This document shows positions 1-41,940 of a stretch of 41,940 nucleotides of DNA, piece by piece. Position 1 is the first letter of the stretch; every line of letters starts with the position of its first letter. The translations under genes and the position numbers were made by a program. The notes beneath the pieces are model-generated. The model had not been told where the DNA came from. It was given only the letters and a program-made list of their open reading frames with translations, and did not search any database. Origin of the DNA: an uncultured Clostridia bacterium. Its GTDB lineage: Bacteria; Bacillota; Clostridia; TANB77; CAG-508. The stretch lies in the NCBI GenBank assembly GCA_944391575.1, contig CALXUC010000013.1, positions 1 through 41,940 on the forward strand, given 5' to 3'.

Positions 1-103
1 TTTTAGAGAACAATTATTTTAAAGTTGGGACATTTTCTAAAGTTATTACTTAAGACATTATCATAAATTAATCATAAAATTTTTAAAAATTTTCTTACAT
101 TTA

Positions 104-132
104 TTGACAAATTAAATAAAAAGTGTTATTAT
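104..132 (+). promoter_or_regulatory. Promoter of tRNA-Arg
   Basis: A TTGACA box at 104-109 is followed after exactly 17 bases by TATTAT at 127-132, a sigma-A type promoter placed just upstream of the tRNA. The stretch TGTTATTATATATAAGTAC that covers the -10 box and start region recurs identically in front of the tRNA-Pro gene near 6753. Confidence 0.75.
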
Positions 133-147
133 ATATAAGTACGTTAT

Positions 148-224
148 GGATTGGTAGCTCAGCTGGATAGAGCAACGGATTTCTAATCCGTGGGTCGGGG
201 GTTCGAATCCCTCCCAGTTCACCA
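148..224 (+). tRNA. tRNA-Arg (anticodon UCU)
   Basis: A full cloverleaf can be drawn. The acceptor stem GGATTGG pairs with CCAGTTC (with G-U pairs), the D-loop carries AGCTGGATAGAG, the anticodon stem ACGGA/TCCGT encloses loop TTTCTAA with anticodon TCT, and the T-arm is GGGGG TTCGAAT CCCTC. The 3' CCA is encoded. It reads AGA codons, the main arginine codon in such an AT-rich genome. An accessory region of small regulators follows directly, and tRNA-Arg genes are common integration sites, but I saw no second copy of the tRNA 3' end in the window. Confidence 0.97.
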
Positions 225-230
225 TAAATG

Positions 231-278
231 AACAACCTAAATTGCTTAGAGAATTAAGCCTTTTAGGTTGTTTTTTTA
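231..278 (+). terminator. Terminator of tRNA-Arg
   Basis: The inverted repeat AACAACCTAAA / TTTTAGGTTGTT encloses a smaller TTGCTTA/TTAAGC-type stem and ends in a T-tract at 269-277. It lies just after the tRNA CCA end and would stop its transcript. Confidence 0.85.
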
Positions 279-295
279 TTTACAAAAAATGGTAA

Positions 296-322
296 AGATA
301 ACATTTTATTTATTTGTTATCT
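296..322 (-). terminator. Terminator of the HTH gene at 358-597
   Basis: AGATAACA (296-303) pairs with TGTTATCT (315-322). Read on the minus strand the stem is followed by a short T-run, and it sits just past the stop codon of the minus-strand regulator. Confidence 0.6.
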
Positions 323-357
323 TCTATTTTTACATTTTTAATATTATTTAAGTCCAC

Positions 358-597
358 CTAAAAGTCCATTTCTTTTGATAATTCATCAATAGTATAAACC
401 TTTTTTGTTTTCTTATCTACGAATTGAATTTCAAAATCGCAAACATTTATAAATTGTTGAATTGTATCAAAATTCGGATTACTATATTCTGTTTCATAAT
501 TAGAAATTGTATTGTCTGCTAAATGTAATTCGTTGCCCATATTACTTTGTGTTAGTCCTCTTATTTTTCTTATATTTCTTAGTATTTTACCGATCAT
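358..597 (-). CDS. Small XRE-family HTH transcriptional regulator
   Basis: A 79-residue protein that is almost entirely one XRE/Cro-type helix-turn-helix domain: IGKILRNIRKIRGLTQ begins it and the recognition helix region reads NTISNYE, followed by a short C-terminal tail. It should bind DNA as a dimer. I chose the ATG at 597 because AAAGGTGG lies at proper distance; an upstream in-frame GTG at 609 overlaps that ribosome binding site. The 250-bp gap in front of it carries three copies of a TTCGA-N5-TCGAA palindrome, which are the obvious candidate operators and would also control the divergent membrane-peptide gene at 852. The regulated function is not known. Confidence 0.85.
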   Translation of the reverse strand: MIGKILRNIRKIRGLTQSNMGNELHLADNTISNYETEYSNPNFDTIQQFINVCDFEIQFVDKKTKKVYTIDELSKEMDF

Positions 598-653
598 AAT
601 AAATCCCACCTTTTAATTTATTATTTCAAAAAACAGATAATTTATCATAAAAT

Positions 654-731
654 TTCGAAATACTCGAATATTTTTTCTCGAATATCTTGAAATTATTATT
701 ACGATTTGATATAATGTTCGAGAATATCGAA
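654..731. promoter_or_regulatory. Three operator-like palindromes TTCGA-N5-TCGAA
   Basis: Two perfect sites, TTCGA AATAC TCGAA (654-668) and TTCGA GAATA TCGAA (717-731), flank a degenerate one, CTCGA ATATC TTGAA (677-691). They lie in the divergent gap between the HTH gene (358-597) and the small membrane protein gene (852). Repetition with fixed 5-bp spacing is what a dimeric HTH repressor would need. Binding by the neighbouring regulator is an inference. Confidence 0.65.
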
Positions 732-851
732 GTTATGAAATTGACAAAAATGAAAAATAATAAAGCAGTATATTATAATACACCGAATAGGATAATTTCT
801 AATACGGATATTTTTAAAATTTAACAAAAAAATGATAGGAGGTGAAATTTT

Positions 852-1046
852 ATGATTAATAATAATAATGAAAATAATTCTATATTGAATAAAACTTTAT
901 ATATTACAAGTAGTGGAAAACGTATTACTGTAAAGACTGTATTATGTATTATAGGGATGATTATAGTCATTGGTATAACATTCAAATATGTATTAGATAT
1001 AGGTATTGGTGAAGGTAGCCACACAGCTTGGTCTATCTATAATTAA
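852..1046 (+). CDS. Small single-span membrane protein
   Basis: A 64-residue protein with an Asn-rich N-terminus (MINNNNENN), a basic segment KRITVK, one hydrophobic helix at about residues 29-50 (VLCIIGMIIVIGITFKYVL) and a short glycine-containing tail. A strong AGGAGGTGA ribosome binding site 8 bases upstream makes it very likely to be translated. It is divergent from the HTH gene with the TTCGA operators. No family is recognised; it could be a membrane-active or toxin-like peptide under repressor control, but nothing proves this. Confidence 0.7.
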   Translation: MINNNNENNSILNKTLYITSSGKRITVKTVLCIIGMIIVIGITFKYVLDIGIGEGSHTAWSIYN

Positions 1047-1086
1047 TTATAAAGTAAAGAACTAAAGGTATAATACATTATTAAAA

Positions 1087-1107
1087 GATAGCATTTTATT
1101 GGCTATC
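1087..1107. terminator. Bidirectional terminator between convergent genes
   Basis: GATAGC (1087-1092) pairs with GCTATC (1102-1107). It is preceded by an A-run and followed by CTTTTCTT, so it can serve both the membrane peptide gene (852-1046) and the convergent HTH gene (1114-1377). Confidence 0.65.
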
Positions 1108-1113
1108 CTTTTC

Positions 1114-1377
1114 TTAATCACCTAATTTTTTCTTTATATCTGCTAGCAAATCATTAACATCTATTTCTAGAACTTTAGCCAATCCATACAATTCATAATC
1201 CTTTACAGTTCTCTTATTATTTTCTATATCATATAAACTTTGTTTGTGTATACTTATTCCTAATAATTCTAATTGAGCAGATAATTTTTCATAAGAAATA
1301 TTTTTTTCAGTTCTATATTTTTTTAATAATCTACTTATAACATTCATATTTTCTTCAAATTTTACAATCAACGACAT
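1114..1377 (-). CDS. XRE-family HTH transcriptional regulator
   Basis: An 87-residue protein. After a short N-terminal arm, residues 13-75 form an XRE-type HTH fold (ISRLLKKYRTEKNISYEKLSAQL, then HKQSLYDIENNKRTVKDYEL), ending in a charged tail. It resembles lysogeny-type repressors. The start at 1377 is supported by AGAGG seven bases upstream. An 18-bp perfect palindrome at 1436-1453, between this gene and a divergent short ORF, is the likely operator. The target genes are unknown. Confidence 0.85.
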   Translation of the reverse strand: MSLIVKFEENMNVISRLLKKYRTEKNISYEKLSAQLELLGISIHKQSLYDIENNKRTVKDYELYGLAKVLEIDVNDLLADIKKKLGD

Positions 1378-1435
1378 ATTTTTACCTCTTTTTTTTTAAT
1401 ATGTATTGATTTTATACTATTTAGTATGTTATTAT

Positions 1436-1453
1436 ATAAGTGTTAACACTTAT
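1436..1453. promoter_or_regulatory. 18-bp perfect palindromic operator
   Basis: ATAAGTGTTAACACTTAT is a perfect 18-bp palindrome in the divergent control region of the HTH gene at 1114-1377. A second, smaller inverted repeat ATACTA-TT-TAGTAT lies at 1414-1427, and a TATACT box sits at 1463-1468 on the plus strand. Use as an autoregulatory operator is an inference from placement and symmetry. Confidence 0.65.
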
Positions 1454-1485
1454 TGTTCGTATTATACTATAAGAGGTTTAAAAAA

Positions 1486-1533
1486 ATGTATAAAATGAAC
1501 GGATACTTTAAAATACCAGATTACATAGTATAA
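1486..1533 (+). CDS. Putative 15-residue peptide ORF
   Basis: ATG at 1486 follows AAGAGGTT at good spacing and opens a 15-codon frame (MYKMNGYFKIPDYIV). It lies downstream of the palindromic operator and a TATACT box, divergent from the HTH regulator. The ribosome binding site and regulatory setting make translation plausible, but an ORF this short can arise by chance. It could be a signal or leader peptide; no homology is recognised. Confidence 0.3.
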   Translation: MYKMNGYFKIPDYIV

Positions 1534-1669
1534 AAATTTATTGACTAAATAAAATCAACTACGCAAAAAAATTGTAAGTGTATGAGATGTCAAAATATTA
1601 GGACACTTTTAAAACTATCATAAGTCAATAATAGATTATTATAACAATAAGTTAAACATATTATAACTA

Positions 1670-1711
1670 TTGTCGAAAATAAAAATATATTCTAGTATTA
1701 TAATTCGACAA
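1670..1711. promoter_or_regulatory. Inverted repeat in the promoter of the 105-residue protein gene
   Basis: TTGTCGAA (1670-1677) is repeated in inverted orientation as TTCGACAA (1704-1711). The arms frame an AT-rich stretch with TATAAT at 1699-1704, just upstream of the ribosome binding site for the gene at 1740. It looks like a bipartite operator or looped site. The TCGAA half-site is shared with the palindromes at 654-731. Confidence 0.4.
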
Positions 1712-1739
1712 AGTAATACATAAGAAAGGGAGTGAATTT

Positions 1740-2057
1740 ATGGGAATTAGAAAATCTATGGAAGAACAAATACGAGTAGAAGGAAATCGTGATACTTGGA
1801 TGGAAAAAGTTGCACAAGCGCTTAAAGTTGGCAAATTTACAAATATTAACTGCAACAAAACACTCTATCAGATTAAGGCTGACTATAAAAAATTTACTGT
1901 TTGGGGCGAAATTATTGTTACTTTAATATCTGTTGATGCTATAAGAGAACAAACTGATATACATATTAAATCAACTTCAAATATTGATAATATATATGCT
2001 CTATTGAAAAGTCCAAACACAACAATAATAGAAGCTTTTAAATCAGCACTTAATTAA
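1740..2057 (+). CDS. Conserved uncharacterised protein, 105 residues
   Basis: No membrane segment or signal peptide. The layout is a basic N-terminus, then GNRDTWMEKVAQALKVGKF, a beta-rich core with KKFTVWGEIIVTL, and a C-terminal NIDNIYALLKSP segment. I recall similar short proteins with a WMEKV.QALK.GKFTN / TVWG / NIDNI pattern in phage-rich and membrane-stress contexts, but cannot name the family. AAGAAAGGGAGTG upstream gives a good start. It precedes two DUF4190-like membrane protein genes with a ~90-bp gap, so a shared role at the membrane is possible. Confidence 0.7.
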   Translation: MGIRKSMEEQIRVEGNRDTWMEKVAQALKVGKFTNINCNKTLYQIKADYKKFTVWGEIIVTLISVDAIREQTDIHIKSTSNIDNIYALLKSPNTTIIEAFKSALN

Positions 2058-2148
2058 TAATAAAAAATATATAGAGTGTATTCAAATAACATAACGTCTA
2101 TATTTTAATAATTATAGAAAATAAAAGACGAGAGGGGGTGAATTTTAT

Positions 2149-2361
2149 ATGAATAACGAAAATAATTCAATGTCTATAGCTAGTTTAATTTGTGGTATTG
2201 TATCTATATTTATACTTCCATTTATTTTTGGTATAGCTAGTATCATATTAGGAATAATTGCAATTTCTAAACAAGAAGAAAAGAAAAATTATGCAGTATT
2301 AGGTATAATTCTAGGAATAATTGGTGTTATTTGGGCATTTTACTCAACAGGTATTATTTAG
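2149..2361 (+). CDS. DUF4190-like two-span membrane protein
   Basis: A 70-residue protein with two hydrophobic helices at about residues 10-35 and 48-68, joined by the polar loop SKQEEKKNYAVLG. The sequence SIASLICGIVSIF / FGIASIILGIIAI is the usual pattern of the DUF4190 family of small bacterial membrane proteins. GAGAGGGGGTGAA lies upstream of the ATG. Its stop is 35 bp before the next gene, which begins with a similar hydrophobic repeat, so the two are probably co-transcribed. Confidence 0.75.
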   Translation: MNNENNSMSIASLICGIVSIFILPFIFGIASIILGIIAISKQEEKKNYAVLGIILGIIGVIWAFYSTGII

Positions 2362-2396
2362 ATTTAAAAATTAATAAAAGGAAAAGAGGAAAGAAA

Positions 2397-2951
2397 ATGT
2401 CAATAATTTGTTTAATTTTGAGCTTAATAGGTTGGTTGATTATAATGTCAGCAACGCCTTTTGATACATCAGCAATTTTTTTAGGAACACTTTTTTCAAT
2501 AGGTGGCTTAATTATTGGAGTACTCGCAATATTAAATACAAACTCTAAAAAAAGTTCTGCAATTATAGGAATTAGTCTTTGCATTATATCATTTTTTATA
2601 AATGTAGAGTTAAACAATACTAGAAATAATAGTCCAAGTTACAATTATTCAAGCGAAACAACAGTTAGCACAAATATTACTACTCCATCTACATCAATAA
2701 CAACACCGCCAACTATTACAACTACTAAAGAAAATTATCAACAAATATATAATGAGTATTCAAAAAAATTGATAAATGCTGCATCAACTGCAACAGGTGA
2801 TGAAATGGCTGAAATTGTTGTTGAGGGAGGGCTTAAAATGGCAGAATATAAAAATTCTATGCCTGTATCAAGCGTCGATGGAAAATATGAAACTTATGAG
2901 AAATGGTGGACAAAATTATGGGACATTTATTGGGAATTAGTGTATAATTAA
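2397..2951 (+). CDS. Membrane protein with DUF4190-like N-terminus and helical C-terminal domain
   Basis: A 184-residue protein. Three hydrophobic helices occupy about residues 1-66 (SIICLILSLIGWLIIM, SAIFLGTLFSIGGLIIGVLAI, SAIIGISLCIISFFI). A Ser/Thr-rich linker follows (TTVSTNITTPSTSITTPP), then a ~75-residue helical domain starting ENYQQIYNEYSKKL with several Trp. The start is the ATG at 2397 behind AGAGGAAAG, not the earlier in-frame ATG at 2331, which lies inside the previous gene. The linker suggests that the helical domain is displayed beyond the membrane. Function unknown. Confidence 0.75.
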   Translation: MSIICLILSLIGWLIIMSATPFDTSAIFLGTLFSIGGLIIGVLAILNTNSKKSSAIIGISLCIISFFINVELNNTRNNSPSYNYSSETTVSTNITTPSTSITTPPTITTTKENYQQIYNEYSKKLINAASTATGDEMAEIVVEGGLKMAEYKNSMPVSSVDGKYETYEKWWTKLWDIYWELVYN

Positions 2952-3074
2952 AATATTATTAAAGCAAGCAACTTATTTACATTTCACCAAATTATCTAAT
3001 ATTATTTAATGCTGATTATAGAAATGTTATCAAAAAATAATAGTGGATAGTAAAGAAGCTTAATACTTATTAAT

Positions 3075-3104
3075 AAAAGAAGCAAACTTATAATTGCTTC
3101 TTTT
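3075..3104 (+). terminator. Terminator after the small membrane protein genes
   Basis: AAAAGAAGCAA pairs with TTGCTTCTTTT around an 8-base loop. The arms themselves supply an A-run and a T-run, so it can act in both directions. Confidence 0.8.
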
Positions 3105-3273
3105 AAAATTTACAATACATACAAGTAATTTTTTAAATATCTTGTATAAATTTAAATTAAATATACTATAAAAAGTAAAGAAAATACAGTAAATTAAATA
3201 TGTATAAAATTATATAAAATCATTAAAAATACAAAAAAATTAACCAAATTCATCATATAGCATAAAAAATAAA

Positions 3274-3299
3274 CTAATAAAATAGAAAAATTTTATTAG
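3274..3299 (-). terminator. Terminator of the HTH gene at 3333-3581
   Basis: CTAATAAAAT pairs perfectly with ATTTTATTAG. On the minus strand it is followed by a T-rich run (rc of 3264-3273), and it sits about 35 bp past the stop of the HTH gene. Confidence 0.55.
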
Positions 3300-3332
3300 C
3301 TTATTAAAAAACCTTATTTTATAAAAAAATAA

Positions 3333-3581
3333 TTATTTGTCATTCTTTTCAAATACAACATCTTCAAAATTAGGATCATCAAAGAACTCTGGTAATGTAA
3401 TATTAAAACCTTCACATATATGAAGTAATACACCTAATGTAGGTAAATTATTTCTTCCACTTATAACAGCATATACAGTTGCCTTTGGTAAACCGCTTGC
3501 TTTGTATAAGTCCCAAGGTTTCATATTCTTCTCCTTTAAATAATGTTGTATTCTTGCTCTAACTAATTCATCTAATTGCAT
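3333..3581 (-). CDS. XRE-family HTH regulator
   Basis: An 82-residue protein. Residues 5-68 form a lambda-repressor-like HTH (RIQHYLKEKNMKPWDLYKAS, recognition region PKATVYAVISGRNN, then LPTLGVLLHICEGF), ended by an acidic tail FFDDPNFEDVVFEKND. It is a typical stand-alone clostridial XRE protein. GAGGGGGGAA upstream fixes the start at 3581. It is divergent from the short ORF at 3693, and GTTA-TG-TAAC at 3617-3626 in the shared gap may be its operator. Confidence 0.85.
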   Translation of the reverse strand: MQLDELVRARIQHYLKEKNMKPWDLYKASGLPKATVYAVISGRNNLPTLGVLLHICEGFNITLPEFFDDPNFEDVVFEKNDK

Positions 3582-3643
3582 AGATATTCCCCCCTCAATA
3601 AAAAAATTATACCAAGTTATGTAACAATTTTAGTCGATTTTTA

Positions 3644-3672
3644 TAGACTTATTGATAAAAAAATGTTATAAT
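3644..3672 (+). promoter_or_regulatory. Promoter of the 53-residue protein gene
   Basis: TAGACT (3644-3649), 17 bases, then TATAAT (3667-3672), followed by AGAGGTGA and an ATG at 3693. Confidence 0.55.
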
Positions 3673-3692
3673 TGTTTACTAGAGGTGATATT

Positions 3693-3854
3693 ATGTTAAA
3701 ATATGTGAAAAAATATACTAAAAATAATAATAATTTAGATGATATAGATAAATTTATATTAAAAAATATTTCTCAGCCTATAGAAACGCCATATTACATT
3801 AAACAAAATATTAAAAAAACTATAGATTATCTTTTTTTAAATAATACTCAATAG
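3693..3854 (+). CDS. Uncharacterised 53-residue basic protein
   Basis: Starts at the ATG at 3693 behind AGAGGTGATATT; an upstream in-frame ATG at 3672 lacks a ribosome binding site and overlaps the -10 box. The protein is lysine- and asparagine-rich, predicted helical, without a membrane segment (LKYVKKYTKNNNN, then DIDKFILKNIS and IKQNIKKTIDYLFL). It is divergent from the XRE gene and may be under its control. No family is recognised. Confidence 0.6.
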   Translation: MLKYVKKYTKNNNNLDDIDKFILKNISQPIETPYYIKQNIKKTIDYLFLNNTQ

Positions 3855-3942
3855 TATATATTTTTATTCTATGTTTTTTTTGAAATAATATTTATAAATA
3901 TACCAATTTCCAATATTTTCTAGGAAAAATTATTTATATAAT

Positions 3943-3980
3943 AAAAAGTATTAATAAAATTACTCTTATTAATACTTTTT
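3943..3980. terminator. Bidirectional terminator
   Basis: AAAAAGTATTAATAA (3943-3957) pairs perfectly with TTATTAATACTTTTT (3966-3980) around an 8-base loop. It lies between the 53-residue ORF and the convergent htpX gene and can serve both. Confidence 0.85.
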
Positions 3981-3985
3981 TACTA

Positions 3986-4870
3986 TTATCTTATATTTCT
4001 TAATGCTTCTACCCTATCTTCAATAGAAGGGTGAGTTGAAAGTAAACTTGTTGATTTTCTTTTTGCTTTTAATCCTTTTTTAAATGGATTTACTATATAC
4101 ATATGTGCTGTTGCTGAACTTTCAACACCTAACTTACGAGTGTCTCCTCCTAATTTTAACAAGGCATCAATCAAACCTTGTGGATTTCTTGTAAATTCAA
4201 CTGCTGTAGCATCTGCTAAATATTCTCTCCTTCTTGAAACTGCAAGTTGTATTAAAGTTGAAAAAATTGGAGCTAATATTAAACATATCAAACCGACTAT
4301 CATAAGAATTGGATTTTTATTATTGTCTCTATCTGAAAAAATAAATACTCTCGTAAATATATCAGATAACATTACAACTAATCCAACCATTACAGATATA
4401 ACTGCTGATAATCTTATATCATAATTTTTAATATGTGCCATTTCGTGTGCGACTACGCCTTCTAATTCATAATATTCTAAATTTTCTAATAGAGCTGAAG
4501 TTACACAAATTACTGAATTTTCAGGATTCCTTCCCGTAGCAAAAGCATTCATTTGTGGTGAATCCATTACATATAATTTTGGCCTTGCAGATAATCCTGA
4601 AGCTACCATTAATGAATCCAAAATATTTACTAGTTTCTTATCTTCTTCCTCTGTCGCTGGTCTCGCATTGCTCATTTTTAATATAATCTTATCACTATAA
4701 TAATAAGATGACCACGCAGATATTATTGAAACTATTAATGCTATTACTATTGACATTGGTCCTAAATCAAAGGCATAACATACATAATAAACAATTAAAG
4801 TTATGAATACTATAAATATTGAGACAATTATACCTGTTTTAAATTTATTCTTTTTTACATCTTCTAACAT
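3986..4870 (-). CDS. htpX: HtpX-family M48 zinc metalloprotease
   Basis: A 294-residue integral membrane protease that degrades misfolded membrane proteins. Two N-terminal helices (about 13-32 and 38-56) precede the catalytic domain with zinc motif HEMAH at residues 142-146 and the downstream zinc ligand Glu in RRREYLAD (E216). A second hydrophobic pair lies between (160-172 and 188-213). Length and order fit HtpX. The start ATG follows AGGAGCG. It is 10 bp downstream of lemA in the same orientation, the conserved lemA-htpX pair of Firmicutes, and is closed by the strong hairpin at 3943-3980. Confidence 0.95.
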   Translation of the reverse strand: MLEDVKKNKFKTGIIVSIFIVFITLIVYYVCYAFDLGPMSIVIALIVSIISAWSSYYYSDKIILKMSNARPATEEEDKKLVNILDSLMVASGLSARPKLYVMDSPQMNAFATGRNPENSVICVTSALLENLEYYELEGVVAHEMAHIKNYDIRLSAVISVMVGLVVMLSDIFTRVFIFSDRDNNKNPILMIVGLICLILAPIFSTLIQLAVSRRREYLADATAVEFTRNPQGLIDALLKLGGDTRKLGVESSATAHMYIVNPFKKGLKAKRKSTSLLSTHPSIEDRVEALRNIR

Positions 4871-4880
4871 TTATTCGCTC

Positions 4881-5438
4881 CTATTTATCAAACGATACTT
4901 TAATATTTTTTCTAATTTCTTCATTTTCAACTTCGAATAACTCTTTCGGTTCAAATTTAAACATTGATGCAATTATATTAGTTGGAACAACTTCTAATTT
5001 TGTGTTATAAATTGTTACACTATCATTATAAAATTGTCTTGAAAAAGAAATTTTATTTTCTGTATTTCTTAATTCTTCTTGTAAATCTGAAAAACTTTGA
5101 TTTGCTTTTAAATCCGGATAATTTTCAGATACAGCCATTATAGATTTTAAAGTTTCTGATAATTGATTATCTAAATTTGCTTTTTCTCCAACTGTTGAAG
5201 CATCAGCCCATGCATTACGTAATTCTGTTACTTTAGCTAAAACTGTTTTTTCATGCTCCATATAACCTTTTACAGTTTCTATTAAATTTGGAATTAAATC
5301 AAATCTTCTTTGTAATTGTACATCAATTTGACTCCATGCATTTTCCACTTTTTGTCTAGCATTTACTAATCCATTATAAAGAGCTATAACGATAATGATT
5401 AATAAAACTATAATTCCTATACCAATAATAATTCCCAT
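4881..5438 (-). CDS. lemA: LemA family protein
   Basis: A 185-residue protein with one N-terminal helix (residues 2-22, [20 protein letters not shown]) followed by the diagnostic LemA core [31 protein letters not shown] split over residues 22-52, then long helices and the C-terminal [12 protein letters not shown] segment. LemA proteins are helical, membrane-anchored scaffolds of uncertain function that pair with HtpX. The ATG is preceded by AAGGAGAGATAAT. It is first in the two-gene operon with htpX. Confidence 0.95.
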
Positions 5439-5569
5439 ATTATCTCTCCTTCTTTTTTATTATATGTATTTTTTTATACATTATTATAATAACATATTTT
5501 TAAAAAATTTACAATATTTTATTCTAAAATACGGACAACCTGCATATATTTATTATATAACAATTTTGC

Positions 5570-5623
5570 AACAGCTCAAATACTAATAGTGAAACGGCTT
5601 CAAATGAACAAATACTAGCTGTT
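5570..5623. repeat. Imperfect inverted repeat upstream of the 3D-domain gene
   Basis: AACAGCT (5570-5576) is mirrored by AGCTGTT (5617-5623), and the flanks continue the symmetry imperfectly (CAATTTTGC / GTTACAATTT). Both arms also carry AAATACTA as a direct repeat. It is slightly GC-richer than its setting. It may be a small degenerate repeat element; no function can be assigned. Confidence 0.35.
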
Positions 5624-5654
5624 ACAATTTTTAAAAATTATTTTTTAGAAAAAT

Positions 5655-5683
5655 TTGACATTTAAAAAAAACTTTGTTATAAT
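5655..5683 (+). promoter_or_regulatory. Promoter of the 3D-domain protein gene
   Basis: TTGACA (5655-5660), a 17-base spacer and TATAAT (5678-5683): a consensus sigma-A promoter, followed by AAGGAGG at 5698 and the ATG at 5714. Confidence 0.9.
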
Positions 5684-5713
5684 GAATTTGTTGTTTAAGG
5701 AGGAATATTTTTT

Positions 5714-6694
5714 ATGATCAAAAGAAAAAATGCCATTCTTAAGATAGGAATTTTGTGCATTATATTTTTCTTTGCATTAAGTATTGTTGTTTTTGGAGAT
5801 AAAATTAATTTATCTACAGTAAAAATTCAATTTGCTAATGGATCTGAAATAAATATTTTTACAACTAAAAGTAAAGTCGCTGATATATTAGCAGATGCGA
5901 ATATTATTCTTTTAGAAACGGAAACAGTATCACCTGATTTAGAAGAAAATTTAAATGAAGATAAGAAAATTGTAATTTCAGATATTAACAATATTGTAAA
6001 AGTTTCTGACGAAGAGACTCAAGAAATAACTAATGAAACTTTAAAAGACGATTATGGAACTATAACTGAAAAGATAATAACTGTAGAAGAAGAAATACCT
6101 TTTGAAACTATTGAAAAAAATGTAGAAAGCAATGTAAATGGTGTTAAAACTACTAATAAAGTTTTACAAGAAGGTGTCAATGGTTTAAAGGAAATCACAT
6201 ATAAATGCAAATATAAAAATTCTGTTGAGATATCAAGAGAAGAAATTTCTTCTAAAATTATAAAAGAACCTGTTGATAGAATAGTTCAAATTGTTGTTCA
6301 AACTGTAACTTCAAGAAGTACTACAATTAGAACAAATACTGCTGGTTCACTAGCAAGTCAAGTTGCTAATATAACACCTGTAGAGAAAACAATGAATGTA
6401 TCAGCATATACAGCTTCAACTTGTGGTAAATCACCTTCAAGTCCTGGATATGGTGTAACAGCTTCTGGCGCTATGGCTTCTGCTTGGTATACAGTAGCAG
6501 CAGGTAGTGGATATAAAATGGGAACAATTATCTATATTCCATATTTTGAAAATGCTCCAAACAAAGGTTGGTTTGTAGTACAAGATAGAGGTGGAGCAAT
6601 ATCTAATTCAAAACTAGATATTTATATGGATACTTATAATGAATGTATAGAGTTCGGTAGAAGAAATTTAACTTGTTATGTATATGAAATATAA
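5714..6694 (+). CDS. YabE/Rpf-like cell-wall protein with DUF348, G5 and 3D domains
   Basis: A 326-residue secreted or membrane-anchored protein. A hydrophobic N-terminal helix (about 9-28) is followed by a DUF348-like ubiquitin fold (about 35-80), a G5-type segment (about 115-190, ITEKIITVEEEIPFETI through LQEGVNGLKEITYKCKY) and a C-terminal 3D domain (about 225-326: MNVSAYTAST, GYGVTASGAMASAW, then VVQDRGGAI and KLDIYMDTYNEC with the conserved Asp residues). The 3D domain is shared with stationary-phase peptidoglycan-cleaving proteins (MltA-like double-psi barrel). It has its own consensus promoter and AAGGAGG site. Confidence 0.92.
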   Translation: MIKRKNAILKIGILCIIFFFALSIVVFGDKINLSTVKIQFANGSEINIFTTKSKVADILADANIILLETETVSPDLEENLNEDKKIVISDINNIVKVSDEETQEITNETLKDDYGTITEKIITVEEEIPFETIEKNVESNVNGVKTTNKVLQEGVNGLKEITYKCKYKNSVEISREEISSKIIKEPVDRIVQIVVQTVTSRSTTIRTNTAGSLASQVANITPVEKTMNVSAYTASTCGKSPSSPGYGVTASGAMASAWYTVAAGSGYKMGTIIYIPYFENAPNKGWFVVQDRGGAISNSKLDIYMDTYNECIEFGRRNLTCYVYEI

Positions 6695-6731
6695 AAAAAT
6701 TATCTTTTAATTAAATTTTTTAAAAAAACAC

Positions 6732-6760
6732 TTGAATTTTATACAGAAATATGTTATTAT
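6732..6760 (+). promoter_or_regulatory. Promoter of tRNA-Pro
   Basis: TTGAAT (6732-6737), 17 bases, TATTAT (6755-6760). The -10 box and the following bases (TGTTATTATATATAAGTAC) are identical to those of the tRNA-Arg promoter at 104-132. Confidence 0.7.
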
Positions 6761-6798
6761 ATATAAGTACTTTGTAAAAGTACTTATATATTTTTCTT

Positions 6799-6874
6799 CG
6801 GGGTGTGGCTCAGTTGGTAGAGCGCGTGGTTTGGGACCATGAGGTCGCACGTTCGATCCGTGTCACCCCGACCA
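6799..6874 (+). tRNA. tRNA-Pro (anticodon UGG)
   Basis: A complete cloverleaf: acceptor stem CGGGGTG/CACCCCG, D-loop CAGTTGGTAGAG, anticodon loop TTTGGGA with anticodon TGG, T-arm with GTTCGATC and an encoded CCA. A decayed toxin/regulator module begins about 170 bp downstream. Confidence 0.97.
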
Positions 6875-6878
6875 TAAA

Positions 6879-6901
6879 AAGGAGCTTTTTACAAGCTCCT
6901 T
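6879..6901 (+). terminator. Hairpin after tRNA-Pro
   Basis: AAGGAGCTT pairs with AAGCTCCTT around TTTAC. The T-tract behind it is interrupted (AAATTGTTTTTAGG), so it is a plausible but imperfect terminator. Confidence 0.6.
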
Positions 6902-7089
6902 AAATTGTTTTTAGGCTAATTTTAGCCTTTTTCTTTTCTCAAACTTTTCAAAATTTCTCTTTATTTGTATTATTGCATTTTTCAAATTTTTAACCCTTTT
7001 ATAATAAAAATATTTAATTATCAGCAATTATTGACTTTCCAAAATGGATATGATAAAATTTACTCGTAAAATGAGAAAGAGAAAAAAAT

Positions 7090-7351
7090 ATGACAAATGG
7101 CGAAAAAATAAAATATTTAAGAGAAAAAATGGATTTACTCAGAAAGATATTGCTATAAGATTAGGCGTAGAACCTGCAGCAATATCAAAATATGAATTAG
7201 ATATGAGAGAGCCAAATATAACAAATACTAATATTTCGGTGTTAAAAATAATATATATCAAAAAAATAAAGATACTTATTATACTCAGTTACATTTGCCT
7301 ATAACAGTATTAACTGCCGGAGAGTATATTGATATAATGAGTAGATTATAA
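7090..7351 (+). pseudogene. Frameshifted XRE-family HTH regulator
   Basis: Reading from ATG 7090 gives MTNGEKIKYLREK, then the frame is lost in a run of six A at 7124-7129. One added A would restore NGFTQKDIAIRLGVEPAAISKYELDMREPN, a canonical XRE HTH. A second break near 7255-7265 separates this from a C-terminal piece ending GEYIDIMSRL at 7351. The gene sits 14 bp before the antitoxin-like relic and was probably the first gene of that operon. The breaks could be real decay or assembly errors; two in one short gene favour decay. Confidence 0.65.
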
Positions 7352-7365
7352 AAGAAGGTGAACTT

Positions 7366-8365
7366 ATGAAAGATTTAGAAAATTCAAGGCTTGATAGAAA
7401 AAATGTTTTAAATAATAAATATGCTGTAGAAATCTTAGAAAAGGATTTAGATTTTAAAGGATATTTATATAATAGTGAAATATGTTTTTTAAAAGAAAAT
7501 GTTGTGAAAATTTTTGAAGCTGATGTAAGAACAATAGAAAGAATCATTGAGTCAAATTATGAAGAATTAGTTGAAAATGGATATGAAATACTCAAAGGGA
7601 AGAAATTAGAAGATTTTAAAAAAATTTGTTACCGGTCAAAATGCCGGTAACAAAATTAATCAACTTGGAATATTTAGATTTAGAACTATACTTGATATAG
7701 CAATGTTACTACAAAATAATAATACAGCAAAGTACATAAGAAATAGGATATTAGACATTGTTATTGATGTTTTAGCTGAAAAAACAGGTGGAAGTACAAA
7801 ATATATAAATCAAAAAGATCCTGATTTTCTTCCGATTGCTGTGGGAGAAATACAAAACAGAAAGAAATTTACTGATGCATTAAGAGATTTTGTAGATGTA
7901 GGAAACTATAAATATGGATATTTCACAAATTTAATTTATGAATGTTTATTTAAAGAAAATGCACAAGAATACAAAAACATTTTAAAATTAGACAAAAAGA
8001 ATACAGTAAGAGCCACTCTTTATTCAGAAGTACTAGTTGAAATATCATCATATGAAGCCGGAATAGCATACGAAATCGAACGAAAATTTAATACAGATAA
8101 AGTAAAATTATCAAAAAAAGATGTGGAAAAAATTATTTACGATATGTTTAATCACCCAAAAGAGCAACCAAGAATACAAAATATAAGAACAAAAATGGCA
8201 AGTAGAGATTTAAACTTTAGAGATGCTTTGCATAAAAAGTTAGAAAATTATATAAAAGAAGTTCCTACAGAGGAATATGACAAATTCTTAAATGATCAAA
8301 TAAAAATTATTGCCGAAGAATTAGAAGAAAATAAAGATGTTTTTGAAAGGTTAAAGGATAAATGA
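7366..8365 (+). pseudogene. Frameshifted DNA-binding, RhuM/antitoxin-like protein upstream of Doc
   Basis: Two in-register halves cover one ~330-residue protein. 7366-7621 encodes a winged-helix-like N-terminus (LKENVVKIFEADVRTIERIIESNYEE split over ~30 residues). The frame shifts +1 in a run of seven A at 7618-7624, after which the other frame continues without a gap as FVTGQNAGNKINQLGIFRFRT and on to 8365. The long C-terminal part is helical and charged. Its TGA overlaps the Doc start (ATGATGG), the coupling seen in toxin-antitoxin pairs, so I infer an antitoxin or regulator role; the family name is tentative. An 11-bp hairpin follows the A-run directly. Confidence 0.65.
7625..7654. repeat. 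Perfect 11-bp hairpin next to the A7 run
   Basis: TTTGTTACCGG (7625-7635) pairs perfectly with CCGGTAACAAA (7644-7654) around TCAAAATG. It abuts the A7 run at 7618-7624 where the antitoxin-like gene changes frame. On the plus strand it could stimulate slippage; on the minus strand the hairpin followed by T7 has the form of an intrinsic terminator. It is inside coding sequence. Confidence 0.55.
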
Positions 8366-8818
8366 TGGAAGAAGTCTTGAAAATACAATATTTTGGAATT
8401 GAATATGTTGAAAAAATACATGATGAGCAAATAATTAATTATGGAAAAAATGGACTTGTTGGTTATAAGGATAAAGGACAGTTAGAAAGTATCCTATTCA
8501 ACATACAAAATGATTTATATTATCCAACTTTTATAGATAAATTAACCCATTTAATATTTTGTTTAGTAAAGTTTCATATTTTTAATGATGGAAATAAACG
8601 AACTGCGATTGCTTGTTCATCATATTTTCTTCAAATAAATCGGATATGATTATATTATTGGAACATTCATAAGGGAAATGGAAAATGTCTGCATTTGGCT
8701 GGCAGAAAATAAGTTTGATAAAACGTTTTTAAAGAGAATAGTTACAGATATAATAGAAAATACTGAGATTACAGCAGAAACAAAATTAGAGTTGATTGAT
8801 ATATTATTTAAGAATTAA
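8362..8818 (+). pseudogene. Frameshifted Doc (death-on-curing, Fic-fold) toxin
   Basis: The N-terminal part (MMEEVLKIQYFGIEYVEKIHDE, 8362-8645) matches the Doc family and includes the Fic motif HIFNDGNKRTA, with catalytic His and the GN-R anion hole, at about residues 73-83. An extra base near 8642 (AAATCGGATATG) ends the frame at residue 95; the other frame continues as GYDYIIGTFIREMENVCIWLAENKFDK through to 8818, giving the full Doc length. Doc toxins phosphorylate EF-Tu. The active-site motif precedes the break, but loss of the C-terminal helices probably inactivates the protein. Confidence 0.75.
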
Positions 8819-8831
8819 AAGATGAGAAGGT

Positions 8832-9080
8832 ATGACTAGTATAGAATTTATTTTAAATACTAAAGATTATTTACAGGATTTTTCTACACGATATACATAT
8901 AATTCAAATGCTATTGAAGGAAGTACTCTTACCTATGCTGAAACATATGCTATTCTTTACAACGACAATAGCTTTAAAATCGAAGGAAAAGAGCCAAGGG
9001 AGATCTATGAAGCTATAAATCATAAAAAAGCATTAGAATTAGTTTTTAAGAATTTAAAAAATAATGTAAAAAATTATTAA
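8832..9080 (+). pseudogene. N-terminal fragment of a Fic-family protein
   Basis: An 82-residue reading frame with the N-terminal Fic_N/inhibitory segment YNSNAIEGSTLTYAETYAIL and KEPREIYEAINHKKAL, characteristic of class II Fic AMP-transferases, where the (S/T)xxxE(G/N) helix occludes the ATP site. The frame ends before the catalytic HPFxxGNGR motif, so only the regulatory N-terminus remains. It is 13 bp after the Doc relic and belongs to the same decayed module. Confidence 0.75.
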
Positions 9081-9123
9081 TGTTTGACCAGTAATTGCTA
9101 GTAACTTAATACTTATAAATAAA

Positions 9124-9160
9124 AATAATGCAGTTGATTTTTATCTGCATTATTTTTTTT
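9124..9160 (+). terminator. Terminator closing the decayed toxin module
   Basis: AATAATGCAG (9124-9133) pairs with CTGCATTATT (9145-9154) and is followed by a T-run to 9160. A clean intrinsic terminator, 44 bp past the Fic fragment. Confidence 0.85.
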
Positions 9161-9173
9161 AATCTATTTTTAT

Positions 9174-9476
9174 TTGTCAATAACAACATCAAATAATGAT
9201 ATTGTTATACCAGAAATAGATATAGAAGGAAATCTTGAACTTAATACAAATAATGGAAATATTATACTAAACTCAGTAAATGTTTCTAAAGATGTTAGTT
9301 TAACAGGGAAAAACGGAAATATAACTGGAACAATAAAAGGTTCTTATGACGATTTTTCTATAAATGCTGAAGCTCATAAAGGAAATAGTAATCTTCCAGT
9401 TACTAAAGAAGATGGTTCTAAAAAATTAGACGTTTATACAAATAATGGCGATATTGATTTAAATTTTGAAAATTAA
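9174..9476 (+). pseudogene. C-terminal fragment of a DUF4097-type beta-helix protein
   Basis: The frame opens only at a TTG without ribosome binding site, directly behind a terminator, and encodes 100 residues of repeating short beta-strands: ELNTNNGNIILNSV, VSLTGKNGNITGTIKG, LDVYTNNGDIDLNF. This N-G-N/D-I ladder is typical of DUF4097 putative adhesin domains, which are normally longer and have an N-terminal membrane part. It is therefore a 3' remnant. Eleven bases later the duplicated methyltransferase fragment begins, so this marks a recombination junction. Confidence 0.65.
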
Positions 9477-9486
9477 TAAAAATATT

Positions 9487-9595
9487 ACAATTTGAAATAA
9501 TTGAATTTAATGAATTTGAAAGAGATGAAAAAACTGCTATAGGTAAAATCAAGCATTGGCATGTATATGAGGTTATTGCTAAAAAAGTAAAGTAA
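9487..9595 (+). pseudogene. 3' fragment of the SAM methyltransferase gene
   Basis: Encodes FEIIEFNEFERDEKTAIG and KIKHWHVYEVIAKKVK, the C-terminus of the protein encoded at 11876-12460, without any 5' part or start. It is a truncated duplicate produced when the restriction-modification cassette came to lie between the two copies. Confidence 0.9.
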
Positions 9596-9607
9596 ATATA
9601 TATTTGA

Positions 9608-9638
9608 TGAGTGTGTCCTATAATTTGGGACACACTCA
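9608..9638 (+). terminator. Duplicated terminator (left copy)
   Basis: TGAGTGTGTCC pairs with GGACACACTCA. It is identical to the terminator at 12473-12503 and part of the 156-bp repeat. Confidence 0.8.
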
Positions 9639-9652
9639 TAATATCACCTTTT

Positions 9653-9736
9653 TTATTTTAATATTTCTTTCATTATTTTATTTTTAATATCTTCTACGTT
9701 ACAACCTAGTAATCCTTTTATTAAAAAAAGAGTAAA
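9653..9736 (-). pseudogene. Short coding-like tail downstream of the endonuclease
   Basis: In the same frame as, and directly after, the endonuclease stop codon (9737-9739) runs a 28-codon open stretch ending in its own TAA at 9653-9655. It reads LIKGLLGCNVEDIKNKIMKEILK in two pieces and has protein-like character. R.HaeIII homologues do not need it (the gene is already full length), so it may be the remnant C-terminus of another gene. The origin is not recognised. Confidence 0.3.
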
Positions 9737-10696
9737 TTAACAGCCTGTCCACTTACAATCTAGTGAAATAATTGATGTTGGCATTCCAACAATCTGAATA
9801 TCAAATTTTAGACTGTTTTCAACATATGTAGATGCACTGTGAATTCTAAAACTAAATTGCCATCCTTCATTCATATATAGTTCAATTGTATTGTTACTTT
9901 CTGGCTTAAAATCTATATTAACGATTCTTGTTGGTAACTTAGCAATAGGAATTATAGTTTTAGGTTTTCCTTTTTTACTAGGTTTATTAAGTGTCCCTCT
10001 TAAATTATATGTTTGAATTTGAGTTATTTTTTTATTATCAATACTAATTATTTTATAAAAATCAAATTCTCCTAATAAATATTCAACTAGTTTTTTAGAT
10101 AAATCGGGATATTTATCTGCATTTCTTTTAATCTCATTTATAAAAGCATTTAATAAAGGTACATACACAGCACTTTCTTTATCTTTTAAATCACTCCACT
10201 TTAATCCTAGTTCTTTTTTCGAATTAGTAAATTCAAATATTGGTGTTATATCTTTCCAATATTCATCAGAGCATTTTATTCCATACCATCTTTCTCCAAA
10301 ATCAAGTTTAGGTCCTAATCTGCTATGCTTTACAGCAAAGTGATTATGCTTTATGCTTAAACCAATTTCCCATTTTTCTGCATTCCTTATAATTATAATA
10401 TCTCTAACATCACCAATTTCACCTTCTTGATCTTTTTGCATTTTCAATACTAAATAATCCTCACCTTTTTCTGTTATCATTGGCTCTAAATCAAAAATTG
10501 AAAATGTAGCAGCTAATGCACTTTGTCTGAATATATCTTTTGTTTCTTTGTCTATAAAATCCCAGCATTCTTTTGCTATTTCATATGTAGAACTCTTTTC
10601 TATTACTGATTTTCTAAATTTGTTTATTTCTAAATTTAAGGTTTCAATACATATATATTCATAAGCTCTACCAAATACATTACTTTTATTACTCAT
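9737..10696 (-). CDS. HaeIII-family type II restriction endonuclease
   Basis: A 319-residue protein, the usual length for R.HaeIII. It starts MSNKSNVFGRAYEYICIETL like that family and carries a PD-(D/E)xK-type core around residues 95-125 (GDVRDIIII...WEIGLSIKHNHFAVKHSRL, in two pieces). It would cleave DNA at GGCC, judged from its paired methylase. AAAAGGAGAG precedes the ATG. It is 13 bp downstream of the methylase gene in one operon, so methylase is made first. The cassette lies between two copies of a host methyltransferase 3' end. Confidence 0.9.
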   Translation of the reverse strand: MSNKSNVFGRAYEYICIETLNLEINKFRKSVIEKSSTYEIAKECWDFIDKETKDIFRQSALAATFSIFDLEPMITEKGEDYLVLKMQKDQEGEIGDVRDIIIIRNAEKWEIGLSIKHNHFAVKHSRLGPKLDFGERWYGIKCSDEYWKDITPIFEFTNSKKELGLKWSDLKDKESAVYVPLLNAFINEIKRNADKYPDLSKKLVEYLLGEFDFYKIISIDNKKITQIQTYNLRGTLNKPSKKGKPKTIIPIAKLPTRIVNIDFKPESNNTIELYMNEGWQFSFRIHSASTYVENSLKFDIQIVGMPTSIISLDCKWTGC

Positions 10697-10709
10697 AAAA
10701 TCTCTCCTT

Positions 10710-11699
10710 TTACATTAAAGCCTTTTTAATAGCACATGCAACCTCATATGCTAAATTAACAGGAACAGCATTTCCTATCATTTTATATGCATCATTAGTG
10801 TTATTATAAACAAATTTAAAAGTATCAGGAAATCCTTGGACTCTTGCTACTTCTCTTATAGTCATTCTTCTATATAAATTTTCTTTTCCTTCAACAAATC
10901 TACAATCATTTTTTCCTACTTTTATCATTTTTGGTGCTTGGGGATGAAGCTGGCATTGTCTTCCTGAAGCTTGTACAGTAAATGCTTGCTCGTCCCAACT
11001 TTTTACTCTATTACGACTCATAAAAATAGGTGAGTAACTTCCTATAAAATACTCATTATTATTTATTGCATTAGGATTACGCTGATTCTTTTCTCCAGCT
11101 GGAACTGCAGTATCTTTTAAATCCCAAATGATATCTCTTAATGTTATTTTATTATTATCATCTTCTGTTGAACCTTTTGGAAAATCAAATTTTATATTTA
11201 GGTCTTTTCTAAAACCAATATAAAAAACTCTTTTCCTTTCTTGTGCAACACCGTAATTTTTGGCATTAACTAAAGTAAGTGAAACATCATATCCACATTC
11301 TTCGAACATCTTCAGAATATTTTTAACTGCTTCAGAATGTCTATCAGCTAACATTCCGCTAACATTTTCAGCTAGGAAGAATTTTGGTTGTGCATTTTTC
11401 AAGATTCTAATATATTCATAAAAAAGTTTACCTCTATCGTCATCAATCCCTTTCAAAGAACCTGCTTCTGACCAAGATTGACAAGGTGGTCCACCAATAA
11501 TTCCATCTATATCGCTTGGAAATGCTTCTGTATCTAAATTTCTTATATCTTCTTTTAAAAGTTTAGTTTGAGGATGATTTACTTCAAAAGTTTTCCAAAT
11601 ATTTTTATCAAATTCATTAGCAACAGGAATATCAAATCCGGCCTTTTCAAAACCTAAATCTAATCCTCCACATCCACTGAATAAACTAATTATTTTCAT
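10710..11699 (-). CDS. DNA (cytosine-5) methyltransferase, M.HaeIII-like
   Basis: A 329-residue C5-methylase closely resembling M.HaeIII from end to end. Visible motifs are SAM-binding [11 protein letters not shown] (7-17), catalytic [10 protein letters not shown] with Cys73, ENV at 111-113, [12 protein letters not shown], the target-recognition region [16 protein letters not shown] and [17 protein letters not shown], and C-terminal [14 protein letters not shown]. The expected product is methylation of GGCC on both strands, protecting against the endonuclease encoded just downstream. Its start follows AAGGGGTG, and its own promoter lies at 11728-11756. Confidence 0.95.
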
Positions 11700-11727
11700 G
11701 TTAACACCCCTTTTCTTCTAAGTATAT

Positions 11728-11756
11728 TTTATATCACAAAATAGAGAATTTATCAA
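11728..11756 (-). promoter_or_regulatory. Promoter of the restriction-modification operon
   Basis: On the minus strand TTGATA (11751-11756), 17 bases, TATAAA (11728-11733), 29 bp before the methylase start codon. Confidence 0.65.
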
Positions 11757-11778
11757 TATGCCTTTTTGAAAAAAACTA

Positions 11779-11838
11779 TTGCTATAATTCTTCTTATTTG
11801 CTATAATTATGGACAAAATAAAAACAATTACTATAACT
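11779..11838 (+). promoter_or_regulatory. Promoter with iterated GCTATAATT boxes before the methyltransferase gene
   Basis: TTGCTA (11779-11784), 17 bases, TATAAT (11802-11807) forms a plausible plus-strand promoter. The motif GCTATAATT occurs at 11781-11789 and 11800-11808, with a near copy ACTATAACT at 11830-11838. The gap separates the divergent restriction-modification operon from the SAM methyltransferase gene. The repeats may be chance duplicates of -10 sequence or a regulator site. Confidence 0.5.
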
Positions 11839-11875
11839 CACTAAATTATTTTTTAAAATTAAAAGGAGACTATAA

Positions 11876-12460
11876 GTGAACAGTATACAAAGATATTATG
11901 AAAATACAGAAAATGCGTTACCACATCCGATAGTTAAAAAATTTTTAAGTATGGGAACAAAGTCAGAATATGCAATTGATTTAGGCTGTGGAACTGGTAG
12001 AGACACAGTTTATTTAATAAAAAATGGCTGGAATGTTTTATCAATAGATAGAGAAAATACAAGAGATATTATATTTAATAAACTAGATGGTGAAGAAAAA
12101 AATAAGTTTAACTTTAAATGCCAAAATTTTGAAAATATAGAACTAGAAAAAAACAAGTTAATTGTAGCTAATTTCAGTATCCCGTTTTGTGATAAAAAAT
12201 TTTTTAATGACTTTTGGAATAAGATAGTTACTAGTATTTTGAAAGATGGATATTTTATAGGAAATTTTTTTGGCTTAAGTGATTCCTGGGTAAAAATAAA
12301 AAAGAAAATGGTATTTTTATCAAAAGAGCAAGTGCTTGAATTGTTTAAGAAACAATTTGAAATTATTGAATTTAATGAACTTGAAAGAGATGAAAAAACT
12401 GCTATAGGTAAAATCAAGCATTGGCACGTATATGAGGTTATTGCTAAAAAAGTAAAGTAA
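11876..12460 (+). CDS. Class I SAM-dependent methyltransferase
   Basis: A 194-residue cytosolic methyltransferase. SAM-binding motif I is AIDLGCGTGRDTVYLI (about 33-48), followed by the acidic strand end VLSIDRE. The remainder fits a TehB/UbiE-like Rossmann fold with C-terminal KHWHVYEVIAKK. The substrate cannot be told. The start is a GTG at 11876 behind AAAAGGAGAC. It is divergent from the restriction-modification operon, and its 3' 109 bp plus terminator are duplicated on the far side of that operon (9487-9642). Confidence 0.85.
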   Translation: MNSIQRYYENTENALPHPIVKKFLSMGTKSEYAIDLGCGTGRDTVYLIKNGWNVLSIDRENTRDIIFNKLDGEEKNKFNFKCQNFENIELEKNKLIVANFSIPFCDKKFFNDFWNKIVTSILKDGYFIGNFFGLSDSWVKIKKKMVFLSKEQVLELFKKQFEIIEFNELERDEKTAIGKIKHWHVYEVIAKKVK

Positions 12461-12507
12461 ATATATATTTGATGAGTGTGTCCTATAATTTGGGACACAC
12501 TCATAAT
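12352..12507 (+). repeat. Right 156-bp direct repeat flanking the restriction-modification cassette
   Basis: The intact-gene copy of the repeat at 9487-9642: the end of the SAM methyltransferase gene and its terminator, differing at three positions. Confidence 0.95.
12473..12503 (+). terminator. Terminator of the SAM methyltransferase gene
   Basis: TGAGTGTGTCC pairs perfectly with GGACACACTCA around TATAATTTG. There is no strong T-tract behind it, but the stem is GC-rich for this genome. Confidence 0.75.
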
Positions 12508-12576
12508 CATTTAATGCTTTTAAAGAAATTTCACTCATAATTTCCCTTTATCCATTTTAATATAACTTTTCTAATA

Positions 12577-12636
12577 CATACAAAAAGCAATCTTCATTAT
12601 GATATTTTACGTATATTACATTTTTTAATTCTAACA
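12577..12636 (-). pseudogene. Internally deleted relic of tag
   Basis: ACATACAAAAAGCA here equals the 3' end of the intact tag gene (17474-17487, encoding CFLYV), and the following CTTCAT-ATGATATTTTACG stretch equals its N-terminal part near 17945 (encoding YVKYHDEE). In the intact gene both regions contain CTTCATCATG, because HDE occurs twice in the protein. The relic is what recombination between those two 10-bp repeats would leave. It lies directly downstream of ldh. Confidence 0.75.
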
Positions 12637-12640
12637 AAAA

Positions 12641-13597
12641 TTACTCTGCTATTATCCTATCTATTGAATCTTCTCGCATTTTTTTAATTATTCTACAACT
12701 ATTATTTAATTTTTCTTGTTCGTCCTTATTTAAATCTAATTCTAATAATTCCCTTACACCATTTGAATTTATAATAGCTGGAACACCTATATATATATCA
12801 TCTTGTCCATAAGCACCATTTTCTAAATATGTTGATACGGTAATTATTGAATTTTCATTATCTAATACTGCTCTCACAATTCTATTTAACGCCATTCCTA
12901 TACCATAATATGTTGCCTTTTTCTTTTTTATAATTTCATAAGCTGCATTAACAACATCTTTATGAATTTTATCTAAATCCTTTATTTCCAAATTATTATC
13001 TTTCATCACATCTACAACTTTTTTACAACCAATATATGCATGAGCCCAAGGGACAAACGAAGAGTCTCCATGTTCTCCCATTATATATGCATGAATATTC
13101 TTGCTTGATATTTTAAAATAATCTGCTAATAAATATCTAAGTCTTGCAGTATCTAATACTGTTCCTGAACCTATTACTTGATTTTTAGGAAGTCCAGATA
13201 CCTTTGCTACTACATAAGTCATTAAATCTACAGGATTACTTGCAACAATTATAATTCCATTAAAGCCACTCTCCATAATTTGTTGAGTTATATTTTTCAT
13301 TATTTTTGTATTAATCTCTGCAAGTTCTAATCTTGTTTGTCCAGGCTTTTGTGCTACTCCGGCTGTAATTACTACTATCTGCGCATCTTTACATTCATTA
13401 TAATCTCCAGCTTTAATAACCATTTTTTGAGGTGCATATGGTAAGCCATGAGATAAATCCATTTCTTCTCCTATTGCTTTTTCTTTATCTAAATCTATTA
13501 AAATAAGCTCATTTATTCCGCCACGATTAAGCATAGAATATGCCATACTCATACCTACAAATCCAGTTCCTACTAGTACTATTTTACCTTTTTTCAT
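12641..13597 (-). CDS. ldh: L-lactate dehydrogenase
   Basis: A 318-residue NAD-dependent enzyme converting pyruvate to L-lactate, which regenerates NAD+ in fermentation. It has the Rossmann motif VGTGFVG (about 9-15), the mobile substrate loop AQKPGQTR with the pyruvate-selective Gln and Arg (83-89), VASNPVD (118-124), VLDTARLR with the substrate Asp/Arg pair (148-154), and catalytic His in MGEHGDSS (H176). Length is normal. The start follows GAAAGGATTG. It is monocistronic and bounded by tag relics on both sides. Confidence 0.95.
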   Translation of the reverse strand: MKKGKIVLVGTGFVGMSMAYSMLNRGGINELILIDLDKEKAIGEEMDLSHGLPYAPQKMVIKAGDYNECKDAQIVVITAGVAQKPGQTRLELAEINTKIMKNITQQIMESGFNGIIIVASNPVDLMTYVVAKVSGLPKNQVIGSGTVLDTARLRYLLADYFKISSKNIHAYIMGEHGDSSFVPWAHAYIGCKKVVDVMKDNNLEIKDLDKIHKDVVNAAYEIIKKKKATYYGIGMALNRIVRAVLDNENSIITVSTYLENGAYGQDDIYIGVPAIINSNGVRELLELDLNKDEQEKLNNSCRIIKKMREDSIDRIIAE

Positions 13598-13678
13598 ATA
13601 AACAATCCTTTCTCATTAATATCTTTACTTTTATTTATAAATATAACTTTATTATATTATAATATTTTTTCAATTCTT

Positions 13679-14011
13679 TATACAACTTGTTTGCAAATAA
13701 GAATAAACTGCTGTTAAACAAACAAATTTCAGTTACTAGATAATGGTAATTTACTTAAAACGTTTGAAAATACTAGGATTAAATTGAAATCGAATGTGCA
13801 GTAAAAGAATATTAGAAATTCTTAAGCATGATTGAGGAAAGGGTTCGCGCGAGCGGAAGGGTGCCACAATCATGCTTTAGAAGTTCTATATTCTTTTACA
13901 AGCCGAGACTTTCAATTTAAGACTAGTATTTTCAAACGATTATACTTACTAGCCGTTATCCAGTAACAAATTTCACACTTCTTCTTTGCAAATCTTTTAA
14001 TATATTATCTG
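13679..14011 (-). pseudogene. Second tag relic, split by the MITE-like element
   Basis: On the minus strand 14011-13968 encodes KDLQRRSVKFV, matching KDLQKRGMKFV of the intact Tag protein. After the 236-bp insertion the similarity resumes at 13731-13679 as TAVYSYLQ, matching STIIYSYLQ. The sequence is diverged (about 70-80 percent by eye). No start, stop or zinc-site residues remain. The similarity ends at 14011, two bases before the stop codon of the STAND NTPase gene. Confidence 0.75.
13732..13967. mobile_element. 236-bp MITE-like hairpin element with target-site duplication
   Basis: Terminal inverted repeats GTTACTAGATAATGG (left) and GTTACTGGATAACGG (right, reverse complement) match at 13 of 15 positions. 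The 8-bp direct repeat AAATTTCA flanks it at 13724-13731 and 13968-13975. The element is one long imperfect hairpin: CGTTTGAAAATACTAG (13761-13776) mirrors 13923-13938, and AAGCATGATTG (13824-13834) mirrors 13867-13877, around a GC-rich 32-base loop (TTCGCGCGAGCGG). It has no ORF. It sits in a tag relic. It may be a miniature transposon, a structured RNA, or both. Confidence 0.8.
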
Positions 14012-14013
14012 CT

Positions 14014-17000
14014 TTATGCAAAAATAGTCCAGTCTTTATTTTTGCCATCTATTTTTCTAATATCAACTATTCTTTCTTTAATTCCATTTAAAGTTCCTAA
14101 TACCTTATTATTTTTAAACTTTTTCTCCAACTTTTTATAGTCATCAAATTTATATAATGCAGAACCTGTGCCATATATTACTCCTAGTAAAGCTGCATAA
14201 TATTCCCAAATATAATACCTTACATCATTATTTAGAAAAGTTTTATATGCATCTTTATATTCATATAAATATTTACTTAATTTACTGCATTTATTAATAT
14301 ACTTAAAATCTTTATACGCCGTATATACCTCTTTTTTTCTTTTTTCTACTGTATCGTAATATTCTTCATATAATCCATCTATATTACTTACTATTTCTCT
14401 TATCAACTTATACATAAGTATTACATGCGTATATGCTCCCGTACTGCCACCTGAACTTGCATATTTTTTCTCTAAGTTTTCTATACTGCTTTCTTTTTCT
14501 GACTTCATAAGTTCTTCTACATTTTTTTGTCCCCACATTTGTTTTACGTTCTCGAAGAGGTTTTCTATATCTTTGTATAAGCTTATTGCAAATATCTTAA
14601 TAATTATTTTTTCTAAAGATTTATTAGAATATTTATTATCTATAATCCACCATACAGCACCAACAATTTCGTTTTTTACTAACTCAAAATTATTGTCGAT
14701 ATCTTTAAAAAATTCATCTATACGATCCTCAAGAAATGAATAATAATATCCCCAATTATTTCTTAATTCTGATTCATTATCACGATAATATTTTAATGTC
14801 TTGTATAATAATTCATAAGCTCTATTCGTATATACTACTTTTTGTTCAAAGTTTTCTTCATATCTAACAACGCTGCTTAAAGTTACATATATTGTAACAG
14901 ATAATATTGCGTTTTCTCTTATAACTTCACTATTATTATCTATCATTAAAGTTCCATATTTGAAAACACTTTCTATAAGTTTTGTCTTATTACTTCCTTG
15001 TGATTTTTTCATTTTCTTATTAACTTCATTTGTAAGTATTTTAAATACTAATTTTGTTCTGCTATCATTATATCCATTATCTTTTATATATTTATCCATT
15101 ATCTCAGAATATATAGAAGGCATATATATTATATTTTCTTTTAATAAAAATGTCTCAGCTTCAATATATTTATCATTATCTTTTCCATATATTTCTTCAT
15201 ATCTATTTTTTAATTCAGTTAGTATTTCTATATCCTTTGTTTTTAAATCTGTATCTTCTATCTCATCAGAAAATATATTACCTAATCCACCTAAATGACC
15301 TCTTACAATATTATAAAATCCATCAATAATATCCAAATTTAAAGTCTCATTTATTATATATCGTACTGAATATACGTAATTAAGTATTACTTCTCTTTCC
15401 TCTATTTTTCTAATTCCCCAGCCCACTCTACAAATACTTTTTACCATACTAGTAGTAAGATATTCTGGTTCTTTTGATAGAATTTCTGTTGCCTCTTTTA
15501 GTTTTTTAACGTCACGAATTTCAGCTACTCCATTTGAGTCTAAAAGCGTTTTTACATACAATTTATCTTTTTCCCCAATATAATTTTCTAATAATTGATT
15601 AATCTCTTCTTTTTCTCCGCCACATAAAATTAAAGTTCTAATATAATGTATACTATTTTTGCCAAATTCCTTTTCTATTATTGTCTTTAAATTTGTATTT
15701 TCTACTTTATTTTCTGTTCTTTCTATGTATCTTTTCAAATGATACGTATTATTAGACATATTGTAATTATCTATAATATCTAAGATTTCTAAGCTTTTAT
15801 ATCCTAATAATAATTTGAATTCTAAAGTATTACTGTATTCAAATTTACTTCTTAAGTATTCTTCTATATCTTGAATTACTATTATATCATCATATTTATT
15901 CTCATACTCTTCTATTATTTTAATTATAAATTTTGCTTTATTTATAAATTCCTCTTTATTATTTGCTTTTGCAATTTCTTTTGCTTCACTAAGAATTATT
16001 GTTTTAAATTTCTTCTTAGAATTATAGTTGTCTATGTTTACTACTTTTTCTACATTTCCATCTACTTTTTTATCATTTAAAATTATTTCTTCTATTTCTT
16101 TATCTATATTAGCTTCTAATATTTTAAAATATTTATTTTTTAAATTTTCATTTGTATTAGCTATAATTATATCTTTAAAAGAAGTATTTATTGAATATTC
16201 TTCTCCTTCTTTTTGTATAAACGAAAATCCTTTCACTTTTTCATATAGAGAATAAGAAAAATTGCCAAGTATTTCTTTTGATATTTTTTCTATATTATCA
16301 TCTGTCCAATTAGAAAGAAATGCAAGCATTGTTACAAAATCTTTTTCTGCATCATCCATATACACTAAATATCTTTTTTGAAGTTCTGTTGTGTTCTTTC
16401 CAAAATCAGCGATTGTTGGTACTTTATTTTGATTTACTAAAGATGTAAATGTATCTACACAAATATCTAAATATTTTGGTGCACCATGTGTTAAATCATA
16501 TATCTCATCTATTAAATTTTGATCTTTTATACCTGCTTTTTCTAGAAAATATTTTGTATCTGCTAGTGACAAATTACCTAATAAATGTTGGTCTATTGAA
16601 CCCTTCCATTCTTTATCGTGTTCTTCCCACTTTAATTTTTCCCTGCCTGCAATTACCCATATTGTATTAGGTACATTTAATATTAGTCCATTTTCCCCTC
16701 TTAAAAATAAATCTTTTTCTAATGCATTTCTATTTTCCAATTCATTAACTAATTTTTCGTACGTATCTATAAAAAATACAAATGGGAGTTCTAATTTTTC
16801 TACGTTATCTTTTAAATCTATTGCAAAATAATATGGTAGATTTTCATATATATCTGCAGGTTCCATATTATCTATATTTCCTAACTTACTTTTTAATTTA
16901 TTACTTTCGATCCTGTTTTGTAGCAAATTTTTTGCCTTTTCTGAAAGACATATTACTTTAGAGATAGTGCCTATTAATGGTATTTCGCTTATTACATCTG

Positions 17001-17433
17001 TTAAAAAAGAAAGTTCTTCATTTTCATCAAAAATACTAGATAGCTCCGGTTTAGTTGCATTTTTCCCCATTTTTACTTCATACGTATATGAAACTAAATC
17101 GAAAAGAGGAAAAGAGAATTTATATTTACCTTTTAAATTACCTTCTACATATCTTAAAATTTCTAAAATGTCATTATTATAATTATTTAACTTATCAAAA
17201 TCGACAAATGCATATCTTGTTTCACTATTTTTTTCTTTTAACTCTGACAATAATTTTCTTAATAATGTTGATTTTCCTATACCGCCCATACCATAATAAG
17301 TAATTACATCTATTTTATCACTTTGCTTTTCTTCGTATGTTTTCCAAAATACTTTTCTAGGTTCTACTCTATCAGTAAATTCTTTTATTGCCTTCCATTC
17401 ATTCTCATTATTATTATTTACAAATTTTGACAT
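14014..17433 (-). CDS. Large STAND-type P-loop NTPase with helical-repeat C-terminus
   Basis: A 1139-residue protein. The NTPase part has a Walker A YYGMGGIGKST (46-56), a Walker B PFVFFIDT (217-224, Asp223), a sensor-like WVIAGREK (259-266) and a GNLSLADTKYFLEKAG segment (from 286) typical of the lid and winged-helix region of AP-ATPase/NACHT-type switches. After ~residue 430 it consists of long charged helices, probably TPR-like or other alpha-solenoid sensor repeats. No separate effector domain is evident. Single-gene STAND NTPases of this build are often antiphage sensors or regulators. The start follows AAAGGAG. Tag sequences lie on both sides, which suggests an inserted cassette. Confidence 0.8.
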   Translation of the reverse strand: MSKFVNNNNENEWKAIKEFTDRVEPRKVFWKTYEEKQSDKIDVITYYGMGGIGKSTLLRKLLSELKEKNSETRYAFVDFDKLNNYNNDILEILRYVEGNLKGKYKFSFPLFDLVSYTYEVKMGKNATKPELSSIFDENEELSFLTDVISEIPLIGTISKVICLSEKAKNLLQNRIESNKLKSKLGNIDNMEPADIYENLPYYFAIDLKDNVEKLELPFVFFIDTYEKLVNELENRNALEKDLFLRGENGLILNVPNTIWVIAGREKLKWEEHDKEWKGSIDQHLLGNLSLADTKYFLEKAGIKDQNLIDEIYDLTHGAPKYLDICVDTFTSLVNQNKVPTIADFGKNTTELQKRYLVYMDDAEKDFVTMLAFLSNWTDDNIEKISKEILGNFSYSLYEKVKGFSFIQKEGEEYSINTSFKDIIIANTNENLKNKYFKILEANIDKEIEEIILNDKKVDGNVEKVVNIDNYNSKKKFKTIILSEAKEIAKANNKEEFINKAKFIIKIIEEYENKYDDIIVIQDIEEYLRSKFEYSNTLEFKLLLGYKSLEILDIIDNYNMSNNTYHLKRYIERTENKVENTNLKTIIEKEFGKNSIHYIRTLILCGGEKEEINQLLENYIGEKDKLYVKTLLDSNGVAEIRDVKKLKEATEILSKEPEYLTTSMVKSICRVGWGIRKIEEREVILNYVYSVRYIINETLNLDIIDGFYNIVRGHLGGLGNIFSDEIEDTDLKTKDIEILTELKNRYEEIYGKDNDKYIEAETFLLKENIIYMPSIYSEIMDKYIKDNGYNDSRTKLVFKILTNEVNKKMKKSQGSNKTKLIESVFKYGTLMIDNNSEVIRENAILSVTIYVTLSSVVRYEENFEQKVVYTNRAYELLYKTLKYYRDNESELRNNWGYYYSFLEDRIDEFFKDIDNNFELVKNEIVGAVWWIIDNKYSNKSLEKIIIKIFAISLYKDIENLFENVKQMWGQKNVEELMKSEKESSIENLEKKYASSGGSTGAYTHVILMYKLIREIVSNIDGLYEEYYDTVEKRKKEVYTAYKDFKYINKCSKLSKYLYEYKDAYKTFLNNDVRYYIWEYYAALLGVIYGTGSALYKFDDYKKLEKKFKNNKVLGTLNGIKERIVDIRKIDGKNKDWTIFA

Positions 17434-17460
17434 ATATTTTCTCCTTTCATAATACCATTC

Positions 17461-18045
17461 TTATTTCCTTGGCACATACAAAAAGCACCCTTCATCATGC
17501 GAACATATTATACCTATAGCTTGCAAATACGAATAAATTATTGTTGAGCCTACAAATTTCATACCTCTTTTTTGTAAATCTTTTGATATATTATCTGACA
17601 ATTCTGAAGTTGTTCTACCTATTTCATAAACTGTTTCATCATTAGTAAAATTTTTTAAATAATTATAAAACGAACCATATTCTTTTTCTATTTCTTTGAA
17701 AATTCTACTATTATTTATAGCAGCTTTTATTTTCAATTTATTTCTTATAATTTTTTCATTTTTTAATAATTCCTCTATTTTTTTATCATCATAATTACAA
17801 ATTTTATTTATATCAAAATTGTCAAATGCCTTTCTAAAATTTTCTCTTTTATTTAATACACATTCCCAAGAAAGTCCCGCTTGAAAAGATTCTAATATTA
17901 ACATTTCATAAAGATACTGTTCATCTAGGTTTAATTTGCACCATTCTTCATCATGATATTTTACGTATAATTCATTTTTTAAATTACACCATTTACACCT
18001 ATTTTTTACTATATTTTCTTTTTCTGACATATTCTCCACACTCAT
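17461..18045 (-). CDS. tag: DNA-3-methyladenine glycosylase I
   Basis: A 194-residue base-excision repair enzyme removing 3-methyladenine. The zinc-site ligands are visible: Cys in NRCKWC (C17) and His in KYHDEEW (H31) near the N-terminus, and SHDEGCF near the C-terminus. Core motifs are LILESFQAGLSWECVLNKRENFRKAF and KFVGSTIIYSYLQAIG (each shown here as one block of the family). The start at 18045 is preceded by GGAGAGC somewhat far upstream; an ATG five codons in is the alternative. It begins one base after the stop of the GNAT relic and lies 27 bp upstream of the STAND gene. Confidence 0.93.
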   Translation of the reverse strand: MSVENMSEKENIVKNRCKWCNLKNELYVKYHDEEWCKLNLDEQYLYEMLILESFQAGLSWECVLNKRENFRKAFDNFDINKICNYDDKKIEELLKNEKIIRNKLKIKAAINNSRIFKEIEKEYGSFYNYLKNFTNDETVYEIGRTTSELSDNISKDLQKRGMKFVGSTIIYSYLQAIGIICSHDEGCFLYVPRK

Positions 18046-18046
18046 T

Positions 18047-18343
18047 TTACAATTGCTCTCCTATATTTATAACTAAATTTTCTTTTGGAAATAGACCATT
18101 ATATATATTTTCTATTGTCTCTTTTATTTCTTTATTTAATATTTTACCATCTGTTATACTATATACTAAAATATGAAAGTCTATATTAAATAATTTATTT
18201 TCTTCATATACATAAACATTATGAATATTTTCTTTAGTCATCTGAAAAAATCTTTCATAATCTGGTATTTCATTTTCTGGAAAATCTTTTTTCATAAAAT
18301 TATATATTTCAAGTGCTTCTTCTAAATTAACTTTTTTTATCAT
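18047..18343 (-). pseudogene. GNAT acetyltransferase with internal deletion
   Basis: An open 98-codon frame starting at the ATG at 18343 behind AGGAGGAAAAG. Residues 1-48 (IKKVNLEEALEIYNFMKKDF, NVYVYEEN) look like the start of a GNAT-family protein, and the rest (FNIDFHILVYSI, KEIKETIENIYNGLFP) looks like its C-terminal tail. The acetyl-CoA binding core with the usual R/Q-x-x-G-x-G/A loop is absent, so about 80-100 residues appear to be lost in frame. It is still translatable and directly upstream of tag, but is unlikely to be an active acetyltransferase. Confidence 0.55.
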
Positions 18344-18420
18344 TATAACTTTTCCTCCTCTATTATTTGTAACTACTCTAATACTAATCATTAAAAAGCT
18401 TGGTATATGTTGAGTTATTA

Positions 18421-19263
18421 CTATACCTCTAAATACTCATTTAAACCTTTTATCATATTTTCACAATCTTCTACACCCAAATCATACATTTCTTGTAATT
18501 TATTCTCGTCTCTTTCTACTCTTTTTATATCTATTTTTTTGCTAGGTCTAATTACAAATATTTCTTTTTTATTTTCCATATCAATAATTTTTTCTACAGT
18601 ATTATTATAATTCATATATCTATTATTAATACATCTAATTAAATTAGGATATTTTTTATACTTTAATTTTGCTAATAACTCATTAGGTTTCTTTTTTCTA
18701 TACTCTATAGGTCTTGTAAGTACTACTATAATTTTATCATATCCTAATTCTTTACACTTTTCTACTGGAATACTATCTGATATTCCACCATCTAAATATT
18801 TTCCCGTTTCTAACTCTATAATCTCTGAAACAAATGGCATTGCTGATGTTGCTCTTAATATTTCCATTTGCTCAAAAACATTAGTTATTTTTATATATTC
18901 AGGTTTTCCAGTCTTAATATTAGTTAAAGTAGCGTAAAAATCCACATTTGATTTTTCGTAAGCTTCTTCATCAAATACATCTAATTTAAAAGGCACTTCA
19001 TAATATGCAAAGTCTTTATTTATAATATTTCCAGTTTTTATTAAAGAATGAATTCCCATATATCTTTTATCTTTTGCATATTTTTTATTATATCTTATGG
19101 CTCTGCCTCTTTGCTTTGATAGAAAATTTACTCCAAATAATACTCCAGCTGAAACGCCTATAATTCCATCTACTTTTATATTGTTATCTAAAAATACATC
19201 TAGTACCCCTGCTGTATACATTCCTCTCATTGCTCCGCCTTCTAATACTAATCCTACTTTCAT
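18421..19263 (-). CDS. Patatin-like phospholipase
   Basis: A 280-residue protein of the bacterial patatin (RssA/YjjU-like) family with a Ser-Asp dyad. It has the oxyanion loop LEGGAMRGMYTAGVLD (about 7-22), nucleophile elbow GVSAG (36-40) and the catalytic Asp in YLDGGISDSIP (about 152-162). It probably hydrolyses acyl esters of phospholipids in the cytosol or at the inner membrane face. The start is the ATG at 19263 behind AAGGAAG; an in-frame upstream ATG at 19305 would add a non-conserved 14-residue extension. It is upstream of, but ~80 bp from, the GNAT-relic/tag group. Confidence 0.92.
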   Translation of the reverse strand: MKVGLVLEGGAMRGMYTAGVLDVFLDNNIKVDGIIGVSAGVLFGVNFLSKQRGRAIRYNKKYAKDKRYMGIHSLIKTGNIINKDFAYYEVPFKLDVFDEEAYEKSNVDFYATLTNIKTGKPEYIKITNVFEQMEILRATSAMPFVSEIIELETGKYLDGGISDSIPVEKCKELGYDKIIVVLTRPIEYRKKKPNELLAKLKYKKYPNLIRCINNRYMNYNNTVEKIIDMENKKEIFVIRPSKKIDIKRVERDENKLQEMYDLGVEDCENMIKGLNEYLEV

Positions 19264-19326
19264 AATCAATATGCTTCCTTTCACAAAAACTATATCGGTT
19301 TCCATTTCAATTTTATATAAAAATTT

Positions 19327-19887
19327 TTAAATATTCTTATTTCTTATATAATCCCCTTCAAATTCATCTGCTAATATATCCATACTTATGCAGTCATAAT
19401 ATTTTCCATTTACAAATCTACATTTTCTTCTTCTTCCATATTCTTTAAAGCCACATTTTTCATAACATTTTAATGCTCTTGTATTAAATTCCATTAAATC
19501 TAAATTTATATTATTTAAATTTAGATACTTAAATCCATATTCTAATATTAATTTTATAGCTTCTGTTCCATACCCTTTACTTCTATATTCCGCATCACCA
19601 ATAAAAATACCTAAAGTGGCTGTTCTATTAATCCAGTTCATTTTTTCTAGTGAAATTGTACCAATCATTTTATTGTCTGCTATTGTTACAATTACAAAAA
19701 TCGCTTCTGGTGTAATATTTTCCGTTAAAAATTTTCTTTCAGCTTCTAATGTTGTGAGTTCTCCACTTTTTCCTATATAATCTGCTGTATTAAAATCATT
19801 TAACCATTCTGTGAATTGCTCTGCATCTTCACTATTTCTAGGCGATAAGTATATTCTATCTCCTAATAATTTTTTAAAATATTTCAT
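19327..19887 (-). CDS. GNAT-family N-acetyltransferase (RimJ/RimL-like)
   Basis: A 186-residue protein. It begins with the RimJ/RimL-type pattern GDRIYLSPRNSEDAEQFTEWLND, has the acetyl-CoA binding loop EYRSKGYGTEAIKLIL (about 105-120), and ends with NTRALKCYEKCGFKEYGRRR, the usual C-terminal signature. Substrates in this family are N-termini of proteins, antibiotics or small amines; the present one is unknown. I start at the ATG at 19887 behind AAGAAGGTGATC. It is followed at 63 bp by the patatin gene. Confidence 0.9.
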   Translation of the reverse strand: MKYFKKLLGDRIYLSPRNSEDAEQFTEWLNDFNTADYIGKSGELTTLEAERKFLTENITPEAIFVIVTIADNKMIGTISLEKMNWINRTATLGIFIGDAEYRSKGYGTEAIKLILEYGFKYLNLNNINLDLMEFNTRALKCYEKCGFKEYGRRRKCRFVNGKYYDCISMDILADEFEGDYIRNKNI

Positions 19888-20010
19888 TAAGATCACCTTC
19901 TTTTTATTATTACGAATTACAATTTACATCATTTATCTTAATACTTATTGCTATGAATTGTAATTATCGCGAATTGTAATAATTATAATCTATAAAGTGG
20001 AAAAAATCAA

Positions 20011-20035
20011 GAAAAGGAGAAAATTAATTCTCCTC
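20011..20035 (-). terminator. Terminator of the Bce-type permease gene
   Basis: On the minus strand AGGAGAA and TTCTCCT form a stem that overlaps the stop codon of the permease gene and is followed by TTTTC. A modest intrinsic terminator. Confidence 0.55.
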
Positions 20036-22123
20036 TTCTCTTATTATATTCTTACTTCCATAATATGTTGCCAAGAAATATAAACCATAAACAATTCCAA
20101 TTACTGCAGCAGTTGCAATTATAGAAGGTAATAATTCTTCCGTACTTGCCAACCCTGTCATTGCTGATAATACAAATTGTATTCCAAAAATAGAATGTAT
20201 AATTGCAAGTATTAATGGTAACATGAAAAATATTGCTATTTGTCTAAATAAAGCTTTATTTATCATTTTCTCATCACAGCCTATTTTCCTTAAAATTGTA
20301 TATCGTTGTTTATTATCTGTACTTTCTGTTAATTGTTTTAATGCCAATATTGCAGAACTTGCTATTAAGAATATAATTCCTAAGTAAATTGATATAAATA
20401 CAATTATTGTAGCTAAGCCTTTACTTGCTTCTACTATTACTATTTTAGTAAATCCATCAAGTTCAATTTCTTTTTCTGATATACTATTATAAAATTCTGA
20501 ATTGCCAGTTCCAACTAATCCATTTTCTATTTCTCTTTTTTCTTCTTCAGTTTCTGCATTATAATTTGCTGCTAAAAAGTATTCTTCTTTCCATTCTTCT
20601 TTAAATTCAAAAGTATCTGGCACCACTATAACACCTGTATTTGTATGGCTTGTTGACATATAAATAAATCCTTCTTTACATTCATCATACTTTGAATGGT
20701 ATTCTTTTCCATTAATTTCTACAGTGCTATCTACTTTTAAAGCATTATCTCTTAAATTTTTCATTGAATCAAAATCACAAAGTACAACATATTCATCATC
20801 TGCTAATTGAAATCCTTCCAATCCATATAATGAAGCTATTTTATTGTAATCTGATACTTTTACTATACTTTCTGGTACATGATAAGTTAAATTTGAAAAT
20901 TGTGCTTTTGCTTCTTCATAGTAACTTCCTAAACTTGTTTCCATTGTCCACTCTGGTATTGTATATATTAAAATTTCTACTACATCTTTCAAATTATTCA
21001 TATCGTAGCCATTTGTTTCTAATGTATAACTTACAGGTTGTCTTGAGTCTTCTATTTGTTCTTTAGTATAATATTCCGTTTTACCTGTATAATAATTTTC
21101 ATAACTTTCTGGTAAATTAGCTGTTTTATATAAATTTACATCTACTGGTGTCATCTCCTCTAATTCTTTTGCCATAGTTCTTTGCAAAGATAAACTACTT
21201 GATAAAACGCTTATTGTCATAAATAACATTAAACATATTATGCTCATACTAGCAACTGTAGTATTTATCTTATTATTAAGTTGTCTTAACACAAACATAT
21301 TTGTTCCTTTTAAGTATATACTTTTTCTTGTTTGTATTACTCTTAATATAAAACCTGATAAAGACCAAAATACTCCTACTGTTCCTATTATTCCCATTAT
21401 AATAGGTTGTAACATTTTATCGGCTGAATTTAATTCTGTTATTCCTCCTGTAACCTTCCAATAAGCATATCCTAATATACATGCAGATACGATAAAGATT
21501 AGAACAGATAAAATAGGATTTTTTATTTTAACTTTTTCATTCTTTTTAACGGCTGTTAATAGGTTTATCAATTTATATCTTGAAATTGTTAATGTATTAA
21601 ATACCATTACTGCTAAAAACATTACTGCAAAATATATACATGTTTTTATACAAGCATCTTGTGAAAATACGAATGTAAATTCACTCATATCTGCTTCGAA
21701 AAGTTTTGCAACTAATATAGACATAAATTGTGATCCAAATACGCCTACAAAGATACCTACTATTAAAGATAAAAGTCCTACTAATATAGTTTCTAATAAA
21801 ATTATTTTAGATATTTGCCATTTGCCCATTCCTAATGTCATATATATACCAAATTCTCTTTTTCTTCTGTTTATTAAGAAATTATTTGCATAAACTATTA
21901 AAAATCCTAAAATAATTGCGATAAATACAGAAACTATACCAAGCATTTGTATCATTACTTGTATAAGTTCTCTCGTAGATTCTGATACTTTAAGCATTGC
22001 TTGTTGACTATCTAAAGAGTTAAACATGTAGAAAATTGCTACACCTAACACTAATGTTAAAAAATATATAGCAAAATCTTTAAAACTCTTTTTCATATTC
22101 TTTATAGATAATTTAAATAACAT
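20024..22123 (-). CDS. BceB-type ABC transporter permease
   Basis: A 699-residue FtsX/MacB-like permease. It has ten predicted membrane segments in the BceB arrangement (first near residues 15-35, a pair near 55-125, a cluster to ~310, the last three at ~575-690) and a large extracellular loop of roughly 200 residues (about 330-560) that in this family contacts peptide antibiotics and the sensor kinase. It overlaps the ATPase gene by 11 bp. With that ATPase, a kinase relic and the response regulator at 26830 it forms a Bce-like antimicrobial-peptide resistance module. Confidence 0.92.
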   Translation of the reverse strand: MLFKLSIKNMKKSFKDFAIYFLTLVLGVAIFYMFNSLDSQQAMLKVSESTRELIQVMIQMLGIVSVFIAIILGFLIVYANNFLINRRKREFGIYMTLGMGKWQISKIILLETILVGLLSLIVGIFVGVFGSQFMSILVAKLFEADMSEFTFVFSQDACIKTCIYFAVMFLAVMVFNTLTISRYKLINLLTAVKKNEKVKIKNPILSVLIFIVSACILGYAYWKVTGGITELNSADKMLQPIIMGIIGTVGVFWSLSGFILRVIQTRKSIYLKGTNMFVLRQLNNKINTTVASMSIICLMLFMTISVLSSSLSLQRTMAKELEEMTPVDVNLYKTANLPESYENYYTGKTEYYTKEQIEDSRQPVSYTLETNGYDMNNLKDVVEILIYTIPEWTMETSLGSYYEEAKAQFSNLTYHVPESIVKVSDYNKIASLYGLEGFQLADDEYVVLCDFDSMKNLRDNALKVDSTVEINGKEYHSKYDECKEGFIYMSTSHTNTGVIVVPDTFEFKEEWKEEYFLAANYNAETEEEKREIENGLVGTGNSEFYNSISEKEIELDGFTKIVIVEASKGLATIIVFISIYLGIIFLIASSAILALKQLTESTDNKQRYTILRKIGCDEKMINKALFRQIAIFFMLPLILAIIHSIFGIQFVLSAMTGLASTEELLPSIIATAAVIGIVYGLYFLATYYGSKNIIREEEN

Positions 22124-22880
22124 CGTTCAAATCACCTCCAAGAAGTGTTTGTACCTCGATTATTTTTTCAAAAAATTGTTTTCTAGTATCTTCGCCTTTT
22201 ATAAGTTCATTAAAAATTTTACCATCTTTTATAAATATAATTCTATCTGCATAGCTCGCTGTAAAAGCGTCGTGTGTAACCATAAGAATTGTTGCACCTA
22301 GTTTTTGATTTAAGTTTTCAAATGTTTCTAATAATTGTCTTGCTGATTTCGAGTCCAAAGCTCCTGTTGGTTCATCTGCAAGAACTATTTTAGGATTTGT
22401 TATAATTGCTCTTGCTGATGCTACTCTTTGTTTTTGACCTCCTGATATTTGGTATGGATATTTATCTAAAATTTCTTTTATTTCTAACTGCTCGGCTACT
22501 TCATTTACCCTCTTATCTATCTCATGAGGATTCACTTTTTGAATTGTTAGCGCTAATGCTATATTCTCATAAGATGTTAAAGTATCTAATAAATTAAAAT
22601 CTTGAAATATAAATCCTAATTCTTCTCTTCTAAATTTGTTTAATTTATTTCCTTTTAATTTAGTAATATCTTGATTATTTATTATAATTTGTCCTGCTGT
22701 TACTCTATCTATTGTAGAAATACAATTTAAAAGTGTTGTCTTTCCTGAGCCAGAAGCTCCCATTATTCCTACAAATTCTCCTTTTCCTACATTAAAAGTA
22801 ATTCCTGCTATGGCTTTTGTTAAATTAGACTTATTACCATAATATTTCTCTATGTTTTTTACCTCTAATACGTTACTCAT
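22113..22880 (-). CDS. BceA-type ABC transporter ATP-binding protein
   Basis: A 255-residue ABC ATPase with Walker A GASGSGKTT (about 42-50), Q-loop FIFQDFNLL, signature ISGGQKQR, Walker B IVLADEPTGALD and the switch His in MVTHD. It is the MacB/LolD/BceA type that powers FtsX-like permeases. The start is the ATG at 22880 behind AAAGGAGATT; an in-frame ATG at 22940 adds a non-conserved extension. Translation is coupled to the permease by overlap. Confidence 0.95.
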   Translation of the reverse strand: MSNVLEVKNIEKYYGNKSNLTKAIAGITFNVGKGEFVGIMGASGSGKTTLLNCISTIDRVTAGQIIINNQDITKLKGNKLNKFRREELGFIFQDFNLLDTLTSYENIALALTIQKVNPHEIDKRVNEVAEQLEIKEILDKYPYQISGGQKQRVASARAIITNPKIVLADEPTGALDSKSARQLLETFENLNQKLGATILMVTHDAFTASYADRIIFIKDGKIFNELIKGEDTRKQFFEKIIEVQTLLGGDLNDVI

Positions 22881-22978
22881 TTTTAAATCTCCTTTCTTTA
22901 TTATGATATAATTATAAATCTTATTAACTTTTTTTGCCATTTTTTTGTCTTACATTTAGATTACATTTGTGTAAGAAT

Positions 22979-23996
22979 TTAATTAAAATCCGTATAACTA
23001 TTCTTAGGGAATATTATTCTTACCTCTGTTCCCACATCTTTTTCTGAGTTTAGTTCTATTCCTAATCCTAATTTATCACATAATTTTTTACATAAGTATA
23101 AACCTATTCCTGTAGATTTTTTACCTATAATTCTCCCATTTTCTCCAGTAAATCCTTTTTCAAAGACTCTTGTTATTTCTCCTTTTTTTATTCCTATCCC
23201 ATTATCTTTTATGTACAATATAACTTTATCATTTTTAGGTTTTGCAAATATTTCTATTTTTTTATCTTGCTCTTTTAAGTATTTAACAGAATTTTGTATA
23301 ATTTGATTTATTATAAATATTGCCCATTTACTGTCTGTATATACTTCTTGTTCTAAATCTTTTAATTCTAATGTAACCATGTCATTAAGTAAATTTGTTT
23401 TATTTTTTAATATTGCTCCATTTACTATTTCTTTTAAATTACTTTTAGTTATTATATAATCTTTTTCTACAGCATTACTTCTTGCATAGAATAACGCTTG
23501 TTCTATGTAATTTTCGACCCTATCTAATTCCTCTCCAATACTTCTAGTTACGGAATTTTTGTTATTTTGAATAATCATTTTGCTAGCTGCAATTGGCGTT
23601 TTTACCTCGTGTATCCATAATTCTATATATTCTTTATAATCTTCTCCGTATGTTTTTATAATAATTTACATTTTCTAACATAGATTTGCCTATTTCTTGA
23701 ACTACATCTTTTAAAATTTTACCTTCTGTAAAATTCGGCTTATTTATAATTTCTGATATTAAATATTTTTCCTTTAACTCTTCCATATTATTTTTTAATT
23801 GATTATAAAAGTTTTTCTTTTTTACATATTCTACAATTAATGCTATTATTAATGCTAAAATTATAATTGCTCCAATATATATTTTAGCAATAATACTTAT
23901 GTTATATATAATTAAAATTGTTTCGATACTTATAACAGCTAAAACAATTCCTACAATTAACATTAATTTATCTTTTATAAAATCTTTGCACTTCAT
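22979..23996 (-). pseudogene. Frameshifted BceS-type sensor histidine kinase
   Basis: The first frame (from 23996, good AGAGGTGATAAA site) encodes two membrane helices (about 10-30 and 35-55) and a coiled linker, then stops at 23634. The other frame continues immediately with EDYKEYIELWIHEVKTPIAAS, carrying the phosphoacceptor His, then ENYIEQALFYAR and the ATPase boxes KDNGIGIKKGE and STGIGLYL. Removing one A from the five-A run near 23651 restores YYKTYGEDYKEY, giving a normal ~338-residue intramembrane-sensing kinase. It is either inactivated, prone to slippage, or a sequencing error. Confidence 0.85.
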
Positions 23997-24096
23997 TTTA
24001 TCACCTCTATTTTTATTGAATATAGTTATATCATAAAAAAGAAAATTATTCTATACATTATTTGCACAAAATAATTTCCTTATACTTATATAATAT

Positions 24097-25257
24097 TTAT
24101 ACTTTATTAAACAATATTTTAAATTGATTTTCTACAAAATTATAATCATTCATCTTTTGCTCTACATACTGATTAAATTTTTCTTTGTCTATATCTTCAT
24201 TTTTTAACTCTAAATAATTAGGATAATTTTTTTCTATATTATCTCTTTTTACAATATATGAACTACCACTAAAATTATATTTAATATATTCCACATTATC
24301 TATTAATAGAAACATAGATACTGAATTATAGATTAGGCTTTTTTTAATATATAAATTATCATTCATATACCAGTCTGTTGTATTATAATCTACTGTTATA
24401 CCAAAATCATTTGAATCTATTTCAAAAACTAATCCGTATTCAGAAAGTGGTAAATCGTATAATAAGTTTCCAACATTACTATTATTTCCGACATATTTGT
24501 TTTTATATTTAACAATATTATCTATACCACTTTTTGTTTTATTAAAAGGCGATGTCTGGATTGTGTCAATAGTATATTCTTTTTTACTATCTATTATATA
24601 ATATTCATTTGAAGTGTCTGTATTTATTCTATAGACATTGCAAAATAAACTTTTGTATTCTATTATTTTAGACTCTCCAAACTCTGTTGCTATCAAATAA
24701 CTATAAATAGGTGGTCTAGGGTTTAATTTCACTCCTACATAGTCTATTCCTATAAACACTAACAAGATACCAACAAACAATATTATTGATGTTAATATTT
24801 TTAGTTTTTTACTATATTTTAATTCTCTTATAATTCCTATTACTAATACAATAATACCTATAATAGAATAAATAGAACACCAACTACTCTCTGTTTCAAA
24901 AATTGTTAATGCTGCTATACTAATGATAATTCCAGTTATGGCTAGCCCTATTGATATTTGATGGCGTTCTTTTTCTATTTTCTGTTTTGAATAATCTATT
25001 GTATTTATAATACTTTTTTCTGTATTTTCTACTATTTTTTCATTCTCAATTTTTTCGCCTGACAACAACTCATTTAATGTAATTCCCAATTCTTCACTTA
25101 ATGGTTTTAGCAAAGATAAATCTGGCATATACTTTCCTGTTTCCCACCTTGAAACAGTTTTATTTGTTACTCCTAATTTTTCTGCTAATTGTTCTTGTGT
25201 TAATCCTTTATTTTTACGATTTAAAGCAATAAATTTTCCTATTTTATCTAAATCCAT
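24097..25257 (-). CDS. Membrane-anchored XRE-family regulator
   Basis: A 386-residue protein. An N-terminal XRE HTH (residues 3-60: NRKNKGLTQEQLAEKLGVTNKTVSRWETGKYMPD as the core) is followed by a charged linker and three hydrophobic helices (about 99-120, 125-145, 152-175), then a ~200-residue beta-rich, probably extracytoplasmic domain. Such one-component regulators sense at or outside the membrane. The ATG follows GGAGGAGATAG. It lies between the response regulator and kinase genes of the Bce-type module, downstream of the hairpin-flanked ATPase gene. Confidence 0.85.
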   Translation of the reverse strand: MDLDKIGKFIALNRKNKGLTQEQLAEKLGVTNKTVSRWETGKYMPDLSLLKPLSEELGITLNELLSGEKIENEKIVENTEKSIINTIDYSKQKIEKERHQISIGLAITGIIISIAALTIFETESSWCSIYSIIGIIVLVIGIIRELKYSKKLKILTSIILFVGILLVFIGIDYVGVKLNPRPPIYSYLIATEFGESKIIEYKSLFCNVYRINTDTSNEYYIIDSKKEYTIDTIQTSPFNKTKSGIDNIVKYKNKYVGNNSNVGNLLYDLPLSEYGLVFEIDSNDFGITVDYNTTDWYMNDNLYIKKSLIYNSVSMFLLIDNVEYIKYNFSGSSYIVKRDNIEKNYPNYLELKNEDIDKEKFNQYVEQKMNDYNFVENQFKILFNKV

Positions 25258-25423
25258 TTTCTATCTCCTCCTCGTATAAATAATACTATTTTCTATTTAT
25301 ATTTAACACCCCATAAACAGCGAATTGTTTATTTATCAGCATAAACATAATTTGTAATTACTATTTGTGTAATTCAATATTATTATATCATTTTTTAATA
25401 CATTTTCAACTTAGAAAATTTTT

Positions 25424-25472
25424 AGTTATCGACCACTTTTGATATACTACTACCCAAAAGTGGTCGATAACT
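25424..25472. repeat. 49-bp hairpin, copy A
   Basis: AGTTATCGACCACTTTTG (25424-25441) pairs perfectly with 25455-25472 around ATATACTACTACC. The same 49 bases, loop included, recur at 26770-26818. This copy lies 24 bp past the end of the ATPase gene and can act as its terminator. The stem is far GC-richer than its surroundings. Confidence 0.95.
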
Positions 25473-25496
25473 CACTAAATATTTTTATTTAAAATA

Positions 25497-26726
25497 TTAT
25501 AATACTTTATTATTATAAATAAAGTCAACAATATTTACATGGTTCACACCATCTCTTTTTTGAAGCAACATATCCATAGTAAACAAATAGCGTGGATACA
25601 ATTCCTTAATCATATAAAACGGTCTATACTCTCTCTCTTCCGTCTCTTTATTACTAATATCTTTAGAAACCTGAATATAATAATAATTATCATAATTTTC
25701 TCTTGCTATAAAGTCACATTCAAATTTTCCAATATAACCTACAGAAAGTTTATAGTTTTTGCTTCTTAAATATGAATATATTATGTTTTCAAGAACTGGT
25801 CCGTAATTTATTCTATTATCAGTATTTTGCGAATAATAAATGCTTAAATCGGCTAAATAATATTTCTTTTCACCTTTTAAAACAGATTTTGATTTTATGT
25901 CGAATAATTCACAAGGATAAATTATTTTAGCATTTTCCATAATATCTAAATATCTTTTTATAGTTCTCCTATCTACTTTTACCTTTGCTTCATTTTTTAA
26001 ATAGTTATATACATTTTTTATAGATATAACAGAGCCAAAATTATTAATAATAAACTTTTCTATCCTTTCAAATAATGCCTTATCCTTTATTTTATTGCTA
26101 GTTTTTATATCTTTATCAAATATTTGGTTTATAACACTAGAAGTGTAAGTAATTTTTTCATCATAATTATCGTAATATAAAGACTTTGGAAATCCACCAT
26201 TTCTAATATATTCTTCAAATTCTAAGTAAATATTTTCATTAACACTCTTATTTAAAAATCTTTTCATGTCTACATATTCATAAAAAGAAAGCGTCATCAT
26301 TTCTATTTCGATATATCTTCCTGTTAATTTTGTTACTAATTCTCCACTTAAAAGATAAGAATTTGAACCTGTTATAAAGATAGATATGTTTCCTTCTTCT
26401 CTATAGGCATTAATTAAAGTTTCAAAATTTTTAACATTTTGTACTTCATCAATAAATAAATACTTAAAGTCATCATCTACCATTTTTTTATCAATTACTT
26501 TTTCAAGCTGATTCAATGTTTTAACATCTTTATAATCTTTTCTATCTAATTCTATATATATAATATCTTTTTCATTCACACCATTTTCTAATAATTCTTG
26601 TATTATAGATTTTAAGAAAAATGATTTCCCGCATCTTCTTATTCCAGTTATAACTTTAATCATATCATCTTTATAAAATCCTCGAATTTTCTTTAAATAA
26701 TCTTCTCTTTTATATATTTTTTCCAT
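25497..26726 (-). CDS. AAA_14/DUF4143 ATPase
   Basis: A 409-residue protein of the widespread ATPase family with N-terminal AAA_14 and C-terminal DUF4143 domains. P-loop GIRRCGKS at 28-35, Walker B YLFIDEVQ at about 89-96, sensor FITGSNSYLLSGEL, then a winged-helix middle part. The C-terminal PD-(D/E)xK-like fold shows CDFIARENYDNYYYIQVSKD. The biochemical role of the family is not settled. The start follows GGTGATATT. The gene is bracketed by two identical 49-bp hairpins, so gene plus hairpins looks like a mobile or duplicated cassette inserted in the Bce-type operon. Confidence 0.88.
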   Translation of the reverse strand: MEKIYKREDYLKKIRGFYKDDMIKVITGIRRCGKSFFLKSIIQELLENGVNEKDIIYIELDRKDYKDVKTLNQLEKVIDKKMVDDDFKYLFIDEVQNVKNFETLINAYREEGNISIFITGSNSYLLSGELVTKLTGRYIEIEMMTLSFYEYVDMKRFLNKSVNENIYLEFEEYIRNGGFPKSLYYDNYDEKITYTSSVINQIFDKDIKTSNKIKDKALFERIEKFIINNFGSVISIKNVYNYLKNEAKVKVDRRTIKRYLDIMENAKIIYPCELFDIKSKSVLKGEKKYYLADLSIYYSQNTDNRINYGPVLENIIYSYLRSKNYKLSVGYIGKFECDFIARENYDNYYYIQVSKDISNKETEEREYRPFYMIKELYPRYLFTMDMLLQKRDGVNHVNIVDFIYNNKVL

Positions 26727-26769
26727 AATATCACCATAATTATAATATTATATTTTTAAAAAAAAGTCA

Positions 26770-26818
26770 AGTTATCGACCACTTTTGATATACTACTACC
26801 CAAAAGTGGTCGATAACT
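26770..26818. repeat. 49-bp hairpin, copy B
   Basis: Identical to copy A, with the stem two bases longer at each side (CAAGTTATC/GATAACTTG, 26768-26820). On the minus strand it is followed by TTGACTTTTTTTT, so it is a strong terminator for the response regulator gene that ends 10 bp before it, and lies 43 bp upstream of the ATPase start. Confidence 0.95.
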
Positions 26819-26829
26819 TGCAAAAAATA

Positions 26830-27501
26830 TTATTTTAATAGATATCCTTGTCCTCTTTTAGTTTCTATTTTATCTTGTAGTCCTAATTCCTCTAACTTAT
26901 TTCTTAACCTTTTTATATTTACACTAAGAGTATTATCGTCGATAAATTCTTCGCTTTCCCACAAATAATCCATAAGCTCATCTCTTGGTACTACTGTATT
27001 TTTATGAATGCTTAAAAAATACAATATGCTATACTCATTTTTAGTTAAATCTATTTTTATATTATCCTTCTCGATAACTCTTTCAGCCGTGTTCAAAACA
27101 AATCCATTGCAGTCTATTTTTTCTGGATTACTACCTGCACTTTGATTTCTTCTTAACAAACTTGTAATTTTAGCAAGTAATATTTGTATATTATACGGTT
27201 TTGTTACATACTGGTCTGCACCATAATTGAGACTTAGGAGTTCATCTATCTCATTATCTCTACTAGTTACCATTATAATCGGCACATTAGATAATTTTCG
27301 TATTTCTTTACAAATAAATTCACCGTCTAAATATGGCAAATTTATATCTAATAATACTAAATCAGCACTCTCACTTAATATATCTTCTATTGTATTATCA
27401 AATTTTTCTAAACTCTTTACTTGAAATCCATTTTTATTTAAAAAAGTTTCTAATTCTTCTCTTAATTTTTTGTCATCTTCTACAATTAAAATTTTTTGCA
27501 T
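26830..27501 (-). CDS. OmpR-family response regulator (BceR-like)
   Basis: A 223-residue two-component regulator. The receiver domain has the acidic pair VEDD (8-11), phosphoacceptor Asp in LVLLDINLP, Thr in MVTSRD and Lys in VTKPY. The C-terminal winged-helix domain (about 128-223) contains LTKNEYSILYFLSIH and VNIKRLRNKLEE. It is expected to activate the Bce-type ABC transporter genes after phosphorylation by the paired kinase. It precedes them in the usual RR-HK-A-B order, but the kinase now lies 2.8 kb away with an intervening insertion. The ATG follows GAAGGAGC. Confidence 0.93.
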   Translation of the reverse strand: MQKILIVEDDKKLREELETFLNKNGFQVKSLEKFDNTIEDILSESADLVLLDINLPYLDGEFICKEIRKLSNVPIIMVTSRDNEIDELLSLNYGADQYVTKPYNIQILLAKITSLLRRNQSAGSNPEKIDCNGFVLNTAERVIEKDNIKIDLTKNEYSILYFLSIHKNTVVPRDELMDYLWESEEFIDDNTLSVNIKRLRNKLEELGLQDKIETKRGQGYLLK

Positions 27502-27543
27502 AAAATTTGCTCCTTCATTTTTTAGTAATTATAACATACTTTT

Positions 27544-28395
27544 TTATGAATTTTCAAGAGTTTTCTCGCTGGCTATAACTACAAATCTTCCGTCATCTAT
27601 ATGATAAGAACACGTAATTAATGTAAGTAGTTGTTGCCCAAATTCAGGAGTTTCATTAGTATTATGCAAAGAAGCTCTTTTAGCTTCACTTACAAAATTA
27701 TTATATTCCTCTTCTGACTCCGAATTTATAAAATTATAATATCTAAACACATTTTTCTCTGATTTATAATACACTCTTGCCTTAAAAGCAGATATTATAT
27801 TATACTCCTTATCGTCATTTTCTGTAGTAAATCTTATAACTAAATGATTATTAAAAAAATCTTTATCAGCATATTTCAACAAATCGCTAAACATTTGGTC
27901 ACTAGTCATTTTATTATGACCATATATTATATAATTGTTACTAGGTATTTCCCAATTATATTTTGAAGTTAAAAAAATTGCTCCATTTTTAGCTTTCTCT
28001 TTTTTATAATTATGTGTTAAATAGTAATCATCATCATTACCTTGTAAAACTGGATAATTTATATTAGTACCTTCAATTTCTATCCACCCAACAATATCTG
28101 GATTTTCTTTTTTTAGCTCTCTCACTTTCAGCATTCTTTCCGTTTCTTTAGTTTCCTCTACAACTCCCGCTTCTTGCTCTACATTATTAGCAATTTCGCT
28201 TTTTATTTCATTAACTAAAGCGTCCTCTTCTACATTATTGTTTAATGACTTTAAATCTATAGTACTTAACAAAGCTCTTTCCTTTATATTTTCATACTCT
28301 AGCCTTTTATTATTTAAAATATAAATTAGTGATAATATAATTATTATAATACATAAAATGTATAAAAAAATATATAATTTAAATCTCTTTTTCAT
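27544..28395 (-). CDS. Class B sortase
   Basis: A 283-residue membrane-anchored transpeptidase. An N-terminal signal anchor (about 4-24) precedes the sortase fold. Catalytic His is in YIIYGHNKM, Cys in LITCSYH and Arg in DGRFVV; the segment DIVGWIEIEGTNINYPVLQ is typical of class B. It would join sorting-signal proteins to the cell wall. The start at 28395 follows GAGGACAAG. It lies 60 bp downstream of the gene for a surface protein with a VPDTG sorting signal, which is its probable substrate, and a hairpin at 28424-28449 separates them. Confidence 0.93.
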   Translation of the reverse strand: MKKRFKLYIFLYILCIIIIILSLIYILNNKRLEYENIKERALLSTIDLKSLNNNVEEDALVNEIKSEIANNVEQEAGVVEETKETERMLKVRELKKENPDIVGWIEIEGTNINYPVLQGNDDDYYLTHNYKKEKAKNGAIFLTSKYNWEIPSNNYIIYGHNKMTSDQMFSDLLKYADKDFFNNHLVIRFTTENDDKEYNIISAFKARVYYKSEKNVFRYYNFINSESEEEYNNFVSEAKRASLHNTNETPEFGQQLLTLITCSYHIDDGRFVVIASEKTLENS

Positions 28396-28423
28396 ACTTG
28401 TCCTCATAAAATATAGTTATGTA

Positions 28424-28449
28424 AAAGAATAGACTTTCGCCTATTCTTT
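28424..28449 (-). terminator. Intercistronic hairpin between surface protein and sortase genes
   Basis: AAAGAATAG (28424-28432) pairs with CTATTCTTT (28441-28449). On the minus strand the T-run behind it is short (TTTTAC), so it may be a partial terminator that keeps sortase expression below that of its substrate. Confidence 0.55.
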
Positions 28450-28455
28450 AGTCGC

Positions 28456-29565
28456 TTACTTTTTTCTACTTATAATCATCATAGAACCTAAAGCAAATAA
28501 TATTGCTAAAACTGCTATTCCTGTATAATCTTCTATACCTGTATCTGGAACTTCGTCTTTAACTTCTTCTTCTGGTTCAGGTGTTACAGGTGCTTTGATT
28601 TCAGCAGTTCTTACATAAATAGTTGTATTTACATCTATTTTACTATTAAAGTCGAAAGAGTTTGTAAAACTTTCATCTGTAAAATATCCATCAATTTCAT
28701 AACCTTCTGGAACTATTACGTGACTTTTTATCATATCTTCTGTAAGCGTTGCACCTTCATCTACAGTTATTCTGTTAGTTTCATCGCCATTAATTATTGT
28801 TACTATAACTTGTTTTGTACCTGTTGTTGTTCCTGTAACTTTGCTTGGCACAGTTGTCTCTGAAACAATGTTATTATTTTCGTCTGTTAAAACTAAAGAT
28901 TCACCTGCTAAGAAAATCTTATTAGTTGTACTTTCTGTATTAGAAATTATAAAGCTTGTAAGACTTCCATTTTCAGCAACACGGACTACATTTTCTGTAG
29001 CATCTGATGTTAAAGTACCGTTCATTACTAATGTAGGATTATTAGTAGCAGCAGCACCTTTATCGATTTCTATACCATTATTAGCACCTGTACCATTTTC
29101 TCCTAAATGTAAATCGATAACTTCAACATATCCACCATTTACTAACACTCCTCCGTATCTGAAGCCAGTTATTGAAACATTATTTAATATCACACTACCT
29201 CCATCATACGCTTGCACACCGTACTTAGGTCCATTATTTAAATCTATATTTTTTAATGTTAACTTAGCTGCTGAAAGTTGTGCTGTAAACATAGTTTGAT
29301 TTCCCGAAGTAGATGTCCAATCTGTAGAACCTGATACTGTAAACCCTTTACCATCTATTGTAACTTGCTTTTGTATTACTATAGGTTTTGTTACTGTAAT
29401 GTTATTTTGTAACTCAACTGTTCCTCCATCTTCAACGCTTTGTATAGCACTATTTAAAGATTCCTCGTCTGTTGCTGTTGTAGCAGCATTACTAATGTTT
29501 GGAACTACTAGTAAAACCGCTATTACTAATATAAAAAGTATTGCAAATTTAACTTTACTTTTCAT
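28456..29565 (-). CDS. Sortase-anchored surface protein with beta-helix and InlB-type repeat
   Basis: A 369-residue secreted protein. A signal peptide (about 1-27, ending ISNAA) is followed by a right-handed beta-helix-like region (about 40-230: GGTVELQNNITVTKPIVI, LTLKNIDLNNG, YGVQAYDGGSVILNNV), an InlB/Listeria-Bacteroides-type domain (about 240-325: EGYEIDGYFTDESFTNSFDF) and a cell-wall sorting signal: VPDTG, a hydrophobic helix and terminal RKK. VPDTG deviates from LPxTG. It is followed by the class B sortase gene, so the pair likely works together. The ATG follows AAGGAGGTTT. Confidence 0.9.
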   Translation of the reverse strand: MKSKVKFAILFILVIAVLLVVPNISNAATTATDEESLNSAIQSVEDGGTVELQNNITVTKPIVIQKQVTIDGKGFTVSGSTDWTSTSGNQTMFTAQLSAAKLTLKNIDLNNGPKYGVQAYDGGSVILNNVSITGFRYGGVLVNGGYVEVIDLHLGENGTGANNGIEIDKGAAATNNPTLVMNGTLTSDATENVVRVAENGSLTSFIISNTESTTNKIFLAGESLVLTDENNNIVSETTVPSKVTGTTTGTKQVIVTIINGDETNRITVDEGATLTEDMIKSHVIVPEGYEIDGYFTDESFTNSFDFNSKIDVNTTIYVRTAEIKAPVTPEPEEEVKDEVPDTGIEDYTGIAVLAILFALGSMMIISRKK

Positions 29566-29686
29566 TCTTAAACCTCCTTAAAATTATTGTAGTATTTTAA
29601 TAATCTTTTTTAGATTATTTTTACTATCATTAATTTTATTTTTTCCTATTATTCTTTTTTTATTTATAATTTTATAAAAAAATAAA

Positions 29687-29982
29687 TTGAAAAATTTCCC
29701 AAAATCGAAAAAACTTTCTTCTCAAGACAAATATTTTCTATCTGATCATTCTTTTAAATTCGCAAAATTAGGAACGAAAAATATGAATTATGGAAGAATA
29801 TATGAAAACATAGTCGCAATAGAATTATTACGTAGAGGATATGAAATATATGTAGGTATTCTTTATAAATAAGAGACGCATATCCTAAAATATTAATTGC
29901 AAGAACAAAACACGATACGTATCAATATGAAGGAATAAAAATAATTGATATAGCAAATTGGTTAAGTGATAAAAAAGAATAA
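29687..29982 (+). pseudogene. Relic of a DUF4143 ATPase
   Basis: 29687-29872 encodes [44 protein letters not shown] in two pieces, the DUF4143 part of an AAA_14/DUF4143 protein. After a break, 29875-29982 in another frame encodes [20 protein letters not shown] and [15 protein letters not shown], its last ~35 residues. The ATPase domain and the nuclease-like motif between the pieces are gone. It is not derived from either intact paralogue in the window, judged by low identity. It opens at a TTG without ribosome binding site. Confidence 0.75.
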
Positions 29983-30010
29983 AGACAAATATGGTCTTTA
30001 CTCTTTTTTA
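29981..30010. terminator. Bidirectional terminator between ATPase relic and protease gene
   Basis: AAAGAC (29981-29986) pairs with GTCTTT (29994-29999), with an A-run before it (AAAAAAGAATAAAGAC) and a T-run after it. Confidence 0.55.
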
Positions 30011-31705
30011 TTATAAAGTTATTAAATTTACCAACACGCCTTTTAGTATAGATAAATCAACAACAGAAATTTTACCATCACTATTCATATCTGCACGTTC
30101 TTTTTGTCCTTCTGTTAATTCTTTAAGATTTACTATAGCTAATTTTAATTGAGAAACATCAGTAACGCTTATTCTTCCGTCTAAAGAAATATCGCCTTTT
30201 GAACTATTAGTATTTCCTTCGACATCTATATATGTACTATTTATTACTCTAATCGTATTAGATATTTCTTTATCTCCATATGTTAATTTTAATTCATAAT
30301 CTCCATTTTCAACAGCACGTGGCGTTATACTTATACTAGTTTGATTATTTTTTATCTCATTACCTGAAACATTAAATTTTGAAGTATAGTCTTTACCATT
30401 TTTTAGTATTTCTACTTTTACAGTTTTTCCGTTATCAGTGGTATTATGCCTTGTATACAAATAAATTTCTTTTGAAGATTTATTCATATCTATAATATTA
30501 TTATTTAATTTTGAAGTTTCAAACTGACTTTTATCCGTAACAGTATAATAGTATGGGTGAAAATACTGTTTATATTTATCGTCTACATTTATCTCTAATT
30601 CAACTTTACTATTACTATTTAATTTTACTGGAGTTCTTATTTCATAATTTTCTAAACAATCATTAATTAAAAAATCTTTCAAAACGTATTCTCCATCAAT
30701 TTTCAAACTTCCACGTGTATTACCAGTTATTTTAGCATCTACCATTATAGAAAGCTCTGTTAAAGTTTCGTTATTTGCTTTAGCTATATTTAAATCCTCG
30801 TTACTATATACATTATCAAAATCCACATCGTCAACATCTTTTATATAAGTTTTAGAGATTAAATCTAATGAATAATCTTCATAAGAAACATATATAAATC
30901 CATTATCGCCAGTTTCGTTGCCCCAAGAATTTAAAGCTATATAAGCTCCATCAGTTGTTGGTCTTACATTTTCTTTAAAATTATTTTTACTATATGTATC
31001 ATCCCAACCAATTAATAATATTGTATGCCAATTATCATTTTCACCTTTTGTATTAAAACTTCCATTGCCATTATTAAAACCATTTGGGTCATAAGCTATT
31101 GTAGCATACACTCCTCCGTATTCTTTTATGGCTTCCTTAACATCGTTTCTATATTCTATAACTTTATCATTACTCATTACATTTTGAGCATAATCTTTAT
31201 ATACTAATTCACCATTGCTCCACTCTTTGTACATTGGTAATATGTGTGCCGCTTCTGCCACTTGCTTATATGTAATATCTAAAGGTAAATCAGATTCATT
31301 TATAGGGTCTTCATTATTTATAAAAGGCATATTCTTTTCTAATACAGGTCCTGTTCCTTGAATAAAATATTGTTTAATTATATCTGTATTTCCGCCTTCT
31401 CTTAATCCTTTGCCTTCGTACGCATACTTATTTTCCTTACCTATTAAAGAATTCGTAGACATTACATATTCCATATGTCTTGGAGAAAATGTATAATATT
31501 CATTTTCCGTATAAGCTAAATGTGTAGAAAGTAAGCTAGTTGCCGTAAATGCCCAACACATATTGGTTTCTTGCTGATTTCTTACTTCTATTTTTATATG
31601 GTCTCTTAAATCAAATTTGGTAGGTAAACTTTCCGCATATACATTATATATATTAAATATAAAAAATATTATAAATACTAAAGTTATCTTTTTTAAAATT
31701 TTCAT
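30011..31705 (-). CDS. Secreted papain-like (C1A) cysteine protease with C-terminal dockerin
   Basis: A 564-residue protein. Signal peptide (1-24, ending VYA), then a C1A domain with KFDLRDH, catalytic NMCWAFTAT (Cys50), NWHTILLIGWDD for the His and IALNSWGNETGDNGFIYV for the Asn. A beta-rich spacer (about 315-500) follows, then two dockerin-like calcium repeats, GDISLDGRISVTDVSQLKLA and DMNSDGKISVVDLSILKGVL. The dockerin would attach it to a cohesin-bearing scaffold at the cell surface. The start at 31705 follows AAAGGATAGCG; a longer frame from 31741 overlaps the trmL stop (ATGA) and would put 12 extra residues before the signal peptide. Confidence 0.9.
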   Translation of the reverse strand: MKILKKITLVFIIFFIFNIYNVYAESLPTKFDLRDHIKIEVRNQQETNMCWAFTATSLLSTHLAYTENEYYTFSPRHMEYVMSTNSLIGKENKYAYEGKGLREGGNTDIIKQYFIQGTGPVLEKNMPFINNEDPINESDLPLDITYKQVAEAAHILPMYKEWSNGELVYKDYAQNVMSNDKVIEYRNDVKEAIKEYGGVYATIAYDPNGFNNGNGSFNTKGENDNWHTILLIGWDDTYSKNNFKENVRPTTDGAYIALNSWGNETGDNGFIYVSYEDYSLDLISKTYIKDVDDVDFDNVYSNEDLNIAKANNETLTELSIMVDAKITGNTRGSLKIDGEYVLKDFLINDCLENYEIRTPVKLNSNSKVELEINVDDKYKQYFHPYYYTVTDKSQFETSKLNNNIIDMNKSSKEIYLYTRHNTTDNGKTVKVEILKNGKDYTSKFNVSGNEIKNNQTSISITPRAVENGDYELKLTYGDKEISNTIRVINSTYIDVEGNTNSSKGDISLDGRISVTDVSQLKLAIVNLKELTEGQKERADMNSDGKISVVDLSILKGVLVNLITL

Positions 31706-31737
31706 AACGCTATCCTTTCTAACAACAGAATTTAACT

Positions 31738-32244
31738 TCATCTATTTTTAAAATATTCACTTGTTTCTTGTAAATTACTAAAATTTTGTTGCCTTAATAC
31801 TTCGTATAAAACGATTGCTACTGAATTAGATAAATTTAAAGAACGTAAATGTTCTTTCATCGGTATTCTTATAGTTTTTTCCAAATTAGCTTTTAGTAAA
31901 TCTTCTGGTAATCCTTTCGTTTCTTTCCCAAATAATAAAAATATTTCGTCTAATTTTGAATAATCCATATCAGAATAACAATTATCGCCTTTAGTCGTTA
32001 CTAAAAACATATTATTATTTAATATACTATATTTCCTTAAAAAATCCTCTAAACTTTCATGTTCTTCTATTTCTAATTTGTCCCAATAATCTAGCCCAGC
32101 TCTTTTTAAATATTTATCTGTTATTTCAAAACCTAACGGTTTTACTAAATGTAATTTTGCACCTGTTGCAGCACAAGTTCTAGCTATATTTCCTGTATTT
32201 TGTGGTATCTCAGGTTCTACCATTACGATATTTATTTTGCTCAT
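31738..32244 (-). CDS. trmL: tRNA (cytidine(34)-2'-O)-methyltransferase
   Basis: A 168-residue SPOUT-family (SpoU/TrmL) enzyme that 2'-O-methylates the wobble nucleotide of tRNA-Leu isoacceptors. It has the motifs PEIPQNTGNIARTCAATGA near the N-terminus, LLFGKETKGLP in the middle and the C-terminal knot region IPMKEHLRSLNLSNSVAIVLYE. Length is typical. The start is the ATG at 32244 behind GAAGGAAG; the in-frame upstream ATG at 32316 gives an unconserved 24-residue extension. It lies 72 bp downstream of the second DUF4143 ATPase gene. Confidence 0.93.
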   Translation of the reverse strand: MSKINIVMVEPEIPQNTGNIARTCAATGAKLHLVKPLGFEITDKYLKRAGLDYWDKLEIEEHESLEDFLRKYSILNNNMFLVTTKGDNCYSDMDYSKLDEIFLLFGKETKGLPEDLLKANLEKTIRIPMKEHLRSLNLSNSVAIVLYEVLRQQNFSNLQETSEYFKNR

Positions 32245-32316
32245 TTCTATATTACTTCCTTCTATTATTTTATTTGATAATTTAAAAAATTTTTTATGAA
32301 TTGTATATAGTGGCAA

Positions 32317-33558
32317 TTAAAGCAACAAACTATCTTTATTTAATAAAAATTCTTGCAATCCTATAACTAAAATTCCTTCTTCAGTCATCCAATTTTTTAT
32401 ATTATCTTTAACAACAATTATTTTTTTGAAATTATCACTTATATTCATTAATGGTCTTTCTTCTTGTAAAGTTTTTTCTCTAGTTGGTAAACTTAGAGCA
32501 GACTGGATATAGTATCTTCTATCAGCTTGATTACATACAAAATCAACTTCAGTCTGTTTTCTTACATCATTTTCCCTTATTTCAACAACTCCAACATCTA
32601 CATTATATCCACGATAAAGTAGTTCGTTATATATAACATTTTCCATAATATGGTCCTCTTCTAATTGTCTAAAATTTAACCTTGCATTTCTTAAACCTAT
32701 ATCGGAAAAATAATACTTAGATGGTGTGGCTATATATTGTTTTCCCTTAACATCGTATCTTTCAGCTTTTTCTACTAAAAATGAATCTAATAAATAATTC
32801 ATGTATGAGGTAATTGTATTTATAGATACATCTTTCATAGAATTACTTATAAATGTATCTGATAGTTTTTTTGGATTAGTTAAAGAACCTATTGAAGAGG
32901 CTAATATATTTACTACAGTATCTAATACATCTATTCTTTGGACATTATTTCTTTCGATAATATCGCTTAAATATGTTTTTTCAAATAAATTTTTCAAATA
33001 ATTACTTTTTTGTTCGCTTGTTTTTTGTGATAATATTCTTGGCAAACCCCCATAAACTTTATATTCATTCCATGCTTCCTCGATACTTCCATCATACGCT
33101 GTAGCAAATTCGGAAAATGTTAATGGAAATACTCTTATTTCATCGCCTCTCCCCCTAAATTCCGTTCTAATATCTGAAGATAAAAATTTTGAATTACTTC
33201 CAGTAACATATATATCTAAATTATTTATATGCAAAAAACCATTCAATACAGATTCAAAATCTTCAACTTTTTGTATTTCGTCTAGTATAATATAATATGT
33301 ATCTTTATCTTTAATCATTGAACGAATATATTCATCCAACACATCAGGATTCAAATATTTATTATTTTTTCTTTCATCTAAATCGATTTTTATTATATGG
33401 TCTTCTCCGACACCACTTTCCAATAGATATTCCTTGTATATAGGATCGAGCAAATATGATTTTCCACATCTCCTTATACCTGTTACAATTTTTATAAGTC
33501 CATTTTCTTGTCTATTAATTAATTTTTTTAAATATATGTCTCTTTTTATTTCTTTCAT
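32317..33558 (-). CDS. AAA_14/DUF4143 ATPase (second copy)
   Basis: A 413-residue protein with P-loop GIRRCGKS (27-34), Walker B YYIILDEIQ, sensor IYVTGSNSKFLSSD and the DUF4143 C-terminal nuclease-like domain EVDFVCNQADRRYYIQSALS. It has the same architecture as the gene at 25497-26726 but low sequence identity, and lacks the 49-bp hairpins. The ATG follows ATGGAGGTA. The function of the family is unsettled. It is followed by trmL in the same direction. Confidence 0.88.
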   Translation of the reverse strand: MKEIKRDIYLKKLINRQENGLIKIVTGIRRCGKSYLLDPIYKEYLLESGVGEDHIIKIDLDERKNNKYLNPDVLDEYIRSMIKDKDTYYIILDEIQKVEDFESVLNGFLHINNLDIYVTGSNSKFLSSDIRTEFRGRGDEIRVFPLTFSEFATAYDGSIEEAWNEYKVYGGLPRILSQKTSEQKSNYLKNLFEKTYLSDIIERNNVQRIDVLDTVVNILASSIGSLTNPKKLSDTFISNSMKDVSINTITSYMNYLLDSFLVEKAERYDVKGKQYIATPSKYYFSDIGLRNARLNFRQLEEDHIMENVIYNELLYRGYNVDVGVVEIRENDVRKQTEVDFVCNQADRRYYIQSALSLPTREKTLQEERPLMNISDNFKKIIVVKDNIKNWMTEEGILVIGLQEFLLNKDSLLL

Positions 33559-33719
33559 TTATACCTCCATTGAATTTTTTTGCCAATTTCGCCACTTTTT
33601 TTCAATATGATTATATCATATTTTTTTACACATTACAAATATTATACTACAAAAATATAGATATTTAAATAAAATTATGATATAATATTTATATAATTTG
33701 ATAAGAAGAGGTGAAAAGA

Positions 33720-33854
33720 ATGGCACAATTAAATAAATTTCAAAATACGATGTCTGACCATCCAGAATTGAAGAGACTTTTGGAAAGCGTTAATTTAGAA
33801 GAATTATTTAATGAAGAAGAAGATAAAGAAGAAAAAAAGAAGAATAATAAATAA
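33720..33854 (+). CDS. Small acidic/charged 44-residue protein
   Basis: ATG at 33720 behind AGAAGAGGTGAAA, with a TATAAT-like sequence ~35 bp upstream and a strong terminator behind. The protein MAQLNKFQNTMSDHPELKRLLESV continues with an acidic helix and ends in a lysine run (KEEKKKNNK). It has no membrane segment. No family is recognised. The translation signals and dedicated terminator make it a likely real gene. Confidence 0.6.
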   Translation: MAQLNKFQNTMSDHPELKRLLESVNLEELFNEEEDKEEKKKNNK

Positions 33855-33888
33855 GATAATTAATTTATAACAAATCTATTAATATTTC

Positions 33889-33920
33889 AATAAAAGCTTG
33901 ATATATATCAAGCTTTTATT
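33889..33920. terminator. Strong bidirectional terminator
   Basis: AATAAAAGCTTGATAT is followed directly by its reverse complement, a 32-bp perfect palindrome folding into a stem with a few loop bases. A/T runs on either side let it serve the 44-residue gene and the convergent operon ending at 33992. Confidence 0.85.
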
Positions 33921-33991
33921 GTATATTCTTAAATTAACAATAAAATTTAACTTCATCTATTCCATAAGTATCTTTCCACGTTTCAAATATA

Positions 33992-34267
33992 TTAGGCAAG
34001 TTTCATTCCCCCTTCACGAGCATACTTAAAGAATAAATGTGCTCCTCTCTCTACAGTCTTTCTAAATTCTTCTATTTCTTCTTCAGAAAAATTTCCATCT
34101 CTTTCTATAATCTTATAACTTGGTAACTCAAATACTACTGTATCGAAGCCATTTTCTGTAGGTCTTTCAAATGAAACTCTTATATATTCCTCACCATTAT
34201 TTTTTTTTCTAATATCTGAAAAAACTACTAATGTTTCATCAGGATATTTCGCAAATTCGTACACCAT
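33992..34267 (-). CDS. Conserved hypothetical 91-residue protein
   Basis: A soluble protein with a beta-rich N-terminal half (ETLVVFSDIRKKNNGEEYIRVSFERP, FDTVVFELPSYKIIE) and a helical C-terminus (SEEEIEEFRKTVERGAHLFFKYAREGG). The ATG follows AAGGAGTGA. I know similar unnamed clostridial proteins but no function. It is last in the radical SAM operon, 86 bp after the HD gene. After its stop another frame reads on as LPNIFETWKDTYGIDEVKFYC to 33934, suggesting a longer original C-terminus lost by a one-base frameshift near 34003. Confidence 0.75.
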   Translation of the reverse strand: MVYEFAKYPDETLVVFSDIRKKNNGEEYIRVSFERPTENGFDTVVFELPSYKIIERDGNFSEEEIEEFRKTVERGAHLFFKYAREGGMKLA

Positions 34268-34353
34268 TAATATTCACTCCTTAAAACTTTTTATATAATA
34301 TATTATAATATCAATATTATACCACAAAAACATAAATTTATAAATAACTTATC

Positions 34354-35505
34354 CTACTTATAAATTTCATACTCTTTATTAAAGAAATTATCTGTAAATC
34401 CAGAAATATAATCTATTACAATTCTCTTAATATCAGTCTTTTCTAAATATTCTTCTGTCTTACCCTCAATAAAATCTCTTAAAACTTTATCAGAATATGT
34501 AACATTAGAATTTTTTATCTTCTTCATTTTATAGTCGCTTTTCGTTAATTTTTCTAAATAGACATCAAATAATCTATCAAACTTATTTTCCAACAAAGCT
34601 TTATCACTCAAACTTGCTTTATCATATATATTTTTATAATTCCAGTTCATTAATGTTTTTAAAGCATTAAATACTCTATCTGAAAAGCAAAGATAATTTT
34701 TATCTATACTATTTTCAATTAAATCATCTTCTAAAGTTTCCACTATGCTTGAATTTTTATTACCCAAAACAGTAACTATTTCACTCGGTAAATCCTCTCT
34801 CCTTATATCTCCTAGCATTATAGCATCTTCTATATCTCTACCAATGTAAGCGATTACATCAGAAATCCTTACAACAGACGCTTCTAATGTCATAGGAACT
34901 ATCTTCTTACTATAATCTTTTTCATTATATGTTTTTTCTAAATCTAATAAAAACTCTTCTGTCGTTTTATTATAATTAGGTTCATATTTATTCATAAGCA
35001 TCTCGCCATTATGTGCTAAAATACCATCTAATGTTTGTACACTAATATTTTTATTTTCTAAATCTTTCAACATTTTAACACTTTGTGTATTATGGCAAAA
35101 ATACCCGATTTTTTCTCTCTCACAAATTCTATTTAATTCTCGTTCGCCTGCGTGTCCGAATGCAGCGTGCCCAACATCGTGTCCTAAAGAGATCGCTTCT
35201 ATTAACTCATCATTTAACAATAGCACTTTTCCTATAGTTCTCGCAATTCTCGATACGAATTGAACGTGTTGCATTCTGTGAGTTATATGGTCATTTTGCG
35301 GATTTATATACACTTGTGCTTTATCTAAATATCTTGAATAACATTGCGAATGCAATATTCTATCTATATCTCTTAAAAATATAGGTCTTATATCTATTTC
35401 ATCTTCTCTTAAGTAAATGGCATTTTCTGCTTTGCAAGCATTTTTAGATAAAAACTGTTGATCGTAATTTAAATTTTCAATAATTTTTGGATTATTACTT
35501 TGCAT
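34354..35505 (-). CDS. HD-domain dGTP triphosphohydrolase-like protein
   Basis: A 383-residue HD phosphohydrolase resembling deoxyguanosinetriphosphate triphosphohydrolases. The metal site reads THRMQHVQFVSRIAR (first His), AISLGHDVGHAAFGHAGE (HD pair, about residues 105-122) and RISDVIAYIGRD (distal Asp). Such enzymes hydrolyse dNTPs to deoxynucleosides and triphosphate; some act in nucleotide-pool control or antiphage defence. It follows AAGGAGGC and starts 25 bp after the Asn-tailed protein gene, so it is in one operon with the radical SAM protein. Whether it acts in that pathway is unknown. Confidence 0.88.
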   Translation of the reverse strand: MQSNNPKIIENLNYDQQFLSKNACKAENAIYLREDEIDIRPIFLRDIDRILHSQCYSRYLDKAQVYINPQNDHITHRMQHVQFVSRIARTIGKVLLLNDELIEAISLGHDVGHAAFGHAGERELNRICEREKIGYFCHNTQSVKMLKDLENKNISVQTLDGILAHNGEMLMNKYEPNYNKTTEEFLLDLEKTYNEKDYSKKIVPMTLEASVVRISDVIAYIGRDIEDAIMLGDIRREDLPSEIVTVLGNKNSSIVETLEDDLIENSIDKNYLCFSDRVFNALKTLMNWNYKNIYDKASLSDKALLENKFDRLFDVYLEKLTKSDYKMKKIKNSNVTYSDKVLRDFIEGKTEEYLEKTDIKRIVIDYISGFTDNFFNKEYEIYK

Positions 35506-35530
35506 AAATTAGCCTCCTTAAATCGTTATA

Positions 35531-35884
35531 TTAACCATTATTGTTATTATTATTATTGTTATTATTGCTAGAGCCTCCAGAGGAAGAGGTCCCTTTTGAT
35601 GATTTATATGGATTAGTTATAAAAACTCCTCTTCTATTAATTTTTAATATATCAAAACTGTCATCTTTAGCAGTAACATTTACAGTATTTACACATTCTC
35701 CTCTTTTATTTATAAACATCAAGGTATTTTTATTTCCTACTATCACATTCTTTCTAGCCTCTCCTAAAAAGTCACATATATCCTCTAAAAGAGTTTCACT
35801 AACATTAGTATAATATTCTGTCAACATTCGACATTTTTCCAGTCTCAACTGTTCTTTAAAACTTCTAGGTTCTCCACTTAACAT
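35531..35884 (-). CDS. Small protein with Ser/Gly linker and poly-Asn tail, partner of the radical SAM protein
   Basis: A 117-residue protein. Residues 1-45 are helical and charged, with Cys19 and Cys37; 45-93 look like beta-strands (NVIVGNKNTLMFINKRGECVNTVNV, one further Cys); the tail is KGTSSSGGSS followed by ten Asn and a terminal Gly. The Asn run is encoded by an AAT/AAC triplet repeat that could change length by slippage. It starts two bases after the radical SAM stop. It may be a substrate of that enzyme or a partner; the family is not recognised. Confidence 0.7.
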   Translation of the reverse strand: MLSGEPRSFKEQLRLEKCRMLTEYYTNVSETLLEDICDFLGEARKNVIVGNKNTLMFINKRGECVNTVNVTAKDDSFDILKINRRGVFITNPYKSSKGTSSSGGSSNNNNNNNNNNG

Positions 35885-35886
35885 TT

Positions 35887-37641
35887 TTATTTTTCCTCCC
35901 CCACAACCAAAAATTCTATATTTTGAAACGGTAAATTTATAGCTTGTATATGGTAATATGCATTATTTTTATGCTTCATATAATGGTAATCTCTTAACTC
36001 AGACGTAGTAAAAAATAAATTATTAGGTTTCTTTTTAGATAACTTATCATAATATAAACTAAGTAATCTACTTATATCTACACAATAATAATCTTTCTTA
36101 TCACTTTTTTCTCTTTTTATAGTATTTGTAAATATCTGGTGTGTCATAATATGTTCTTGTTTTATTCTCTTTTCATCACCATATTGTACCGTATCACCTG
36201 TTAATAACATTATATATAAAGAATTATTAGCTGGATATGTACAATCTTCCAAAACACCTTTTTTAATATATATCTTAATCTTACTCTTTGAAGTTAAATA
36301 TATTATTTCTCTTGTATTTTTAAGTATTTGTGACTGTAAATTATATTCATATCCATCAGCCTTTAGTATAAATATTTCTGAACTATATATATTTTTTAAT
36401 TTCACATCCTCTTTAATTATATCTTTCAAACTTGGTATACCTTGAATAGTAACATGATTCTCCTCTGGATAGTATAATTTTGCAATATTAGGGTGCATTT
36501 TATTTAAGTATAAATACGTAGTTTCCTCATTATCTTCATCTTCTGGATACGCCTCTATATTCTCATTATACATAGCTTTTTGCAACTTACACGTGTACGA
36601 CTTATTTATATTATATACTTTCTTCACATATGGGCAACCTGTTTTACATAAATACAAGTATTTACAACTTATACATTCTTCGCTAATACCAACTTTGTTA
36701 TGACTTTCAAAAATTTTTCTTATAGCATTATTCATTATTGTTTCAACAGAATCATTATATATATTTCCATAATAAAAATCGTTATTTTTTTGTCCCCTCA
36801 CACATGAATAAATATCTCCGCTTCTTTCTAATAGAAAAAATTTTTCTCCACAATTATCGCAATTTGTACAATATGTAGGACCAAACTCTGCAAACCACTT
36901 GTTTTTTACACCAAAATCTAAAGATGTACCTTTAAATTCTTTATTCATTCTATTATAAAAATCAACTTGCTCATCTTCACTCATTGGATGTAAAAACTTA
37001 TTATCCCCTGTAACAAATCCAATCATAAAATTAAAATCATTCATATCTAGACAAGTATTTTTTTCTAAATATTTTATATCCTCAATAATTTCATCTGTTT
37101 TTTCATAATGCTCTTTAAAAATCGTTGCAGACACTTTCTTTTTATTCGGTATATCTTCTAGTAACTTTATATTTTCTAATATCTTTTCTAAAGTTTTTTT
37201 ATTTCCCTTCGTTATCCTATATTTTTCATGTAATGAAAATGGTAAATCGAGAGAACCACTTATAGAAACATTAAATTCTTTTATAGTATCAATATGCTTT
37301 TCCAAATTAAATAGATTACTCTTTATATGCGGGTTTCCTACTTTAAAACCATTTTCATCAAGAAAATTTTTATTTTTCCTATAATATTCCGAAATATATT
37401 GAATTATATCTCTAAAATCTTTCTTTGATAATGTAGTAACTTCTCCTCCATGTAAAGAAATATTAAAAGGAATAATATTACTATCCTTAAACTTATCTAT
37501 AGCATATTTCAATGTTTCTAAATATTTATCGTCTTGTTTCAAATCAACTGTATTTTCTTGTAAATAACAATATTTACATTGCATATTACAATTAAGTGTT
37601 GGTACATATAATAAATGGATAAATTTATTTATTTCGTTCAT
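35887..37641 (-). CDS. Radical SAM/SPASM protein with extra C-terminal domain
   Basis: A 584-residue protein. The radical SAM cluster motif CNMQCKYC (Cys18, 22, 25) is followed by the usual GGE motif (SLHGGEVTT) and TIM-barrel core. A SPASM-type region near 265-355 has YCTNCDNCGEKF, DIYSCVRG, then CISCKYLYLCKTGCPY and YTCKL, enough Cys for auxiliary 4Fe-4S clusters. The last ~200 residues have no recognised domain. SPASM enzymes commonly modify peptides or maturate sulfatases. I start at the ATG at 37641, six bases after GGAGGA; upstream codons overlap that site. It heads an operon with the poly-Asn protein, an HD hydrolase and a small protein. Confidence 0.88.
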   Translation of the reverse strand: MNEINKFIHLLYVPTLNCNMQCKYCYLQENTVDLKQDDKYLETLKYAIDKFKDSNIIPFNISLHGGEVTTLSKKDFRDIIQYISEYYRKNKNFLDENGFKVGNPHIKSNLFNLEKHIDTIKEFNVSISGSLDLPFSLHEKYRITKGNKKTLEKILENIKLLEDIPNKKKVSATIFKEHYEKTDEIIEDIKYLEKNTCLDMNDFNFMIGFVTGDNKFLHPMSEDEQVDFYNRMNKEFKGTSLDFGVKNKWFAEFGPTYCTNCDNCGEKFFLLERSGDIYSCVRGQKNNDFYYGNIYNDSVETIMNNAIRKIFESHNKVGISEECISCKYLYLCKTGCPYVKKVYNINKSYTCKLQKAMYNENIEAYPEDEDNEETTYLYLNKMHPNIAKLYYPEENHVTIQGIPSLKDIIKEDVKLKNIYSSEIFILKADGYEYNLQSQILKNTREIIYLTSKSKIKIYIKKGVLEDCTYPANNSLYIMLLTGDTVQYGDEKRIKQEHIMTHQIFTNTIKREKSDKKDYYCVDISRLLSLYYDKLSKKKPNNLFFTTSELRDYHYMKHKNNAYYHIQAINLPFQNIEFLVVGEEK

Positions 37642-37736
37642 CTGCATTCCTCCAAATACCAATATTATTTTATCACATTTTTCTATTGTAGTAAATAATA
37701 AAAGACAGATTTTCTAAACAATATTTTAATAATCTC

Positions 37737-37765
37737 TTGCTTATTTTCCTTAATTGGTATATAAT
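37737..37765 (+). promoter_or_regulatory. Promoter of the P-type ATPase gene
   Basis: TTGCTT (37737-37742), 17 bases, TATAAT (37760-37765). An imperfect stem TGAATATT/AATATTCA lies in the short leader (about 37797-37816). The leader is too short for an M-box magnesium riboswitch. Confidence 0.65.
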
Positions 37766-37844
37766 TTCAACATAAATTAAATTCTAGTATTTATTTGAAT
37801 ATTTTTCCAATATTCAGTTTATACTACTAAAGAAGGAGAATGAT

Positions 37845-40454
37845 ATGAATAACAAAGAAAATGTAGATGTAAACGAAATGTATGGTAAGTACTGCGTTAC
37901 TACCCCTGAAAATTACGTAAAAGAAAATAACATTAATTTAGAAACAGGTTTAACAGATGCAGAAATCTCTAAAAATTATTCAAAATATGGAAGAAATGTT
38001 AATTCAAAAGCTAAAACAAAAAAATGGTATCATTTCTTTTTTGAGAGCTTGTTTAATCCATTTAACTTAATACTTATAGCAATTTCTGTAGTTTTATTTT
38101 ATACAGATGTAATCCTGCCCGAAACACCAAATTTTGCAAATATTATTGTTATATATATTTTAGTAGCTACAAGTACTTTGTTAGATTTTGTCGAAGAATT
38201 CCGTTCTAACAAAACAGCTGAAAAGTTAAAAGAACTTGTTTCTACAACAACAACCGTTTTAAGAAATGGTAAAAAAGAAAAAATTTCTATAAAAGATTTA
38301 ACTATAAATGATATTGTTTTATTAAGCGCTGGCGATATGGTTCCTGCAGATTTAAAAATTATTGAAACTACCGATTTATTTGTAAGACAATCTACACTTA
38401 CAGGTGAATCTGACGCTATTAAGAAAGTAGCAATTTCTGAATTTGAGAACGCAGAAAATATAGATAGTTTAACAGATATCGATAACTTATGTTTTGCAGG
38501 TACTAACATTATAAGTGGATACGCAAAATGTGTAGTTATAAAAATTGCAGACGATACGTATTTTGGAAAAATTGCTCATACTCTAACAGAAGGAAAGCCT
38601 GATACTAATTTCCAAAAAGGTATTAAAAATATTAGTAAACTCTTAATAAAATTTATGATATTCATGGTACCTGTAACATTTATAATAACTAGTCTTAAAC
38701 ATAATCTAGTAGAATCTTTCACATTTGCAGTGGCTATTGCTATTACAATTACACCTTTACTACTACCAGTTATCCTTTCATCTAGCCTTGCTAAAGGTGC
38801 AAGAAGAATGTCGAAAAAGAAAACAATTATAAAGAAATTAGACTCTATACAAAACTTTGGCTCTATGAATATTTTATGTACAGATAAAACAGGAACATTA
38901 ACTGAAGATAAAATAGTTTTAGAAAAATATTTAAATTTTAACGAAGTTGAAGATAGAAATGTTTTAAAACACGCATTTTTAAACGCATATTTTCAAACAG
39001 GTATAAAATCTAATATAGACGAGGCTGTTATCGAAAGAGGTTTAAAAGAAAATATACTAGATAATATTTCAACTTATGAAAAATTTGACGAAATCCCATT
39101 TGATTTTACTAGAAGAAGACTTTCCGTTGCTCTTAAAATTTTAGATGATAATATCTTAATAACAAAAGGCGCAGTTGAAGAAATGGTTAAAATTTCTAAT
39201 AAAATTTTAATTAATAATGTAGAAGTACCTATAACAAACTTATACAAAGAAAATATCTTTTCACTAGTAAAAAAATTAAATCAAGACGGTTTAAGAGTAG
39301 TAGCATTGGCTACTAGAAATAATATAGATTCAAGCAAAAAACTTTCAGTAAAAGACGAAAGAAACATGACTTTAGTAGGTTTAGTATGTTTCCTAGACCC
39401 ACCTAAAGAAAGTGCAAAATTAGCTATTGAAAAATTAAGAAAATACAAGATAAAAACTATAGTATTAACTGGAGATAACGTAGAAGTTACAAGAACTGTA
39501 TGTAATAAAGTTGGTATAAATACTAAAACTATTGTAACAGGAAGCGAAATAGACAAGTTATCAGATACATCTCTAAAGAACTTAGCTAAGAAAACTAGTA
39601 TATTTGCTAAATTAACCCCGATACAAAAAGCAAGAATCGTAAGAGTTCTAAAAGAATCTGGTAATGTTGTAGGTTATTTAGGAGACGGTATAAACGACAG
39701 CCCTTCTCTTGTCCAATCAGATGTTGGTATTTCTGTAGATAGTGGAGCAGATATTGCAAAGGAAACTGCAGATATAATATTACTAGAAAAAGACTTAGAC
39801 GTATTATCAGAAGGTGTTATAGAAGGAAGAAAAACATTTGCTAACCTTTTAAAATATATAAAATTAGCAATAAGTTTCAACTTTGGAGAAGCAATGTCCG
39901 TATTAATATCAAGCTTTTTCTTACCATTCTTCCCAATCACACCGATACAATTGCTAGTGCAAAGCTTGTTATACGATTTTGGGCAAATATCTATACCATA
40001 CGACCATGTAGATAAAGAACAATTAACACATCCTAATAAATTAAACATGAAGAGTTTAAAGAAATTTATGCTATTCTGGGGACCTATAAGTTCTGTATTC
40101 GATTTATTAATATTCTCTATACTATGGTTCCATTTTGGAATAAGAGAAGCCGCAATATTCCAATCAATTTGGTTCTCTTATGGTATAGTATCAAACTTAA
40201 TAGGAATGCACATCATACGTACAGCAAAACTACCATTTATAGAAAGCAGAGCTTCTGTTCCAGTAGTTATAACTACAGTGTTATTAATGATAGTAGCAAT
40301 AATCGTACCATTTACTCCTCTAGGAAGTATGATAGGATTAGTTGGTATCGAGGCTAAATTTATTGTTGTAATTTTCGTTGTAAGTTTCTTATACTGTATA
40401 ATAGCTTCTATCGCTAAAAAGATTTATCTTAAGATATATAAAGAGTGGATATAA
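37845..40454 (+). CDS. MgtA-like P-type (P3B) cation-transporting ATPase
   Basis: An 869-residue P-type ATPase. Actuator motif TLTGES (184-189), phosphorylation site CTDKTGTLTED (Asp347), nucleotide-domain KGAVEE, hinge GDGINDSPSL and C-terminal membrane helices. QNFGSMNILCTDKTG and the region before it match the MgtA/MgtB magnesium-import group. The M4 motif, TPEMLP in typical MgtA, reads TPLLLP (303-308), so the acidic residue normally in the ion path is absent. The start follows AAGGAGAATG. Ion specificity is therefore less certain than the family. Confidence 0.85.
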   Translation: MNNKENVDVNEMYGKYCVTTPENYVKENNINLETGLTDAEISKNYSKYGRNVNSKAKTKKWYHFFFESLFNPFNLILIAISVVLFYTDVILPETPNFANIIVIYILVATSTLLDFVEEFRSNKTAEKLKELVSTTTTVLRNGKKEKISIKDLTINDIVLLSAGDMVPADLKIIETTDLFVRQSTLTGESDAIKKVAISEFENAENIDSLTDIDNLCFAGTNIISGYAKCVVIKIADDTYFGKIAHTLTEGKPDTNFQKGIKNISKLLIKFMIFMVPVTFIITSLKHNLVESFTFAVAIAITITPLLLPVILSSSLAKGARRMSKKKTIIKKLDSIQNFGSMNILCTDKTGTLTEDKIVLEKYLNFNEVEDRNVLKHAFLNAYFQTGIKSNIDEAVIERGLKENILDNISTYEKFDEIPFDFTRRRLSVALKILDDNILITKGAVEEMVKISNKILINNVEVPITNLYKENIFSLVKKLNQDGLRVVALATRNNIDSSKKLSVKDERNMTLVGLVCFLDPPKESAKLAIEKLRKYKIKTIVLTGDNVEVTRTVCNKVGINTKTIVTGSEIDKLSDTSLKNLAKKTSIFAKLTPIQKARIVRVLKESGNVVGYLGDGINDSPSLVQSDVGISVDSGADIAKETADIILLEKDLDVLSEGVIEGRKTFANLLKYIKLAISFNFGEAMSVLISSFFLPFFPITPIQLLVQSLLYDFGQISIPYDHVDKEQLTHPNKLNMKSLKKFMLFWGPISSVFDLLIFSILWFHFGIREAAIFQSIWFSYGIVSNLIGMHIIRTAKLPFIESRASVPVVITTVLLMIVAIIVPFTPLGSMIGLVGIEAKFIVVIFVVSFLYCIIASIAKKIYLKIYKEWI

Positions 40455-40464
40455 TCCACTCTTT
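40440..40464. terminator. Bidirectional terminator overlapping the ATPase stop codon
   Basis: AAAGAGTGGAT (40440-40450) pairs perfectly with ATCCACTCTTT (40454-40464) around ATA. The left arm encodes the last residues (KEWI) of the P-type ATPase. The T-run serves the ATPase gene, and the symmetry allows use by the convergent surface protein gene. Confidence 0.8.
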
Positions 40465-40477
40465 TCTACTTCCTAAA

Positions 40478-41940
40478 TTAATTTTCTACTATATCCCATG
40501 TCGTTACTCCTCCTGTTGCTGTGCCTTCTTTTACTTGGACGTCAGATGTTAGAGAAACTAGAACTCGCACACCATACGCGTTGCCGCTGGCGTTGCTCAC
40601 ATAGCGGAGGAAAGACGGGTTAACGTAATACAAGCTGTCAGAGTTGCGAGGCGACGCAAGCCAGAAATATGAGCCGTTTTCGAGCACGTTTATCGGTTCC
40701 GCTGTTGTAAATGTCTTTCTATAAAATGTTGAACTACTTCCGCTATTATCTACTATTGTATAATTCGTTCCAAATTGTTTATTATACCACTCTGCTGCTT
40801 CTTGTCCAGTTAATATATGTGCGCTTCCGCTTTTAGCATATTGGTTTTCGTACATACTACAATCTCTATTTCTTAAGATATTTATACTTTCTTCTGAATA
40901 TCCAGTATTGTGATAGTATGTCTCTGAGTGTCCAGCACTTATTAATGTTATTTCTCCACTGCTTTCGTCTATATCCCATACTCTCCAGCCACTATAATCT
41001 GGTGTGTAACTTGTATTATTATATGGTGTTGAGTTACTATTTCTGCTTTGTCCGTTTGTAAAGCCTCCAAATTGTCCTTGACTTGTTGGTTTACTTGAAC
41101 TCCATGTTACTGTTCCTCCTGATGATGTTATCTTACTAGTATCTGTACTTTGGTTCCATGTTCCGGCATCGTAATTTACAAAGTCTCCTACTTCTACTAC
41201 ACTTGCTATTGGCACTCCAGCTTTTTTTGTTGTTACCGTTATTTCACTACTCTCTTTATATAATCCTACTTTATCATATACTCTTACTTTATATTTATAA
41301 CTTTGTCCTCCTGTTTTTCCGGTTACGTTATACGTTGCTGTTCCTGATGTTGTTGTTATTGTCTTTTCTAGTTTTCCATTTAAATAAAACTCATATTTTG
41401 CTATTCCACTTTGTCCATCTGCTCCTTTTGCTGTTAATGTAAATGTTGTCTCTTCTACATTACTACTTGCTATTGTTGCTGTTGTTGGAGCTGTTGTATC
41501 TATTCTATTTACTGTTACTTGTTTATTTCCTGTATTTCCGGCTTTGTCTTTTACCCATACATAATATGTTCCGTTTGCTGATACATTTATTGTTTTATTT
41601 AAACTTGTTGTTGCTGTGACTGTTGTATATGTTGGGGCAGTTGTACTACTTTTGTTTATTCCATAACCTACTATTCCTATATTTCCAGATGCACAACCAG
41701 ATGTTCCTGTATCTGTCGCTTTTATTGTTACACTATTTGTTTTTCCCCAACTTGTACTTGCTGTTGCGCTTGAAATTACTGGTACAACTTTATCTATATT
41801 TTGTACTGTTCCCGTTGCTGTGTTTTTATATTGATTTTTATTATCAAATAGTCTTGCATAAATTTTTCCATTTGTTGTCATTTCTACTGGTCCAGTGTAT
41901 GTTGTCCACGTTCCTGTTGTACTTCCTTTTTGATATTTTA
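40478..41940 (-). CDS. C-terminal part of a large surface protein with Ig/FN3-like repeats and a DUF6273-type C-type-lectin domain
   Basis: The frame is open to the window edge, so at least the N-terminus is missing; 487 codons are visible. From the N-side: an Ig-like repeat end (KIYARLFDNKNQ), an Ig-like domain ending YYVWVKDKAGNTG, an FN3/Ig domain starting DTTAPTTATI with GIAKYEFYLNG, then from ~residue 240 a DUF6273-like domain: SGWRVWDIDE, ITLISAGH, ILTGQEAAEWYNKQFG, and the end SYFWLASP ... AYGVRVLVSL. This last domain has the C-type-lectin pattern used as a variable ligand-binding scaffold. The DNA for the final block is anomalously GC-rich. Confidence 0.85.
   Translation of the reverse strand, partial: KYQKGSTTGTWTTYTGPVEMTTNGKIYARLFDNKNQYKNTATGTVQNIDKVVPVISSATASTSWGKTNSVTIKATDTGTSGCASGNIGIVGYGINKSSTTAPTYTTVTATTSLNKTINVSANGTYYVWVKDKAGNTGNKQVTVNRIDTTAPTTATIASSNVEETTFTLTAKGADGQSGIAKYEFYLNGKLEKTITTTSGTATYNVTGKTGGQSYKYKVRVYDKVGLYKESSEITVTTKKAGVPIASVVEVGDFVNYDAGTWNQSTDTSKITSSGGTVTWSSSKPTSQGQFGGFTNGQSRNSNSTPYNNTSYTPDYSGWRVWDIDESSGEITLISAGHSETYYHNTGYSEESINILRNRDCSMYENQYAKSGSAHILTGQEAAEWYNKQFGTNYTIVDNSGSSSTFYRKTFTTAEPINVLENGSYFWLASPRNSDSLYYVNPSFLRYVSNASGNAYGVRVLVSLTSDVQVKEGTATGGVTTWDIVEN
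40548..40700 (-). other. Candidate variable region (VR) of a diversity-generating retroelement
   Basis: Within an AT-rich gene this ~150-bp stretch is about half G+C (36 of 60 bases in 40561-40620 by hand count, 28 of 60 in the next 60). It encodes the C-terminal ligand-binding face, from ENGSYFWLASP to GVRVLVSL, and is rich in Asn/Ser/Tyr codons of the AAC/AGC/TAC kind. Abrupt composition change exactly over the lectin-fold tip is the usual appearance of DGR variable regions. No reverse transcriptase or template repeat is visible in the window. Confidence 0.55.

Follow-up and report, generated by a model that had tools for sequence, protein, structure and literature searches.

Elements of the IS66 family have ends that begin with GTAA, and bacterial palindromic repeats include REP/BIME with RAYT, RUP, BOX and Correia. 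Bacterial MITEs are usually defined by their ends, the middle being treated as junk. One example, MITEPsy1, is 100 nt long with an 18-nt terminal inverted repeat (TIR) and a 4-nt target site duplication (TSD), and is thought to be derived from ISPsy2 (PMC3189936).

The 236-bp element analyzed here lies in a window of 41,940 nucleotides (the whole stretch of DNA that was analyzed) from an uncultured Clostridia bacterium. Like bacterial MITEs such as MITEPsy1, it is short and non-coding, is bounded by TIRs and a TSD, and has ends common to a transposase-bearing element; unlike them, it has a middle that is kept across genera as well as its ends and is common to elements with different ends, so that here the conserved part is the middle. 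It resembles the IS66 family (NF033517, PF03050) in its 8-bp TSD, in conserved TIRs starting with G and in the IS66-family transposase of a related complete element (L279), whereas it differs in that it encodes nothing and that its ends read GTTAC-R-GATAATGG. By description, not by sequence, it can be likened to REP/BIME, RUP, BOX and Correia, all intergenic, multi-copy, hairpin-forming and lineage-restricted; unlike REP/RAYT, however, it comes from a genome in which a Y1/RAYT match is absent, and its core, with two conserved internal loops, is several times the length of a REP. Covarying helices and conserved loops are features that it has in common with the structured RNAs of Rfam 15, although it matches no family there. 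We consider it probable that this is a non-autonomous, IS66-ended element inserted in a fragment of the tag gene, the interior of which is a separate folded module, likely an RNA cargo.

Element borders and insertion site

The first-pass annotation had placed a MITE-like element with terminal inverted repeats and an 8-bp duplication at 13732-13967, and on re-examination the repeats were present and the coordinates and the duplication were exact. The element and its target comprise the following features (window coordinates):

13732..13967, + strand (the strand on which the core is read): the whole IS66-type MITE, 236 bp, recognized by its TIRs, its TSD and about 29 related places in its own genome
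13724..13731, no strand: left 8-bp target duplication, AAATTTCA
13968..13975, no strand: right 8-bp target duplication, AAATTTCA
13732..13761, + strand: left end, 30 bp, of which the first 15 bp are the TIR; 28/30 identical to the left end of the complete IS in L279
13732-13746: left TIR, GTTACTAGATAATGG
13953..13967, - strand: right TIR, GTTACTGGATAACGG, read on the complement of these positions
17508..17597, no strand: paralogue of the insertion site without the element, formed by the 3' end of tag and containing a single AAATTTCA at 17554-17561

The two 15-bp TIRs have 2 mismatches to one another, and each is 1 mismatch from the IS end. The ORF ending at 17508-17597 matches methyladenine glycosylase (tag; PF03352, E = 3e-67), and the insertion site is a second copy of this tag end, interrupted by the element: when the two flanks are joined with one AAATTTCA, they align gaplessly with 17508-17597 at 72/90 identical positions. 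The earlier claim that tag-derived sequence is broken exactly at the element borders is thus borne out by a gapless paralogue. A Pfam scan of the neighbouring ORFs identified a lactate/malate dehydrogenase gene downstream of the interrupted tag fragment; among the seven ORFs scanned there was no transposase, as had been stated, and no ORF of at least 80 aa was found within the 236 bp. The element inserted in the tag-gene fragment upstream of the dehydrogenase gene, with duplication of 8 bp of the target.

Other features of the window are recorded here for completeness. A 1139-aa protein encoded at 14014-17433 shows a weak match to NB-ARC/STAND-type NTPases; its gene is placed between the tag gene and the duplicated tag 3' end (13678-14011, 17508-17597), an arrangement that looks as if the gene had inserted at the end of tag. 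At 9737-11699, a HaeIII-type restriction endonuclease (PF09556, E = 1e-133) adjoins a C5 cytosine methylase.

IS66-family relatives and further copies

The assembly of the same genome (G000) holds only the ends of an IS, the body of which is not assembled. Contigs C17, C38, C42 and C43 end 74-76 bases inside a sequence starting GTTACTGGATAATGGTTTTTAATAAAAAAA (the same 30-bp end); one inner IS end, which carries a terminator-like hairpin, is found in two of these broken contigs and the other inner end in the remaining two, and the flanks of C43 and C38 together give an 8-bp TSD, TAATATTT. This pattern is suggestive of the remnant of a collapsed multi-copy IS. Candidates for complete copies were sought by a pattern search across the order, and the full-length transposon with these termini that the first-pass annotation had recommended looking for was found in L279, from a genome of another family of the same order. 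Positions 1191-3113 of L279 comprise a complete IS of 1,923 bp with GTTACTAGATAATGG ends and the TSD ATTTTTAT on both sides, the left 30 nt being those that are 28/30 identical to the MITE. This IS encodes an IS66-family transposase (NF033517, E = 2e-29 and 3e-16; PF03050, E = 2e-9), scoring below the NCBI full-length cut-off at least partly because the match is split over two frames. At L279 1581-1591, the transposase is read in two overlapping frames, for which a frameshift, an assembly error and decay are all possible. Further remnants of IS66 transposases with these ends are present in L273, L274, L280 and L281.

Because an IS was found that has the same ends, is flanked by an 8-bp duplication and carries a transposase of the IS66 family, the element is an IS66-type MITE, that is, a non-autonomous member of the IS66 group, with an 8-bp TSD and ends common to an element carrying an IS66 transposase. 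Judging from the shared ends and the TSD length, an IS66-family transposase from an IS with the same ends would mobilize it in trans. Other candidate partners were rejected: IS256 (PF00872) has matches in the genomes G000, G172 and G027, yet GTTAC ends are absent nearby; IS1595 (PF12762) is absent from the 13 genomes searched; and RAYT/Y1 (PF01797), as the moving agent, has 0 matches in G000.

Further copies with the same ends and 8-bp duplications had been proposed as a check on the MITE reading, and a single copy as an argument against it. In a BLAST search of its own genome, the element had 45 matches, spread over about 29 distinct places; besides the query, three of the copies are nearly full-length (93-98% identity), and several full-length copies have TSDs of their own. 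Exact or near-exact duplications of 8-9 bp flank L009 (GAAAAAAT), L010 (AATTCTTA), L013 (ATAAAATG) and L018 (AAAATTTAT), and L003 is flanked by a 7-bp duplication; L009, at 117 bp, is without the core and retains both ends and the duplication. The MITE reading is supported by the TIRs, a TSD together with an empty-site paralogue, multiple copies, several of them with 8-bp TSDs, the lack of an internal transposase, and a full-length IS66-family relative. In L002 (1501-1723; G000:C23:25749-25971), an exact direct repeat of 10 bp, GAGGAGAGCC, surrounds a core copy of 98% identity in which the outermost bases have been lost at either end.

Structure and conservation of the hairpin core

Folded as RNA, the whole element has a minimum free energy of -97.3 kcal/mol, compared to -41.9 +/- 4.0 for shuffles (z = -13.7), in agreement with the long imperfect hairpin of the first-pass annotation, whose loop sequence TTCGCGCGAGCGG is found at 13844-13856. 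The interior hairpin is present in twenty copies in the same genome, with a core of ~145 nt:

13778..13921, + strand: conserved hairpin core (model R1, positions 1-147)
13791..13801, + strand: lower internal loop, 5' side, CGAATGTGCAG, from the alignment
13899..13907, + strand: lower internal loop, 3' side, CAAGCCGAG, in which a tandem GA faces GA, from the alignment
13838..13843, + strand: upper 6x6 internal loop, 5' side, AAAGGG (consensus AAANNG)
13858..13863, + strand: upper 6x6 internal loop, 3' side, AGGGTG
13844..13857, + strand: apical stem-loop TTCGC-GCGA-GCGGA, which differs among copies in both sequence and length

The apical stem-loop takes three forms in this genome, which differ in length and sequence, with pairing kept in each. 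When 19 copies from the same genome were analyzed with RNAalifold, both-side changes were observed at 15/39 pairs. Among 75 distinct sequences, which include relatives found with a model built from the own-genome copies and hence lean towards the structure of that model, 92.6% of cells pair and both-side changes occur at 34/39 pairs; the covariation score is 0.450, compared to 0.140 for shuffled alignments (reached in 0/500 shuffles) and 0.05-0.07 for slid partners. The upper loop, AAANNG/AGGGTG, shows almost no variation, with at most 2 standard pairs possible in 73/75 rows, a conservation that in L105-L184 is partly due to selection by the pattern or model derived from the own genome; in the 25 rows found by the model and not by the loop pattern, at most 3 standard pairs are possible in all. 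The lower loop retains GAATG facing CCGA.

That the element could also be a structured RNA had been raised in the first-pass annotation, along with covariation as the means of checking it. Compensatory changes in pairs and mismatched loops kept across many genera now add to that proposal, whereas an RNA role as such is a prediction from sequence. Conservation of both the shape and the unpaired bases of the interior hairpin across genera suggests a working RNA or a folded-DNA module. The core would act in single-stranded, folded form, probably as RNA, and a host or element factor might bind it through the purine-rich loops.

Distribution, shells and alternative explanations

Genomes of relatives were searched with a covariance model of the core. 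It was detected in 58/195 genomes of the family, representing 19/39 genera and often in many copies, and in 130/385 genomes of the order, 1 of these 130 not being a member of the family; of 291 sampled across the class, only five contained it, all from the same family. In named genomes, the exact upper-loop pattern matched at least 114 stretches, and these genomes are without exception metagenome assemblies of uncultured Clostridia, Clostridiales, Clostridium or Eubacteriales, many bearing animal-gut isolate names. No match to the core patterns, the upper loop included, was found in IMG/VR, where three TIR matches, inside phage genes, were attributed to chance, and blastn against plasmids and phages gave no convincing match. 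At permissive thresholds, Rfam 15 yielded no family match at the gathering score, the sub-gathering matches being two miRNA models and the Enterococcus sRNA RefA9.

The outer arms differ among core copies, which are enclosed in several different palindromic shells. In a census of TIRs and TSDs with shuffled flanks, GTTAC...GTAAC ends with a TSD of at least 7 bp were found in 11/119 distinct copies (0-1 in 20 shuffles), a recognizable TSD thus being limited to 11/119 of the relatives' copies and IS66-type mobility being shown for some only. Among these 11 copies, two types of end are represented: GTTACYRGATAATGG and a GTTACARTTCRC-like one. In L021-L023, from the same genome, the core lies within arms (TTGRTATATAGCTATTT) that elsewhere enclose an unrelated body, repeat B. 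Conversely, GTTAC-end elements that have duplications and are coreless occur in L009, L065, L108, L127 and L189, and the core is therefore dispensable for transposition. Since ends can be present where the core is missing and vice versa, the MITE and structured-RNA readings are separable, a point absent from the first-pass annotation. The ~145-nt core, with its two conserved internal loops, would ride as cargo within different palindromic shells. In L116, L110, L143 and L176, the core is found inside near-perfect outer palindromes with 80-160 nt per arm and no recognizable TIR or TSD.

The main rival is a plain decaying MITE, in which the hairpin is a mere palindrome, template switching copies arm onto arm, and the fold has no function. 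Template switching can create or maintain hairpins along with multi-base compensatory changes (PMC8794818), so that the covariation could be partly mutational, and the arms are long and AT-rich. However, correction of one arm by the other should erase mismatched loops, whereas the 6x6 AAANNG/AGGGTG loop stays near invariant; moreover, conservation across genera is seen in the interior and not in the outer arms, opposite to what an ordinary MITE shows. Template switching is insufficient because the mismatched loops remain invariant, and we regard this explanation as unlikely, if quite conceivable. It is improbable that the core is instead a functional folded ssDNA, such as a hairpin recognized at replication by a nuclease or an unknown transposase and moving by itself into palindromes. 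Inverted-repeat-replacing insertion by IS1272 (PMC5678879) offers a precedent, the core is present in several shells with different termini, and the hairpin folds on both strands; nevertheless, the usual hairpin-DNA transposase (Y1/HUH, PF01797) has 0 matches in the same genome despite about 20 core copies, and the loops, rich in purines and with GA dinucleotides opposite one another, appear to resemble RNA motifs more. On these two grounds, the loops and the lack of a Y1 transposase in the own genome, RNA is likelier than DNA.

Acquisition, at many genes, of a leader, attenuator or terminator acting in cis would fit the placement of the core, which overlaps an ORF in 1/120 copies and is otherwise intergenic, with the nearest ORFs at a median of about 80-115 bp. 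This explanation is disfavoured because core copies show no clear direction relative to genes (same strand as the core for 50/114 upstream and 47/114 downstream genes, without a clear bias); a U-tract is also absent directly 3' of the hairpin, and we consider such a role very improbable. A chance fold of AT-rich intergenic DNA has a negligible probability and is already refuted by the z-score of -13.7, the many copies with TSDs and the empty site.

A more far-reaching reading, to which we give slightly less than even odds, is that structured RNA of a new class, or folded ssDNA, spreads as the cargo of several unrelated MITE shells, those of the IS66 type among them, in one family of uncultured gut Clostridia, the structured interior being constrained more than the transposon ends. 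It becomes directly testable whether MITEs of bacteria serve to spread functional RNAs or folded DNA and whether these are used by the host. For a large family of uncultured gut bacteria, the analysis also provides a repeat that can serve as a marker, together with its IS66 partner.

Repeat B is a second palindromic repeat family in the same genome, with arms AGCTTGRTATATAGCTATTT and body GCAAGTCAAGACCCGGATTGTGTCACCCTAGCTATGTTTTGACTAA, present at about 16 places among the stretches examined (L028, L020, L006, L008, L049, L026 and others). At L028 (about 902-990), it has a 9-bp direct repeat, TTAAATAAA, on its flanks, and its arms are common to the core copies L021-L023.
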